Positions 1 through 64,000 of a stretch of 64,000 nt of DNA are shown here, piece by piece (position 1 is the first letter of the stretch; the number at the start of each line of letters is the position of its first letter). The notes under the pieces were generated by a model. It saw only the letters and a program-made list of their open reading frames with translations, was not told where the DNA came from and made no database searches. The DNA comes from Sandaracinaceae bacterium. GTDB lineage: Bacteria; Myxococcota_A; Polyangia; Polyangiales; Sandaracinaceae. Both the position numbers and the translations under genes were made by a program. The stretch spans positions 1 to 64,000 of the forward strand of contig JAHBWG010000051.1 in the NCBI GenBank assembly GCA_019637095.1, given 5' to 3'.

Positions 1-40
1 CGATCGACGCGCGCGCCGCCTCGACCGACAATCTGGCGCC

Positions 41-137
41 GCGTCACGCGCGGGCTCGCCACTCGGGCAGAGCCACTCAGAAGCACTCGAGGAGCGTCCA
101 CGCGAAGCGCGTGCACGGCGCCGAGCCCGGGCTCGTG
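41..137. repeat. 97-bp direct repeat, left copy
   Basis: Aligns without gaps to 2244-2340 at a constant offset of 2203 bp, with two mismatches (positions 71 and 128). In both copies it covers the last ~60 bp of a Cys-rich lipoprotein reading frame on the minus strand plus about 36 bp downstream of its stop. The left copy is detached from the rest of that gene. The repeats bracket the accessory cassette at 610-2056. Confidence 0.9.
77..137 (-). pseudogene. 3'-terminal relic of the Cys-rich lipoprotein gene
   Basis: Read on the minus strand this stretch encodes the ending TSPGSAPCTRFAWTLLECF and a stop at 77-79, the same ending as the intact lipoprotein gene at 2280-3038. Sequence to the right of 137 no longer matches, so this is a cut-off gene end and not a second functional copy. 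A minus-strand frame does run on to an ATG at 298, but that part shows no recognisable domain. Confidence 0.7.
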
Positions 138-609
138 GCGGCGAGGAGGTGGCCGAGGTCGCGGCGTCGACCCACGCCGCGCTCCTCGAGGTGCTCGCGC
201 GCCACGGCCGCTCGCTCGAGGGTGTCCACGAAGAGACCGACTCGCTCGACGAGCAGTCGGCGCTCGCGTCCTGAGATCGCGACCAAGCCGCGCGACATCG
301 CGCGCGTGCTCGCCGACGAACCAGTCGCTGGCGCGCGCGACCCACCCCGACGTCGCGAGAGACCTACGTCCCCGCCTCGGGGTCAGCTCCCGCTCGGGTT
401 CGGCTGAGCGTCCTCGCCGGCCGCGGCGCACCGCTCCGTCCTCGTCGCCTGCTCACGGCCGATCTACGGCCCCACGGGACGCTCTCGGTCGTCGGCGTGC
501 GGAGCGTGTCCCGAGTCCCGCGTCAGCGGCGCGCCGATTCGGCCGCCCTTTGGCACTCGAACGCGACTGGAGCCGTTCGACTCATCGACAGCCTTTGAGC
601 CGCGGTACG
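138..609. other. Gene-free stretch
   Basis: About 470 bp without a frame I would defend. Short open frames exist on both strands, but they are Arg/Ala/Ser-rich translations typical of shadow frames in GC-rich DNA. The promoter of the cassette starting at 610 should lie at the right end of this stretch; I see no clear -35/-10 pair. Confidence 0.4.
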
Positions 610-1101
610 ATGGTCCCGATGAACCGGCGTCGCGAACTGCTCACGAGGCTGGAGGACGGTCCGCCCGACAACGCGCTCCTCGAAGAGCTCGAGACGCTCT
701 TCGAGCAGGACGGTGATCTTGCCAGCGCGACGTGGCTGCGACTGGAGCGCCTCGGCTACGGCCACGAGACGGGCCTTCACAACTTGGGCGACGTGCTCGA
801 TGAGCATGTTCCGCCAGCGATCGTCCAAGCGATCGTGCGATCGCGCGTTCGGCGCGGGAGGCTCCAGATCGGAGACGATGGACCCGTCGTGGAATGGCCG
901 CACTTCTTCGTCGAGCCGTTCGACGAGCTGCGCCGATTGCGGAACGCCATCGCCCACGGCGGACCGATCACCGTAGACTTCCTCGTCGCGGAAGGATCGG
1001 GCGAGCCGCGCTCGCTCGTCTTCCCGAGCGGTGTGTTCATCGACATCGTCGCCCGCGTCACGCTCGAAATCGCGGATGTGCTCCGACGAGGTGATCCGTG
1101 A
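610..1101 (+). CDS. HEPN-like protein, first gene of accessory cassette
   Basis: A 163-aa soluble, largely helical protein. Residues 111-116 read RNAIAH, the R-N-x3-H signature of HEPN domains. Many of these are RNases in toxin-antitoxin and defence systems; others are inactive adaptors. The motif sits in the context PFDELRRLRNAIAHGG, after an acidic helical N-terminal region (residues 20-60). ATG at 610 is preferred over the TTG at 550, and a second in-frame ATG lies at 619; neither has a good Shine-Dalgarno sequence. The stop overlaps the GTG of the next gene by 4 bp, so the two are probably translationally coupled. RNase activity is inferred from the motif only. Confidence 0.65.
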   Translation: MVPMNRRRELLTRLEDGPPDNALLEELETLFEQDGDLASATWLRLERLGYGHETGLHNLGDVLDEHVPPAIVQAIVRSRVRRGRLQIGDDGPVVEWPHFFVEPFDELRRLRNAIAHGGPITVDFLVAEGSGEPRSLVFPSGVFIDIVARVTLEIADVLRRGDP

Positions 1102-1616
1102 CTCGCGCTGCTCTCGACCGGCACGATCTCGTCGAACGCCATCCCGGACTGAGCGACGCCGTCGCCGGGGCCCTCGTCGAGGCCGCCGCGGTCGCGCTCT
1201 CTCGTCACCACGTCGATGGGGCGGCCTCGTTCCGCGTCGACGACGGCGGACGCGGTGAGCAGGTCGAGATCTGCTGGACGGCGCCCGACGATCGCGCCCG
1301 CCGCGCGTGGAATGACGCATCCCGCGCGACGGAGTGGGCCGCCGAGGCCATTGCGATCGTCGCGGTCGAGCTCGCACGGAATTTGGTGGTCGTCGGTCGA
1401 GCCGCGCGCGGCACGCGCAACGACTTCCATCTTGGCCGTGAGGGGGACGGCCTCGAGACGGCGGCGCTCCTCGAAGTGGCGGGTTGCGATGACTGCGGGC
1501 TCCCAGGCCTGCTCGCGAAGAAGCAGGAGCAGGCCGCGCTGAATCCAGACGCGCTGCCGGCCATCGCGGCGGTGGTGCGGTTCGCGAGACCGCATGTCAT
1601 GATCGATGACGCATGA
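1098..1616 (+). CDS. Uncharacterised cassette protein with possible nuclease-like core
   Basis: A 172-aa protein starting with GTG inside the stop of the HEPN-like gene. No named domain is recognised with certainty. The stretch from residue 56 (VEICW) through GTRNDFHLG (105-113) and LLEVAGC (124-130) to a closing hydrophobic strand near 155-169 looks like a family of hypothetical proteins I recall from cyanobacteria, with a D-Y-W-L-G ... A-R-L-E-V-S-G pattern. Asp109 and Glu126 could be remnants of a D...E-x-K nuclease core, but the lysine is absent here, so activity is doubtful. Its stop overlaps the ATG of the third gene by 4 bp. Confidence 0.55.
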   Translation: MTRAALDRHDLVERHPGLSDAVAGALVEAAAVALSRHHVDGAASFRVDDGGRGEQVEICWTAPDDRARRAWNDASRATEWAAEAIAIVAVELARNLVVVGRAARGTRNDFHLGREGDGLETAALLEVAGCDDCGLPGLLAKKQEQAALNPDALPAIAAVVRFARPHVMIDDA

Positions 1617-2056
1617 GAGACGACGCGCATGACGCTGCGATGGCTGCGATGGACCGGGCTGAGGAGCTCGCGCGTGAGCAATTGCTCGAGGCGGCGCGGG
1701 AGACGTACGAGGAGGCGGCGCAGTTCGAGCAGCGCTCTGCGGACGCCGCGCCCGTGGATCGGCCGCGGACGCGGGGAGTGCTACGCGTCAGCGCCGTCTC
1801 GCTCTGGATGCGCGCCCGACGCTACGAGGACGCCGCTCGACTCGCCCGTCGCTACCTGCAGGAACCCCTCGCGGCCGGATATGCGCGCGAGCTTCACGAG
1901 CTGTTGAACGAGATCGAGGCGCGGCGCGCAGCCCTCGGGGCACTCCCGCGCGTGCCCGACCAGCAGGGCGGCGAGCTCCTTCGGCGTTTGAAGGAACGCG
2001 AGACACAGATCGTGAGCGGGATCGTCCCGCTCGTGCGCCTCACGAACGCGGCCTGA
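1613..2056 (+). CDS. Small helical TPR-like protein, third cassette gene
   Basis: A 147-aa helical protein without signal peptide or membrane segment. Residues ~10-100 form two or three helix pairs (AREQLLEAARETYEEAAQFE, then RRYEDAARLARRYLQEPL) of the kind seen in TPR-like folds. A central PRTRGVLRVSAVSLW stretch looks like a conserved family core. Its ATG overlaps the previous stop by 4 bp, closing a compact three-gene cassette. A role as scaffold, partner or immunity protein for the other two products is possible but not shown. No recognisable gene follows before the right repeat copy at 2244. Confidence 0.55.
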   Translation: MRDDAHDAAMAAMDRAEELAREQLLEAARETYEEAAQFEQRSADAAPVDRPRTRGVLRVSAVSLWMRARRYEDAARLARRYLQEPLAAGYARELHELLNEIEARRAALGALPRVPDQQGGELLRRLKERETQIVSGIVPLVRLTNAA

Positions 2057-2243
2057 GCGCCGGTGGTGAGGCGCGCTATCGAGGTCGACGGTGACGAGCT
2101 GCCCCTGTAGTCGAGAAGCTCGAAGCCCTCGGGCGTGCTGAGCATCGAGATGGGCGCGGTGCTGGGGACGAGGTTGCGGGCGCGGTGGCTGTCACTGATC
2201 GCGTCCGGGCCGACGGCGACGCGCGCCGCCGTCCCGAGGCGTC

Positions 2244-2340
2244 GCGTCACGCGCGGGCTCGCCACTCGGGCAGCGCCACTCAGAAGCACTCGAGGAGCGT
2301 CCACGCGAAGCGCGTGCACGGCGCCGAGCCGGGGCTCGTG
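2244..2340. repeat. 97-bp direct repeat, right copy
   Basis: Partner of 41-137. This copy is continuous with the intact lipoprotein gene: positions 2280-2340 are its 3' coding end and 2244-2279 lie downstream of its stop. Confidence 0.9.
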
Positions 2341-3038
2341 ACGTAGATGCAGGTGCCGTCGCAGAACCCGCAGTTCTCGAGCAGCGTGCAGTCGTAGCAG
2401 CTGAACGCGCGGCAGCGATCGTCCGGCGGCGGCGGCGGCGGCGTGGTCGACGGGGTCCGGCACGTGCCGGACTGGCAGGTGCCCTCGCAGCAGTCGACGT
2501 CGCCCGCGCAGACGCCGCCGAGCGGGTTGCACATCGGGACGGGCACCTCGCGACGGCACGTCCCGGCGACGCACACGTTGCCCGCGTCGCACGTCGTCCC
2601 GCAGCACGCCTCGCCCGTCGCGCCGCACACGCCGGGGTCGCCGCACACGCCGGTGACGCACGAGAGCCCCGCGTTGCACGGCGCGCCGCTCGCGCAGCAC
2701 GCCTCGCCGCGCAGGCCGCACGAGCCCACGCCGCCGTCGGTGAGCGCCGCCAGGCACGTGCTGCCGGCGCAGAAGAGGCCCGGCCCGCACGGCGCGCCCA
2801 TCGCGCAGCAGGCCATGTGCTCGCCGCCGCACGAGCTCGCCGCGCACGTCCCGGCGATGCACGCCAGCCCGCCGTTGCAGGTGCCGACGCCGCAGCACGG
2901 GTCCCCCTCCGCGCCGCAGAGCCCGCCGTCGCCGCCGCGCTGCATCGGGCCGCTCGCGTCGGCGCAGCCCGTGATGGCGCCGCCCGCGAGGGCGCAGCTC
3001 GCGGCGAGACCGAACGACAGGGACAGCGCGCGCCTCAC
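2280..3038 (-). CDS. Cys-rich repeat lipoprotein
   Basis: A 252-aa exported lipoprotein. Residues 1-25 are a signal peptide ending in the lipobox ITGC. The rest is built from about five cysteine modules of the form CG-x-x-G-x-x-CC-x-x-G-x-C-x2-GL-x-C-x-x-GTC. A Pro/Asp linker near residue 200 follows, then a PSI-like end (CRAFSCYDCTLLENCGFCDG). Such disulfide-rich lipoproteins are abundant on myxobacterial cell surfaces, but the function of this one is unknown. Its last 60 bp are duplicated at 77-137, so this locus has been a site of recombination. Confidence 0.8.
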   Translation of the reverse strand: MRRALSLSFGLAASCALAGGAITGCADASGPMQRGGDGGLCGAEGDPCCGVGTCNGGLACIAGTCAASSCGGEHMACCAMGAPCGPGLFCAGSTCLAALTDGGVGSCGLRGEACCASGAPCNAGLSCVTGVCGDPGVCGATGEACCGTTCDAGNVCVAGTCRREVPVPMCNPLGGVCAGDVDCCEGTCQSGTCRTPSTTPPPPPPDDRCRAFSCYDCTLLENCGFCDGTCIYVTSPGSAPCTRFAWTLLECF

Positions 3039-3157
3039 GGTGCGCTCTGACGATCAAGGTCCGTGCCGCGCCCCGCGAGTGGACGACGCGCGTCGTCGCT
3101 GGGGACGGCTGGCCCCGATCCGCGCCGCGATCGGGGCGCCGGTGTCACCCGCGGGGA

Positions 3158-5524
3158 CTACTCGGCGTTGCGAAGGTGGACCACGCGCTGCGGGAACGGG
3201 ATCTCGATCCCCGCCCGCTCGAGCGCCTCGTGCAGCGCCATCCCGAGCGCGGAGCGCGCCGCCGGGAGCTTCGTCGCGTCCGCGATCCAGATCCGCACCT
3301 CGAAGTCGATCGAGCTGTCGCCGAACGCGGTCAAGAGGACCGAGGGCGCCGGGCTCGCGAGCGCCAGCGGGTGCTCCTGCGCGGCGGCCATCAGCACGGC
3401 GTGCGTCGCCTTCACGTCGCTGCCGTACGCGACGCCGATCGGGAAGTCGACGCGCTGGGTCGCGTCGGTGTGCGTCCAGTTCACGAGCGGGCCTTCGATC
3501 ATCCTCGAGTTCGGGATGATGATGTCGGCGCCGTTCAGCGCGCGCACCGTGCTCGAGCGGATCCCGATCTCGGTGACCGTCCCGCGCACGTTCGAGACCT
3601 CGACGGTGTCGCCGACCTTCACCGGCCGCTCGAACACGAGCAGGAGCCCGGAAACGAAGTTGCTCACGATGTTCTGGAGGCCGAAGCCGACGCCGACGCC
3701 GAGCGCGCCCGCGAACAGCGCGAGCTGCGACAGGCCGATGCCCGCCGCGCTCGCCGCGAGCACGAACCCGAGCGCGAGCACGGTGTACCGAACGATCAGC
3801 GCGGCCGCCGCGGGCACGCCGGGGCCCATCTCGAGGCGCGGCGCGACGTCCTCCTGGAGCGTGCGCGCGAGGATGCGCGAGACGATCACCGCCGCCCAGA
3901 TGCCGCCGACGAACGCGAGCACCTCGCCGACGGAGATCTCGATGTCGCCCAGGCGCACGTTCTCGGCGAGGAGCTGCTCGAGCTGGGCGCGGAACGCGAC
4001 CCGCAGGCGGAAGTAGTCGAGCGCGATCCAGAGCCAGCCGAGCCCGAAGAGGAGCTGCGTCGCGCGCCGGAACGCGAGGCGCGTCACGTCCGCGTGGCGC
4101 CCGAGCACGGTGCTCTGCCAGAGCGGCGTCGAGAGCGCGGCGTCGACCCAGCCCAGGGCCGAGAGCTTGAGCGCCAAGAGCGCCATCGCGATGAACGCGG
4201 CGGCGATCGCGCCCTCGACGAGGATGCCCGCGAGGGGCACGTAGCCGGCGACGCACGCGCCGACGCCGACCGCGGCCGCCGCGCTCGCGCAGCCCCAGGC
4301 CGCGCGGACGGGGCCATCGGCCGCGCGCGCGCACGCGCCGAGCCCGCCGGTCGCGAGGATGGCGGTCGCGAGCAAGGCCACGCGGTGCTCGGCGTCGTGC
4401 TCGTCGAAGAGCAGGCGCAGCCAGTCGAGCGCGTAGAGGACGGCGGTGAGCCGCGTCGCGCGCCGGTGGCCGCGCTCGAGCGGCAGCAAGAGGAGGGGCG
4501 CGATGGCGAGGAGCTGCGCGAGCTCGACGACGGCGCGCGGCGCGAGCGGGTGGAGCGCGCGCACGAGGAACAACCCGACGAACAGCGTCGTCGCGACCGG
4601 GTGCGAGAGCGACGCGGTCGCGGCGTGCTCCGCGCCGAGCCGGTGCTCCCGCCGCAGCCAGTAGAGGAACGCGAGCAGCAGGAACGCGACGACGCCGTGG
4701 ACGTAGCCGCGCCCGCCCAGGTGCGTGACGAAGCGATCGAGGCCGTGGACGTGGTGCGTCAGCGCGTGCGCGAGCTGGGTGAGGAGCGGCGTCGCGGCGC
4801 GGTCGGTGGCGCCGCCGAGGCCCACGGGGTGCGTGCGCGACAGCACCCGGGCCTGGCTCTCCTCGATCGCGCGGTCGAGCTGCGCGAGCACGTCGCCGGT
4901 GACGAGCCCGTGCGCGGCGAGCCGCGTCTGCGCGCCGAGCACCTGCTCGAGGTGCTCGCGCAGATCGAGCGCCACCGCGGCGACGAGCTCGACGACCTCG
5001 CCGATCCGCGTGCGCGCCGCGTCGGGGTAGTCGGCCTCCGCGGCGGCGGCTGCCGTCGCGGCCCAGCGCCTGCGGATCGCCTCGACGCGCTCGGCCTCCG
5101 TGCCGAGCATCGTCGCGGTCTCCTCGAACGCCTCGGCGACCTCCGTCACCCGCGCGTCGAGCGTCGTCCACATCTCTTGCAGGTTGCGGAGCTCGCGCAC
5201 CGGCTGGGCCTCGAGCGCGTCGAGGTCGCTGTCCTCCCGGAGCCGCGCGACCTCGCGGCCGATGCTCTCGATCTCGATCAGCCGGTGCTCGAGGTCGCGC
5301 ACGTGGTGGATGCGCGCGCGGACCTGGTGCAGGGTGGCGCTCGCCTGCTGCGCGGCCGCCGCGACCTCCGCCGGGCGCACGATCCCCGCGGTCGCGGCCT
5401 CCGCGCCGGCGGTCGCCTCGGCCGGCGTGAGCGCGCCGACGCCGTCCTGCGCCGCCGCCGGCCCGCACGCGCCGAGCGCGAAGAGCGCGAGGAGCGCGAC
5501 GAAGAGACCGCTGGAGGGACGCAC
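3158..5524 (-). CDS. MscS-family mechanosensitive channel, large form
   Basis: A 788-aa inner-membrane channel that should open under membrane tension and release solutes. The N-terminus is a signal peptide (a possible LGAC lipobox, then AAAQ). A helical, coiled-coil-like periplasmic region (to ~250) and a series of membrane helices follow. The MscS core at the C-terminus has the pore helix AGALGVGVGFGLQNIVSNFVSG, the beta domain with FERPVKVGDTVEV, and NGADIIIPNS. Length and layout match the MscK/DUF3772-type large channels, not the ~290-aa E. coli MscS. The GTG at 5524 is chosen because it opens directly into the signal peptide; longer frames upstream cross the divergent gene. Confidence 0.85.
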   Translation of the reverse strand: MRPSSGLFVALLALFALGACGPAAAQDGVGALTPAEATAGAEAATAGIVRPAEVAAAAQQASATLHQVRARIHHVRDLEHRLIEIESIGREVARLREDSDLDALEAQPVRELRNLQEMWTTLDARVTEVAEAFEETATMLGTEAERVEAIRRRWAATAAAAAEADYPDAARTRIGEVVELVAAVALDLREHLEQVLGAQTRLAAHGLVTGDVLAQLDRAIEESQARVLSRTHPVGLGGATDRAATPLLTQLAHALTHHVHGLDRFVTHLGGRGYVHGVVAFLLLAFLYWLRREHRLGAEHAATASLSHPVATTLFVGLFLVRALHPLAPRAVVELAQLLAIAPLLLLPLERGHRRATRLTAVLYALDWLRLLFDEHDAEHRVALLATAILATGGLGACARAADGPVRAAWGCASAAAAVGVGACVAGYVPLAGILVEGAIAAAFIAMALLALKLSALGWVDAALSTPLWQSTVLGRHADVTRLAFRRATQLLFGLGWLWIALDYFRLRVAFRAQLEQLLAENVRLGDIEISVGEVLAFVGGIWAAVIVSRILARTLQEDVAPRLEMGPGVPAAAALIVRYTVLALGFVLAASAAGIGLSQLALFAGALGVGVGFGLQNIVSNFVSGLLLVFERPVKVGDTVEVSNVRGTVTEIGIRSSTVRALNGADIIIPNSRMIEGPLVNWTHTDATQRVDFPIGVAYGSDVKATHAVLMAAAQEHPLALASPAPSVLLTAFGDSSIDFEVRIWIADATKLPAARSALGMALHEALERAGIEIPFPQRVVHLRNAE

Positions 5525-5620
5525 CGAGGCATGGTGGGCCGAACGCGCCCGCGCGAGCAACGGCCAAACGCGCCGCACGCGGGCCTTCCCGTCGCGCGCG
5601 GCCGCGGTAGGATGCGCCGC

Positions 5621-6376
5621 ATGTTCGCCATGAACGACAAGGTCGCCATCGTCACCGGCGCGAGCCGCGGCATCGGCGCGGAGATCGCGCGCCGCTTCGC
5701 CGCCGCGGGCGCCAAGGTGGTGCTCGCCTCGCGCAACCTCCCGCCGCTCGCGGCGCTGAGCGCCGAGATCGAGGCGGCCGGCGGCGAGGCGCTGCCCTAC
5801 GCCTGCCACACCGGCAAGGAGGACCAGATCCAGGCGCTCGTCGCGGCGAGCGTCGAGCGCTTCGGCAAGGTCGACGTGCTCGTGAACAACGCCGCCACGA
5901 ACCCCTACTTCGGCCCGATGATGAACATCGAGGACGGCGCGTGGGACAAGACCTTCGAGGTCAACCTCAAGGGCTACTTCGCGATGACGCGCGCGGTCGT
6001 CCGCCACGTCCAGGCGCGCAAGGGCACGGGCTCCATCGTGAACGTCGCCTCGGTCGCCGGCTTCATGGCGATGCCGCTCCAGGGCGTCTACGCGATGACG
6101 AAGGCGGGCGTGATCTCGATGACGCGCACGCTGAGCGTCGAACTCGGCCCGGACATCCGCGTCAACGCGATCGCGCCGGGGCTCATCGACACGAAGTTCG
6201 CGTCGGCGCTCACGCAGAGCCCCGAGATCCTCGACGTGGTGATGCAGAAGACGAGCCTCAAGCGCGTCGGCCGCCCCGAGGACGTCGCAGGGGCGGCGCT
6301 CTTGCTCGCGAGCGACGCGGGCGCCTACTTCACCGGCGCCGTGCTCACGGTCGACGGCGGCTGGAGCCTCGGGTGA
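5621..6376 (+). CDS. SDR-family oxidoreductase (FabG-like)
   Basis: A 251-aa short-chain dehydrogenase/reductase. The N-terminal nucleotide-binding motif TGASRGIG, the NNAAT motif and a catalytic Ser with YAMTK (Tyr and Lys) are all present, as is the closing GAVLTVDGGWSLG typical of classical SDRs. The enzyme should reduce or oxidise a carbonyl/alcohol with NAD(P)(H); the substrate cannot be read from sequence. ATG 5621 is chosen over 5612 and 5630 because AGGA at 5608-5611 then lies 9 bases upstream. It is divergent from the MscS gene with 96 bp between starts. Confidence 0.9.
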   Translation: MFAMNDKVAIVTGASRGIGAEIARRFAAAGAKVVLASRNLPPLAALSAEIEAAGGEALPYACHTGKEDQIQALVAASVERFGKVDVLVNNAATNPYFGPMMNIEDGAWDKTFEVNLKGYFAMTRAVVRHVQARKGTGSIVNVASVAGFMAMPLQGVYAMTKAGVISMTRTLSVELGPDIRVNAIAPGLIDTKFASALTQSPEILDVVMQKTSLKRVGRPEDVAGAALLLASDAGAYFTGAVLTVDGGWSLG

Positions 6377-6438
6377 TCCGCGGGGCGGCCCTTCTCTCGA
6401 GGGGCGCGCTGGGCGTACCCTGATCGCGGAGGAGCCCG

Positions 6439-8103
6439 ATGACGTACCCCCGACGCACCGCGGCGCGCGCCGCGACGTGCGCGATGATCCTTGCTTGCCT
6501 TCTGGTGACCGCGGCGCCCGCGAGCGCGGTCCCCTTGCTCGACACGTTCGGCGGACCGGTCGGCTACGGCGCCAACGTGCTGCCCGCGAACGACGACGGC
6601 TCGTCTTCGGCGATCCCGCTCGCGCCCGCGTTCCCGGGCGGGCTCAACTTCTTCGGCGGCCCCTACGATCAGGTGTGGGTCAACAACAACGGCAACATCA
6701 CGTTCAGCGGTCCGGTCTTCAACTACACGCCGATGCCGTTCCCCGTCGCGATGCGGCCGATGATCGCGGCCTACTGGGGCGACGTCGACACGCGCGGCGG
6801 CGGCGCGCCGACCAACAACGGCGTCTTCTGGCACCTCGCGCCGGGGATGATGGTGGTGACCTGGCACAACGTCGGCGTCTACTCCATCAACGACAGCGTC
6901 AAGATGGACTTCCAGATGATCCTGCGGAACGCGCTCGACTGTCGCACCGGGGACTTCGACGTGGAGTTCCGCTACAACCGCTGCGAGTGGGAGGCGGGCA
7001 CCGCCTCGGGCGACTCGAACCGCAACGGCATCTGCGACGCGAGCGAGACCTCGTGTACGCCGGCGCAGGCCGGCTTCGACGCGGGCAACGGGACCGACTT
7101 CGTCGAGATCCCCGGCTCGCGCACGAGCGCCATCCGCGACGTCTGCACGACCTCGAACGTCGGGATGCCCGGCATCTGGCGCTTCAGCGTGCGCGGCGGG
7201 ATGGTGGCGTGCCCCGAGAACGGCACGCCCTGCGACACCGGGATGGTCGGCGCGTGCGGCCTCGGCGTCACGCAGTGCGTGGGCCGCGACACGATCTGCG
7301 CGCCGATCGGCCGCGCGAGCGCGGAGCGCTGCGACGGGATCGACAACGACTGCAACGGCGAGACCGACGAGGGCGACCTCTGCGAGGGTCTGAACGTGTG
7401 CATCCGCGGCGCGTGCGTGCCGCCGTGCTTCGAGGGGGGCTGCGGCGAGGGCGAGACGTGCAACACCGAGGGCATCTGCGTCGAGACGTCGTGTCTGGAC
7501 GTGACGTGCCCGGCCGGGCAGCGCTGCCGCGCCGGCACCTGCATCGGCGCGTGCGACGCCGTCACGTGCCCGCACGGGCGCCAGTGCGTCGCCGGCCGCT
7601 GCATCGATCTGTGCGCGGTCCTCACGTGCGACTCGGGAGAGGTGTGCGTCGACGGCGCGTGTGTGCCCGAGTGTCCGTGCCGCGCTTGCCCCGAGGGATC
7701 GCTCTGCGGCGCGGACGGGAGCTGCACCCCGGCCGGTTGCGATCTCACGATCTGCGAGGACGGCTTCTACTGCGTCGCGGGCGAGTGCCGCGACGCGTGC
7801 GCGGGCGCGGTGTGTCCGGCCGGTCAGGTCTGTCGCGTCGGCGAGTGCGTCGACGGCGCGCCGGATCGTCCCGACGCGGGCGTGCCCTCCGAGGACGCGG
7901 GCAGCGGCGGACCGCCGGTGGGCGAGGACGCGGGCACGGCCGACGGCGACGCGAGCGCGGGCGGCATGGACGCGGGCCGCTCGCCGCCCGGGTCGAGCAC
8001 GCCCGGCTGCGGTTGCCGGACGGCGGGGCGCGCGACGGAACGCGGCGCGGCGCTCCTGTCGCTCCTCGCGCTGCTCGCGCTCGCGTGGCGGAGGCGCCGA
8101 TGA
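6439..8103 (+). CDS. Nidogen-like, Cys-rich MYXO-CTERM surface protein
   Basis: A 554-aa exported protein. It has a signal peptide (1-32, ending ASA) and a nidogen-like (NIDO) beta domain over ~45-230 with QVWVNNNGNITF and AAYWGDVDT. A MopE-like CDGIDNDCNGETDEG segment follows, then a string of CPxGxxCxxGxC cysteine modules and an Asp/Gly-rich linker. The end, GCGCRTAGR plus a hydrophobic helix plus RRRR, is a MYXO-CTERM tail. In the known pathway, myxosortase cleaves such tails and the Cys becomes surface-anchored. ATG 6439 has GGAGGAG just upstream. Likely a surface or adhesion protein; the ligand is unknown. Confidence 0.88.
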   Translation: MTYPRRTAARAATCAMILACLLVTAAPASAVPLLDTFGGPVGYGANVLPANDDGSSSAIPLAPAFPGGLNFFGGPYDQVWVNNNGNITFSGPVFNYTPMPFPVAMRPMIAAYWGDVDTRGGGAPTNNGVFWHLAPGMMVVTWHNVGVYSINDSVKMDFQMILRNALDCRTGDFDVEFRYNRCEWEAGTASGDSNRNGICDASETSCTPAQAGFDAGNGTDFVEIPGSRTSAIRDVCTTSNVGMPGIWRFSVRGGMVACPENGTPCDTGMVGACGLGVTQCVGRDTICAPIGRASAERCDGIDNDCNGETDEGDLCEGLNVCIRGACVPPCFEGGCGEGETCNTEGICVETSCLDVTCPAGQRCRAGTCIGACDAVTCPHGRQCVAGRCIDLCAVLTCDSGEVCVDGACVPECPCRACPEGSLCGADGSCTPAGCDLTICEDGFYCVAGECRDACAGAVCPAGQVCRVGECVDGAPDRPDAGVPSEDAGSGGPPVGEDAGTADGDASAGGMDAGRSPPGSSTPGCGCRTAGRATERGAALLSLLALLALAWRRRR

Positions 8104-8801
8104 CGCGCTGGGCGCTCGTCGCGCTCGCCCTCGCGCTCGTCGGCTGCGACGGCGAGGGCCCCGACCCCGGCGTCGACGGAGGCACGGCGGGGATGGACGG
8201 CGCGGTGCCGCCCGGGACGGACTCGTCCGTGCCGCCCGGCACCGACGGCGGCCCCGCGCCGGGCACCGACGCGTGCGTGCCGTCGATCGAGATCTGCGGC
8301 GACCGCATCGATCAGGACTGCGACGGGCGCGACGTCGGCTGCGGCGACAACGACATGGACGGCATCCCCGCGTGCCGCGCGGGCGACGACCTGACGATGT
8401 GCGACTGCGACGACACGCGCGCGGACGTGCGCCCGCCGTTCGGCGCGCTGCCGGGCGCGCCCGAGCTCTGCGACGGGCGCGACAACGACTGCGACGGGCG
8501 CATCGACGAGGCCGCCGAGTGCTGCGAGGGCTGCGCCGCCGTGACGCCGCGCTCGCGCGGCGACGTGTGCACGCTCGAGGGCGCGTGCGACTGCTCCACC
8601 GCGCCGGGCGTCGGTCCGTGCCCCGAAGGGCAGACGTGCTGCGCGAGCGGCTGCGTCGATCTCCAGACGGACACCGCGAACTGCGGCTTCTGCCAGAGCC
8701 AGTGCACGGTCTCGGCGGACCGCTGCACGGGCGGCATGTGCATGTGCGGGACGATGCCGGTCTGCGATCTCGATCGCGCCTGCACCGGCGGCCGCTGCTG
8801 A
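8100..8801 (+). CDS. MopE-like Cys-rich lipoprotein
   Basis: A 233-aa lipoprotein whose ATG overlaps the stop of the MYXO-CTERM gene (ATGA), so the two are probably co-translated. The signal peptide ends in the lipobox LVGC, followed by a Gly/Asp/Pro linker with repeated PPGTD. The body has two MopE-type putative metal-binding stretches (CGDRIDQDCDGRD and CDGRDNDCDGRIDE, the latter preceded by CDCDDTRADVRP) and ends in a Cys-rich knot (GQTCCASGC, CGFCQSQC). MopE-like motifs occur in copper- and calcium-binding surface proteins; the metal here is unknown. Confidence 0.82.
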   Translation: MTRWALVALALALVGCDGEGPDPGVDGGTAGMDGAVPPGTDSSVPPGTDGGPAPGTDACVPSIEICGDRIDQDCDGRDVGCGDNDMDGIPACRAGDDLTMCDCDDTRADVRPPFGALPGAPELCDGRDNDCDGRIDEAAECCEGCAAVTPRSRGDVCTLEGACDCSTAPGVGPCPEGQTCCASGCVDLQTDTANCGFCQSQCTVSADRCTGGMCMCGTMPVCDLDRACTGGRC

Positions 8802-8829
8802 AGCTGGACCTCGAGGTCGTGCGTCGCCG

Positions 8830-10287
8830 CTACGCGGCGGCGCGCGCGCGCTCTGCGAGCCGCTCCGCGGCCTGCCACACCACGCCCATGATCGTGTGCT
8901 GCGGGTTCACCCCGAGGTTGGTCGGCAGCACGCTCGCGTCCATCACGTAGAGCCCCTCGGCGCCGCGCACCGCGAGGCTCGGGTCCACCACGCCGACGGC
9001 GGGGTCCGCCGCGGCGCTCGTCGTGCCGAACAGGTGCGACGCGACGAGGTGGAAGTCCGCGCGCGAGACCGGGCGCTCGGCGAGCGCGTCGAGCCGCTCC
9101 GGGCTCGTCACGACCTCGTCGAAGCCGGCGACGCCGGGGAAGATCTCCACCGCGCCCGCCGCGAACATCAGGCGGCCGAGCGTGACCGCGACTTCGCGTG
9201 CCTTCTCCAGGTCCTCGCGCGTCGGCTCGTACGCGATCCACGGGCGGCCGAACACGCGCCGGATGCGCCCGTGCGCCTTCATGCGGATCTGGCCGCACCA
9301 CTGCGCGTAGCTCCCGAGGTCCGCGAGGCGCCGCTGCCACGCCGCGCCCGCGCCCGGCAGGCGCGCCGCGAGCATCTCGGGCGGCAGCGCGAGCGCCTCG
9401 AGCTTGAAGCCGCGCGCGCGCTGCGGGATCTCGTAGCCCTGCGCGGCGCCGAAGCCCATGTGCACCGGCTGCTCGAAGCGGCCGACCATCGCGACGCCCG
9501 GGTGCGCCTGGAAGCGCCGGCCGAGGTTCGCGTGTCGCACGCCGCTCGCGTGGAGCAGCACCGGCGTGTGCACGACGCCCGCCGCGACGATCACCGCGCG
9601 GCGCGCGCGGATCGAGAAGCCCGGCCCCTCGACGCCGACCGCGCGGCCGCGCTTCAAGATCACGCGCTCGACGCGGCAGCCGGTGTGGAGGCGCGCGCCG
9701 TCCGCGATCGCGCGCGGGACGTAGGAGACGTCCATGCTCTGGCGCGCGCCGGCGGGGCATCCTTGCAAGCAACGCGCGTTGCCCTCGCAGCCGCGCGTGT
9801 TGCGGTGGATCGCGCGGCCGGGCAGGCCCATCGCCTTGGCGCCCTCCGCCATCAGCGCGTTGTTGCGCCCGAGGATCGCCGGCTCGGTCGGGTGGATCTC
9901 GAGCTCGTCCTCGATCGCCGAGAAGACCCGCTCGAGCGCGTCGTCGTCGACGAGGGCGCCGAGGCCGAACCGGTCGCGCCAGTCCGCGCGCACGTCGTCG
10001 GGCAGCCGCCAGACGATCCCGGAGTTGATCGCGGTCGAGCCGCCGACGGCGCGCCCCTGCAGGATCGGCATCGGCACGCGGCTCTCGGTCGCCTGCATGC
10101 ACATGTCGCGGACGGCGAGGCGCATGGCGTCGAGGAGCGCGGCCGGGCGCTCCTCGGGGCGCAGGTGCGCGCCCTCCTCGACCATCACCACCGACGCGCC
10201 GTTCGCGGCGAGCACCCGCGCCGCGGTCGCGCCGCCCGCGCCGGTGCCGACGATCACGTAGTCCGCTTCGTCCACGAGCTTCGCCAT
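8830..10287 (-). CDS. GMC-family FAD oxidoreductase
   Basis: A 485-aa glucose-methanol-choline oxidoreductase. The FAD-binding motif VIVGTGAGGATAARVL opens the protein and a second GMC signature (QGRAVGGSTAINSG) follows. The C-terminal catalytic region reads VNPQHTIMG, with His in the expected place. A cysteine cluster (GCEGNARCLQGCPAG) is a variant seen in long-chain or steroid-alcohol-type GMC enzymes and might hold an iron-sulfur site. The enzyme oxidises an alcohol to a carbonyl; the substrate is unknown. Its ATG overlaps the stop of the upstream membrane-protein gene by 4 bp. Confidence 0.87.
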   Translation of the reverse strand: MAKLVDEADYVIVGTGAGGATAARVLAANGASVVMVEEGAHLRPEERPAALLDAMRLAVRDMCMQATESRVPMPILQGRAVGGSTAINSGIVWRLPDDVRADWRDRFGLGALVDDDALERVFSAIEDELEIHPTEPAILGRNNALMAEGAKAMGLPGRAIHRNTRGCEGNARCLQGCPAGARQSMDVSYVPRAIADGARLHTGCRVERVILKRGRAVGVEGPGFSIRARRAVIVAAGVVHTPVLLHASGVRHANLGRRFQAHPGVAMVGRFEQPVHMGFGAAQGYEIPQRARGFKLEALALPPEMLAARLPGAGAAWQRRLADLGSYAQWCGQIRMKAHGRIRRVFGRPWIAYEPTREDLEKAREVAVTLGRLMFAAGAVEIFPGVAGFDEVVTSPERLDALAERPVSRADFHLVASHLFGTTSAAADPAVGVVDPSLAVRGAEGLYVMDASVLPTNLGVNPQHTIMGVVWQAAERLAERARAAA

Positions 10288-10706
10288 CACGCCACCTCCC
10301 GGATCGAGGGCAGGAGCCGCTCGCCGCGCGCCGCCGGCGCGGGGCGGTCGTAGCCGGTCCGCGCCCGCACCGCGGCGGGCCGCAGCAGCGCCATGCACGC
10401 GACGAGCTTCAACAGGAGCATGAGCTCGCGGACGAAGAACACGCGGTGCGAGAGCAGCTCCGCGAGCAGGCGCGCCCGCTCCTCGGGCGAGAGCCGCGCC
10501 GCCGTCGTGAGCCGGCCCCAGCACCAGAGCGGCGCGCTCATCGCGAGCAGCAGCCCGACGCGCACGCCGAGGCGCCCCTTCGCGGACGCCCGCTCGAGGA
10601 AGTCGCGCGTCCCGCCGAGCCAGTCGATCTCGCCGGGCGCGACCGCGAGGCCAGGGCCCCCCGCCACCACGAACCCGCTCATCACCACCGCCGCCCACCG
10701 GATCAT
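10287..10706 (-). CDS. Small membrane protein coupled to the GMC oxidoreductase
   Basis: A 139-aa protein with a hydrophobic N-terminus and further hydrophobic stretches (LGVRVGLLLAMSAPLWCW and ELMLLLKLVACMALL). ATG 10706 has a strong AAGGAG 6 bases upstream, which decides the start against a longer frame. It is the first gene of a two-gene operon, overlapping the GMC gene by 4 bp, and may act as a membrane anchor or small subunit for the flavoenzyme. I recognise no family. Confidence 0.72.
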   Translation of the reverse strand: MIRWAAVVMSGFVVAGGPGLAVAPGEIDWLGGTRDFLERASAKGRLGVRVGLLLAMSAPLWCWGRLTTAARLSPEERARLLAELLSHRVFFVRELMLLLKLVACMALLRPAAVRARTGYDRPAPAARGERLLPSIREVA

Positions 10707-10737
10707 GCTGTCTCCTTTTGGCTGAACCAATCTGACG

Positions 10738-10754
10738 AACTGGTATTACCAAAA
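10738..10754 (-). promoter_or_regulatory. Palindromic operator, GntR/FadR-like
   Basis: TGGTATTACCA (10741-10751) is a perfect inverted repeat around a central T, flanked by AAC and AAA in an AT-richer pocket. Half sites TGGT/ACCA are typical of FadR-type GntR operators. It lies about 35 bp upstream of the ATG at 10706, where a repressor would block the promoter of the GMC operon. No regulator gene lies next to it. Confidence 0.5.
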
Positions 10755-10849
10755 TCGACGAGGTGCGCAAGCAGTTACGCACTCGCGGTCGCGCGAGGGT
10801 GCGCGCCCGCGCGGTCGCGCGTGCGGACGCACCCCTGAGCGCGCTCACG

Positions 10850-11323
10850 TCAGGGACCGGCCGGCGTGCGCCGCTGGCGCGCGCTCTCTTCGACCTGCAG
10901 GAGCCCGCGCTGCACTTCGTCCGGGACGCTCTCGCGCAGCACGATGCGGTACGCGCCGTCCTCGCCGCGCCGGAACGCGATGCGGACCCCCTCGCGCGGC
11001 ATCGCGTGCGCCGTCTCTCCGGCGAGCTCGTAGCGCAGATCGTCGCGCCCCGCGGCGAGGATCCCGAGGACGTAGCCCGCCATCCCCTCGCCGCCGGGCC
11101 GATCGAGGTCGACGAAGCATTGGCGCCACGTCTCGGCGTCGCGCAGCTCGAACGCCCCGCGCTCGACGATGCGCGCGCGGATCGTGTCCTGCGGCAGATC
11201 CGCGAGGCCGTGCGTGGCGAGCAGCGTCGCGACCGTGCGCTCGGGGGTCGCGAAGCGCGAGTCGGTGACGCGCCCCTCGCCGCAGCCGGCGAGCACCAAC
11301 AGCATCGCGAGGAGCCTCCGCAC
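10850..11323 (-). CDS. Small lipoprotein, unknown function
   Basis: A 157-aa lipoprotein with N-terminal VRRLLAMLLVLAGC, a short signal peptide ending in the lipobox LAGC. The mature part has alternating strands and helices (YVLGILAAGRDDLRYELAGETAHAM, then VRIAFRRGEDGAYRIVL) that could form a small SnoaL/NTF2-like or similar alpha-beta fold; this is a guess. GTG 11323 is chosen because it gives a normal signal-peptide length; an ATG at 11368 would add an unlikely charged leader. It is divergent from clpB, 121 bp apart. Confidence 0.68.
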   Translation of the reverse strand: MRRLLAMLLVLAGCGEGRVTDSRFATPERTVATLLATHGLADLPQDTIRARIVERGAFELRDAETWRQCFVDLDRPGGEGMAGYVLGILAAGRDDLRYELAGETAHAMPREGVRIAFRRGEDGAYRIVLRESVPDEVQRGLLQVEESARQRRTPAGP

Positions 11324-11361
11324 GACTCGCTCATATCGTGCGGGCGGGCGCACGTAAAGGG

Positions 11362-11367
11362 TTGACA
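11362..11367 (+). promoter_or_regulatory. Candidate -35 box (TTGACA) upstream of clpB
   Basis: A perfect TTGACA lies 78 bp before the clpB ATG. No convincing -10 box is seen at 16-18 bp spacing. A CTTGATCCC stretch nearer the gene could instead belong to a heat-shock-type promoter. Confidence 0.3.
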
Positions 11368-11444
11368 CAGCGTCCGAGTCGCCGTGCCACGTTGTGCCAG
11401 GACGCGCTTGATCCCGCGTGGGACGTGCTTAGGTTCGGGCCACC

Positions 11445-14051
11445 ATGCGACTCGACCGCCTGACCAGCAAGACCCGTGAGGCCCTCGTCGCGAGCGAGCA
11501 GCTCGCCACGCGCGGCAAGAACCCGGAGCTCTACCCCGAGCACCTCCTGATCTCGCTGCTCGCGCAGGAGGGCGGGATCACCGCGCCGATCCTGCAGAAG
11601 GCGGGCGCCGACCCGGCCGCGCTCGGGCGCGCGCTCGACCAGAAGCTGCGCGCGATGCCGAAGGTGGACGGCGGCGCGGAGCCGACGATCTCGCGGCGCC
11701 TGCGCGCGCTGCTCACGAACGCGTGGGCGCAGACCGAGCGGCTGAAGGACGAGTACACGTCGGCCGAGCACGTGCTGCTCGCCGCGGTGCGCGACAAGGA
11801 CGAGGTGGGCAAGCTGCTCGGCGTCACCGAGGCGGCGCTCGACAAGGCGATCAAGGAGGTGCGCGGCAGCGCGCGCGTCACCGATCCGGAGCCCGAGGGT
11901 CGCTACCAGGCGCTCGAGAAGTACACGCACGACCTCACGAAGGACGCGCGCGAGGGCAAGATCGATCCGGTCATCGGCCGCGACGAGGAGATCCGGCGCG
12001 TGGTGCAGGTGCTGAGCCGCCGCACCAAGAACAACCCGGTGCTCATCGGCGAGCCCGGCGTCGGCAAGACCGCGATCGTCGAGGGCATCGCGCAGCGCAT
12101 CGTCGCGGGCGACGTGCCCGAGAGCCTCAAGCAGAAGCGGCTGCTCGCGCTCGACCTCGGCGCGATGGTCGCGGGCAGCAAGTACCGCGGCGAGTTCGAG
12201 GACCGGCTCAAGGCGCTGCTCAAGGAGGTCGAGTCGGCCGAGGGCGAGGTGATCCTCTTCATCGACGAGCTGCACACGCTCGTCGGCGCCGGCGCGGCGG
12301 GCGGCTCGATGGACGCGTCGAACATGCTCAAGCCGGCGCTCGCGCGCGGCGAGCTGCGCTGCATCGGCGCGACGACGCTCGACGAGTACCGCAAGCACAT
12401 CGAGAAGGACGCCGCCCTCGCGCGCCGCTTCCAGCCCGCGTTCGTGGGGCAACCTTCCGTGCAGGACACGATCGCGATCCTGCGCGGCCTCAAGGAGCGC
12501 TACGAGGTCCACCACGGCATCCGCATCCACGACACGGCGATCGTCGCCGCCGCCACGCTGAGCGACCGCTACATCACCGACCGGTTCCTGCCCGACAAGG
12601 CGATCGACCTCGTCGACGAGGCGGCGAGCCGCTTGAAGATGGACATCGAGTCGGTGCCCGCGGACATCGACCGCGTGCAGCGCAAGATCACGCAGCTGCA
12701 GATCGAGCGCCAGGCGATCAAGGACGGGACCGACGCGTACTCGCAGCGCCGCCTCGAGGAGGTGAACGAGGAGCTGTCCGAGCTCGAGGAGCAGAACAAG
12801 TCGATGCGCGCGAAGTGGCTCCGCGAGAAGGAGCTGCTCGAGGCCATCCGCGAGCAGAAGGGCGAGCTCGAGCGGCTGCGCCTCGACCTCGAGCGCGCGC
12901 AGCGCACGGCGGACTACGAGACGGCGAGCCGCCTGCAGTACGGCGAGATCCCCGCGGCCGAGCGCGCCGTGAAGGACGCGCAGCAGCACCTCGACGAGCT
13001 CCAGAAGGAGGGCTCGTTCCTCAAGGAGGAGGTCACCGACGAGGACATCGCGACGGTGGTGAGCAAGTGGACCGGCATCCCCGTGAGCCGGATGCTCGAG
13101 TCCGAGCGCGCCAAGCTGCTGCGCATGGAGGACGGCCTCGCGCGGCGCGTGGTCGGTCAGCGCGACGCGGTGGTCGCCGTGTCGAACGCGGTGCGCCGGA
13201 GCCGGGCGGGCCTCGGCGATCGCGACCGCCCGATCGGCAGCTTCCTGTTCCTCGGCCCGACCGGCGTGGGCAAGACCGAGCTCGCGCGCGCGCTGGCCGA
13301 GTTCTTGTTCGACGACGAGCGCGCGATGATCCGGCTCGACATGAGCGAGTACATGGAGAAGCACGCGGTCTCGCGCCTCATCGGCGCGCCGCCCGGCTAC
13401 GTCGGCTACGAGGAGGGCGGGCAGCTCACCGAGCCGGTGCGGCGCCGCCCTTACAGCGTCGTCCTGTTCGACGAGGTCGAGAAGGCGCACCCGGATGTGT
13501 GGAACACGCTCTTGCAGGTGCTCGACGACGGCCGGCTCACCGACGGCCAGGGCCGCACGGTGGACTTCCGCAACACGGTCATCATCCTGACCAGCAACGT
13601 CGGCTCGCATCACATCATGCGGCTCGACGACGAGGCGGCGATCGAGCGCGCGGTGATGGAGGACCTGCGCGCGAGCTTCCGGCCGGAGTTCCTCAACCGC
13701 CTCGACGAGACGGTCGTGTTCCACCGCCTCGGCCGCGAGCACCTGCGCTCCATCGTCGACATCCAGCTCGAGCGCTTCCGCAGCCGCCTCGCGGACCGCG
13801 AGATCGGGCTCGAGATCAGCGACGACGCGAAGGACTTCCTCGGCGAGGTCGGCTTCGACCCGCAGTTCGGTGCGCGGCCTCTGAAGCGCGCGATCCAGCG
13901 GCACCTCGAGAACCGCATCGCGGAGGAGATCCTCGCGGGCAAGTTCGCCGCGGGCGACACCGTCCGCATCGAGCGCGCGCTCGCGGGCGGCCTGTCGATC
14001 CGGCGCGGCGGCGGGCCGGCGGAGGCCGCGGAGGCGTCGGCCACCGCGTGA
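11445..14051 (+). CDS. clpB: ATP-dependent disaggregase ClpB
   Basis: An 868-aa AAA+ chaperone that, in the known family, pulls aggregated proteins apart together with DnaK. The Clp N-terminal repeat domain spans 1-145. The first AAA+ module has Walker A GEPGVGKT at 202-209 and Walker B IDELH. A long coiled-coil middle domain (about 410-540, rich in Glu/Arg/Lys/Leu) marks ClpB rather than ClpA or ClpC. The second AAA+ module has GPTGVGKTE near residue 604 and the C-terminal FNRLDE-type sequence FLNRLDE. Length is normal. Confidence 0.95.
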
Positions 14052-14058
14052 GCGAGCG

Positions 14059-14529
14059 TCATCCGGTCTGCGGCAGGCAGTAGCTGAGGTGCAGCGCGCC
14101 GCGCAGGCGCCGCTGCACCTCGACCTTGCCCGGGTCGAGCACGAGCGCGCGCCGGTAGTGGTACGAGGCCTCCTCGTAGTCGCCGCGCTCGGCGTGGACG
14201 TCGCCGAGCTCGACGTAGATCGCGTGGCTGCGGACGGGATCGTCGACGCAGTAGTGGAGCGCGCGCGTGAGCGAGCTCGCCGCCTCGGTGAGCGCGCCCA
14301 TCGCGCGCTCGACCGTGCCCCGCCGCGCGAGCGCGAGCACCGCGAGCTCCTCGAGCTCGGCGACCCGGTCGTAGAGCTCGCGCGCGGCCACCAGCTCGCC
14401 ACGCCGCTCGAGCCGCGCCGCCGCGAGGAGCAGGCGCGTCGCGCTGTCGACCGTCAGCGCGGTGTCCGAGAGCGCAGGATCCTCTCTCTGGATGGGGCGA
14501 GAGCCGGGTCGAGCGACGCGCGTGGTCAC
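14059..14529 (-). CDS. TPR-repeat protein
   Basis: About 156 aa of helix pairs. The clearest tetratricopeptide unit is at the C-terminus (AIYVELGDVHAERGDYEEASYHYRRALVLDP), with weaker ones earlier (AARLERRGELVAARELYDRV). No signal peptide. TPRs mediate protein contacts; no partner is evident. The start is uncertain: GTG 14529, GTG 14547 and TTG 14571 are all open. It is convergent with clpB, with 7 bp between their stops. Confidence 0.65.
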   Translation of the reverse strand: MTTRVARPGSRPIQREDPALSDTALTVDSATRLLLAAARLERRGELVAARELYDRVAELEELAVLALARRGTVERAMGALTEAASSLTRALHYCVDDPVRSHAIYVELGDVHAERGDYEEASYHYRRALVLDPGKVEVQRRLRGALHLSYCLPQTG

Positions 14530-14638
14530 GGCGTCCCAAATGTGCACGGTGCATGCCGCGACCGTTGCCAAGTCCCCGGGGCCATCGTAGGGTTGCGCGG
14601 AGCACTCGATGCGCCATCACCGGCGCGTCGGAGGTGAC

Positions 14639-15178
14639 GTGAACCCCGGCTCTCACCCGCGCAACGAGCTCGACGTGATCCTCCGTTCCCGCCGGCTTGG
14701 ACTCTTCGCGACGCTCGCCCTCGCCGGGCTCGGCGTGGCGGTGGTGCCGAGCGTCGAGGCCCAGGTCCCCCCGGCCACGAACGCCGTGCTGCGCGAGGCG
14801 GACATCGCCCTGGTGGACGCGGACCGGCAGGCCGTGCGCCTGATGCAGGCGCTCGACGAGGCGCGCCGCGCGCGCAACGCCGTCGCGACCGCGTGCGTCG
14901 ACCGGCAGCTCATCCAGCTGAACAGCTTCACGCGGATCCTCCAGCAGCACCGCGGGCGGCTGCAGGCGGCGATCGAGCGCCGCTCCGACACCGCCATCGC
15001 GCACGAGCGCTCGGTCATCCGCCGCATGAGCGAGGAGCTGCACCGCATCGCGCGGACGGGGCTCTCGTGCGTCAACCCGCACGGCGGACCGGAGGACCGG
15101 ACGATCGTGATCGTGACGATCGCGCCGGAGACGCCGGAGTTCGAAGACCTGCGCGCCCCGCCGCCGCCGCCGCATTGA
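14639..15178 (+). CDS. Exported helical protein, unknown function
   Basis: A 179-aa protein. A basic N-terminus precedes the hydrophobic segment LGLFATLALAGLGVAVVPSVEA and a cleavage-like site before QVPP, so it is probably secreted to the periplasm. The mature part is strongly helical with heptad-like Leu/Ile spacing (~60-140), and the end is Pro-rich (APPPPPH). GTG 14639 is chosen because GGAGGTGA at 14630-14637 is an excellent ribosome-binding site; the upstream ATG 14609 has none. No family recognised. Confidence 0.65.
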   Translation: MNPGSHPRNELDVILRSRRLGLFATLALAGLGVAVVPSVEAQVPPATNAVLREADIALVDADRQAVRLMQALDEARRARNAVATACVDRQLIQLNSFTRILQQHRGRLQAAIERRSDTAIAHERSVIRRMSEELHRIARTGLSCVNPHGGPEDRTIVIVTIAPETPEFEDLRAPPPPPH

Positions 15179-15200
15179 GCCTCCGGAGGCGCGGCAGGGA

Positions 15201-15578
15201 TCAGCGCTCGACGAGGCGGCGGACCGTGGCGGCGAGGGTCATGGGGTCGAACGGCTTGCCGATCGCGCCGATCGCGCCGAGGGCCTGGTAGCGGTCGAGC
15301 TCCTCCTGCCGGGCCTTCGCGGTCATGAAGATCACCGGGATGTCCGCGGTGGCGGGCTGCTCGCGCAGGCGCGCGAACGTGCTCGGGCCGTCGAGGCCGG
15401 GCATCATCACGTCGAGCAGGATCACGTCCGGCCGCGCCTGCGCGGCGAGCTCGAGCGCCTCGAGCCCCGAGCGCGCGGTGTGCACCACGAGGCCGCCGAC
15501 GTCGACGAGCGCCATCTCGCCGATGAGGCGCAGATCGTCGTCGTCGTCGACGAGCAGGACCGAGCGCAGCGTGCTCAT
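15201..15578 (-). CDS. Single-domain CheY-like response regulator
   Basis: A 125-aa receiver domain alone: acidic pocket VDDDDD near the N-terminus, phosphoacceptor Asp in ILLDVMMPG, the conserved Thr in VIFMTAKA, and Lys in IGKPFDP. It has no DNA-binding or enzymatic output, so it should signal by docking to a partner. No histidine kinase lies next to it, so its cognate kinase is elsewhere. It lies downstream of the ammonium transporter gene on the same strand, 32 bp away, and may be co-transcribed. Confidence 0.9.
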   Translation of the reverse strand: MSTLRSVLLVDDDDDLRLIGEMALVDVGGLVVHTARSGLEALELAAQARPDVILLDVMMPGLDGPSTFARLREQPATADIPVIFMTAKARQEELDRYQALGAIGAIGKPFDPMTLAATVRRLVER

Positions 15579-15610
15579 CGGGGCACGATAGCGCACGCGC
15601 CGCTCGCCCG

Positions 15611-16909
15611 TCAGGGCGCGGTGGCGGCGCGCGCGACCGACGCGGCCTCGTCCTCGCCCGACTCCGGCATGGAGATGCCGCCGCCCGCCTCGCGCCCGTA
15701 GGCCTCGACGCCGCACTCCGACAGATCGAGGCCCTCGATCTCGTGCTCGAGGCTGACGCGTACGCCGACCGTCTTGGCCAGCGCGAGCCAGAGCCCGTAG
15801 CCGACGACGAGCGCGAGCCCGACGCACATCACCGCGCCGAGCGCCTGGGCCCCGAGGAGCGCGGCGCCGCCGCCGTGGAACAGCCCGCGGACCTCGCCCG
15901 CGTTCGCGAAGAGCCCGACCGCGAGCGTGCCGAACACGCCGTTGACGAGGTGGACCGGGATCGCGCCGACCGGATCGTCGAGGCCGAAGCGGTCGAGGAG
16001 CATGACGCCCTCGACGACGAGCACGCCGCCGAGCGCGCCGACGAGGATCGCCTCGAGCGGCCCGATGACGTCGGCGCCGGCGGTGATCGCGACGAGGCCG
16101 GCGAGCGCGCCGTTGAGCGCCATCGACAGGTCGAGGCCGCCGGTCCGCACGCGCGTGTGCGCGAGCGCGGCGACGAAGCCCGCCGCGGCGGCGAGGTTCG
16201 TCACGAGGATGACCGGCCCGATGGCGCTCGGATCCGCGGCCAGCGTGCTGCCGCCGTTGAAACCGAACCAGCCGAGCCAGAGGATCAAGACGCCGAGCGC
16301 GGCGAGCGGGAAGCTGTGCGCGGGCATCGGCCGCGGCCGTCCGTCCGCGTCGAAGCGGCCGTGGCGCGGGCCGATCACCAGCACGCCCGCGAGCGCCATC
16401 GCGCCGCCGACCGCGTGCACCACGGTGCTGCCCGCGAAGTCGTGGAACGCCGTCTCCGCGGCGAGGTAGCCGCCGCCCCACACCCAGTGGCCGGCGATCG
16501 GGTAGACGACCGCCGACGCGAGCGAGGTGAACGCGAGGAACGGGAGCAGCTTCGCGCGCTCCGCGACCGCGCCGCTCACGATCGTCGCCGCCGTCGCGGC
16601 GAACACGAGCTGGAAGAAGAGGAACACGAAGAGCGGGAGCCCCTCCGGCGCGTTCGTGACCGTCGCGCTCGCCTCGGGCACGAACCCGTCGAGGCCGACC
16701 CACGCGCTGCCGCCGCCGAACATCAGGCCGAAGCCGACGGCGTAGTAGAGGAGCGAGGCGACCGCGACGACCGAGACGTTCTTGAGGAGCACCATCACCG
16801 CGTTCTTGCGCCGGCAGAAGCCGGTCTCCACGAGCGCGAAGCCCGCGTGCATGAAGAACACGAGGAAGGCCGCGGTGAGCACCCAGACGCTGTCGAGGAT
16901 CGCCTGCAT
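15611..16909 (-). CDS. amtB: Ammonium transporter (Amt family)
   Basis: A 432-aa inner-membrane protein with about eleven membrane helices, opening directly with LDSVWVLTAAFLVFFMHAGFALVE. Family marks are GFCRRKNAVMVLLKN, the first pore histidine in GSTVVHAVGG, and the second in VHLVNGVFGTLAVGLF. It conducts ammonium/ammonia under nitrogen limitation. The ~50-residue cytoplasmic tail is Glu/Gly-rich. No PII (glnB/glnK) gene lies beside it, unlike the usual pair. Confidence 0.93.
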   Translation of the reverse strand: MQAILDSVWVLTAAFLVFFMHAGFALVETGFCRRKNAVMVLLKNVSVVAVASLLYYAVGFGLMFGGGSAWVGLDGFVPEASATVTNAPEGLPLFVFLFFQLVFAATAATIVSGAVAERAKLLPFLAFTSLASAVVYPIAGHWVWGGGYLAAETAFHDFAGSTVVHAVGGAMALAGVLVIGPRHGRFDADGRPRPMPAHSFPLAALGVLILWLGWFGFNGGSTLAADPSAIGPVILVTNLAAAAGFVAALAHTRVRTGGLDLSMALNGALAGLVAITAGADVIGPLEAILVGALGGVLVVEGVMLLDRFGLDDPVGAIPVHLVNGVFGTLAVGLFANAGEVRGLFHGGGAALLGAQALGAVMCVGLALVVGYGLWLALAKTVGVRVSLEHEIEGLDLSECGVEAYGREAGGGISMPESGEDEAASVARAATAP

Positions 16910-16927
16910 GCGGCCGAGGATTGTGGG

Positions 16928-16943
16928 GCACTGTTTCCGGTGC
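16928..16943 (-). promoter_or_regulatory. GCAC-N8-GTGC inverted repeat upstream of amtB
   Basis: An inverted repeat 18 bp before the amtB start. It resembles the NtrC site (GCAC-N7-GTGC) but is one base longer, and I could not fit a sigma-54 -24/-12 pair beside it. Nitrogen control is possible, not shown. Confidence 0.3.
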
Positions 16944-17026
16944 GTTTCACCAACGAAAATTCGAGCCGCGCGGGGGCGCTCGTTCCCGGGACGGAAAAAG
17001 AGGTGCCGGCGGTCCGGGCTCACCCT

Positions 17027-17569
17027 ATGAAACGGTCGATGAACGACACGGTGCGGCAGGACCGCGGCTTCTACGCCTTCAACGCCGCGCTCTCGGCGGG
17101 CGCGCTCGGGTTCCTCGCGTGGCTGCTGCTCGTGAACCGGGGCGGCGGCGTCGAGGCCGACCTGTCGTTCCTGCCCGCGGTGAACGCCGGCCTGAACAGC
17201 CTCGCCGCGGTGCTCCTCGCCGCCGGCTGGGTCGCGATCCGCGCGGGTCGCCGCGACGTCCATCGCTACCTCATGGTCGGCGCGTTCGCGGCGAGCGCGC
17301 TCTTCCTCGTCTCCTACGTGATCTACCACTACGCCGTCGGCGACACGCGCTACGAGGGGCAGGGCGCGATCCGCTACGTCTACTTCGCCATCCTGATCTC
17401 GCACGTCGTCTTGTCGATGGCGGTGCTGCCGATGGCGCTCACGGCGTTCTGGCTCGCGGCCAAGCGGCGCTTCGCCTCGCACAAGAAGGTCACCCGCTGG
17501 CTCGTCCCGATCTGGCTCTACGTGTCGGTGACGGGCGTCGCGATCTTCGCGATGCTGCGCGCCGCCTGA
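17027..17569 (+). CDS. DUF420 membrane protein (CtaM/YozB-like)
   Basis: A 180-aa protein with five hydrophobic segments. It shows the DUF420 pattern: NAGLNSLAAVLLAAGW, HRYLMVGAFAASALFLVSYVIYHY, then HVVLSMAVLPMAL and HKKVTRWLVPIWLYVSVTGV. Several conserved histidines lie in or near the membrane. Some members of the family are needed for assembly of heme-copper oxidases. No oxidase gene is in this window. ATG 17027 is used; ATG 17039 is equally possible. Confidence 0.82.
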   Translation: MKRSMNDTVRQDRGFYAFNAALSAGALGFLAWLLLVNRGGGVEADLSFLPAVNAGLNSLAAVLLAAGWVAIRAGRRDVHRYLMVGAFAASALFLVSYVIYHYAVGDTRYEGQGAIRYVYFAILISHVVLSMAVLPMALTAFWLAAKRRFASHKKVTRWLVPIWLYVSVTGVAIFAMLRAA

Positions 17570-17663
17570 TCGGGGACGCGGAGGTCGCGCCAAAGACGTT
17601 CTCGCCCTCGGGGGTCGATCTCGCCGCCCAGGGCCGTATCATGAGCTACGAGGAGCGTCCGTC

Positions 17664-18809
17664 GTGAACCACCCCCGAGCCTTCGCCGCCGCCTTCGCCA
17701 TCGTCTTCGCGGCGTCGGGCGCGACTCACGCGCAGGACCTGCCGCAGTCCGTGACGCGCCGCGCGGTGCGCGCCGCGGTGAAGCTCACCGTCGAGGTGCC
17801 CGGCCGAGGCGGCCGCCCGCTCTCGTCGACGGGCTCGGGCAGCATCATCGACCCGCGCGGCTACGTGCTGACGAACTTCCACGTCGTCGGCCACGTCGCG
17901 CCGGGCGGGGGCGTCCCGGGCACGCTCTTCCACCCGCAGAACGAGGTGCGCATCGCGCTCGCGCAGACCCCGCGCGAGACCGCGCAGGAGCGCTACATCG
18001 GCCGCGTGGTGCGCGCGGACATCCGGCTCGACCTCGCGCTGATCCGCATCGTGAGCGACCTGCGCGGCGCGCCGCTCCCCGCGAGCACGCGCTTCGCGAC
18101 GGTGCCGATCGCCGACACGTCCAGCCTGCGCCCCGGCAGCCGCCTGTTCGCGTTCGGCTTCCCGCTCGGCGTCCAGACGATCAACGTCACGAGCGGCGAG
18201 ATGAGCGGCTTCCAGATGAACACGCGCGATCAGGTGGCGTGGATCCGCACGGACGCCGAGTTCAACCCCGGCAACTCCGGCGGCATGCTGCTCGACCGCC
18301 GCGGGCGGCTCGTCGCCATCCCGACCGCCGTGCTCTCCGGCCGCGGCACGCTCGAGCCGATCGAGCTCGCGCGGCCCGCCGAGCGCGTCCCCGCGGAGTG
18401 GCGGCGCGAGCTCCGCCGCGGTCACATCGAGGACACGGTGATCGAGGGGATCCCGGAGCTGCCGCTCGGCGAGCTCCTGCACGAGGCCGTCGGGGACGGC
18501 AGCTCGCTCGACGGGCCCGAGATGCACTTCTTCCGGTTGCCCGCGACGCGCCCGCTGCGCGTCGAGGTGAGCCCCGCGCTGACGGTCGGGCTCTTGACCG
18601 AGAACGGGCTCGTCGTGCGAGAGGGGCAAGGCGAGCTCATGGTGCGCTCGACCGATCCCGCGGGCGTCGTGCTCGGGATGCTCATCCCGCCGCGGCGCGA
18701 CAGCGGCGGCGGCACGCTCGCGATCCGCGTCCGCACGCGGGCTGCACAGGAAGGTCCGGCGGGCTGGGACGACATGCCGGCGCTCGCGCCGGCGCCGCGC
18801 CGGCCTTGA
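17664..18809 (+). CDS. Exported trypsin-like serine protease (HtrA-type, no PDZ)
   Basis: A 381-aa protein with signal peptide (cleavage after THA, residue 23) and an S1/HtrA protease domain. The catalytic triad is His73 in LTNFHVVGH, Asp123 in RLDLALIRI, and Ser205 in NPGNSGGMLL. The ~130 residues after the protease do not look like a PDZ domain; they are beta-rich (MHFFRLPATRPLRVEV) and may be a binding or PPC-like module. The start is GTG with GAGGAG upstream. Expected to act in the periplasm on misfolded or specific proteins. Confidence 0.85.
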   Translation: MNHPRAFAAAFAIVFAASGATHAQDLPQSVTRRAVRAAVKLTVEVPGRGGRPLSSTGSGSIIDPRGYVLTNFHVVGHVAPGGGVPGTLFHPQNEVRIALAQTPRETAQERYIGRVVRADIRLDLALIRIVSDLRGAPLPASTRFATVPIADTSSLRPGSRLFAFGFPLGVQTINVTSGEMSGFQMNTRDQVAWIRTDAEFNPGNSGGMLLDRRGRLVAIPTAVLSGRGTLEPIELARPAERVPAEWRRELRRGHIEDTVIEGIPELPLGELLHEAVGDGSSLDGPEMHFFRLPATRPLRVEVSPALTVGLLTENGLVVREGQGELMVRSTDPAGVVLGMLIPPRRDSGGGTLAIRVRTRAAQEGPAGWDDMPALAPAPRRP

Positions 18810-18839
18810 CTTGTCGCGCGCGCGCCGCAAGGTCCGCGC

Positions 18840-19727
18840 GTGAAGTACCCGCACATCGCCTACGGCACGCCGCGCAAGCTCCCGAAGGCGAAGAGCCTCC
18901 CTGGGCGGGTGGTCGTGCTCGACATCGCCTTCGCCGCCGACACGGGGAGCGCGAGCTTCGAGACGGTGACCGGGCGCTTCATCGAGGAGCTCGGGCCGCG
19001 CCTCGCCATGTGGGTCGACCACCACGACCACGCGCGGCACCCCGAGTTCGCGGGCGATCCGCGCTTCGTGCTGTCGACCAAGGCGGTGAGCCCGGCCTGC
19101 CCCGAGATGGTCACGCCCGAGCGCGTCGCCGCGGCCGGGCCGGTCGACACGATCTGTTGTCACGTCGACTTCGACGGCCTGTGCGCGGCGGCCAAGTGGA
19201 TCCGCGGCGGGGAGGAGCCGTACCCGGGCGCCGACGCGGACGCGCGCGCGATCGACACGCGCATGGGCAAGCCCAGCCGGCGCGCGGCGGCGATCGATCG
19301 CGCGCTGCGCGCGCGCCCGCGCGACGACGGGCTCAAGGGGATCGTGGTGCGCTTCCTCGCGACCGGCGGGACGGACACGAGCCTGTGGCAGCCGATCGCG
19401 GAGGCCTCGAGCGAGCTCGAGGCGATGGAAGAGGAGGCGCGTCGCATCGCCACCAAGTACCGGATCGCGAACGACGTCGCGGTGGTCGACGCGAGCGACC
19501 GGCGCGTGCCCTACGACAAGACGTACCTCCTCTTGCTCGGTCAAGAGCGCGCGCGGATCGCCGTCGTCTACGACAAGACGACGGTGACGGCGGCGGCGCG
19601 CTTCGACAGCGGCGTCGATCTGCTGGCCGCGTTCGGGCTCGAGGGCGGCATGCCGACGCGCGTGAGCGTCTCTCGCGGGCAGCTCGACTTCGTGCTCGCG
19701 CAGCTCGGCGCCGAGGCCGCGCGCTGA
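18840..19727 (+). CDS. DHH-type phosphoesterase-like protein
   Basis: A 295-aa soluble protein. Asp60-His61-His62 in WVDHHDH and the Asp110/Asp112 pair in CHVDFDG are the metal-ligand motifs of the DHH superfamily (RecJ, inorganic pyrophosphatase, c-di-AMP and nanoRNA phosphodiesterases). The C-terminal ~90 residues have a DHHA1-like layout ending in RVSVSRGQLDF. The substrate cannot be assigned. The start is GTG. Its TGA stop opens a dispersed hairpin repeat also found after the gene at 28451. Confidence 0.75.
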   Translation: MKYPHIAYGTPRKLPKAKSLPGRVVVLDIAFAADTGSASFETVTGRFIEELGPRLAMWVDHHDHARHPEFAGDPRFVLSTKAVSPACPEMVTPERVAAAGPVDTICCHVDFDGLCAAAKWIRGGEEPYPGADADARAIDTRMGKPSRRAAAIDRALRARPRDDGLKGIVVRFLATGGTDTSLWQPIAEASSELEAMEEEARRIATKYRIANDVAVVDASDRRVPYDKTYLLLLGQERARIAVVYDKTTVTAAARFDSGVDLLAAFGLEGGMPTRVSVSRGQLDFVLAQLGAEAAR

Positions 19728-19761
19728 GTTGGCCGAGGGGTGCTTCGCACCGCTCCCCCGC
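19725..19761 (+). repeat. Stop-linked dispersed hairpin repeat, copy A (probable terminator)
   Basis: Begins exactly at the TGA stop of the DHH gene. It matches 34 of 37 bases of the minus-strand copy at 28417-28453, which also begins at a TGA stop. The core GAGGGGTGC-TTC-GCACCGCTC forms a stem with one mismatch. Confidence 0.75.
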
Positions 19762-19820
19762 GCGGCCACGAGCAGATCTCCGTTGGCAGCGCGTCGGGGT
19801 CGTGGTTCGATCCCCGGCCT

Positions 19821-20951
19821 ATGCGGATCCTCCCTCTCTCCATCCTCGTCGCGCTCCTCTGCGCCTCCTGTGTTCCGACGACGGGCCGCGGCGGGCGAGG
19901 CACCGCGAGCGGCGGCGGGGCGTTCACCGCCCAGTGTCGCGGCGACTTCGGCGCGAGCGCGGCGGCCAACCAGTTCGAGGCGTTCATGGCCGCCACGTAC
20001 GACTTCCATCAGGCCGCCGAGCAGACGCACGAGTCGTTGCGGGCGACGTGCGTCGCGATGGCGGCCGAGCTCGGCGTGACGCCGTCCGGCGGCGCCGGCC
20101 CCGAGGGCGTGCGCGCGACGTGCGAGCAGGTCGCGACGACCCTGCGCGAGGAGATGCGTCTCATCCGCGAAGGGACGGACGTGACCGTCGAGGTGCGCGC
20201 GCAGCCGCCGCGCTGTCAGGCGAGCTTCGACGCGTACGCGTCGTGCGCCGCGAGCTGCGACGTCAACGTCACGCCGGGGCAGGTCGAGCTGTCGTGCACC
20301 GGCGGCGAGATCCGCGGCGGCTGCTCGGGCTCCTGCAGCGGGCGCTGCGCGGTCGACGTGCAGGCGGCGTGCTCCGGCGTGTGCGAGGGCTCGTGCGACG
20401 GGACCTGCTCGGCGCGCGCGTCGGACGGGAGCTGCGCGGGCCGCTGCGACGGCACCTGCCGTGGGCAATGCGTCGCCGACGTGAACGCCTCCTGCACGGG
20501 CGAGTGCCGCGGGAGCTGCTCGGTCGAGTGGCAGCGCCCGTACTGCACGGGCCACTACGAGCCGCCGCAGGTCGACGCGGACTGCCGCGCGGCGTGCGAG
20601 GCGCGCGTGAACGCGACGATGACCTGCGAGCCGGGCCACGCCGAGATGGTCGTCACGGGCGGCCCCGACGCGGAGGCGCAGGCCCGCATCGAGCGCGTGC
20701 GCGGCGCGGTGCGCGTCGGGCTCGCGCAGCTCGCGGTGATCCGCGCGCGGACCGAGCGCCTCGTCGACAGCGGCCGCGCGCTCGGGCAGCACCTGCAGAA
20801 CCTGCCCGACGCGGTGCGCGCGGTCGGGATCCACGCGGCCGCGTGCAGCGCGGGCGCGCTCGCGGACATCCAGCAGTCGCTGGCGACGACGACGGTCACC
20901 CTCGAGGTGTCGGTGAGCGTGAGCGCGTCGGTGAGCGCGTCGGCTGGTTGA
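19821..20951 (+). CDS. Cys-rich lipoprotein
   Basis: A 376-aa lipoprotein with signal peptide MRILPLSILVALLCASC and lipobox CASC. Residues ~45-140 are helical. The middle (~145-255) is a run of short Cys/Gly/Ser units such as CSGSCSGRC, CSGVCEGSCDGTC and CTGECRGSC. The last ~110 residues are a long helix (ARIERVRGAVRVGLAQLAVIRARTERL) with a VSVSASVSASAG tail. ATG 19821 is chosen over an upstream frame because it gives the signal peptide directly. Probably an outer-membrane or surface structural protein; the function is unknown. Confidence 0.75.
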   Translation: MRILPLSILVALLCASCVPTTGRGGRGTASGGGAFTAQCRGDFGASAAANQFEAFMAATYDFHQAAEQTHESLRATCVAMAAELGVTPSGGAGPEGVRATCEQVATTLREEMRLIREGTDVTVEVRAQPPRCQASFDAYASCAASCDVNVTPGQVELSCTGGEIRGGCSGSCSGRCAVDVQAACSGVCEGSCDGTCSARASDGSCAGRCDGTCRGQCVADVNASCTGECRGSCSVEWQRPYCTGHYEPPQVDADCRAACEARVNATMTCEPGHAEMVVTGGPDAEAQARIERVRGAVRVGLAQLAVIRARTERLVDSGRALGQHLQNLPDAVRAVGIHAAACSAGALADIQQSLATTTVTLEVSVSVSASVSASAG

Positions 20952-20971
20952 CCGCGAGCCCGCGAGACGAC

Positions 20972-21004
20972 GACGCCCCCGGAGAGGCTCTCTCCGGGGG
21001 CGTC
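20972..21004. terminator. Perfect 15-bp stem-loop, bidirectional
   Basis: Left arm 20972-20986, loop GCT, right arm 20990-21004; the arms are exact reverse complements. It lies between the end of the lipoprotein gene (plus) and the end of the tRNA gene (minus), so it can stop both. There is no T-tract. Confidence 0.75.
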
Positions 21005-21015
21005 CTCGCGTGTCG

Positions 21016-21088
21016 TGCCCAGAGGCAGAATCGAACTGCCGACACCGCGATTTTCAGTCGCGTGCTCTACCTGCTGAGCTATCTGGGC
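21016..21088 (-). tRNA. tRNA-Phe (anticodon GAA)
   Basis: 73 nt on the minus strand. The acceptor arm GCCCAGA pairs with TCTGGGC followed by discriminator A. The D-arm (AGCTCAGCAGGTAGAGC), anticodon loop CTGAAAA with anticodon GAA, and T-loop GTTCGATTC are all present. The terminal CCA is not encoded. No integrated element is seen at its 3' end. Confidence 0.97.
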
Positions 21089-21126
21089 GAAACGGAGCGA
21101 CAGTAATAGCCGAGGCGGGCCGGCTG

Positions 21127-21909
21127 TCAATCGCCGAGCAGCTCCCCGCGCAGCACGGTGAAGGCGCGGCCGCGCAGCTCCACGCGCGGCCCGCGCACGT
21201 CGAGCTCGACGGTGCCGCCGCGGCGGCTGAGCTGGCGCGCGCGGAGCGCGGTGCGGCCGAGGACGCCCGCCCAGTACGGGCCGAGCGCGCAGTGCGCGGA
21301 GCCGGTCACCGGGTCCTCGTCGATGCCCGCGCCGGGCGCGAAGAAGCGGCTCACGAAGTCGAAGCCCGGCGTGCTCGCGCGCGCGGTGACCGCGACGCCG
21401 CGCGCCGGCGTCGCGCGCAGCGCGCGGAAGTCCGGGGCGAGCCCGCGCACCGCCTCCTCGGCGTCGAGCACGACCACGAAGTCGTCGCGGCTCTGCAGGC
21501 ACTCCCCCTCGGCGCCGAGCGCCGCGAAGAGCCCGGCCGGCGCCGCGGCGGGCGCGAGCGGCCGCGCGGGGAAGTCGAGCGCGATGGCGTCGCCCGCGCG
21601 GCGCGCGAGGAGGCGGCCGCTGCGCGTCTCGAACGCGAGCACGCCGGCCTCGCCGCGCTCGAACAGCACGTGCGCCGCCGCGAGCGTCGCGTGCCCGCAG
21701 AGATCCACCTCGACCTCGGGGGTCAGCCAGCGCAGGCGCCACGCGTCGCGCTCGGGCCACAGGAACGCGGTCTCCGAGAGGTTCATCTCCCGCGCGACGC
21801 GCGCGAGCCACGCGTCGCTCGCGCCGGCAGGCGGGAAGCAGACCGCGGCGGGGTTGCCTTCGAACGGCGCGTCCGCGAACGCGTCCACCTGATGGATGGG
21901 GGTGGGCAT
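21127..21909 (-). CDS. PhzF-family isomerase/epimerase
   Basis: A 260-aa protein with the PhzF fold. Catalytic Glu46 is in NLSETAF. EVDLCGHATLAAAHVL and DEDPVTGSAHCALGPYW are hallmark sequences of the two symmetric halves. In PhzF itself the enzyme isomerises a phenazine precursor, but most genomic relatives have unknown substrates and no phenazine genes lie here. ATG 21909 starts at the typical MPTPIHQVDAFADAPFEGNP. It lies downstream of the VKOR-DsbA gene on the same strand, 66 bp away. Confidence 0.9.
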   Translation of the reverse strand: MPTPIHQVDAFADAPFEGNPAAVCFPPAGASDAWLARVAREMNLSETAFLWPERDAWRLRWLTPEVEVDLCGHATLAAAHVLFERGEAGVLAFETRSGRLLARRAGDAIALDFPARPLAPAAAPAGLFAALGAEGECLQSRDDFVVVLDAEEAVRGLAPDFRALRATPARGVAVTARASTPGFDFVSRFFAPGAGIDEDPVTGSAHCALGPYWAGVLGRTALRARQLSRRGGTVELDVRGPRVELRGRAFTVLRGELLGD

Positions 21910-21975
21910 CCCCGCTCGTGTGCGCCGCGATCGCCGCGCGCGCAACGGCCGATCGCGCGCCCCGCGCCGTGCCAA

Positions 21976-23124
21976 TCAGGCCGCGACGCGCGCGGAGCGG
22001 CGAGCGCGAAGCGGCCACACGACGCTCGCGCCGACCAGCAGCACGAGGAGGATCGAGGGCCAGTAGCGGACGCGCCGCCCCTCACCCTGCGCCACGGCCT
22101 CGATCGACGCGGCGAACACCTCGGGGCCGCCGCCGGGCGGGAACCCGCGCTGCACCCGCGCGCCGATGTACACGGTGGGCAGGCCCTGCATACCGATGCG
22201 GTCGACGAGCGCCATGTCCTCTTGCACGCGGGCGTCCGTCGCGGGGTCGTCGAGGCAGGCGGTGAACGACGCCTCGTGCAGCGAGAGCGCGCGCGCGTGC
22301 GCGAGGTAGGTCTCGCGATCGAGCGGACCCTCGAAGAGCCGGTCCGCCATCGGCTCGCCCTGGCCCTGCGCGACGGCGCAGTAGTAGGCGATCGAGGCGG
22401 GGCGAGCGTTCTCGTGGAAGCGCAGCGGGTAGGTCAGCCGCACGAGGTTCACGTCGTGGCCGCTCTGCTCGATCGCCGCGCGCAGGGCAGGGTGCATCAG
22501 CCGGCAGTACGGGCACTCGAAGTCGGCGAGCTCGACGATGTTCACGGCGCCCTCGCGATGGAGGGCGCGGATCTGCGCGGGGAGCTCCGGGTCTTGGAGC
22601 GTCGCGCCGTAGACGACCGGCGCGAGCGCCGCGATCCAGAAGCCCGCCCACCACGTCGTCGACAAGCCGGGCCCGAGCGTGTCCGGGTCCTCGGGCGTCT
22701 GCGCGAGCAGCCACGCCGCCGCGCTGCCGGCGACGAGCGCGCTCGAGTCGATCGCCATGCAGAGCCAGCACCACGCGCCGAGCGAGGCCTGCACGTACAC
22801 CAGCGCGCCCGCAGCGACCGCGCCCAGGAGCGCGCACGCGGCGGCGACGCGCGCGAAGGTGCGGCCCTTGGGCAGGGTGAGCGCGAACAGCAGCGTGAAC
22901 GAGACGACGCCGGCGATCGGCAGGAAGATCCCGTGCTCGTGCACGTGCATCGCGTAGGCGCGTACGCGCGCGCAGTCGCCGGCCTCCGAGCAGAACGTCC
23001 CGCCGCCGCCGTAGTACTCGATGGCGGTCGCCACGCTGAACGCCAGCGAGACGAGCGCGCACGCGCGGATGATGACCAGTGCAGGGTGCGGTCGAGCGCC
23101 TTCCACGGCGAAGTGGTAGGGCAT
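21976..23124 (-). CDS. VKOR-DsbA fusion, disulfide-bond formation enzyme
   Basis: A 382-aa membrane protein joining both halves of a periplasmic disulfide system. Residues 15-135 are a VKOR domain with about four membrane helices, loop cysteines Cys45 and Cys51, and the CxxC pair Cys119-Trp-Leu-Cys122. A further helix (~158-175) leads to a DsbA-like thioredoxin domain (~185-345) with active site CPYC (204-207) and the cis-Pro segment GLPTVYIG. A last membrane helix (~355-375) is unusual. VKOR should reoxidise the CPYC site using quinone. The start lies only 9 bp from the divergent GGCT gene. Confidence 0.87.
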   Translation of the reverse strand: MPYHFAVEGARPHPALVIIRACALVSLAFSVATAIEYYGGGGTFCSEAGDCARVRAYAMHVHEHGIFLPIAGVVSFTLLFALTLPKGRTFARVAAACALLGAVAAGALVYVQASLGAWCWLCMAIDSSALVAGSAAAWLLAQTPEDPDTLGPGLSTTWWAGFWIAALAPVVYGATLQDPELPAQIRALHREGAVNIVELADFECPYCRLMHPALRAAIEQSGHDVNLVRLTYPLRFHENARPASIAYYCAVAQGQGEPMADRLFEGPLDRETYLAHARALSLHEASFTACLDDPATDARVQEDMALVDRIGMQGLPTVYIGARVQRGFPPGGGPEVFAASIEAVAQGEGRRVRYWPSILLVLLVGASVVWPLRARRSARVAA

Positions 23125-23133
23125 CCTCCGCGC

Positions 23134-23976
23134 GTGCGCTACTTCGCATACGGCTCGAACCTGCACCTCGACGATCTCTCGCGCTTCTGCCGCGAGCGCG
23201 GCTACGACGCGGGGGCGATCCGGCCCCTCGGGCCGGCGTGGCTCCCCGACCACGAGCCCGTCTACCACTACCGCTCGATCGCGCGGCGCGGCGGCGCGCT
23301 GAGCGTGCGCGAGGCCTTCGGGCGCGCGACGCCGGGCCTGCTCTTCGAGGTCGACGGCGCGGGCTGGCGCGCGCTCGACGCGAAGGAGGGCGCGAGGTAC
23401 GCGCGCGTCGAGCGCGTCGTGCTCTTCGATGGATCCGAGCAGCGCGCCGCGACGTACGTCGTCCGCGAGGCCCACCGCGAGGCGGCGCACGTCGCCCCGC
23501 GCGAGGACTACGCCGCGCTCGTCGAGGCGGGGCTCGCCGCGCACGGGCTGCCGACCGCGCAGGCGCGCGACGCCGCGCGCGGCCTGGACGTCGCGCCGCT
23601 CCCGCGCGCGCTCTTCGTCTACGGCACGCTGATGCGCGGGGAGGTGCGCGCGCCGATCCTCGCGCGCCACGCGGCCTCGTTCTGCGGGCCGGCCGAGGTG
23701 CGCGGGGCGCTCGTCGATCTCGGCGCGTACCCGGGCCTGATCGAGGGCGACGGCGTCGTGCGCGGCGAGCTCGTCGAGCTCACCGAGCCGGCCGACGCGC
23801 TCGCCGAGCTCGACGACGTCGAGGGCTTCCTCGGCTATGGCCGCGCGGGCTCGCTCTACCGGCGCGTCGTGATCCGCGCCGGAGACACGTACGCGTGGAC
23901 CTACCGCTACGCCGGGCCCGGCGGCGCGCCGCGCATCGCGTCGGGCGACTGGCGGCGGCGCGGCGCGGGCTGCTGA
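23134..23976 (+). CDS. Tandem gamma-glutamylcyclotransferase (GGCT/AIG2-like) protein
   Basis: A 280-aa protein with two GGCT-like domains. The N-terminal one opens with VRYFAYGSNLHLDDL and includes PVYHYRSI and EVDGAGWRALDAKEG. The C-terminal one starts near 160 with ALFVYGTLMRGE and has the acidic position in LAELDDVEGF. GGCT enzymes release 5-oxoproline from gamma-glutamyl peptides or amines; which domain is active here is unknown. It starts with GTG, 9 bp from the start of the VKOR-DsbA gene, so each promoter must lie inside the other coding sequence. Confidence 0.83.
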   Translation: MRYFAYGSNLHLDDLSRFCRERGYDAGAIRPLGPAWLPDHEPVYHYRSIARRGGALSVREAFGRATPGLLFEVDGAGWRALDAKEGARYARVERVVLFDGSEQRAATYVVREAHREAAHVAPREDYAALVEAGLAAHGLPTAQARDAARGLDVAPLPRALFVYGTLMRGEVRAPILARHAASFCGPAEVRGALVDLGAYPGLIEGDGVVRGELVELTEPADALAELDDVEGFLGYGRAGSLYRRVVIRAGDTYAWTYRYAGPGGAPRIASGDWRRRGAGC

Positions 23977-24116
23977 ACGACTCGAGGAGGGGCTCCGCCA
24001 GCGTGCGGTAGTGAGCGGTGCGCGTTGCACGGTCAGTCGTGCCGTGTGCGGGGCGGCCTGGTCATCGGGTCGCGCTGCCCTCCGCGCGGCGTATGCGGCC
24101 CAGTATGTTTACGGCC

Positions 24117-24137
24117 CCCCGGCCCGCGATGCCGGGG
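24117..24137. terminator. Candidate hairpin between convergent genes
   Basis: CCCCGGC, a 7-nt loop, then GCCGGGG. It stands in the 187-bp gap between the GGCT gene end (plus) and the DIP1984 gene end (minus). No T-tract. Confidence 0.35.
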
Positions 24138-24163
24138 CCCCACGCTCGCTCGGAGCCCCTCCT

Positions 24164-24622
24164 CTAGTCGGCCAGCTCGGCCTGCCAGTTCGCCTCCTGG
24201 ATCCGCGCGTTCAGCTCGCGCAGCTTCTTCGCGAGATCGTCCGCCTGCTTCTGCAGCTTGGGCACCTTCAGCGTCGCGACCCACTTGATCTCGCGCACGC
24301 TGTAGCGGTCGGGCTCTCTGCGGCAGCCGGCGATCGCCGCGACCAGCAAGGCGTGTTGGGCGACGAGCGCGTCGCGCCGCGCGAGCGCCTCGGTCAGGCT
24401 GCGCCCGTCGGCGAGCGTGGTCGCGAGGTTCGCGCGGTGGGTGCGGCACACCAGCTCCTCGAGCTCGCGCGAGACGTCGAACGCTTGCTTCAAGAGCTCG
24501 CTCGGGTCTTCGTGCGGCGACTCGTTCTCCTGCACGACCGCGTTGGCGACGATCCGCTCGCGCAGCGACGCGAGCTTCTTCTGGAGGTCTCCGCGCAGGA
24601 GCAGCGCTTCCGCGAGCTTCAT
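24164..24622 (-). CDS. DIP1984/septicolysin-family protein
   Basis: A 152-aa soluble helical protein. The opening MKLAEALLLRGDLQKKLASLRERI and the EDPSELL and LEELVCRTHRAN segments are typical of the DIP1984 family, as is the end KLRELNARIQEANWQAEL. It has two long coiled-coil-like helices. Some relatives were named septicolysin, but the biological role is not established. ATG 24622 is the only sensible start. It is divergent from the oxidoreductase gene by 37 bp. Confidence 0.82.
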   Translation of the reverse strand: MKLAEALLLRGDLQKKLASLRERIVANAVVQENESPHEDPSELLKQAFDVSRELEELVCRTHRANLATTLADGRSLTEALARRDALVAQHALLVAAIAGCRREPDRYSVREIKWVATLKVPKLQKQADDLAKKLRELNARIQEANWQAELAD

Positions 24623-24659
24623 GCGCGCCATCCTACCCGATCGCGGGTAGTCTGGCGCC

Positions 24660-25661
24660 GTGCGCGCCGCCCGCATCCACGAGTACGGTCCGCCCGAGGC
24701 GCTGCGAGTCGAGGAGGTCCCGCGCCCGGCGCCGGGCCCGCGCGACGTGCTCGTCGAGGTGCACGCCGCGTCGGTGAACCCGGTCGACTACAAGATCCGC
24801 AGCGGCGCGCAGCGCGCGCTGATCCACTACCGCCTGCCCTGGATCCTGGGGCTCGACTTCAGCGGCGTGGTCGTCGAGGTCGGCGCGGCGGTGGCGCGCT
24901 TCCGCGTCGGCGACGAGGTCTACGGTTCGCCCACGCATCGCCGGCCGGGCACGTACGCCGAGTACCTCTGCGTCGACGAGCGTCAGGCCGCGCACAAGCC
25001 CACGAACCTCACGCACCTCGAGGCGGCGTCGATCCCGCTCGTCGGGCTGACCGCGTGGGACGCGCTGGTCGTGAAGGGGAGGCTCCGCGCCGGGCAGCGC
25101 GCGCTGATCCACGCGGGCTCCGGCGGCGTCGGGACGCTCGCGATCCAGCTCGCCAAGGCGCTGGGCGCGCACGTCGCGACGACCTGCTCCGAGAGGAACG
25201 CGGAGCTCGTCCGCTCGCTCGGCGCCGACGAGGTGATCGACTACCGCGCGCAGCGCTTCGACGAGGTGCTCTCCGGGTACGACTTCGTCCTCGACGCGCT
25301 CGGCGGCGAGGAGCGCGTCCGCTCGTTCCGCGTGCTGCGGCGAGGCGGCCGGCTCGCGACGATGATCGGCGGCTTCCCCGAGGCGGCGGAGAAGTACGGC
25401 CCGTGGCGCGGCGCGCCGGTCGCGATCGGCGGCCTCGTCGCGGTCACGCTGCGCGGCCTGCTGATGCACGGCGTCACCGTGCATCACGTCTTGCGCGAGC
25501 CCGACGGCCGGCTCCTCGAGCCGCTCACGCGGCTGCTCGAGGACGGCGCGATCCGCGCGGTGATCGATCGCGTCTACCCGCTCGCCGAGATCGCCGAGGC
25601 GCACCGCCACCAGGAGACCGGCCGCGCACGCGGCAAGATCGTGATCGACGTCGCGAGCTGA
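24660..25661 (+). CDS. NADPH:quinone reductase-like MDR protein
   Basis: A 333-aa medium-chain dehydrogenase/reductase without the structural-zinc cysteines. It has the N-terminal GroES-like fold (EVPRPAPGPRDVLVEVHAASVNPVDYKIRSG) and the Rossmann motif HAGSGGVGTLAIQLAKALGAHV. It ends with the conserved HRHQETGRARGKIVIDV. It should transfer hydride from NADPH to a quinone or enone. The start is GTG. Confidence 0.87.
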   Translation: MRAARIHEYGPPEALRVEEVPRPAPGPRDVLVEVHAASVNPVDYKIRSGAQRALIHYRLPWILGLDFSGVVVEVGAAVARFRVGDEVYGSPTHRRPGTYAEYLCVDERQAAHKPTNLTHLEAASIPLVGLTAWDALVVKGRLRAGQRALIHAGSGGVGTLAIQLAKALGAHVATTCSERNAELVRSLGADEVIDYRAQRFDEVLSGYDFVLDALGGEERVRSFRVLRRGGRLATMIGGFPEAAEKYGPWRGAPVAIGGLVAVTLRGLLMHGVTVHHVLREPDGRLLEPLTRLLEDGAIRAVIDRVYPLAEIAEAHRHQETGRARGKIVIDVAS

Positions 25662-25673
25662 CCGCGGCCCGCT

Positions 25674-27023
25674 TCAGGCGAAGATCGTCGCCGCGAGGTG
25701 ATCGAGCAGCGCGAGCGCGGTCTTCGCGTCCGGCACGCCGGCGCGCTCGACGACGGCCGCGTCCGGCTCCGTCTCGGCCTCCGCGCGCAGCTCGGCGAAC
25801 GCGCGGGCTCGCGCGATCGCGAGCTCGGCGCGCTCCGCGTCGGTGAGCCGAGGCTCGATCCACGCGGCGATCTCCCACGAGAGCTCCGCGTGCCGCGCCT
25901 CGTCGGCGGCGATGTCGGCCATGGCCGCCGCGACCTCCGCGTCCGTCGCGGCGTACGCCTGCCGGTACGCGGCGAGCGCGCCGTACGTCTCGCGGATGCA
26001 CCCCTCGACCGCGTTCTCGAGCGCGATCGCGTAGAGCGGCCGCACCGGGTGCGGGACGATCTCGGCGGGGATGGGAGCGGCGCCGAAGCGCCGCGCGAGG
26101 CGGCTCATCGCCTCGTGATGGCGCACCTCGTCGTCGGCCGCGACGCGCGCCGCCGCGATCAGCGCCGCGGGCGCGCCGTGCGCGCCGAGCTCGTCGGCGA
26201 CGCCGTGGAACGCGTCGACCGCGCTCTGCTCGAGCCGCGCCATCGAGGCGAACCAGCGCCCTACCGGATCGGCCGGCACGTCGGCGCCGACGGGCAAGAG
26301 GCCCTCGGGACGGCGGCCCTCGCAGCCCCAGTCCTCGTGCCGCTCGATCTCCTCGCGCGACAGCTCCGTCATCGCGCCGTCGCGGCCGACGAAGAAGAGG
26401 TAGCGGCTCACGATCACGGGCGAGCCGCAGCCGCCGCCGGTCTGCGTCGCGATCACCTCGAAGCCGTCGGCGACCTCCCGCACGCCGGTGCGCGCGAGAT
26501 CGTCGCAGGTGATCGAGTAGCCCGCGTGCCAGACGCGCAGGAGCGCCTCGTCGGGCGTGTCGATCGAGCCGCCGAGGAGCGCGAGCACCTCGTCCTCGCT
26601 CTGGTGGACGCGCAGCTCGTCGCCGCGCGTGGTGAAAAAGTAGTTGCCCCAGGTGCTCTGCGTGAGCTCCTGCACCGACGCCTCGCACGCGTCGCGGTTC
26701 GAGGCGGCGCGGCACTCCTCGCCGAGGAGCTCGGCCGGGCCGCCGACCGGCGCGAAGCCACGCGCCGCATAGCGCGCGACGGAGTCGTAGTCGGGCGCGG
26801 GCCGGACGCCGCCGAGCGCGCGCCACTGTCCGTCGACGCACGTCGGGCCGACCAGCTCCTCGCCGGGCGGGAAGTGCGAGGTGGAGCAGCCCGCCGCGAC
26901 CACGCCGCCGGCGACGACGGACGCGCGGGCGAGGTGCTGGAGGTAGCTCCCGAGGTGGCGCGGGACGTTCTCGCGGATGATGGCGCGCAGGCGCTCGAGG
27001 GCGGGTGAAGCGGGTCGAGTCAT
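25674..27023 (-). CDS. Exported protein with C-terminal ferritin-like domain
   Basis: A 449-aa protein. After a charged N-terminus, the hydrophobic stretch ASVVAGGVVAAGCS may be a signal with lipobox AAGC, although it lies late (~residue 45). A middle region of unknown fold contains several cysteines. The last ~190 residues form a four-helix ferritin-like bundle with metal-ligand patterns LEQSAVDAFHGV, DDEVRHHEAM, ENAVEGCIRETY and ADEARHAEL (Glu and ExxH sets). It may bind a di-iron centre; the reaction is unknown. Confidence 0.75.
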   Translation of the reverse strand: MTRPASPALERLRAIIRENVPRHLGSYLQHLARASVVAGGVVAAGCSTSHFPPGEELVGPTCVDGQWRALGGVRPAPDYDSVARYAARGFAPVGGPAELLGEECRAASNRDACEASVQELTQSTWGNYFFTTRGDELRVHQSEDEVLALLGGSIDTPDEALLRVWHAGYSITCDDLARTGVREVADGFEVIATQTGGGCGSPVIVSRYLFFVGRDGAMTELSREEIERHEDWGCEGRRPEGLLPVGADVPADPVGRWFASMARLEQSAVDAFHGVADELGAHGAPAALIAAARVAADDEVRHHEAMSRLARRFGAAPIPAEIVPHPVRPLYAIALENAVEGCIRETYGALAAYRQAYAATDAEVAAAMADIAADEARHAELSWEIAAWIEPRLTDAERAELAIARARAFAELRAEAETEPDAAVVERAGVPDAKTALALLDHLAATIFA

Positions 27024-27121
27024 GGCGCGGGTGAGCAGAGCATCGCACGTGCCAGCGGCGCGCTGTGGCACGTCCACGCGTGGCAGGCGCAAGGTGGCGC
27101 AGCGGTCGGGGCGCGTCGGGG

Positions 27122-27700
27122 CTACTCGGGCAGGCGCCCGGTGAGGAGGTAGTTGCCGCCGACCGCGGGGTCTCCTGCGCTCACCCACTCGCGATAGCGC
27201 TGCTCGATCGTCTGCATCGAGAGCCGCCCCGCGCCTTCGGGGTCGAGGTGCGCGAACGCCTCGCGCGGGTCCGCGTCGGAGCCGATCGCCGCGAGGTAGA
27301 CGCCGTAGTCGTCGACGTCGATGAGGCCGTCGCCGTCGCGGTCGAGCACGGCGAAGGTCGCGAGCACGTGATCGCGCGCCGCGCGCGGCAGCGCCCCGTC
27401 CTCCTGCGCGCGCTCGTGCAGCTCGACGAAGAACCCGACGAGCTCGTCGAAGCGCACGCTGTCCGCGTCGCTCCCCTCGATCGGCCCGGTGAGCGACGCC
27501 CAGAGGGCTTGGGTCGTCGCGCGCAGGCGCGAGAGCTCGGGCGAGTCGCCGGCGAGCCCGAGCCGCTCCTTCACGACGCTCGCGTAGTGCCCGAGGTCGT
27601 TGCGATCGATGCGCCCGTTGCCGTTGCGGTCGATGCACTGGAAGTAGTCGGCGTACTTGTCGCGCCGGAAGCGCCGCTCGGGCGAGGGTCTCCACCACAT
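27122..27700 (-). CDS. EF-hand calcium-binding protein
   Basis: A 192-aa soluble protein with two canonical EF-hand loops, DRNGNGRIDRND and DRDGDGLIDVDD, and a weaker third (DPEGAGRLSM). The layout resembles bacterial calerythrin/sarcoplasmic-type calcium sensors. ATG 27700 is chosen; longer frames would overlap the promoter region of the divergent gene. The target is unknown. It shares a 49-bp divergent intergenic space with the DUF2007-TM2 gene. Confidence 0.83.
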   Translation of the reverse strand: MWWRPSPERRFRRDKYADYFQCIDRNGNGRIDRNDLGHYASVVKERLGLAGDSPELSRLRATTQALWASLTGPIEGSDADSVRFDELVGFFVELHERAQEDGALPRAARDHVLATFAVLDRDGDGLIDVDDYGVYLAAIGSDADPREAFAHLDPEGAGRLSMQTIEQRYREWVSAGDPAVGGNYLLTGRLPE

Positions 27701-27749
27701 GGCCGCGGCAGCGTAGCCGATCCCCATCGCGCCAGGTATCTTGGGCTCG

Positions 27750-28295
27750 GTGAGCGACGCGCGCTTCGTGACCCTCAAGCAGGTCGGCGACCCGGTCGAG
27801 GCGGAGATGCTCGTCGACCTGCTCCGGCAAGAGGGGATCGCCGCGAGCACGCCGGGCGCGGGACAAGCGGCCTACCTCGGGCACATCGCGGCGGCGACGT
27901 TCCAGGTCCCGCTGCAGGTGCCGGCGCGCGACGCCGAGCGGGCGCGAGAGATCCTCGGCGCGCTCGAGGACTACGACGAGGTCGAGCCCGAGGACGTGCC
28001 GGCGCCGCCGCTCAGCGACGACGACGGACCCTACCGCGGGCGCGTGCGCTCGGACGAGCCACCTCCGCGCAAGAAGCTCACCGCGATCGCCGCGGCGGTC
28101 CTGTTGCCGCTCATCCTCGGCGCGTTCGGCGCGGGGCACTTCTACGTGCGGCGCCACGGCGCGGGCTTCGTCCTGCTCGCGCTCGGCTGGGGCTGCATCG
28201 CGCTCGCGATCGCCGGCGTGGGCCCCGCGCTCGTGGGCCTCCCCGTCATCGTCGCCCTCGACGCGTGGGGCGCGGCCCGCGCGACCGACGCCTGA
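27750..28295 (+). CDS. DUF2007-TM2 fusion membrane protein
   Basis: A 181-aa protein. Residues 1-75 form a DUF2007 domain (RFVTLKQVGDPVEAEMLVDLLRQEGI, then VPARDAERAREIL), proposed in the family to be a small signal-binding domain. A Pro/Asp linker leads to a TM2-like pair of helices (GAFGAGHFYVRRHGAGFVLLALGW). The combination suggests a membrane-tethered sensor. GTG 27750 is preferred over TTG 27741. Followed by several hairpins (28326-28443). Confidence 0.75.
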   Translation: MSDARFVTLKQVGDPVEAEMLVDLLRQEGIAASTPGAGQAAYLGHIAAATFQVPLQVPARDAERAREILGALEDYDEVEPEDVPAPPLSDDDGPYRGRVRSDEPPPRKKLTAIAAAVLLPLILGAFGAGHFYVRRHGAGFVLLALGWGCIALAIAGVGPALVGLPVIVALDAWGAARATDA

Positions 28296-28325
28296 GCACG
28301 CGAGCGCGGGCCCGGACGCGACGAA

Positions 28326-28349
28326 GCCCGCTCCCCTGCGGAAGCGGGC
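28326..28349 (+). terminator. Hairpin after the DUF2007-TM2 gene
   Basis: GCCCGCT, a 10-nt loop, then AGCGGGC followed by CTCT; 31 bp past the stop at 28295. Confidence 0.5.
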
Positions 28350-28395
28350 CTCTCGGAGCCTGGCGATCACGAAAGAGCGCCATCGGTCGAGGGGG

Positions 28396-28443
28396 CCCCG
28401 CTGCGGCGAAGCCGCAGCGGGGGAGGGGTGCGAAGCACCCCTC
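28396..28443. terminator. Two adjacent perfect hairpins between convergent genes
   Basis: First hairpin: CCCCGCTGCGGC, loop GAA, exact complement (28396-28422). Second: GAGGGGTGC, loop GAA, exact complement (28423-28443). They lie between the DUF2007-TM2 gene (plus) and the PPC lipoprotein gene (minus). The second is the core of the dispersed stop-linked repeat. Confidence 0.75.
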
Positions 28444-28453
28444 AGGCAACTCA
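28417..28453 (-). repeat. Stop-linked dispersed hairpin repeat, copy B
   Basis: Read on the minus strand it starts at the TGA stop of the lipoprotein gene (28451-28453). It matches copy A at 19725-19761 in 34 of 37 bases. Confidence 0.75.
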
Positions 28454-28855
28454 GTTCCCGGGGCGCGCCGTGTAGTGGAGCGTGTACGCCCCGCGGCCCT
28501 CGTCGTTGAAGCTGTTCGCGCGGATCGTGTAGCGGCCGCTCGCGGTCGTCGTGTACGAGAAGCGGCTGTTGGTGCCCTCACCGCCGTCGTCGTCCTGCAC
28601 GAGCGAGGAGCCGTCCGGCCCGATCAGCCACAGGTACGTGTCGAACGCGGTGCTCGTCATGTCGCCGGTGATCGTCCAGCCCTCGCCCGCCTCGAAGGCG
28701 AACTCGTCGTAGGGGGAGTTGTCGTCCGGCACCCGCGGGTCGCTGTCCGTCAGCTCGCCGGTCACCGTCTGGTCGACGGGCTCGGGAGACGAGCACGCGA
28801 CGAGCCCCAGCGCCAGGGTCAGCGCCAGGAACGTATTGATCGCAAGGTTCTTCAT
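28451..28855 (-). CDS. Lipoprotein with pre-peptidase C-terminal (PPC)-like domain
   Basis: A 134-aa lipoprotein with signal peptide MKNLAINTFLALTLALGLVAC and lipobox LVAC. The mature part is one PPC-like beta sandwich: YDEFAFEAGEGWTITGDMTSTAFDTYLWLIGPDGSSL, an acidic DDDGGEGTNSRF loop, and SGRYTIRANSF ending in YTLHYT. PPC domains usually tail secreted proteases; here it stands alone as a small envelope protein. GGAGGA lies 6 bases before the ATG. Confidence 0.82.
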   Translation of the reverse strand: MKNLAINTFLALTLALGLVACSSPEPVDQTVTGELTDSDPRVPDDNSPYDEFAFEAGEGWTITGDMTSTAFDTYLWLIGPDGSSLVQDDDGGEGTNSRFSYTTTASGRYTIRANSFNDEGRGAYTLHYTARPGN

Positions 28856-28954
28856 CAGGGGTCCTCCGTCTCGTGCACGCGGAAGGGGAAATACGGCCGC
28901 GGCAGTATACCGATTTCGTCTCGAATCTCTCCCCTCGTTTTCTACACTCTCGAA

Positions 28955-30409
28955 GTGAGCCAGGGCGACAGCATTCGTGGGCACTTCACGCTCTTCGGGT
29001 TCCCGGTGCGGGTTCACCCGCTCTTCTGGGTGATCTCGCTGTTGTTCGGCGCCTCGGGGCTCGGCTCGACGTGGACGAGCGAGGCGCTGCTCGCGGTCGG
29101 GCTCTGGGTGCTGGTCGTGTTCGTCTCGATCCTCTGGCACGAGCTCGGGCACGCGTTCGCGATGCGCCGCTTCGGGTACGCGCCGTTCATCCTGCTGCAC
29201 GGGATGGGGGGCGCGACCGCGTGGGGTGCCGGCCCGGCGCGCCCGAGCCCGAAGGTGCGCGTGATCGTCTCGCTCGCGGGCCCGTTCTTCGGCTTCGCGC
29301 TCGGCGGCGTCGTGTTCGCGGCGTCCCTCCTGATCGCCGAGGACGCGCACTGGGCGGTGCGTCAGTTCGTGCGCGCGATGATCTGGGTCAACGTCGGCTG
29401 GGGCGCCTGCAACCTCGTGCCGATGCTCCCGTGGGACGGCGGCCAGGCGCTGCACGGCGCGCTCGATCACTTCACCGGCGGCAAGGGGCTCCGGCCGACC
29501 GCGGTCATCACCATCGCCACCGCGGCGATCATCGCCGGGCTCGTCCTGTGGCTGCTCCCCGGTGACTTCTGGCCGCTGCTCCTCTGCGCGCTCTCGGTCG
29601 CGATCGCCGTGCGCGCGCTGCGCGCTCCCGCGCCCGCCGCCGAGGGGGCGGCGGTGGACGCGCCGGCGACGGCGGCGCCGGACGATCCGCGCGAGGCGCT
29701 CGCGCAGGCGCGCCGGATGCTCGAGCGGGCCGGCGACGCGAAGCAGCTCACCCAGGCGATCCTCTGGCGCGGCGCGGCGGCGGAGTGGGGCGAGGTGGGG
29801 CAGCGCCTCGCCGAGGCGGTCGCGCCGCAGGCCGGCTCGCCGACGCAGCGGGCGCTCGCGCTCGAGCTCGCCGCGTGGTGCCACCTCCTGGGTGGCGACC
29901 CGCGCGCGGCGGACGAGGCCGCGCGACGGATGCGCCCGACGCACGATCCGTCGCCGATCCTCGCGGCGCTGATCGCGGCGGCGAATGGCCGCGCCGAGGA
30001 GGCGCTCGCCGCCGCGCGCGACGCGGACGATGAGGCCGAGGCCGACGCGCGCCGGCTGCTCGAGGCGTGGGCGCTCGCGACGCTCGGCCGCTTCGAGGAG
30101 GCCGTCGACGCGGCGTCGGAGCGCGCTCCGGCCGCGTTCGTCGACGCGGCGCTCTTCCACGCGGGCGCGTTCGACGCCGCGGCCGCCCTCGGCGCGGCGC
30201 TCTTCGCGCGCTTCGGCGACGCGGAGGACGCCTACAACACGGCGTGCTCGCACGCGCGCGCGGGGCGCATCGAGGAGGGGCTCGACTGGTTGGCCCGCGC
30301 GGTCGACGCCGGCTACGACGACCTCGCGCACCTCGAGCAGGACGACGACCTCGCGCCGGTCCGCGCGCTGGAAGCCTACGGCGCCCTGCGCGCGCGCCTC
30401 GAGCCGTAG
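28955..30409 (+). CDS. M50 (site-2 protease-like) metalloprotease with helical repeat tail
   Basis: A 484-aa membrane protease. The zinc motif HELGH is at residues 62-66 and the third ligand is Asp161 in NLVPMLPWDGG, both within ~5-6 membrane helices over the first ~225 residues. Family members cut substrates inside the membrane. After a Pro/Ala linker, residues ~245-484 are TPR-like helix pairs (EDAYNTACSHARAGRIEEGLDWLARAVDAGYDDL), likely for substrate or partner binding. GTG 28955 starts just before the conserved F-x-V-x-V-HPLFW segment. It is divergent from the PPC lipoprotein gene. Confidence 0.87.
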   Translation: MSQGDSIRGHFTLFGFPVRVHPLFWVISLLFGASGLGSTWTSEALLAVGLWVLVVFVSILWHELGHAFAMRRFGYAPFILLHGMGGATAWGAGPARPSPKVRVIVSLAGPFFGFALGGVVFAASLLIAEDAHWAVRQFVRAMIWVNVGWGACNLVPMLPWDGGQALHGALDHFTGGKGLRPTAVITIATAAIIAGLVLWLLPGDFWPLLLCALSVAIAVRALRAPAPAAEGAAVDAPATAAPDDPREALAQARRMLERAGDAKQLTQAILWRGAAAEWGEVGQRLAEAVAPQAGSPTQRALALELAAWCHLLGGDPRAADEAARRMRPTHDPSPILAALIAAANGRAEEALAAARDADDEAEADARRLLEAWALATLGRFEEAVDAASERAPAAFVDAALFHAGAFDAAAALGAALFARFGDAEDAYNTACSHARAGRIEEGLDWLARAVDAGYDDLAHLEQDDDLAPVRALEAYGALRARLEP

Positions 30410-30420
30410 CGGGGGCGGCC

Positions 30421-31227
30421 TCAGCCCAGGCGCCGGTGCGCCAGGCTCGGCAGGGCTCGGCGCACCCGCGCGACGGTCTCGGCGTCGAGCCGCGCGACGA
30501 CCGCGCCCTCGCCCTCGCCGTGCTCCGCGAGCACGGTGCCCCACGGGTCCACGACGAGCGCGTGCCCGTAGCTGTAGCGCCGGCCGAAGTGGTGCCCCGT
30601 CTGCGCCGCGGCGAGCACGTAACATTGCGCCTCGATCGCGCGCGCCCGCAACAACACGTGCCAGTGATCCTTGCCCGTCGTCAGCGTGAACGCGGCGGGG
30701 ATCGCGAGCGCGATCGCGCCCCCGTCGACGAGCCGCCGGTAGAGCTCGGGGAAGCGCAGGTCGTAGCAGACGCTCAGCCCCAGCCGCCCGAAGGGCGTGT
30801 CCGTCACGACCACGTCGGTCCCGGGCTCGACGGTGTCCGACTCCACGAGCCGCGTTCCGTCGGGCAGATCCACGTCGAAGAGGTGGATCTTGCGGTAGAT
30901 CGCCTTCACGGCGCCGTCCGCGTCGAGATGAACGCAAGCGTTCTTGACCTTCCCCGCGCTCGCGCCGCGCTCCCAGAAGCCGCCGAGCACGAGGTCGACG
31001 CCGTGCGCGCGGGCGAGCGCGCGCATGCGATCGAGGATCGGGCCGCCCTCGGGCAGCCCCTCCGCGATCGCGAGCTTGCCGTCCTCGGGGCCGAGGTAGG
31101 CGAAGCACTCGGGCAGCACCACGAGGCGCGCGCCGTCTTCGGCGGCCTGACCCACGCAGCGCTCCGCGCACGCGAGGTTGCGCTCGAGGTCCTCCGTCGA
31201 GGTCATCTGGACGACGCCGACCTTCAT
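30421..31227 (-). CDS. Carbon-nitrogen hydrolase, Nit1-like amidase
   Basis: A 268-aa nitrilase-superfamily enzyme. The Glu-Lys-Cys triad is Glu40 (VLPECF), Lys113 (YRKIHLFDVD) and Cys154 (LSVCYDLRFPELYR). The sequence resembles the Nit1 group, whose known members hydrolyse deaminated glutathione as metabolite repair. The genomic neighbours give no further hint. It is convergent with the M50 protease gene, 11 bp between stops. Confidence 0.9.
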   Translation of the reverse strand: MKVGVVQMTSTEDLERNLACAERCVGQAAEDGARLVVLPECFAYLGPEDGKLAIAEGLPEGGPILDRMRALARAHGVDLVLGGFWERGASAGKVKNACVHLDADGAVKAIYRKIHLFDVDLPDGTRLVESDTVEPGTDVVVTDTPFGRLGLSVCYDLRFPELYRRLVDGGAIALAIPAAFTLTTGKDHWHVLLRARAIEAQCYVLAAAQTGHHFGRRYSYGHALVVDPWGTVLAEHGEGEGAVVARLDAETVARVRRALPSLAHRRLG

Positions 31228-31363
31228 GGGAAACGCACGCTACCACGGGAGGAAAATCATGTACTCTCGTACTCACCTGAATAACGCCCTGGTTTCACCG
31301 TCGGACGCCGAGGCGAGCCTCGGGGCAGAATGGGGATCGCGCCAGCGTAGAGCCGAAGGGAGC

Positions 31364-31370
31364 GGGAGGA
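31364..31370 (+). promoter_or_regulatory. Ribosome-binding site deciding a GTG start
   Basis: GGGAGGA overlaps the ATG at 31370 with no spacing, but sits 8 bases before the in-frame GTG at 31379. This favours GTG as the true start of the repeat protein. Confidence 0.55.
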
Positions 31371-31378
31371 TGAGTGAC

Positions 31379-31813
31379 GTGAAGAAGACCCTCGAAGACA
31401 AGGACATCGAGACGGAGCGGGGCCTCAGCCGGCGCTCGACCATCGGGCTGATCGGCGCCTCGTTCGCTGCGATGACGGGGGTCCTGGGGATCAGCCCCTC
31501 CGAGGCCGAGGCGCAGTGCACCGACTCCGACGGCGGTCGCTGGGCGGATCCGGGCGGCGGCGGCCGGCGCTGCCGGCGCAGCGGCTGCTCGGACTCGGAC
31601 GGCGGTCGGTTCGCGGATCCGGCCGGCGCCGGCCGGCGCTGTAGCGGCGGCGTGGTCGTGCAGCCGCGCGGCGGCTGCACCGACTCGGACGGCGGCCGCT
31701 GGGCGGACGGCGCCGGTCGCGGGCGCCGCTGCGGCGGTGGCGGCGTGCGCACCTGCTCGGACTCGGACGGCGGTCGCTGGGCGGACGGCGCGGGTCGCGG
31801 TCGTCGCTGCTAG
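31379..31813 (+). CDS. Tat-exported protein of four DSDGGR repeats
   Basis: A 144-aa protein. The N-terminus has a twin-arginine signal, SRRSTIGLIGASFAAMTG, with cleavage likely after EAEA. Everything after it is four near-identical ~19-residue units of the form C-T/S-DSDGGR-W/F-AD-x-x-G-x-G-RRC, joined by short Gly/Arg/Val spacers. Each unit starts and ends in Cys. DxD-G patterns often bind calcium, and two Cys per unit could form disulfides or hold a metal. Tat export suggests folding before secretion. I recognise no characterised relative. Confidence 0.7.
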   Translation: MKKTLEDKDIETERGLSRRSTIGLIGASFAAMTGVLGISPSEAEAQCTDSDGGRWADPGGGGRRCRRSGCSDSDGGRFADPAGAGRRCSGGVVVQPRGGCTDSDGGRWADGAGRGRRCGGGGVRTCSDSDGGRWADGAGRGRRC

Positions 31814-31973
31814 CGGCGGCCGGGTCGCGAAGGGATCACGGTCGCCTCGCGTGGCGCGCGTCGGTGGGACCCCCACCGGCGCGCGTGCCCGCGCTCGCGC
31901 GCTCGACCGAGCAGCCCGCGCGGGTTTCCGCGTGCGGGGGCTGGCTGCCGTGCTTTGATTCGCGCCGCAGGCC

Positions 31974-34004
31974 ATGCCTCGCTCTCCTCACGCGGCCCAG
32001 TGGCCGCGCTACGTCGGGTATCTCAGCGCAGCGCGGCGCGAGCGCGGGCTCCTGTGTCTCCCCCTCGCGCCCGCGCTGGTGTTGGCGTCGCGGGCCCTGG
32101 GAGCGAGCCCGGCTCCCCAATGGGCGGCGGTGGTGTCGTTCGCGGGCGCGGCAGCGTTCGCGGTCGGCGGACTGCTCTTGCCCTGGCGGCCGCGGCTCGG
32201 CGGCGCCGGCGTCGCGCTCGGTCTCCTCGCGGCCGCCGTCTCCATCGCGCCCAACGCGCTCGAGCAACCGCAGCTCCTCGTCGTCGGCGTGGTGGTCGGG
32301 CTCGTCGTCTGGCGCACGATCTCGAGGCGGCCGACGCTCGCCGAAGTCGGCGTCGCCTCCCCGCCCACCGCGCGCCAATCTGCGCGCGGGGCGGCAGTCG
32401 TGGGGCTCTCGGTCTACTTCGTCGAGGTCCTGGCGCGCGAGGGATCGACATCGGTCGACCACGCGCTCAGCGCGGCGGCGATGCTGCCGGCGACGTTCCT
32501 CGCGGTGCGGTGGGCGCGCGGTGCTCGACCCGGAGTGCGGCGCCTCACCGCCGCCGTCGCCGTGACGGGCACGGCGTGCGCCAGCGCGAGCACGTGGCTG
32601 CCCGTCCCGGCCACCACGGGGCTCGCGCTCGCGCTGCTCTTGGTCCTCGCGCTCACGCGGGGCGACGACGACCAGCACAGTGCGCTCGCCCGCTTGACCG
32701 AGCATCCCGCGCGGCTCCTCGTCGCGACGTTCGCCGCGCTGGTCGTCGTCGGCGCGGCGCTCCTCGCGCTGCCGGTCGCCTCGGCGAACGGCCACACGAT
32801 CGGCGTCCTCGACGCGGTGTTCACCGCCGCCAGCGCGGTCTGCGTCACCGGGCTCATCGTGCTCGACACCCCGGCGGCGTTCTCCGGCTTGGGGCAGGCG
32901 GTCATCCTCGCGCTGATCCAGATCGGTGGGCTCGGCATCATGACCTTCTACACGGTGGCGTTCGCCGCGCTGGGTCGGCGGCTCTCGCTACGGCACGAGC
33001 GCGCGATCGCCGGTGCGATGAACGTCGACGATCGTCGCGCGCTCGTGAGCTCTCTGCGGCGGGTCTTGGCGGTCACCGTCGCGGCCGAGGGGGCGGGGGC
33101 GCTGCTCTTGGCGGGCGCCTTCGCCGTCGAGGGGGACGCGCTGGGCACGGCGCTCTGGCGCGGCGTCTTCACGAGCATCAGCGCGTTCTGCAACGCGGGC
33201 TTCGCGCTCCAGACCGACAGCCTCGTCCCTTACCAGACGAGCCCCTTCATCCTCTACACCGTGGCGGCGCTCATCGTGGCCGGCGGGCTCTCGCCGGTCG
33301 CCGTGCTCGCCCTTCCGCGCTGGCTGCGCGGAGCGCGAGTGCCCCTGCAGGTGCACCTGATCTCGATCGCGAGCGCCGTCCTCCTCGTCGTGGGTGCCGT
33401 GATCTACGCGGCGTTCGAGTGGAGCGACACGTTGGGTCACCTCAGCTGGGGAGATCGCGTGCACAACGCGATCTTCCAGTCGGTCACGCTGCGCACCGCC
33501 GGCTTCAACACGGTCGATCTGTCTTTGGCGCGACCCGAGACGCTCACCGTCATGATCGCCTTCATGCTCATCGGCGGGAGCCCTGGCGGGACCGCCGGCG
33601 GGGTCAAGACGACGACGCTCGTCGTGATCCTGTTGATGGTGGGCGCGGCGCTGCGCGGAGGCCGCGACCCGAGCGCCTTCGGCCGGCGGATCGGCACGAG
33701 CACCGTGTTCAAGGCCGGCGCCGTCGTCACGGTCGGCGTCGCCGCCCTGCTCGCAGGGCTCGTCGCGGTGCAGCTCACGCAGTCGCTCGACCTCTCGGTC
33801 GCGGCCTTCGAGGTGGCTTCGGCCCTCGGGACCGTGGGTCTCTCCATCGGCGGCACCGCGATGCTCGACGAGGTCGGCAAGATCATCGTCATCGGGCTCA
33901 TGTTCGCCGGTCGCGTCGGCCCTTTGACCCTGTTCGTGTTCTTGACGGAGCGGGAGGAGGAGCGCGCGCTCCACTATCCCGTGGAGGAGGTCGACGTCGG
34001 ATGA
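31974..34004 (+). CDS. TrkH/KtrB-type potassium channel subunit with long N-terminal extension
   Basis: A 676-aa membrane protein. The four selectivity-filter loops are SAVCVTGL, SAFCNAGF, TLRTAGFN and SALGTVGL, spread over residues ~270-650 as in TrkH/KtrB. This pore takes up K+ (or Na+-coupled K+). The first ~225 residues add roughly six extra membrane helices not present in ordinary ~450-490-aa KtrB/TrkH proteins. The stop overlaps the ATG of the regulatory subunit by 4 bp, so the pair is translationally coupled. Confidence 0.88.
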   Translation: MPRSPHAAQWPRYVGYLSAARRERGLLCLPLAPALVLASRALGASPAPQWAAVVSFAGAAAFAVGGLLLPWRPRLGGAGVALGLLAAAVSIAPNALEQPQLLVVGVVVGLVVWRTISRRPTLAEVGVASPPTARQSARGAAVVGLSVYFVEVLAREGSTSVDHALSAAAMLPATFLAVRWARGARPGVRRLTAAVAVTGTACASASTWLPVPATTGLALALLLVLALTRGDDDQHSALARLTEHPARLLVATFAALVVVGAALLALPVASANGHTIGVLDAVFTAASAVCVTGLIVLDTPAAFSGLGQAVILALIQIGGLGIMTFYTVAFAALGRRLSLRHERAIAGAMNVDDRRALVSSLRRVLAVTVAAEGAGALLLAGAFAVEGDALGTALWRGVFTSISAFCNAGFALQTDSLVPYQTSPFILYTVAALIVAGGLSPVAVLALPRWLRGARVPLQVHLISIASAVLLVVGAVIYAAFEWSDTLGHLSWGDRVHNAIFQSVTLRTAGFNTVDLSLARPETLTVMIAFMLIGGSPGGTAGGVKTTTLVVILLMVGAALRGGRDPSAFGRRIGTSTVFKAGAVVTVGVAALLAGLVAVQLTQSLDLSVAAFEVASALGTVGLSIGGTAMLDEVGKIIVIGLMFAGRVGPLTLFVFLTEREEERALHYPVEEVDVG

Positions 34005-34663
34005 GGAGGCAGGCCATCGTCATTGGGCTCGGCCAGTTCGGGCTCGCGCTCGCGACTTCGCTCGCGAAGAAGGGCGTCGAGGTGCTCGCCATCGACACGC
34101 GCGAGGAGCGCGTGCGCGTCGCGAGCGGCTCGGTCGCGGAGGCCGTCGTGCTCGACGCGACCGAGGAAGCGGCCCTCGCGCGCACCAACCCGGCGCGCCG
34201 GGATCTCTGCGTCTGCGCGATCGGGAACGAGGCGCGCGAGGCGTCCATCATCGTGACCGCGCTCCTGCGCCAGATGGGCGCGGCGCGGGTCGTCGCGCGC
34301 GCGACCGACCCGCTCCACGAGCGGATCCTGCGCCTGGTCGGCGCGCACGAGGTGGTGAACCCCGAGCAGGCCTTCGGAGAGCGCTACGCCACGCGGCTCA
34401 TGTACGCGACGGTCCTCGACGAGATCGAGCTCGGCGAGGATCTCGTGATCACCGAGCTGAAGCCGCCGCCCTCGTTCGTCGGGCGCGATCTGGCCTCGCT
34501 CGAGCTGCCGCGCCGCCACGGCGTCACCGTCATCGCGCAGCGGCGCAGCGGCGAGCCCTCGGCGGCGCTGCCGGACCCGAAGCGCCGCCTCGACGCCGAC
34601 GACCTCCTGGTCGTCGTGGCGCGCCGGGGCGCGGTCGCGCGGCTGCTGGAGGCGCTCGCGTGA
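34001..34663 (+). CDS. TrkA/KtrA-type RCK regulatory subunit
   Basis: A 220-aa cytoplasmic gating protein. The N-terminal Rossmann domain (RCK-N) opens with AIVIGLGQFGLALATSLAKKG and has an acidic residue (IDTREERV) for the ribose of ATP/NAD(H). The C-terminal ~85 residues are a TrkA-C domain (VITELKPPPSFVGRDLASLELPRRHGVTVIAQRR). Family members form rings under the TrkH/KtrB pore and open it on nucleotide binding. It overlaps both neighbours by 4 bp in the operon. Confidence 0.92.
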   Translation: MRRQAIVIGLGQFGLALATSLAKKGVEVLAIDTREERVRVASGSVAEAVVLDATEEAALARTNPARRDLCVCAIGNEAREASIIVTALLRQMGAARVVARATDPLHERILRLVGAHEVVNPEQAFGERYATRLMYATVLDEIELGEDLVITELKPPPSFVGRDLASLELPRRHGVTVIAQRRSGEPSAALPDPKRRLDADDLLVVVARRGAVARLLEALA

Positions 34664-35568
34664 CGCGCGGCCGCGCCATCCGCACGTTCTTCGCCATCGG
34701 GCTCGCGGCCCACGTGATCACCGTGCTCGCCGCGATCGCGCTGCTCGCGCGGATGAGCCCGGCGATCGGCCAGATCCTCGACGCGAACGAGCGCAGCGTG
34801 CACGAAGCGGAGCGCATGTTGGCGGCGCTCACGCGGCCGGTGGCGAGCCCGGAGGATCGAGCCACGTACTTCGACGCGCTCGGCGCGGCCGAGCAGAACG
34901 TGACCGAGGGCGAGGAGCCCGAGGTCCTCGCCCGGCTCCGCGCGGCGGGCGACGACGCGCTCGACGGCGACGTCGACGCGCGCGTGGCCGTCGTGCGCGA
35001 CCTCCTGCGGCTGTCGGAGATCAACCGCACGGCGATGCGCGGCGCCGACGCGCGCGCCCTGCGCCTCGGGCTCGCGGGGCGCTGGGCGCTCGCGCTGCTG
35101 GGGGTGATCGGCATCTTCGCGAGCGCGTGGGCGTTGCGCCGCGCGCAGCACCAGGTGCTCGATCCGGTAGAGGAGCTGGTGGCGGTGCTCGACGCCCGCG
35201 CGCGCGGCGACCGGCACCGGCGCTACTCGCAGACTGGGTCGTCGGCGCTCGCCTCGGCGCTCGCACGGATCGATGAGCTGCTCGACGCGCTCGACGCGCC
35301 GAGGCCCGGCGAGGCAGGAGCCGGCGCGCGCGCGCTGTCGGCCGCGGTCGCCCACCTCCTCGACGCCACGGGACGACCGATCTTGCTCGCGGCGAGCGAC
35401 GGCCGTGTGGTCGCGGCGAGCGTCGCGGCGCTCGACCGACTCGCCGCCGACGGCGCGCAGCTCCGCGCGGCGCTGCGCGCCGGCGCGCTCGAGCCGTGGG
35501 CCGAGGCCGTCGAGCTCGTCGGAGACGGGGAGCTGCGCGTCGTGACGTTGCGCGCCGAGCCACTCTAG
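34660..35568 (+). CDS. Membrane sensor with HAMP-like and PAS-like segments, no output domain
   Basis: A 302-aa protein starting with GTG inside the trkA stop. TM1 (~8-31) precedes a helical periplasmic segment (~32-135) and TM2 (~138-158). A HAMP-like linker (LDPVEELVAVLDARARGDRHRRY) follows, then a C-terminal ~90-residue PAS-like part (GRPILLAASDGRVVAASVAALDRL). No kinase, cyclase or methyl-accepting domain is present, so it cannot be a classical receptor by itself. Co-translation with the potassium genes suggests it senses a condition relevant to uptake, perhaps turgor or ion strength. Confidence 0.62.
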   Translation: MTRGRAIRTFFAIGLAAHVITVLAAIALLARMSPAIGQILDANERSVHEAERMLAALTRPVASPEDRATYFDALGAAEQNVTEGEEPEVLARLRAAGDDALDGDVDARVAVVRDLLRLSEINRTAMRGADARALRLGLAGRWALALLGVIGIFASAWALRRAQHQVLDPVEELVAVLDARARGDRHRRYSQTGSSALASALARIDELLDALDAPRPGEAGAGARALSAAVAHLLDATGRPILLAASDGRVVAASVAALDRLAADGAQLRAALRAGALEPWAEAVELVGDGELRVVTLRAEPL

Positions 35569-35574
35569 TCCGCG

Positions 35575-36930
35575 TCAGCGCAAGTAGCCGATGGCCGAGA
35601 CACCCAGCGTGTCCTGCCGCACGTGAGTCGGGATGGGCTCGCCCGCCGCGTCGGTGACGACTTCGCCGGCGTAGAACATCGGCGCCGCCGCCTCGTCGTG
35701 CCGGTACTCCACGCGGAACGCGAGCTGGGGGAGCGGCCGGAAGGTGAGGGTCGCCGTCCCCGAGGACACCCACTCGACGGGGAAGAAGATGGGCGCGCGG
35801 CGAAGCCCGCCGGCGTCGTACGGCGCTCCGTCCCAGAAGACGTCGCCGCGCACGCTGATCTCGAGCCACTCGATCGGTCGGACCTTGGCGTAGAGCGCGG
35901 CGGCGACCCAGGCGTAGAGCGCGTCGCTCCACGGCTCGACGCCGGCGTCGAGCTGCCCCTGGAGCTCGAGCCACTCGCTCGCGACCACTCGGAGGGTGAG
36001 GTCGAGCAGGTGCCGCCAGCCGCGCTCGGGCTCGAGGGGGCCGCGCTCGACGCCGCCGAAGTAGAGGAGCTGCGCCTCGACCTCGGGGGTCGCGAAGCGC
36101 GCGCTCACCGACACGCTCTTCTCGTCGTTCCCGTCCAGCAGCGTGTTCCATCCGTTGTAGGCCGCGGCGGTGAGCGACCACTCGGCGTCGAGCGGGAGCG
36201 TGAGCCGAACGCCGGTGTGGTAGAACGGCAGACCGAAGAAGAGGTTGGAGCGAGAGAAATTCCAGTTGTCGTGCGCGGCCATCCCCTCGATGCCGATCGG
36301 CGAGAGGAACAGGCCGGCCTCGATACGCAAGCCTCGCTCGAGCACCGGCGCGTCCCACCCGAGGTAGGCCTCCTGGAGCACGCGCCAGAGGTCGGCGTCG
36401 GAGCCGCCGGTTCCCCCGATCGGCGGGACGCTGGTCTCGCCGGCGTAGTAGCTCGCGGGGGTGTGCCCCCACTGGAGCGCGACCTTCACGTAGACGCGCT
36501 CGTACGCGAGGCGCGCCCCGAGGACGGCGTTCGAGAGCGTGAAGGTGGCGTGACGGTTGTCGAAGCCCCGGTACGCCACGACGCCGTTCGAGGGCTCGAG
36601 GAACGACCACAGCAGGAACGCCTCGACGTAGGCGTAGGGCTCGAAGACCAGGTCGGGCTCCGCGGGCGCCTCGGGAGGGCCCTCGCCGGTCTCGGCCTCG
36701 GGCAGCGCGGTCGACTCGGCGCCCGCGGCGGCCGGCGGCGCGACGGGGCTCGGCGCGTCGCTCGTCTCGCCCCGATCGGGCGCGTCGCGGTCGGGCACGA
36801 TCGGGTCGGGCACGATCGGGTCGGGCGGCGCGGCTTCGCCGGGAGACGCGGCGTCGTCGAGCTCGTCGCCGACCTGCGCGTACGCGGTCGTCGCCGAGAG
36901 TGTCAGCATCAGGGCGGTCCAGCCTCGCAT
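35575..36930 (-). CDS. Outer-membrane beta-barrel protein (porin-like)
   Basis: A 451-aa exported protein with signal peptide (cleavage after AYA) and a disordered Asp/Pro/Ala-rich stretch to ~100 with PIVPDPIVPDRDAPD. From ~105 onward aromatic-alternating beta strands predominate (EPYAYVEAFLLWSFLEP, RIEAGLFLSPIGIEG, LAFRVEYRHDEAAAPMFY), a pattern seen in phosphate-selective or BBP2-like porins. It probably forms a channel in the outer membrane. It is convergent with the potassium operon, 6 bp between stops; a functional link is not shown. Confidence 0.75.
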   Translation of the reverse strand: MRGWTALMLTLSATTAYAQVGDELDDAASPGEAAPPDPIVPDPIVPDRDAPDRGETSDAPSPVAPPAAAGAESTALPEAETGEGPPEAPAEPDLVFEPYAYVEAFLLWSFLEPSNGVVAYRGFDNRHATFTLSNAVLGARLAYERVYVKVALQWGHTPASYYAGETSVPPIGGTGGSDADLWRVLQEAYLGWDAPVLERGLRIEAGLFLSPIGIEGMAAHDNWNFSRSNLFFGLPFYHTGVRLTLPLDAEWSLTAAAYNGWNTLLDGNDEKSVSVSARFATPEVEAQLLYFGGVERGPLEPERGWRHLLDLTLRVVASEWLELQGQLDAGVEPWSDALYAWVAAALYAKVRPIEWLEISVRGDVFWDGAPYDAGGLRRAPIFFPVEWVSSGTATLTFRPLPQLAFRVEYRHDEAAAPMFYAGEVVTDAAGEPIPTHVRQDTLGVSAIGYLR

Positions 36931-37060
36931 CCGCCCGACGGTACCGCACGCGAGCGAGTCGGGGCCGCAGCGAAGGGGCCGCGGTGTGGTAGCCTGAGGG
37001 TCCGCGTGTCCGTCCAGCGCGCCGGCGCGGGCGGGGGCTCGGATCGAGGAAGGCCGAGGG

Positions 37061-38680
<1,620 letters not shown>

Positions 38681-38716
38681 CGCCGGCGCTCCGCGCGAGG
38701 GGAGGAAGACCGCTCG

Positions 38717-41700
38717 ATGAACGTCACCACCGACCCGAGGCGAGCGCGCGCGAGCGCCGGGCTCGTCGCGCGCACGCTCGTCGCGCTCACGCTCGCGTGC
38801 GCGGGGCTCGCGCTGCTCGCGGGCGCGCCGGCGCGCGCCGACGGCACCGCCGACGAGGCCGATCTGCACTTCCAGCTCGGCAACGACGCCTACCGCCGCG
38901 GCGACTACCTGCGCGCGCTCGAGCACTTCCTCGCCTCGAACCGCCTCGCGCCGAACCGCAACGTCGTCTTCAACATCGCCCGCGCCTACCAGCGGCTCGA
39001 CCGCTTCCCCGAGGCGTACCGCTACTACGCGGACGCCCACGCGCAGGAGCCGGACCCCGCGCGCCGCGCGCCGATCGAGGCCGCGATGGCGGAGATCGCG
39101 TCGCGCGTCGCGCTCGTCGAGGTCCAGACGAGCCCGGCCGGCGCGACGCTCTTCGTCGACCGCGAGGATCTCGGCTCCGTCGGCACCTCGCCGCGCGTGC
39201 TCGCGCTGCCGCCGGGCGAGTACCGCTTCCTGGCGCGGCTCGACGGGCATCACGGCGCGGCGTCCGAGCCCCAGGCGGTCGCCGCGGGGCAGCGCCTCGT
39301 CGTGCGCCTCGAGCTGCGCCGCATCGTCGGCACGCTGCTCGTGCGCGGCGAGGAGGGCGCGGCGATCCGCATCGACACCGAGGACGGAGATCCGCTGTGC
39401 GTCTCGCCGTGCGATCTGCCGGTGGCGCCCGGCCCGCACGTGCTGCACGCGACGGCGCAGGGGCGCGAGCCGCTCACCCGCGCGTTCGCGGTCGGCGAGG
39501 GGCAGCAGACGCGCGTCGACCTCGCGCTCGTCGCGCAGACCGGCTCGATCGTCGTGAGCGCGGACGTCACCGGCGCGATGGTGCAGATCGACGGCGTCAC
39601 CGCGGGGTTCACGCCGCTCGTCGTGCCCAACGTGCCGACGGGCGCGCGGCGGGTGCGGGTCGTCGCGAGCGGCTACGAGCCCGTGACGCTCGACGTCGAG
39701 GTCGAGGCGGACCGGCAGGCCGAGCTCACCGACGTCCGGCTGCGCACGCTGCGCGAGGTCAGCGCCGCGTCGCGCGAGATCGAGCGCATCGAGGACGCGC
39801 CGGCCTCGGTCTCGGTGATCACAGGGGCCGAGCTCGAGGCGTTCCGCTTCCCGACGATCTACGAGGCGCTGCGCGGCCAGCGCGGCTTCGCGCTCTCGTC
39901 GGACGGGATCTACCCCGGCGCGGCGGTGCGCGGCATCGGGCAGCCGGGCGACTACAACAACCGGCTGCTCATCCTGTCCGACGGCGCCACGCTCAACGAG
40001 AACATCCTCTACCAGGGCTTCATCGGCTACGACGGGCGCGTCGATCTCGGCGACGTCTCGCGCATCGAGGTCGTGCGCGGCGCGGGCTCGGTCCTCTACG
40101 GCACCGGCGCCATGAGCGGCGTCGTGAACCTCGTGCCGATCGCGCACGACGTGCCGACGTCGGGTCGCTTCGAGCTGTCGCTCGTCGACGGCGACGTGAT
40201 GCGCGCGCGCAGCGGCTTCCACCTGCGCCTCGCCGACGACGCGGGCGTGCGCGGCGCGGTCGCGATCGGCCGCTCCGACGGGCGCGACGTGCCGATGCGC
40301 TTCGACGCGGACGGCGACGGCGTCGCCGACGACAACGTCGCCCGCCGCGTCGAGGCCTTCGAGGCCGTCACCGGCACCGCGCGCGCGTGGGTGGGCCCGC
40401 TGACGGTCCAGGGGCTCTACACGCTGCGCCGCCAGTCGATCCCCATGGGCTCGTTCGGCACGATCTTCGATCGGCCGGACAACGTGTACGAGGATCACCG
40501 CGGGATGCTCGAGGCGCGCTTCGAGCCGCGGCTCTCCGACGACGTCGAGCTGCGCACCCGCGCCTACGTGAACTTCTACGAGTTCCACCTCGACTACTTC
40601 TACGACGCCGAGGACGAGGTGACGGGCGCGCCGTTCGAGCAGCGCTTCCGCGAGGCCTACCAGGGCGTCTGGACGGGTGGAGAGGCGCGCGTCGTCGCGC
40701 ACGTCGTGCCGCAGCTGCGCATCTCGGGCGGCGTCGAGGGCTCCTACCACCCGGTCGTGAGCCTCGACGCGGACCAGACGGAGAGCGACGGATCGCTGTC
40801 GCGCGTGCTCGGCCTGCGGCGCCCGTACGGCGTGCTCGCCGGCTACGCGCTCGCGGACTGGGAGCCGGTGCGCGAGCTGCGCGTCTCGCTCGGCGGCCGC
40901 GTCGACGGATGGCTCCTGCCCGCGCCGGCGGAGAGCTTCGTCTCGTTCAACCCGCGCCTCGCCGTCGTGATGCGGCTGACGCCGGAGGACACCTTGAAGG
41001 TGCTCGCCGGCCGCGCCTTCCGCGCGCCGAGCATCTACGAGCAGTTCTACGAGGACGGCGGCACCACGCAGCTCCCGAGCACCTGCTGCGGCGGCGCGCT
41101 GCGGCCCGAGACGCTGTACACGAGCGAGCTCGAGTACACGCACCGCTTCGACGACGACTGGTCCGTGCTCGTGTCGGGGCACTTCCAGTACGCGGAGGAC
41201 TTCATCGACTTCGTCTCCGTCCCGCCCGCGAACGACCCGGACGATCTCGGGCTGCGCTACTTCACCAACGTCGGCGCGAGCCAGGTCGCGGGCGGCGGCG
41301 ACGTCGAGGTGCGCCGAGAGCTGCGCGGCGGCTGGATGTTCACGGGGCAGGTCGGGGCGCTCTACGCGACGTTCCTCGACGCGCCGGCCGTCGAGGGCGC
41401 GACCGACAACCTCCGCGTCCCGAACACGCCGTACCTGTTCGGCTCGGCGCGCGCGATCGTGCCGATCCTCGAGCGGCTGCTCCGCGGCGCCGTCCGCCTG
41501 ACCGTGGAGGCGCCGCGCCGCATCTCGCTCACCACCGACGAGGAGACCGGCTGGGCGGTCGTGGCCGACGTCGTCGCGAGCGGCACCGTGCACGAGCTCG
41601 GGCTCACCTACGCGGTCGGCCTCTACAACCTCTTCGACTGGCGCTACCCGCTGCCCGCCTCACAGCTCCCGGTGAGCACGTTCCTCCAGCGCGGGCGCAG

Positions 41701-41734
41701 CCTGATCGTCTCGCTCGGCCTCGAGCTCCAGTAG
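38717..41734 (+). CDS. TonB-dependent receptor with N-terminal TPR and PEGA modules
   Basis: A 1005-aa outer-membrane protein. Order: signal peptide (1-42); TPR-like helices (~45-125, LHFQLGNDAYRRGDYLRALEHFLASNRLAPN); three PEGA-like beta modules (~135-200, 200-270, 275-342); TonB plug (~355-470, with APASVSVITGAELEAF and VEVVRGAGSVLYGTGAMSGVVNLV); then a 22-strand-type barrel to the end. Plug plus barrel import large substrates with TonB energy. The TPR-PEGA front part is unusual and should sit in the periplasm. A GGAGGAAG site precedes the ATG. Confidence 0.88.
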   Translation: MNVTTDPRRARASAGLVARTLVALTLACAGLALLAGAPARADGTADEADLHFQLGNDAYRRGDYLRALEHFLASNRLAPNRNVVFNIARAYQRLDRFPEAYRYYADAHAQEPDPARRAPIEAAMAEIASRVALVEVQTSPAGATLFVDREDLGSVGTSPRVLALPPGEYRFLARLDGHHGAASEPQAVAAGQRLVVRLELRRIVGTLLVRGEEGAAIRIDTEDGDPLCVSPCDLPVAPGPHVLHATAQGREPLTRAFAVGEGQQTRVDLALVAQTGSIVVSADVTGAMVQIDGVTAGFTPLVVPNVPTGARRVRVVASGYEPVTLDVEVEADRQAELTDVRLRTLREVSAASREIERIEDAPASVSVITGAELEAFRFPTIYEALRGQRGFALSSDGIYPGAAVRGIGQPGDYNNRLLILSDGATLNENILYQGFIGYDGRVDLGDVSRIEVVRGAGSVLYGTGAMSGVVNLVPIAHDVPTSGRFELSLVDGDVMRARSGFHLRLADDAGVRGAVAIGRSDGRDVPMRFDADGDGVADDNVARRVEAFEAVTGTARAWVGPLTVQGLYTLRRQSIPMGSFGTIFDRPDNVYEDHRGMLEARFEPRLSDDVELRTRAYVNFYEFHLDYFYDAEDEVTGAPFEQRFREAYQGVWTGGEARVVAHVVPQLRISGGVEGSYHPVVSLDADQTESDGSLSRVLGLRRPYGVLAGYALADWEPVRELRVSLGGRVDGWLLPAPAESFVSFNPRLAVVMRLTPEDTLKVLAGRAFRAPSIYEQFYEDGGTTQLPSTCCGGALRPETLYTSELEYTHRFDDDWSVLVSGHFQYAEDFIDFVSVPPANDPDDLGLRYFTNVGASQVAGGGDVEVRRELRGGWMFTGQVGALYATFLDAPAVEGATDNLRVPNTPYLFGSARAIVPILERLLRGAVRLTVEAPRRISLTTDEETGWAVVADVVASGTVHELGLTYAVGLYNLFDWRYPLPASQLPVSTFLQRGRSLIVSLGLELQ

Positions 41735-41803
41735 AGCGCGGTTCGCGCTCGACAGGACGGATCGGTCCGCTACCTTCGCGGCCCTTCCATCGGAGCTCCG
41801 CGC

Positions 41804-44800
41804 ATGCAGAAGAACAGCCTCGTTGCAAGTGTTTTCGCGCTGACCCTCGCCGCGTGCGGCGGCGGCGAGATCGTCGACGACGCCGGCGGGATGCTCGGTG
41901 ACGGCGGGACGCCTCCCGGCGGTGACCGCGTGCCGGACGGAGGCGCGGACGCCTACGAGGTCCGCGTGGATCTCCTCGGCGACGGCGAGGGCCGCGTCTC
42001 GAGCGACGACGGCACGATCGACTGCGGCGGCGGCGCGTCGAGCTGTCGCGTCATGTTCCCGGCCGGAGCGCGCGTGACGCTGCGCGCGAGCGCGGTCGAG
42101 CCCTCGCGCTTCGCGGGCTGGTCCGGGCCCGGGCTCGAGTGCGGCGCGTCGGACGCGTGCACGCTCGTCGTCGATCGACCGATCGTGGCGGCCGCGACGT
42201 TCACGCGGAGCGAGGAGGCGCTCTTCGTGCGGCGGTCCGGCGACGGCGGCGGACGCGTCGTCTCGGAGCCGGCGGGGATCGACTGCGGCGAGACCTGCTC
42301 CGCGAGCTTCGCGCGCGGCGCGACGGTCCGCCTGCGCGTCACCCCGGCGCCGGGCTCGGAGCTCGTGGGCTGGGGCGGCGCCTGCGCCGGTGTCGACGAG
42401 TCTTGCGTGGTGCGGCTCGACGAGACGACCGAGGTGACGGTCACGCTGCGCCGCATCCCGCGCGCGCTCGAGGTGCGGCTCACCGGCGATGGCGCCGGCG
42501 CGGTCGCCTCGGAGCCCGCGGGCATCGACTGCGGGGAGGCGTGCTCGGCGGACTTCGCGGACGGCACGCTCGTGACGCTCGAGGCGGTCGCCGCGCCGGG
42601 GTCGAGCCTCGCCGGCTGGACGGGGTGCGAGGCGTCCGGCGCGCGCTGCACGCTCACCCTCGACGCGGCGGCGGTGGTCGAGGCGCGCTTCGAGCTCGAC
42701 CGTCACCCCCTGAGCGTGACGCTCGCGGGCGCGGGCGCGGGCACCGTTCGGTCGGAGCCGGCGGGGATCGACTGCGGCGCCGGCTGCGCCGCGCTCTTCG
42801 CGCACGGCGCGAGCGTCGTGCTCACCGCGAGCCCCGACGCCGGGTCGACCTTCACCGGCTGGGGCGGCGCGTGCAGCGGCGCGGGCGCGGTGTGCACCGT
42901 GACCCTCGATCAGGCCCGCGCGGTGACGGCGACCTTCGCGCGGCGGCGCTGGGATCTCGACGTGACGCTCGGCGGCGCGGGGGCGGGGCGCGTGACCTTG
43001 ACGCCGGGCGCGATCGACTGCGGCGCGCGGTGCACCGGCGCGTTCGAGCACGGCGCGAGCGTGACCTTGCGCGCGGTCGCGGACGCGAGCTCGACGTTCG
43101 TCGGCTGGGGCGGCGCCTGCTCGGGCGCGGCGGCGACGTGCGCGGTCTCGATGACCGAGGCGCGCGCGGTGAGCGCGACGTTCGCGCTCGGGGAGCGCGA
43201 GCTGACGGTGACGCGCGTCGGCAGCGGCGAGGGGACGGTCGTCTCGAGCCCGGTCGGGATCGACTGCGGCGCCGACTGCACGCACACGTTCGACTTCGGC
43301 ACGACGGTCACGCTCAGCGCGCGCGCGGCGGACTCCTCGACGTTCGACGGATGGTCGGGCGCGTGCTCGGGCGCGGCGCCGACGTGCAGCGTCCGCGTGA
43401 CCGAGGCGGCCGCGGTGTCGGCCTCGTTCACGCTCCGCCCGCGCACGCTCTCGGTGACGCGCGTCGGCGCGGGCACCGTCTCGTCGAGCCCGGCCGGGAT
43501 CGCGTGCGGCGCCGACTGCAGCGAGGACTACCCGCACGGCACGCCGGTGACGCTGACGGCCACGGCGGCGACCGGCTGGGCGTTCGCGGGCTGGTCGGGC
43601 GCGTGCTCGGGCGCGGCGAGCACCTGCACCGTCACGATGAGCGCCGCGCGCGCGGTGACCGCGACGTTCCGCATCACCACGCGCACGCTGAGCGTGCGGC
43701 GCGCGGGCACCGGCGCCGGGACCGTGACGAGCGTGCCCTCGGGGATCGCGTGCGGCGCGACCTGCGCGCGCGACTTCGATTACGGGACGTCGGTCACGCT
43801 CACCGCGACGCCCGATGGCGCGACCTCCCGCTTCGCCGGCTGGGCGGGCGCGTGCGCGGGCACCGCGAGCACCTGCACCGTCTCGATGACGGAGGCAGAG
43901 AGCGCGACGGCGACCTTCACCCTGCTCGATCGCCCGCTCGACGTCACCGTCGCGGGGACCGGCAGCGGCCGGGTCACCTCGGCGCCGGCCGGCGTCGACT
44001 GTCCGGGCACGTGCCGCGGGACGTGGCCGCACGGCGAGGTGGTGGTCTTGACCGCGCGGGCCGCCGACGACTCGACGTTCGCCGGCTGGGCGGGCGCGTG
44101 CAGCGGCGCCGAGCCGACCTGCAGCGTGCGGCTCGAGGCGGCCGCCGCGACGACCGCGACCTTCACGCTGCGCCCGCGCCGCCTCACCGTCACGCGCGTC
44201 GGCTCGGGCACGGTGGCGTCGAGCCCCGCCGGGATCTCGTGCGGGACCGGCTGCGCGGCGGACTTCCCGCACGGCACCACCGTCCGGCTGACGGCGACGC
44301 CGGCGACGGGGTGGGTGATCGGCGGCTGGACGGGCGCCTGCGAAGGCGCCGGGGTCACCTGCGACGTCCCGATGACGGCCGCGCGCGAGACGACCCTCAC
44401 CTTCCGCGTCACGACGCGCGCGCTCACGGTCCGTCGCGCCGGGACGGGGACCGGGCGCGTGACGAGCGCGCCCGCGGGCATCGACTGCGGGACCGACTGC
44501 AGCGAGGACTACGCCTACGACACGCGCGTCACCTTGAGCGCGCTGCCCGACACGGCGACCTCGCGCTTCGCGGGCTGGTCGGGCGCGTGCTCCGGGATGG
44601 ACGCCTGCGCCGTCACGATGACCGAGGCGCGCGACGTGACCGCGACGTTCACGCTGCTCGACCGCGCGCTCGACGTCGAGGTCGGCGGGCGCGGCGCCGG
44701 CTCCGTCACCTCCGAGCCGGCCGGGATCACGTGCCCCGGCACCTGCCGCGCGGTCTACCCGCACGGCCGCGAGGTCGTCCTGACCGCGCGGCCGGCCGAC

Positions 44801-45394
44801 GGCAACGTGCGCTTCGCCGGCTGGACGGGGGCGTGCACCAACCCGGAGACCACGTGCCGCGTGACGATGACCCAGGCGCGCACCGTACGCGCCACGTTCC
44901 AGCCGGTGCAACGGACGTTGACGGTGCGCGTCGGCGCCGGCGGCTCGGTCGTCTCCACGCCGGCCGGCATCGACTGCGGCGCCGCGTGCACCGCGCCCTT
45001 CGACCACGGGCAGGACGTGACGCTCACGCCGCGCCCCGCCGTCGGCATGGTGTTCTCCGGCTGGCAGGGCGCATGCACCGGCACCGGCGCGTGCGTCGTG
45101 CGCATGACGGCCGACCAGAGCGTCGCCGCCACCTTCGTCGTGGCCCGCCACCGGCTCATCGTGCGTGGCGCTGGATCCATCGGTACGACCTACATCGCAT
45201 CTCCTGCGCCTGAAGAGGCATGTCTCTGCGACCGCACGCTGGCGGCAGGAACGTCCGTCACGATCTTCGCGCAGCCGTCTCCCGTCGCGGCGTTCCGCTT
45301 CGATCGGTGGAACGGCGCCCCGGCATCGTGCGTCGCGGCGGCTTGCACGTTCGTCATCGACCGCGATTACGACATCTCCGCCGTCTTCCGATGA
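41804..45394 (+). CDS. Giant lipoprotein of ~14 divergent InlB-like B repeats
   Basis: A 1196-aa lipoprotein with signal peptide ending LAAC and a short Asp/Gly linker. It carries about 13 full repeats of ~82 residues plus a degenerate last one. Each repeat starts LxVxxxGxGxGxVxSxPxGIDCG, has a second Cys a few residues on, then GWSGACSGxxxTC and an AxFT-type end. This is the bacterial divergent InlB B-repeat pattern, with one disulfide pair per half. It is probably a long surface stalk or adhesin. From ~45165 the DNA becomes poorer in G/C and the last repeat loses the consensus. Confidence 0.85.
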   Translation: MQKNSLVASVFALTLAACGGGEIVDDAGGMLGDGGTPPGGDRVPDGGADAYEVRVDLLGDGEGRVSSDDGTIDCGGGASSCRVMFPAGARVTLRASAVEPSRFAGWSGPGLECGASDACTLVVDRPIVAAATFTRSEEALFVRRSGDGGGRVVSEPAGIDCGETCSASFARGATVRLRVTPAPGSELVGWGGACAGVDESCVVRLDETTEVTVTLRRIPRALEVRLTGDGAGAVASEPAGIDCGEACSADFADGTLVTLEAVAAPGSSLAGWTGCEASGARCTLTLDAAAVVEARFELDRHPLSVTLAGAGAGTVRSEPAGIDCGAGCAALFAHGASVVLTASPDAGSTFTGWGGACSGAGAVCTVTLDQARAVTATFARRRWDLDVTLGGAGAGRVTLTPGAIDCGARCTGAFEHGASVTLRAVADASSTFVGWGGACSGAAATCAVSMTEARAVSATFALGERELTVTRVGSGEGTVVSSPVGIDCGADCTHTFDFGTTVTLSARAADSSTFDGWSGACSGAAPTCSVRVTEAAAVSASFTLRPRTLSVTRVGAGTVSSSPAGIACGADCSEDYPHGTPVTLTATAATGWAFAGWSGACSGAASTCTVTMSAARAVTATFRITTRTLSVRRAGTGAGTVTSVPSGIACGATCARDFDYGTSVTLTATPDGATSRFAGWAGACAGTASTCTVSMTEAESATATFTLLDRPLDVTVAGTGSGRVTSAPAGVDCPGTCRGTWPHGEVVVLTARAADDSTFAGWAGACSGAEPTCSVRLEAAAATTATFTLRPRRLTVTRVGSGTVASSPAGISCGTGCAADFPHGTTVRLTATPATGWVIGGWTGACEGAGVTCDVPMTAARETTLTFRVTTRALTVRRAGTGTGRVTSAPAGIDCGTDCSEDYAYDTRVTLSALPDTATSRFAGWSGACSGMDACAVTMTEARDVTATFTLLDRALDVEVGGRGAGSVTSEPAGITCPGTCRAVYPHGREVVLTARPADGNVRFAGWTGACTNPETTCRVTMTQARTVRATFQPVQRTLTVRVGAGGSVVSTPAGIDCGAACTAPFDHGQDVTLTPRPAVGMVFSGWQGACTGTGACVVRMTADQSVAATFVVARHRLIVRGAGSIGTTYIASPAPEEACLCDRTLAAGTSVTIFAQPSPVAAFRFDRWNGAPASCVAAACTFVIDRDYDISAVFR

Positions 45395-46738
45395 ATCACT
45401 GCCATCGAGGGTTGACTCGGCCCGCGACGATATCGAGGCTGACGCTGACCTCGTGGGTCTTGCTCACGGGATGTTCTCTTCTGATCGAGCCGACGTCGTT
45501 TCGCGAACCGGAAGAGCCGGTCATGGTGGACGGTGGTGTCGACGCTGCTGCCCTCGATGGCGGACACGACGCCCCGACTGATGCTCCATCCGAGCCTGAC
45601 GCCGGTGGCTCATGGTCGGTGGCCACGCCGCAGCTTCGATTCCCCTGGAATGGGTTTGCCACTGGATCACCGCACACGGATCCACGGTCGACCGTCTTTG
45701 CGCACCCTCTCCGTCCTCGACTCGTCTGGGAGCGTGTGGATGGCGCGGCCCTCTACGAGGTCGAGATGGACGGTACTTGTGCGGCAGCATCCTTTCGCTC
45801 CTGTCCCTTCGCGTCGGCTACCGTCCGAGAGACTACTACGGCGACGAGCTTCACTCCCGCCATTCCCCTGGACGTTTCGGCGTCGCGGCCGGTCGGTCGA
45901 GTCTACGCATGGCGAGTCCGTGCATGTGCGACGGTTGCCTACTGTTCCGCTTGGTCCGAGATCCGGTATCTGCGGGTCGGTCGGAGCGACGATGACTTCG
46001 ATGGCGACGGGTTTGGGGATGTCGTCTTGCGCGACCCTCGAGGCAGAGTCTTCGTCATCTCTGGAACGAGCGAGCGGTCACCGTCGATGGTCGAGATGAT
46101 CAGGGTGCCCGACCCTGCGACGGCGCCTCATCTCGACCCACCGTCCTTCGGCTTCGGGCTGGCCAAGGCCGGAGACGTGAACGGCGATGGGTATGCCGAC
46201 GTAGTGATCGGAGATCCGGGCGCGGGCGGCGTCGCCTACGTCTACCTCGGTGGCCGCGGGGGGCTGCCGCCGTCGCCGTCGTTCACCCTGGAGAACCCCA
46301 GAGGTGCGTCCGATGGTGGCTTTGGGCTCTCGGTGGCTGGCGTTGGTGACGTCGACGGCGATGGCTATGCCGATGTCGTCATCTCCGCGCCCTACCAGAA
46401 CGAGGTGTTCGTCTATCGTGGTGGGAGTGCCGGAGTCGTCGACGTGCCTGCGCTGACCATCCCGCGCGCATCGGCGGTTTCGACCTTGGTCGCTGGTGCC
46501 GGGGACGTCGATGGCGACGGCTATCCCGACGTCCTCCTTTCGGTTCCCAGTCGAGGCGAGGTGTTTCTCCACCTCGGCGGCGCTGCGGGTTTGGCGAACT
46601 CGCCTGCGCGAGAGCTGCGGGCCCCAGGTGACTTCGCCTTCTGGGGCCTCATCGGCGCTGCCGGTGACATCAACGGCGACGGATACTCCGACTTTGCTGT
46701 GTGGTCCACGGAAGAGCCCGTGGTCGAGGTGTTCTTGG
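45391..46738 (+). pseudogene. FG-GAP repeat lipoprotein gene, 5' part, interrupted by IS
   Basis: The first 449 codons of a gene split by an insertion sequence. The ATG overlaps the previous stop by 4 bp. The signal peptide ends in lipobox LTGC, and an Asp-rich linker follows. A fibronectin-like segment comes next (LVWERVDGAALYEVEMDG ... YAWRVRACATVAYCSAWS). Then come FG-GAP repeats with DVNGDGYADVVIGDPGAG, DVDGDGYADVVISAP, DVDGDGYPDVLLSVPS and DINGDGYSDFAVWS, the calcium-binding blades of an integrin-type beta propeller. Codon use is less G/C-rich than upstream. As it stands translation runs into the IS and stops at 46764. Confidence 0.88.
46731..46738. repeat. IS target-site duplication, left (GTTCTTGG)
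   Basis: Identical to 48186-48193 on the other side of the element. Removing the element with one copy restores the host frame. Confidence 0.85.
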
Positions 46739-48185
46739 CTCAAGATCCTACACATCGCCGTTGACCCCGATCCGTCGGCGTGATCTACGGAATCCATGGA
46801 AAAGTTGCCTGCGGCGTCGCTCCAGGGGCTCGTGGAAGAGATGTCGGTCGCGGCGCTCGGTGACGGCCGCCGCACTCGGCGGCTGGTGAACATCGTCGAG
46901 CGCATGGCGCAAGAACCGGACGCGAGCTTTCCGGAGATTTCCCGGGACTTGAGCGAGCTCGAGGCGCTCTACCGGTTCGTGAACAACCCGAAGGTGACGC
47001 CGGAGGCGATCATCGAGCCGCACCTCGCGCGCTCACGACTGCGGGCCTCCTCCAGCAAGACCGACGTGATCGTGGCCCACGACACGACGTACTTCTCGTT
47101 CGAAGGCGAGCGAGAAGGACTGGGGCGCATCAACAAGAAGACGAGCGGCTTCTGGGCCCACATGGCGCTCGCGGTCTCGATTCAGCGAGACGTGTACGGC
47201 GCGGTGGGCTTGGAGTACGGCACCCGCCACGGTCCCTCGAAATGGTCGGGGTCCAGGCGCCTCAAGGGCGTCGCGGACGACGACCCGTCCGAGAGCCTTC
47301 GTTGGCCTCGCCTCGTGACCAAAGTCGCGGAACGGTTCGGGCAGCAGCGCGTGATCCACGTCCTGGATCGCGAGGCGGACTGGTTCGAGCTGCTGCAACA
47401 TCTGGTCGAGCTGAATCAGCGCTTCGTGGTTCGCATGACGCACGACCGGCGCGTCGAGGGAACTGATCTGCGCGTCAGCACCGTGCTGGCGGAAGCCCGC
47501 GTCCTGGCCGAGCGTGAGGTGCACCTGTCCGAGCGGGCCAACGGCGGGTCGGCCCGAGCTCGCGCCCGCCATCCGGGGCGCAAGGCGCGGCTCGCGCGGC
47601 TCGAGATCAGCGCGGAATCGGCAGAGATCGTGAGCTCTACGACCCCCGGGTCCGTGCGATTGAACTTCGTGCGCGTCGTCGAGGTGGACACCCCTGAGGG
47701 CTGCGAGCCGGTCCTCTGGACGCTGATGACGAGCGAGCCGATCGCGACCCGGCAGGACGTGCTCCGCGTCGTCGACGCCTATCGGGCCAGGTGGGTCATC
47801 GAGGAGTACTTCAAGGCTCTCAAGACCGGCTGCGCGTTCGAGAAGCGCCAGCTCGGCAGCTACCGAGCGCTGCTGAACGCGCTCGCCTTCACGGCGCCGG
47901 TCGCAAGCCTACTTCTACGACTCCGGACCACGGGCAGGGAGGACGGCGACAAACCGGCCGAGCACGTCCTGGACCGCGACCTCCTGGACGTCCTCCTCCT
48001 CATCGCTCGGCGCCCGATGCCCGAGGCGCCGACGGCCCGCGACGTGATGTACGCCGTCGCGGGCCTCGGCGGGCACCTTCCCAGGAACGGCCCCCCCGGC
48101 TGGATCACTTTGAGTCGGGGCTTCACGCGGCTAAGAGAGGCCGCCCGGGTGCTCGCGCTGCGCGCGAGAAGTGATCAATCATGAG
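46739..48185 (+). mobile_element. IS4-family insertion sequence, 1447 bp, complete
   Basis: The imperfect terminal inverted repeats are 46739-46758 (begins CTCAAGATCC) and 48166-48185 (reverse complement begins CTCATGATTG), agreeing at about 13 of 20 positions. It is flanked by 8-bp direct duplications GTTCTTGG. It carries one transposase gene and no passenger genes. The transposase stop lies within the right inverted repeat. The clean duplications and intact gene indicate a recent insertion. Confidence 0.9.
46796..48184 (+). CDS. IS4-family DDE transposase (IS50/Tn5-like)
   Basis: A 462-aa transposase. The N-terminal DNA-binding region has FPEISRDLSELEALYRFVNN, as in Tn5-type enzymes. The catalytic residues are Asp96 (AHDTTYF), Asp191 (VLDREADWF) and Glu336. 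The last sits in a perfect Y-(2)-R-(3)-E-(6)-K signature at Tyr329, Arg332, Glu336 and Lys343, diagnostic for the IS4 family. No frameshift or stop interrupts it, so it should be active. ATG 46796 lies 57 bp inside the left end. Confidence 0.95.
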   Translation: MEKLPAASLQGLVEEMSVAALGDGRRTRRLVNIVERMAQEPDASFPEISRDLSELEALYRFVNNPKVTPEAIIEPHLARSRLRASSSKTDVIVAHDTTYFSFEGEREGLGRINKKTSGFWAHMALAVSIQRDVYGAVGLEYGTRHGPSKWSGSRRLKGVADDDPSESLRWPRLVTKVAERFGQQRVIHVLDREADWFELLQHLVELNQRFVVRMTHDRRVEGTDLRVSTVLAEARVLAEREVHLSERANGGSARARARHPGRKARLARLEISAESAEIVSSTTPGSVRLNFVRVVEVDTPEGCEPVLWTLMTSEPIATRQDVLRVVDAYRARWVIEEYFKALKTGCAFEKRQLGSYRALLNALAFTAPVASLLLRLRTTGREDGDKPAEHVLDRDLLDVLLLIARRPMPEAPTARDVMYAVAGLGGHLPRNGPPGWITLSRGFTRLREAARVLALRARSDQS

Positions 48186-48193
48186 GTTCTTGG
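48186..48193. repeat. IS target-site duplication, right (GTTCTTGG)
   Basis: Second copy of the 8-bp duplication at 46731-46738. Confidence 0.85.
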
Positions 48194-48642
48194 GGGGGAA
48201 CCCGAGTACCGGTGAGCGCGGAGATTTGTCCGTTGCGGTATCCGAGGGGCGACCAGTGGGATGGAGTGTCGACTTCGGGGATGTAGACTGCGACGGCTTC
48301 TCCGACCTCTTGGTAGGAACCGGATCGGTCGTGGAGGTGTTTCGTGGTCGGGCAGCCGGGATCGGCACGAGTGCCGTGAGCGTTCTGCGGACAGATGGCG
48401 CTCCAAGACCTCTCGGATGGGCCACGGCTACCGTAGACGTGGACGGAGACGGTTGCACTGACGCGCTCGTATCGGGCTCGCAGGAGGCCGGCAGCTTTCC
48501 CTTCGTCGGTGGGGAAGGAGCCGTGTACGTGTTCCTGGGCGCTCCCGGGTCGGTCGGGCTCAGGCCAACGCCGAGCTACCACGTGCGGGACCCGGAAGGG
48601 GAGGAGATGCGGGAGTGGCTCTTCGCGAATCGAATCCGCTGA
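48194..48642 (+). pseudogene. FG-GAP repeat lipoprotein gene, 3' part
   Basis: The remainder of the gene cut by the IS. Joined to 46738 the frame reads EVFLGGNPSTGERG without loss or gain of a base, giving an intact protein of 598 aa. Further FG-GAP blades follow (DFGDVDCDGFSDLLVGTG, DVDGDGCTDALVSGS, EGAVYVFLGAP). An ATG at 48181, inside the IS end, could start a 153-aa truncated product lacking a signal peptide, so it is unlikely to be functional. Confidence 0.88.
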
Positions 48643-48687
48643 GCTGGGGCCCGTAGCTAGCCGGTTGAGCGAGGTCGGAGCGCGAGG

Positions 48688-49626
48688 TCAGGGGGCGACG
48701 CAGGTGCCGCCGCCGCAGTCGCGGGTGCAGCTCCAAGCGCCGGCGCCGCTGCAGGTGCAGCCCGACGGGGCGCAGGCGCTCGCGTCGACGACGCACGCCT
48801 CGCCGCGCGGGCAGCCGCGCGTGACGCACCCCGTCGGGGGGGGCTCGGGGCAGCCCGCGATCGCGCAGACGTTGCCGCGGCAGCACTCGGGGCTGCGCCC
48901 GCCGCCCGGACACCAGCAGAACGCGCCGGCGTAGCAGTGCTCGCGCGCGCCGCAGTCGCGGTCCGCCTCGCAGTCGTTCGCCGGCGCGCACTCGCACGGC
49001 GAGCAGCCGTTGCGCTGGTAGGTCGTCCAGCCGTGGGGGCAGCGGATCAGGCAGACGAGGCCCGAGTTGTCGCACTCGACGCAGCGGCCTTCCTCGCACC
49101 ACTGTGCGCCGCGCGCGCAGTCGGCGTCGGTGCGGCACGGCGCGAGGCACGCGTCGTAGGCGCGGCGGCACTCCGCTTCGCTGTTGAAGAGCGCGTCGCA
49201 GTCGGGTCCGAGGCAGCGACACCACGCCGCGAGCTCGCACGTCGTCCCGGTCCAGCGGTAGCGCGGGAACGGCCGCTCCGTCGGCCCGCAGGGCGTGCCC
49301 TCCATCGCGTCCATCGGCGCGCACGCGCCGGCGTCTCCGCCGCCCGCGTCGAGCGCGCCCGCGTCGGTCTCGCCCGCGTCGGTATCGCCCGCGTCGAGCG
49401 CGCCCGCGTCGAGCGCGCCCGCGTCGGTCTCGCCCGCGTCGGTCTCGCCCGCGTCGGTCTCGCCCGCGTCGGTCTCGCCCGCGTCCCTGACGCCCGCGTC
49501 CGCCGGCAGCGTGCCCGCGTCGGCGCGACCCCCGTCGAGGCCGCCGCCTGCATCGGGCGCGACGTCGCCGCCACCGCAGCCGAGGACGAGGGAGGAGGTG
49601 AGCCCGAAGAGGAGGATGCGCGTCAT
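48688..49626 (-). CDS. Cys-rich lipoprotein with DAG-repeat linker
   Basis: A 312-aa lipoprotein. The signal peptide ends in lipobox VLGC. Residues ~25-110 are a low-complexity linker of repeated Asp-Ala-Gly units (DAGETDAGALDAG), matching a 15-bp DNA repeat. The rest is Cys-rich with a CxxDADC-type segment (CRTDADCARGAQWCEEGRCVEC), CSPCECAPANDCEADRDCGAREHC and a closing CTCSGAGAWSCTRDCGGGTC. The domain presumably stands off the outer membrane on the linker. ATG 49626 is chosen over 49662 because it opens the signal peptide. Confidence 0.82.
   Translation of the reverse strand: MTRILLFGLTSSLVLGCGGGDVAPDAGGGLDGGRADAGTLPADAGVRDAGETDAGETDAGETDAGETDAGALDAGALDAGDTDAGETDAGALDAGGGDAGACAPMDAMEGTPCGPTERPFPRYRWTGTTCELAAWCRCLGPDCDALFNSEAECRRAYDACLAPCRTDADCARGAQWCEEGRCVECDNSGLVCLIRCPHGWTTYQRNGCSPCECAPANDCEADRDCGAREHCYAGAFCWCPGGGRSPECCRGNVCAIAGCPEPPPTGCVTRGCPRGEACVVDASACAPSGCTCSGAGAWSCTRDCGGGTCVAP
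49341..49503 (-). repeat. 15-bp tandem repeats coding the DAG linker
   Basis: About eleven units, chiefly GCCCGCGTCGGTCTC (reads DAGET on the minus strand) and GCCCGCGTCGAGCGC (reads DAGAL). All are multiples of three, so copy-number change would alter linker length without a frameshift. Confidence 0.85.
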
Positions 49627-49727
49627 CGCGTCGAGTGTCCGCCCGGCGCGCCGCCCATTCAAGCGGGGCGGCGCCGGCTCGGCGAGGTTCGACCCGCGGG
49701 CCCCGGCGTTCGGCTACCCTGTCGGCG

Positions 49728-50597
49728 ATGGCGATCGGGACCGGCAGCGTGGTCGACGGCTACACCCTCGGGGCGCCGCTCGGCGAGGGCAGCGCGGGGC
49801 GCGTGTTCCGCGCCATCGCCCCGAGCGGCGCGGTCGTCGCGCTGAAGCTGCTGGACCTCGAGCTCTCCAAGCACGCCGTGATCAAGGCGCGCTTCGAGCG
49901 CGAGGCGCGCGCGCTCAACGGGCTCGATCATCCGCACCTCATCCGGATCCACGACTACGGCACGTTCGAGGGTACGCCCTACCTCGCGATGGAGCTGCTC
50001 GAGGGCCGCCCCCTCGACGAGCTGCTCCTCGAGCGCCCGCTCGCGCCCGAGCTCGCCTTCGAGCTCGGCATCGGCATCGTCGCCGGGCTCGCCCACGCGC
50101 ACGCGCACGGCGTCTTGCACCGCGACCTCAAGCCCGAGAACGTGTTCGTCCAGGCGCTGCCCGGCGGGGGCCTGCACCCGAAGCTGATCGACTTCGGCCT
50201 CGCGCGCTTCACGAACGAGGAGCGGTGGGGCTCGCAAGAGACGTTGACCGAGGACGGGACCCTGCTCGGCACGCCCGACTACATGGCGCCCGAGCAGGGC
50301 TTCGGGAAGCGCGCGACGAGCGCGAGCGACGTCTACTCGGCCGGCGTCGTGCTCTACGAGCTGCTCGCGCTGCGCACGCCGTTCGTCCGGTCGAGCCGCT
50401 CCGCGATGATCCGCGCCCACTTGCTCGAGCCGGTCCCGAAGATCCCGCTCGTGCGACCGGGGCTCGTCGTGCAGCCGCAGCTCGAGGCCTTGCTCGAGAA
50501 GGCGCTCGCGAAGAAGGCGCAGGATCGCTTCGAGGACGCGGGCGAGATGCTGCGCGCGATGCAGGCGATCCCGGTGCCGGCCGCGCGCTACGTCTGA
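49728..50597 (+). CDS. Soluble Ser/Thr protein kinase
   Basis: A 289-aa Hanks-type kinase consisting of the catalytic domain only. It has Gly loop LGEGSAGRVFRA, Lys40 in VVALKLL, HRDLKPEN with Asp133, DFGLARF and MAPEQ, and ends in LLEKALAKKAQDRFEDAGEMLRAM. There is no membrane helix or extra domain, unlike the two other kinases in the window, so it should act in the cytoplasm. Its 3' end overlaps the convergent DUF2834 gene by 10 bp. Confidence 0.9.
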   Translation: MAIGTGSVVDGYTLGAPLGEGSAGRVFRAIAPSGAVVALKLLDLELSKHAVIKARFEREARALNGLDHPHLIRIHDYGTFEGTPYLAMELLEGRPLDELLLERPLAPELAFELGIGIVAGLAHAHAHGVLHRDLKPENVFVQALPGGGLHPKLIDFGLARFTNEERWGSQETLTEDGTLLGTPDYMAPEQGFGKRATSASDVYSAGVVLYELLALRTPFVRSSRSAMIRAHLLEPVPKIPLVRPGLVVQPQLEALLEKALAKKAQDRFEDAGEMLRAMQAIPVPAARYV

Positions 50598-50920
50598 GCC
50601 GACTCGAGGCGCCGCTCGCGGAAGAAGAGGAAGAGCGGCAGCGAGAACGCCCACGCGACGCCGAAGGTGAGCGCGACGAACGCCCAGACGTGGCGCATCC
50701 CGAGGCGTCGCGCCTCGACGACCATCCACACGAGCGACACCGTCGAGCCCACCCAGAAGTCCGCCGCGAGCGAGCCGAGCATCGCCGAGCCCTCGAAGCC
50801 CACCATGACGAACGCCTGCGGCGTGAAGCCCGCCCCGATCTCGCGGAACGCCGCGATGTTGAACCACCACGTCGAGCCCGCGCCCGCGATCGCGCCCAGG
50901 AGGTAGAAGTACTTGATCAC
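50588..50920 (-). CDS. DUF2834 membrane protein
   Basis: A 110-aa protein with three or four membrane helices. The pattern YLLGAIAGAGSTWWFN, SLAADFWVGSTVSLVWMVVEARRLGMRHVWAF and LPLFLFFRERRL fits the DUF2834 family of small membrane proteins of unknown role. The start is GTG. It is convergent with the kinase gene and overlaps it by 10 bp. Confidence 0.75.
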   Translation of the reverse strand: MIKYFYLLGAIAGAGSTWWFNIAAFREIGAGFTPQAFVMVGFEGSAMLGSLAADFWVGSTVSLVWMVVEARRLGMRHVWAFVALTFGVAWAFSLPLFLFFRERRLESAQT

Positions 50921-50940
50921 GGCGGAGCCGTATCACGAGG

Positions 50941-50986
50941 CGCGGCTCAGCGCGGCTCAGCGAGGCTCAGCGAGGCTCAGCGAGGC

Positions 50987-50990
<4 letters not shown>
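50941..50990. repeat. Five tandem decamers at the end of the OmpA/TSP3 gene
   Basis: CGCGGCTCAG twice, then CGAGGCTCAG three times. Read on the minus strand each unit has TGA, and the first of these is the stop codon of the OmpA-like gene. Confidence 0.85.
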
Positions 50991-52936
<1,946 letters not shown>

Positions 52937-53112
52937 GCGAGGGCCTCACCGCAAGCCGTGTTCCCGTCGCGCGCGTCGGGGCGCGGCGGGGGCGCGGCGG
53001 GGCGCGAGCCCGTCGACGCGCGACGACACCTGTCGTCCGCCGCCGACGCCCCCGCGCGGCGCTCGAGGCGCCGAGCGACGCCGGCCGTCGAGCGCGCTAC
53101 CCTCGGCGCGCG

Positions 53113-55284
53113 TTGCGGCTCGCGATCTACGCGTCGACGATCTTCGGGAGCGCGCTGCTCCTGTTCGCGGTCCAGCCGATGGTCGGCAAGGCGCTGCTCC
53201 CGCGGCTGGGCGGCGTGCCCGGCGCGTGGACCGCGTGCCTCCTGTTCTTCCAGGCCGCGCTCCTCGTCGGGTACGCCTACGTGTGGCTCGGCGCGCGCTG
53301 GCCGGTCCGCGTGCGCGTCGGTGTCCACGTCGGGATGCTCGCGCTCGCGGCGCTCGCGGTCGCGCCGCTCGGCTCCCTCGACGGCTCCCTCGACGGTGCG
53401 CTCGGCCTGTCCCCGACGGAGGCGCCCGTGGCCTACGCGCTCGCGTTCCTCGCGCTCGAGGTCGGGCTCGCGTTCACGTTGCTCAGCGCGACGACGCCGC
53501 TCCTCTCGAGCTGGTACGCGCGCGCCGGCGGCGAGCGTCCCTACGGCCTCTACGTGGCGAGCAACGCGGGGAGCCTCGGGGCGCTGCTCGCGTACCCGTT
53601 CCTCGTCGAGCCGCACCTCGACCTCGCCGCGCAGGCGGCCGCGTTCCGCGCGGGCTTCGCCGCGGTCGCGATCGCGATCGCGATCGCCGGGGGCGTGGTC
53701 GTCGCCTCGAGCGTCGGCGCGCCGGCGGCGCTGCCGGGCCCGCGAGGGCGACCGACGCTGCGCCGCCGCGTCCGCTGGGCCGGCCTCGCGTTCGTCCCGG
53801 CCGCGCTCCTCGCCGGCGCGACCGCGCACGTCTCGACCGACCTCGCGCCCATCCCGCTGCTCTGGGTGTTGCCGCTCGCGATCTACCTGCTCTCGTTCAT
53901 CGCCGCGTTCAGCGCGCGCGTCCCCGCGCCGTCCGCGCTCGTCGAGCGCGCGGCGTGCCTCGTCGCGACGGTCCTCGTCGTCACCACGACGTCGCACGCG
54001 AACAGCCCCGCGCTCCTCTTGGCCGCGCTCCACCTCGCGTTCCTCGGCGTCGCGAGCTGGGTCGCGCACCGCCGCCTCGCCGAGGACGCGCCGCACCCCG
54101 ATCACCTCCCGGAGCTGTACGTCTGGATGGCGCTCGGCGGCGTGCTCGGCACGCTGCTCAGCGCGGTCGTGGCGCCGCTCGTCCTGCCGGATCTCTGGGA
54201 GTACCCCGCCGCGATCGCGCTCGCGTGCATGGCGCGCGCGGAGCAAGGCGTCGTCGTGCCCGACCGCGCGTGGCGCCAGGATCTCCTCCACGCGGGAGGC
54301 CTCGCCGCGCTCGTCGTCGCGCTGCGCTTCGCGGCGCCGCTGGTGCTCGACGACCCGCAGCACGTGCAGGTGGCGAGCTTCGCGCCGGCCGCGCTCTACG
54401 CGTATCGGTGGATGCCGCTCCGGCGCCGCTTCACGCTGTGCCTGTTGGCGATCGTCGTCGCGGCCGGCCTCACGCACGGCCTCGGGGGATGGCAGCTGAC
54501 CACGCGCTCGTTCTTCGGGGTGTTGCGCGTCGTCGATCGCGATGGCGAGCGGCACCTCTTGCACGGGACGACGCTCCACGGCAGCCAGCGGCTCGATCAG
54601 CGCGACGCGTGCGTCCCGATGACCTACTACGTGCGCGAGGGACCGCTCGGCGCCGCGTTCGCCGCGCACCGCGCGGCCGGCCGCTCGGGCCCCATCGTCG
54701 CGGTCGGGCTCGGGACCGGCGCCATCGCCTGCTACGCGGTGCCGGACGAGCCGTGGCGGATCCTCGAGATCAACGCCGACGTCGTCCGCATCGCGCAGGA
54801 CCCCGCGTGGTTCACCTACCTCGCCAACGCGCCGAGCGATCGGCTCGACGTCGTGCTCGCCGACGGCCGCCTCGGTCTCGAGGGACAGCCCGACGGCGCG
54901 CTCGCGCTCGTCGTGCTCGACGCGTTCAACTCCGACGCGGTCCCCGTGCACCTGCTCACGCGCGAGGCGATGCGCCTCTACCTCGCCAAGCTCGCGCCTG
55001 ACGGATGGGCGGTCTTGCACCTCTCGAACCGCGTGCTCGACCTGCGCCGCGCGGTGGCCCACGTCGTCGCCGCCGAGGGCGCGCACGCCGTCCTCTCCGA
55101 CGACGAGCACGCGACCTACGTCGTCGTCGCCCGCGACCGCGCCGCGCTCGCGCCGCTGACCGCCCCTCGCTGGCGCCCGCTCGAAGGCGGCGACCCGCGC
55201 GCGGCGTGGACCGACGCGTTCTCCAGCCTCGTGGATGTTCTAGGGGACGATCCTCGTCATTTCGTCATTCGTCTCTTCGAATGA
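53113..55284 (+). CDS. Fused membrane/spermidine-synthase-like protein
   Basis: A 723-aa protein. The first ~480 residues hold about twelve membrane helices, opening with the typical ASTIFGSALLLFAVQPMVGKALLPRLGG. The C-terminal part has a methyltransferase-like fold as in spermidine synthases, with VAVGLGTGAIACY, an acidic LEINADVV and the catalytic-region Asp in VLDAFNSDAVPVHLLT. Such fused spermidine synthases are common in bacteria, but polyamine synthesis by them is not established. The start is TTG. Its last codons lie inside a long hairpin (55243-55305). Confidence 0.82.
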   Translation: MRLAIYASTIFGSALLLFAVQPMVGKALLPRLGGVPGAWTACLLFFQAALLVGYAYVWLGARWPVRVRVGVHVGMLALAALAVAPLGSLDGSLDGALGLSPTEAPVAYALAFLALEVGLAFTLLSATTPLLSSWYARAGGERPYGLYVASNAGSLGALLAYPFLVEPHLDLAAQAAAFRAGFAAVAIAIAIAGGVVVASSVGAPAALPGPRGRPTLRRRVRWAGLAFVPAALLAGATAHVSTDLAPIPLLWVLPLAIYLLSFIAAFSARVPAPSALVERAACLVATVLVVTTTSHANSPALLLAALHLAFLGVASWVAHRRLAEDAPHPDHLPELYVWMALGGVLGTLLSAVVAPLVLPDLWEYPAAIALACMARAEQGVVVPDRAWRQDLLHAGGLAALVVALRFAAPLVLDDPQHVQVASFAPAALYAYRWMPLRRRFTLCLLAIVVAAGLTHGLGGWQLTTRSFFGVLRVVDRDGERHLLHGTTLHGSQRLDQRDACVPMTYYVREGPLGAAFAAHRAAGRSGPIVAVGLGTGAIACYAVPDEPWRILEINADVVRIAQDPAWFTYLANAPSDRLDVVLADGRLGLEGQPDGALALVVLDAFNSDAVPVHLLTREAMRLYLAKLAPDGWAVLHLSNRVLDLRRAVAHVVAAEGAHAVLSDDEHATYVVVARDRAALAPLTAPRWRPLEGGDPRAAWTDAFSSLVDVLGDDPRHFVIRLFE

Positions 55285-55305
55285 CGAATGACGAGGATCG
55301 TCCCC
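55243..55305. terminator. 28-bp-stem hairpin spanning the ends of convergent genes
   Basis: Left arm 55243-55271 and right arm 55278-55305 are complementary except for one extra T in the left arm; the loop is TCTCTT. The hairpin contains the last ~13 codons and stop of the plus-strand gene and ends 6 bp before the stop of the minus-strand gene. A bidirectional terminator is the simplest reading. Its length and inner CGTCATT repeats could also fit a palindromic repetitive element. Confidence 0.8.
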
Positions 55306-55311
55306 GCTCGC

Positions 55312-55878
55312 CTACCCGCCGAACTGGAAGGTCATGCCGAAGGCGATGTAGGGGGAGCCGATGCGCAGGGTGAGCAGGAACCAGTCGTTGACGTGCCAGC
55401 TGCCGCCGACGGTCCAGACGAACCAGAGGCCGGGCTCGTCCCAGCCGCGCCAGCGCCAGTTGTCCGCCCACCACGCGGGGTGGATGAAGAACTGGGCGCC
55501 GATCTCGGCGAAGACGGACCAGTTCTCGTGGAGGTAGAACTCCCAGTGGAGGGTGACCGGGAAGCCGAAGCCGGCGTTGTAGTCCCAGTCGCGGCAGCCG
55601 TCGCCGTGGCAGCGCCACCTGAGCCAGTAGAAGTCGAACCCGAAGTTCAGGTAGACGGCGTTGTTGATCGAGCTCACGAAGCCGTTGTCGACGAGCGGGA
55701 TGCCGAAGCGGATGCCGCTCGCGGCGCCGACGCCCCACCAGGTGAAGCCACCGTGGACGTCGAGCTGGAACGGGCGACCGCCGGTGTGCGGGCGCTCGAT
55801 GTAGCTGCGCTGCGCTTCGACGGTGGCCGGGGCGCAGACGGACGCGACGAGGACCAGGGCGAGTACGTGGTTGCGCAT
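55312..55878 (-). CDS. Small outer-membrane beta-barrel protein
   Basis: A 188-aa exported protein with signal peptide ending VEA (~22). The mature chain is rich in Trp/Tyr/Phe/Gly and shows alternating strands (FQLDVHGGFTWWGVGAASGIRFGIPL, TLHWEFYLHENWSVFAEIGAQFF, FLLTLRIGSPYIAFGMTFQFGG) ending in Phe-Gly-Gly. A CHGDGCRD loop may be disulfide-bonded. It is probably an 8-stranded barrel; the role is unknown. Confidence 0.72.
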   Translation of the reverse strand: MRNHVLALVLVASVCAPATVEAQRSYIERPHTGGRPFQLDVHGGFTWWGVGAASGIRFGIPLVDNGFVSSINNAVYLNFGFDFYWLRWRCHGDGCRDWDYNAGFGFPVTLHWEFYLHENWSVFAEIGAQFFIHPAWWADNWRWRGWDEPGLWFVWTVGGSWHVNDWFLLTLRIGSPYIAFGMTFQFGG

Positions 55879-55922
55879 GCCTCCAGGATACCCGCGCCGC
55901 GCGCGCGATTGAACCCCGGGGC

Positions 55923-56879
55923 TCAGCCCGCGTGCCCGCCGAGCCCGGCGCAGGTCGGCGCGAGCGCTTCGGGCACCACGCGCGTGCCGCAGCCGCCGGG
56001 CGGCAGCGCGAAGTAGAGGGCGTGCGCCTGGTCCGCGTACGTCGCGATCAGCATCACGAGCGCGGCGAACGACACGATGGAGACGAGCTTGAGCGCGTCG
56101 GCTTCGCGGCCTCCGTCCTCGCGGCGGAGCCAGCGCGCGAGGTGCCGGTCCATCGCGACCCACACCGGCACGGTGACGAGCACGGCGCGCGGATACGCCC
56201 CCCAGAGGCCGAGGAAGGTGGCGCCGAGCGCGCAGGCGCCGAGGCAGGCGCGCGCCGCGAGCAGCGTCGCGCGCGGGCCGTGGGTCGCGACGAGCGTGCG
56301 GTAGCCGCGCTCGCGATCCTCGCTCTGCTGGAACGCTTGCGCCGCGAAGTAGACGCCCAGGATGAACAGCACCGCGAAGAACACCGACGTGACCGCGCGC
56401 CACGTGAGCACCGGGTCGGCGGCGAGCCAGCCGGCGATCGGCGAGAGCGAGCCGTAGCCGACGCCGTTGACGAGCGGGCCGCCGATCGCGCGCGCCTTGA
56501 GCGCGACGCGCGGGTGCGAGTAGAGGATCGCGAGCGCCGCGCACGCGGCGGCGCACGCCGCGGTGGGCAGGCCGACGAGCGCCGCCGTCGCCACCGAGAG
56601 CGCGAGGGCGACGTAGCCGGCGACGCCGGTCCCGCGGGGGACCGGAACGGCGCGGCCGAGCAGCACCTCGCCCTCGTCGCGGTCGAGGACCGCGTTGAGC
56701 CACATCGCGCCCGCGTGCCCGAGGAACCACGCGACGAAGAGCCCGAAGAGGGCCGGCGCGACGTACCTCGGGTGCACGGTCGAGCCGCGCTCCCAGAGCG
56801 CGTACCCGAACCCGACCAGGGGCAGCGTCGAGATCAAGATCGCGCCCTTGGGGCGCGCGAGCGCGAGCAGGTTCTTCAC
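55923..56879 (-). CDS. UbiA-family prenyltransferase
   Basis: A 318-aa membrane enzyme with about eight or nine helices. The first Asp-rich motif is NAVLDRDEGE and the second is SEDRERGYRTL, each expected to bind Mg-diphosphate of a prenyl donor. The family attaches prenyl chains to quinone, heme, chlorophyll or other aromatic acceptors; which one cannot be told here. GTG 56879 overlaps the stop of the ureohydrolase gene by 4 bp, so the two are translationally coupled. Confidence 0.82.
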   Translation of the reverse strand: MKNLLALARPKGAILISTLPLVGFGYALWERGSTVHPRYVAPALFGLFVAWFLGHAGAMWLNAVLDRDEGEVLLGRAVPVPRGTGVAGYVALALSVATAALVGLPTAACAAACAALAILYSHPRVALKARAIGGPLVNGVGYGSLSPIAGWLAADPVLTWRAVTSVFFAVLFILGVYFAAQAFQQSEDRERGYRTLVATHGPRATLLAARACLGACALGATFLGLWGAYPRAVLVTVPVWVAMDRHLARWLRREDGGREADALKLVSIVSFAALVMLIATYADQAHALYFALPPGGCGTRVVPEALAPTCAGLGGHAG

Positions 56880-57964
56880 GAGCGCAGGCCCAGCGCGATC
56901 TGGTCCTCGAGGTAGTCCGCGGCGGTCGACAATGTCCGTTGCGGTTCTCCATCGATGTCTCCCCCGAGCGTCGGCGCGACCTCGCACAGGTCGCTGCCCC
57001 AGCACGGGAAGGCGGCGCCGACCTCGCGGATCAAGGTGCGCACGAGCGCCGGCGCGAGCCCGCCGGGCTCCGGCGTGCCGGTCGCCGCCGCGAACGCCGG
57101 ATCCGTTCCGTCGATGTCGTTCGAGACGTAGAGGCCCTCGACGCCGCGGGCGCGCAGGTGCGCCACGATCTCGGCGGCGAGCTCGGAGGGCTCGCGCGCG
57201 CTCGCCTCGTCGGCCCAGTACTGGCGCACGTCGAGCGTGGACTCCCAGTGCTCCCGGGGGCGGCCCGACGCGCGCACGCCGACCTGCACGAGCCGCTGCC
57301 CGCGCCCGACGAGCTCGTTCGCGTGGAACGCCCACGTCGCGAAGCAGTAGCGGACGCCGAGCCGCGTCTCGAGCAGGTCCGTGTGCGCGTCGAAGTGCAG
57401 GATCCCCATGCGCGCGGCGCGTCCCTCGGCCGCCGCGGCGACGGCGGGCCACGCGACGGAGTGATCGCCGCCCAGGACGACGGGGCACGCGCGCGGCGCG
57501 AGCACGCGCAGGTGGTCGAGCGCCGCGCGCGCGAGGGTGAGGGGCGAGACCGGCCGCGGGTCCGACGGGTCGCCGTACATGTCGCGGCGCGAGGCGGCGA
57601 GCTGCGCGTCGCAGAGCATCGCGTCGTCGAGGAGCTGGGGGACGACCCACACGTCGCCCGCGTCGATCACGCCCTCTCGCGCGTAGGCCCCGCGCGCGAT
57701 GAGCGCCTCGCGCAGCCGCCCCGGGCCGAACGACGCGCCCCGCGCGAAGCCCGCGCCCACGTCGCTCGGCACGCCGAGCAGCACGACCTCCGCGGACGCG
57801 AGCCGCGCCAGCGCCGCGAGCCACGCCTCGCGCACCGCGTCCGCGCCCTCGACGCCGTAGATCGCATGCTGCAAGCGAGCTTGCGCCTCCGTGCCCGTGG
57901 TCACGGTGTGGATCCCGGCGCCCGCCGGTCGGAGCAGGCGGGCGAGCGCGTTCGCGTCGGACAT
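56876..57964 (-). CDS. Arginase/agmatinase-family ureohydrolase
   Basis: A 362-aa manganese hydrolase. Metal ligands are visible in order: His168 in GGDHS; Asp192, His194 and Asp196 in HFDAHTDLLET; Asp283 and Asp285 in SNDIDGTDP. Known members cleave arginine, agmatine, guanidinobutyrate or formiminoglutamate, and the sequence does not single out one. The ~60-residue N-terminal extension is unusual for agmatinases. It is coupled to the downstream UbiA gene. Confidence 0.87.
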   Translation of the reverse strand: MSDANALARLLRPAGAGIHTVTTGTEAQARLQHAIYGVEGADAVREAWLAALARLASAEVVLLGVPSDVGAGFARGASFGPGRLREALIARGAYAREGVIDAGDVWVVPQLLDDAMLCDAQLAASRRDMYGDPSDPRPVSPLTLARAALDHLRVLAPRACPVVLGGDHSVAWPAVAAAAEGRAARMGILHFDAHTDLLETRLGVRYCFATWAFHANELVGRGQRLVQVGVRASGRPREHWESTLDVRQYWADEASAREPSELAAEIVAHLRARGVEGLYVSNDIDGTDPAFAAATGTPEPGGLAPALVRTLIREVGAAFPCWGSDLCEVAPTLGGDIDGEPQRTLSTAADYLEDQIALGLRS

Positions 57965-58021
57965 GGATCTTCGGAGACTCTAGATCATCGGGCGCGCGAC
58001 GCCCGCGCTAGGGGCCCAGAT

Positions 58022-58441
58022 CTAGAAGCCGGCGTGGATGCGGCGCACCGTCTCGGCGTAGTCCGCCGGGTGCGGGCGCACGCCGCGCACGGTCGGGAAG
58101 GGCGCGAGCCGCTCGGCGAGCTCCTCGGCGACCTCGTCCTCGAGCTCCACGAAGCGCAGGCCCACGGCGTAGCCGGGGTCGGCGTCGCGCCAGCCCTCGA
58201 TGACGCGGCGCACCTCGCCGAGCAACACGACGTGCGGCCCGAGCCACGGCGTGCGCAGGCTCATCAGCACCTCCTGCCCGACCTCCATCGCCTCGTCGCA
58301 CGCGATCATCGCGCCGCGCGGCGACAGATCGAGCACCTTGGTGCCGACCAGGACGAGGTCGTCCATGCGGACGGCCTGACAGCGGGTGCGAAAGACGCGC
58401 CGGGGCCCCCGGCGGCGGTGCGGACGGACGACCTCGAACAT
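58022..58441 (-). CDS. PilZ-domain protein
   Basis: A 139-aa single-domain protein. The cyclic-di-GMP binding marks of PilZ are present: an Arg-rich RRVFRTR at the front and DLSPRGAMI (DxSxxG) some 20 residues later. It probably binds c-di-GMP and passes the signal to motility or surface machinery. The gene is 10 bp after the methyltransferase gene and 57 bp before the ureohydrolase gene, all on the same strand. Confidence 0.85.
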   Translation of the reverse strand: MFEVVRPHRRRGPRRVFRTRCQAVRMDDLVLVGTKVLDLSPRGAMIACDEAMEVGQEVLMSLRTPWLGPHVVLLGEVRRVIEGWRDADPGYAVGLRFVELEDEVAEELAERLAPFPTVRGVRPHPADYAETVRRIHAGF

Positions 58442-58451
58442 CCTCCGGATG

Positions 58452-59279
58452 CTACGCGGGCGCGCCGTCGCCGTGAAAAAAGCGGCCGACGCGCGCCTCG
58501 ACGAGCGTCTGGAACCGGAGCTTGCGCGCGCGATCGTACGTGCCGGTGTAGTCGAGGCACGCCTCGTCGAACGACGTCGTGCGCACGTGGCGGAAGCCCG
58601 CCTCGTAGAGGAGCGGCAGCACGTCGTCGACGCCGAAGCGCAGGGGCTCGCCCATCTGCGCGACGCGCGCGCGCGCCTCGAGGTCGGCCGCGTCGTTCAC
58701 CCGCCCCGCGACGAAACGCTTGGACACGATGTCGAAACAGAGGCGCGTCGCGGGCCCGAGCGTCGCGACCCGCGCGAGCGTCGCGCGCACCGCGGCCTCG
58801 GTCAGGTAGTAGGTCACGCCCTCCCAGACGACGATCGCCGGCTGCGCGGCGTCGAAGCCGGCCTTCGCGAGCTCCTCGACGAAGTCCTGGCGCTCGAAGT
58901 CGCAGCCGACGTAGCGCGCCGCGTCGATCGCGTAGCCCTCGAGCGCGGCGAGCGCGGCGCGCTTGTGCGCCCCGGTGCGCGGGTGATCGACCTCGTAGTA
59001 GGTCACCCCGTCGTGCGCGAGGCGCATCGCCCGCGTGTCGTAGCCTGCGCCGAGCAAGACGACTTGCGACGTGCCCGCGGCGATCGCGGCGCGCACCGCG
59101 TCGTCGAACCAGCGGGTGCGCGTCGCGAGGTAGATCTCCATGTGGGGCTGCGCCACGTCGTACGCGCGCGCGTCCGCGTGCCCGCTCGGGCCCGCGAGCG
59201 CGTCGGCGAACTCGTCGACCCCCGCGCGCGCGCGCCACGCCGCGACCATCCGCGCCGTCCGGCTGCCGCCCTCCTGCAT
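58452..59279 (-). CDS. SAM-dependent methyltransferase, LCMT/TIGR00027-like
   Basis: A 275-aa class I methyltransferase of the leucine-carboxyl-methyltransferase-like group. The SAM motif is VVLLGAGYDTRAMRL, with the acidic YYEVDHP on the next strand and VVWEGVTYYLTEAAV typical of the group. It may methylate a carboxylate or a polyketide-like molecule; the substrate is unknown. It starts 1 bp after the upstream stop, so it is part of an operon. Confidence 0.85.
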   Translation of the reverse strand: MQEGGSRTARMVAAWRARAGVDEFADALAGPSGHADARAYDVAQPHMEIYLATRTRWFDDAVRAAIAAGTSQVVLLGAGYDTRAMRLAHDGVTYYEVDHPRTGAHKRAALAALEGYAIDAARYVGCDFERQDFVEELAKAGFDAAQPAIVVWEGVTYYLTEAAVRATLARVATLGPATRLCFDIVSKRFVAGRVNDAADLEARARVAQMGEPLRFGVDDVLPLLYEAGFRHVRTTSFDEACLDYTGTYDRARKLRFQTLVEARVGRFFHGDGAPA

Positions 59280-59280
59280 G

Positions 59281-59883
59281 TCAGTGCAGCGTCACGCGGC
59301 TCACCCCGCGCTCGATCGTCTCCGGGATCGAGAGCGCGACGCGGACGGAGTGCGCGTCGAGCTCCGAGAACACGACCGTGAGGTGCCCGTCGACGAGGAG
59401 CACGCCGGCGCCCGCGAGCGATAGCAAGGCTTCTTGCAGGTCGGGCTCGGACCACCAGTCGGATCCCGACGACTCGGCGCGCGTGTGCACCTCGAAGAGG
59501 CCGTCGGGATCTCCGAGCGGGCTCGGTCGTCCGAACTCGGTGTGCAGCGCCGGCACCGCCCCGAGCCACACCGCCGCGTTGGGCGCCTCGGCCGCGGCGG
59601 GCAGGTAGCAGCGCAGCCCCAGGCGCGGCTCGCGCAGCGTGCCCACGACGTTGTTCCCGTCGATCTCGACGGGGACGCCGGCGGCGAGCCCGCACAGGCG
59701 CGGCCAGCCGTCCTCGTCGGCGACCACCGAGAGCCCGCCGACCTCCTCGGCGACCGACTGGACGTAGAGCCACGCGTCGGACCGCTCGTCGCGGGCGCCC
59801 TCGCGCCGCGAGCGGACCGCCAACACCAGCGCGCCGCCTCCGATCAAGAGGAGCGCCACCGCGATCGCGATCATCACCTCCAT
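59281..59883 (-). CDS. Single-pass membrane protein, unknown function
   Basis: A 200-aa protein with one N-terminal membrane helix (MIAIAVALLLIGGGALVLAV) followed by a basic stretch. The ~170-residue soluble domain has mixed alpha/beta character (WLYVQSVAEEVGGLSVV, VEIDGNNVVGTLREPRLGLRCYLPA, LLVDGHLTVVFSEL). No family recognised. ATG 59883 is used; the next in-frame ATG, preceded by GGAGGTG, would remove only the first three residues. It lies 53 bp after the kinase gene and 1 bp before the methyltransferase gene. Confidence 0.68.
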   Translation of the reverse strand: MEVMIAIAVALLLIGGGALVLAVRSRREGARDERSDAWLYVQSVAEEVGGLSVVADEDGWPRLCGLAAGVPVEIDGNNVVGTLREPRLGLRCYLPAAAEAPNAAVWLGAVPALHTEFGRPSPLGDPDGLFEVHTRAESSGSDWWSEPDLQEALLSLAGAGVLLVDGHLTVVFSELDAHSVRVALSIPETIERGVSRVTLH

Positions 59884-59936
59884 CGCCACGAAACCATGCC
59901 CTCCCACCGCGCCGATCGCCAGTCCGCGCCGCGCGC

Positions 59937-61886
<1,950 letters not shown>

Positions 61887-61906
61887 GTTGCTATGCTGCG
61901 CGGCCG

Positions 61907-63073
61907 ATGGCGAGCGATCCCATGCTCCGAGGGCTCAAGGTCCTCGACTTCTCGCAGAACCTCCCCGGCCCGTACGCGACCTTCCTCCTGAGCGGCTGGG
62001 GCGCCGACGTGGTGAAGGTCGAGCCGCCCAAGGGCGACCCGGCGCGCCACATCGAGCCGTTCTTCTCGATGGTGAACCGCGGCAAGCGCAGCGTGGTGCT
62101 CGACCTGCGCGACCCGACGAGCCTGCCCGCGCTCGAGGCGCTCGTGCGCTGGGCGGACGTGCTCGTCGACGGCTTCCGGCCGGGCGTCATGGCGCGCCTG
62201 GGCTGCGGCTACGAGCGCGCGCGCGAGCTCAACCCACGGCTCGTCTACTGCTCGATCAGCGCGTTCGGGCAGGAGGGGCCGCTGCGCGAGCACCCGGGGC
62301 ACGACCTCAACCTCCAGGCGCTCGCGGGCGTCTGCCACCTCGAGCGCGACGCGGACGACACGCCGCGCGGGAGCGTGGTCCCGATCGCGGACCTGTCGAC
62401 GTCGCTCGTCGCCGTGGGCGCGATCAACGCGGCGCTGCTCGCGCGTGAGCGCGACGGCGAGGGGCGCTACCTCGACGTGGCGATGGCCGACGCGGTGCTC
62501 TCCTTCGCGAACGTCTGGGGCCTCGGGATCGACTTCGCGGGCAGGACCGAGGCGCAGCTCGCCCCCGGCGGCGCCGCCGCCAAGCGCCTCGCGCGGCCGT
62601 TCGTCGCGCGGCTCGAGCGGCTCAAGCTCTACGCGATGCCGCAGTACGGCGTGTATCGGTGCAAGGGGAATGGACACCTCTCGCTCGGGATCGTGGACGA
62701 GGCGCACTTCTGGAAGGCGCTGTGCGAGGTCCTCGGGCTCGGGCCGGCGGCGAAGCTCCCGATGCCCGGCCTCGTCGCGATGGGCCCGGTGCTGCGCCCG
62801 CTGATCGCCGCGCGCCTGCGCCTCGACACCGCGGAGCGCTGGACGGAGCGGCTGCGCGCCGCGGGCGTCCCGGTCTGGCCGGTGCGCACGCCCGAGGAGG
62901 CGGCGCGCGAGCCGCAGGTGCAGGCCCGCGGGCTGGCCGACGCGCGCGGGTGGATGCGCGCGCCGCTGCCGGACGCGGCGCACCCGAGCGCGCCCGCGCC
63001 GAAGAAGGGCGAGCACACGGAGGCGATCCTCTCGGGCCTCGGCGTGCTCGCGCCGGCGAGCGCGCGCGCATGA
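61907..63073 (+). CDS. Family III (CaiB/BaiF) CoA-transferase
   Basis: A 388-aa enzyme that moves CoA between carboxylic acids. Its start, RGLKVLDFSQNLPGPYATFLLSGWGADVVKVEPPKGDPAR, is diagnostic. The catalytic Asp is Asp133 in GHDLNLQALAG. DVAMADAVLSF and the C-terminal GVPVWPVRTPEEAAREPQVQARG also fit. Many relatives act as 2-methylacyl-CoA racemases (AMACR); a racemase role is possible here. It is divergent from the kinase gene with 20 bp between starts, and its stop overlaps the next gene by 4 bp. Confidence 0.9.
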   Translation: MASDPMLRGLKVLDFSQNLPGPYATFLLSGWGADVVKVEPPKGDPARHIEPFFSMVNRGKRSVVLDLRDPTSLPALEALVRWADVLVDGFRPGVMARLGCGYERARELNPRLVYCSISAFGQEGPLREHPGHDLNLQALAGVCHLERDADDTPRGSVVPIADLSTSLVAVGAINAALLARERDGEGRYLDVAMADAVLSFANVWGLGIDFAGRTEAQLAPGGAAAKRLARPFVARLERLKLYAMPQYGVYRCKGNGHLSLGIVDEAHFWKALCEVLGLGPAAKLPMPGLVAMGPVLRPLIAARLRLDTAERWTERLRAAGVPVWPVRTPEEAAREPQVQARGLADARGWMRAPLPDAAHPSAPAPKKGEHTEAILSGLGVLAPASARA

Positions 63074-64000
63074 CGCGCGCCGCCTCGCTCGCGTGCGTGC
63101 TCCTGTGCGCGCTCGGCTGCGGCCCGAGCCGCGCCCGCTGGGAGCCGAGCCCGACGCCGCCGGACCGCGCGAGCTTCGCGCTCGTGCGGGCGGGCGCGAG
63201 CTTCCACGTCGCCCCGGACCCGAGCGCGCCGGCGGTGTCGCTCGCGCCGCCGGGCGCGGAGCGCGCGCCCTGGCTCGCCGACACCTTCCTCGCCGTGCAC
63301 GTCCTGGCCGAGGGCCGGAGCTGGGCGCGGATCGAGACCCCGGGCGAGGACACGAGCGCGCACTGTGCCTCCGAGGTGCCCGGGCTGCGTCCATTTCGTT
63401 TGCGATTGTACGTCACGAGCCGCTCGCTGGCGCAGCTCACCGTGCGAGAGGTGGACCAGCCCTTCGACGACGGCACCTCGATCCGGCTCGCGCGCGGCGT
63501 CCCGCTCGAGCGCCTCGAGCGCCCGGGCTACTACCGCGCGCGGCTCGGCGAGCTGAGCGCGGTCGTGCGCCTCGACGCCACCGCGGTCGGCGGGCGCTAC
63601 CTCCCGAGCGCGCCGCCGCCGCTCGTCGATCCGGTCGGGTGGCTCTCCGCGGACGCGCTCCGCGCCGGCGCGCCGATCCTCGGCCAGACCGGCCGCTTGC
63701 AGTCGAGCGGAGCGGCCGACGTGCCGCTCGCCGCGCTCGAGCCGCGCGGGTCGGAGTCGCTCGTGGAGCTGCGCGGCCGCTGCGGCGTGCTGCGCGCGCG
63801 CGTCCCCGCGCACCAGGTGGTCCCCGAGGGCCTGCGCGGCGAGGTGATCGACGCGCCCGACGACGCGGCGGGGCCGTGGATCGCGCCCGGCGCGGCGCTC
63901 TCGTGGCCCGACGGCCGGCCGGCGGGGACCGTGACCGCGCGCGTCGCCCTCGGCCGCGAGGTCGAGGCGGGGCAGCACGACTTGCGATGCTTCGAGCGCC
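63070..64000 (+). CDS. Lipoprotein, partial (runs off window)
   Basis: The first ~310 codons of an open frame that continues past the window edge. The ATG overlaps the CoA-transferase stop (ATGA). The signal peptide MTRAASLACVLLCALGC ends in lipobox ALGC. The mature part holds SH3-like stretches (SFHVAPDPSAPAVSLAPPGAERAPW and SWARIETP) and later beta-rich segments, with no catalytic motif. Probably a periplasmic or outer-membrane lipoprotein of unknown role. Confidence 0.7.
   Translation, partial: MTRAASLACVLLCALGCGPSRARWEPSPTPPDRASFALVRAGASFHVAPDPSAPAVSLAPPGAERAPWLADTFLAVHVLAEGRSWARIETPGEDTSAHCASEVPGLRPFRLRLYVTSRSLAQLTVREVDQPFDDGTSIRLARGVPLERLERPGYYRARLGELSAVVRLDATAVGGRYLPSAPPPLVDPVGWLSADALRAGAPILGQTGRLQSSGAADVPLAALEPRGSESLVELRGRCGVLRARVPAHQVVPEGLRGEVIDAPDDAAGPWIAPGAALSWPDGRPAGTVTARVALGREVEAGQHDLRCFER

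Follow-up and report, generated by a model that had tools for sequence, protein, structure and literature searches.

An AbiTii-like protein encoded together with a predicted PD-(D/E)XK nuclease and a TPR-like protein in a candidate mobile defence operon of Myxococcota

AbiTii has long been known as a phage-resistance gene, and how it acts is still poorly understood. Its product, an abortive-infection protein of Lactococcus (PF18864), has a helical N-terminus with the motif W..xELxGY, including an invariant Glu, followed by an alpha+beta part. AbiTii domains are N-terminal partners of HEPN nucleases, and in the c2405 and Ymh families such a domain is coupled to the nuclease effector by fusion (PMC3710099). 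The cassette described here, from a Sandaracinaceae bacterium, likewise couples an AbiTii-like protein (g1) to a nuclease-type protein (g2), which differs from these fusions in being predicted to have another nuclease fold, in being encoded by a separate gene, and in having a TPR-like third protein (g3) beside it. Neither a description of this three-gene combination in the literature nor a phage assay of any member was found. We read g1-g2-g3 as an undescribed mobile defence-type operon with a predicted nuclease effector, and give a defence function a probability of about 0.55.

The window, i.e., the whole stretch of 64,000 nucleotides that was analyzed, starts at base 1 of its contig (C145) in a genome of 9.25 Mb and 197 contigs. 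All three genes are on the forward strand. They comprise g1 (610–1101; 163 aa; start ATG at 610 or 619), nested in a TTG-started ORF at 550–1101, g2 (1098–1616; 172 aa; GTG start), and g3 (1613–2056; 147 aa; ATG start). As stated in the original prediction, made from the same DNA, the genes overlap by 4 bp each, with the overlap letters GTGA and ATGA, and the motifs quoted there are present: RNAIAH at R111–H116 of g1, GTRNDFHLG...LLEVAGC in g2, and PRTRGVLRVSAVSLW in g3. The cassette has a G+C content of 69%, compared with 74% in the rest of the window. The three genes are more than chance ORFs, since each has homologues in other genera and families, arranged in the same order. Searches of the window proteins against Pfam, NCBIfam, PHROGs, PADLOC, and PDB sequences returned nothing significant, and the lack of a significant PADLOC match for g1, g2, or g3 agrees with the earlier statement that no named system of this composition is known.

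In the case of g1, sequence comparisons indicate that the protein is quite probably a distant relative of AbiTii. The g1 profile matched a profile of eight AbiTii proteins at 77% (p 2e-5, 133 columns; hhalign), compared with 0.2% at most in control profile comparisons, and the alignment includes the alpha+beta part that follows the AbiTii N-terminus. An initial group of relatives with the same gene order and a class-wide profile search together yielded 10 g1 homologues from nine other genomes; Pfam AbiTii was matched by three of ten g1 members scanned (best E 0.0034). Conserved features of g1 are W..LE..GY, R79/G83, and HFFVE. E46 is invariant and corresponds to the Glu of the ELxGY motif of AbiTii, and Y78 is kept in most homologues, the window copy being an exception. 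No Pfam AbiTii (PF18864) match above the gathering score was found for the window g1 itself, which is therefore named AbiTii-like and not filed as AbiTii; a search of the window's own genome was empty. The protein of 163 aa differs from AbiTii also in its own HFFVE motif and in its place upstream of a predicted PD-(D/E)XK nuclease, without fusion to a HEPN domain. The AlphaFold2 model, made from the window protein and seven relatives (pLDDT 89.3), is alpha+beta with four strands in the order a-a-a-...-b-b-a-b-b-a; comparison with the PDB and with viral models (Foldseek, VIA-align) found no solved relative of this fold. Search of viral contigs found no g1 homologues.

The second protein had been called nuclease-like, which its predicted structure bears out. 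The g2 model (AlphaFold2; pLDDT 94.5, pTM 0.91) has a helix at 74–94, strands at 96–101, 110–114, and 121–130, a helix at 135–147, and a strand at 155–161. This order matches the alpha-beta-beta-beta-alpha-beta core of PD-(D/E)XK enzymes and thus predicts a nuclease fold. The top structural matches (Foldseek, VIA) were lambda-exonuclease-like 3syy, the SPARDA effector, Hjc (1gef), and tRNA splicing endonucleases. Foldseek E-values were weak (best 4e-3) and VIA Z-scores moderate (up to 6.8), so that, with Z below 7, the fold call rests on the many agreeing matches together with the residues. Among 28 relatives, D109 is conserved in 28/28, E126 and K142 in 26/26 each, and E79 in 25/27, and the window g2 has all four, corresponding to the E/D/E/K residues of the PD-(D/E)XK nucleases named above. 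K142 lies on the helix after the third strand, and S, G, or A stands at the usual place of the lysine; lysine on this helix is a known migrated position in the superfamily. Besides this lysine, g2 is set apart from these nucleases by a near-constant g3 partner and by its lack of a library family: no named family was found for it in Pfam, NCBIfam, PHROGs, or PADLOC. Model and residues taken together, g2 very probably has a nuclease fold of the PD-(D/E)XK type, in a clade named in none of the searched libraries, and it is g2, not g1, that is the likely effector of the cassette.

Of the 28 loci with g2, 24 have g3 directly downstream, in many cases overlapping g2 by 4 bp as in the window. TPR matches (Pfam) are weak and fall in long relatives of g3, with a best E of 0.037 in a relative and none in the window copy. 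In loci without g1, long forms of g3 with about 250 extra residues occur, as in L049, L061, L064, L065, L114, L117, L119, and others. The window g3 may be described as a small TPR-like helper of g2, a putative adaptor or brake.

Seven loci, all in Polyangia, keep the complete order g1-g2-g3: the window, L037, L041, L042, L043, L045, and L046, of which L037 and L041 belong to one genome. In L039 and L040, g2 has apparent frameshifts that interrupt the order, and L038 is without g2. The original prediction had named co-occurrence in unrelated genomes near defence genes as support for a system, and the genes do co-occur elsewhere. Among 318 genomes of the class, g1 (strong scores) is present in 10, g2 in 19, and both in 8 (p 1.3e-9 by a hypergeometric test, which ignores shared ancestry). 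Both g1 and the g2-g3 pair are also found without the other. For example, L044 has a g1 homologue alone (5161–5919), without g2 or g3, beside unrelated genes. The g2-g3 pair spans three phyla, Myxococcota, Cyanobacteria, and Bacteroidota. An Anabaena plasmid encodes it with the 4-bp overlap, in keeping with the earlier remark that g2 resembles an uncharacterized cyanobacterial family; the pair is also on Leptolyngbya and Hymenobacter plasmids and on three viral contigs.

Where g1 is missing, g2-g3 may have other partners. A KaiC-like ATPase gene follows the pair in L047, L048, L118, and L120 (assigned by Pfam for the first two and by sequence resemblance for the last two), and a ParA-like ATPase gene, assigned from its KGGVGR motif, follows it in L116. 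On a Mu-like phage contig (L065:4989–7600), the genes are GemA, an HTH gene, g2, a long g3, true AbiTii (E 1e-41), and phage lysozyme, and this island has 45% G+C as against 63–68% in its flanks. The phage locus pairs g2-g3 with AbiTii independently of the operon, and is for this reason the strongest support for g1 as AbiTii-like. Conserved operon and phage locus together connect proteins of the AbiTii type with a single, defined family of predicted nucleases, and from this connection follows a testable mechanism, that of AbiTii as a nuclease controller. On another viral contig (L061:4251–6628), an AbiV gene is directly before g2 and a long g3. On the Hymenobacter plasmid (L062:4525–5430), g3 behind g2 is fused to a bacterial sugar transferase, and a P-loop NTPase fold gene is on the other strand; the fusion fits defence poorly. 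A wider proposal, which we hold tentatively and consider somewhat doubtful, is a modular immune system with a constant nuclease-TPR core (g2-g3), to which different sensors or regulators can be fitted: the AbiTii-like g1, true AbiTii, a KaiC-like ATPase, a ParA-like ATPase, or g3's own extension of 250 aa. Such a system would be distributed across Myxococcota, Cyanobacteria, and Bacteroidota as well as on plasmids and in phages.

Several loci have defence-type neighbours. L049 lies between genes for type III restriction, YhcG nuclease, methylase, and UvrD helicase, L046 is near an ABC-3C system, and L040 is near BrxC/D. Read case by case, these neighbours (RM, BREX, ABC-3C, AbiV) are suggestive of defence. 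We infer nuclease activity, its regulation, and an anti-phage effect for the cassette, and the following mechanism is proposed. Three translationally coupled proteins would be made, among them the putative effector nuclease g2 with its E...D...E...K site, alongside which g3 would work as adaptor or brake. g1 may sense the invader or control g2, a role also proposed for AbiTii domains that are fused to HEPN nucleases. The complex would be silent in a healthy cell; upon infection the control by g1 and g3 would be relieved, and g2 would then cut nucleic acid, either that of the phage or that of the cell itself (abortive infection).

The small overlapping genes, the carriage on plasmids and phages, the nuclease-like effector, and, in two genomes (L039, L040), copies that look decayed are features that a toxin-antitoxin module on a mobile element would also display, with g2 (or g1) as a toxin neutralized by g3 and the module kept by addiction, not for phage defence. 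This explanation is unlikely: three or more components are unusual for a plain addiction module, as are swapped ATPase or AbiTii partners and g3 forms of 370–390 aa, and g1 and g2-g3 each occur apart. Non-defence processing or repair of nucleic acids, with g2 acting as a resolvase- or exonuclease-like enzyme guided by g3 and partner ATPases, would account for Hjc and lambda-exonuclease-like enzymes among the closest solved folds of g2 and for the KaiC-like and ParA-like partners. It is an improbable role for a gene found in 19/318 genomes of the class, since sparse distribution, plasmid and phage carriage, and varied partners indicate an accessory rather than a housekeeping function.

That g1 is a HEPN RNase toxin with accessory proteins, as first proposed from RNAIAH, is most improbable and was rejected, since the RNxxxH motif is unique to the window copy (0/10 homologues have it), the fold is alpha+beta, and the relatives point to AbiTii. 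In none of the 10 homologues does the corresponding stretch have Rx4-6H. In the g1 model, R111–H116 runs from the end of a helix into a loop and belongs to no four-helix bundle, which is an outcome that the original prediction had itself named as refuting, and no HEPN structure was found among the structural matches of g1 (Foldseek, VIA-align). The window g1 has a weak Pfam match to HEPN_RiboL-PSP (E 0.058 over 20 residues), and is the only copy to touch HEPN among the ten g1 members scanned.

Returning to the mobile defence-type operon, the DNA around the cassette has traces of mobility. A direct repeat bracketing the three genes, from which mobility had been argued, is real, with two copies of 121 nt that are 91% identical (35–155 and 2238–2358, both on the forward strand). 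The right copy is at the 3′ end of a gene on the reverse strand (2280–3038), which encodes a Cys-rich, repeat-containing putative lipoprotein, and the left copy duplicates this gene end. The repeat was thus rejected as a transposon end and is rather the scar of a duplication or recombination; for mobility, the remnants of IS91 are better evidence. On the left, 138–548 (forward strand) is a decayed remainder of an IS91-family (Y2) transposase gene, from its 3′ part; it has DNA copies on other contigs, and segments of 1–548 are multicopy in the genome. Within this remainder, the protein sequence of 273–401 is 88% identical to the end of a Y2_Tnp ORF, and 138–273, another repeat, is presumed to belong to the transposase. 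On the right is a 5′-end remnant of an IS91-family transposase gene (2206–2239, forward strand; 11 codons), whose DNA is 97% identical to that at the start of an ORF for an IS91 Zn domain on contig C101. No intact Y2 transposase flanks the cassette, the pieces all being decayed. IS91-type elements can carry adjacent DNA, and the location of the cassette between a 3′ and a 5′ transposase remnant fits capture by such an element. On contig C101 of the same genome (L074:5715–7919), the IS91 zinc-domain ORF continues into a NERD-UvrD helicase, a further case of a cargo gene that follows the 5′ end of an IS91 transposase gene.
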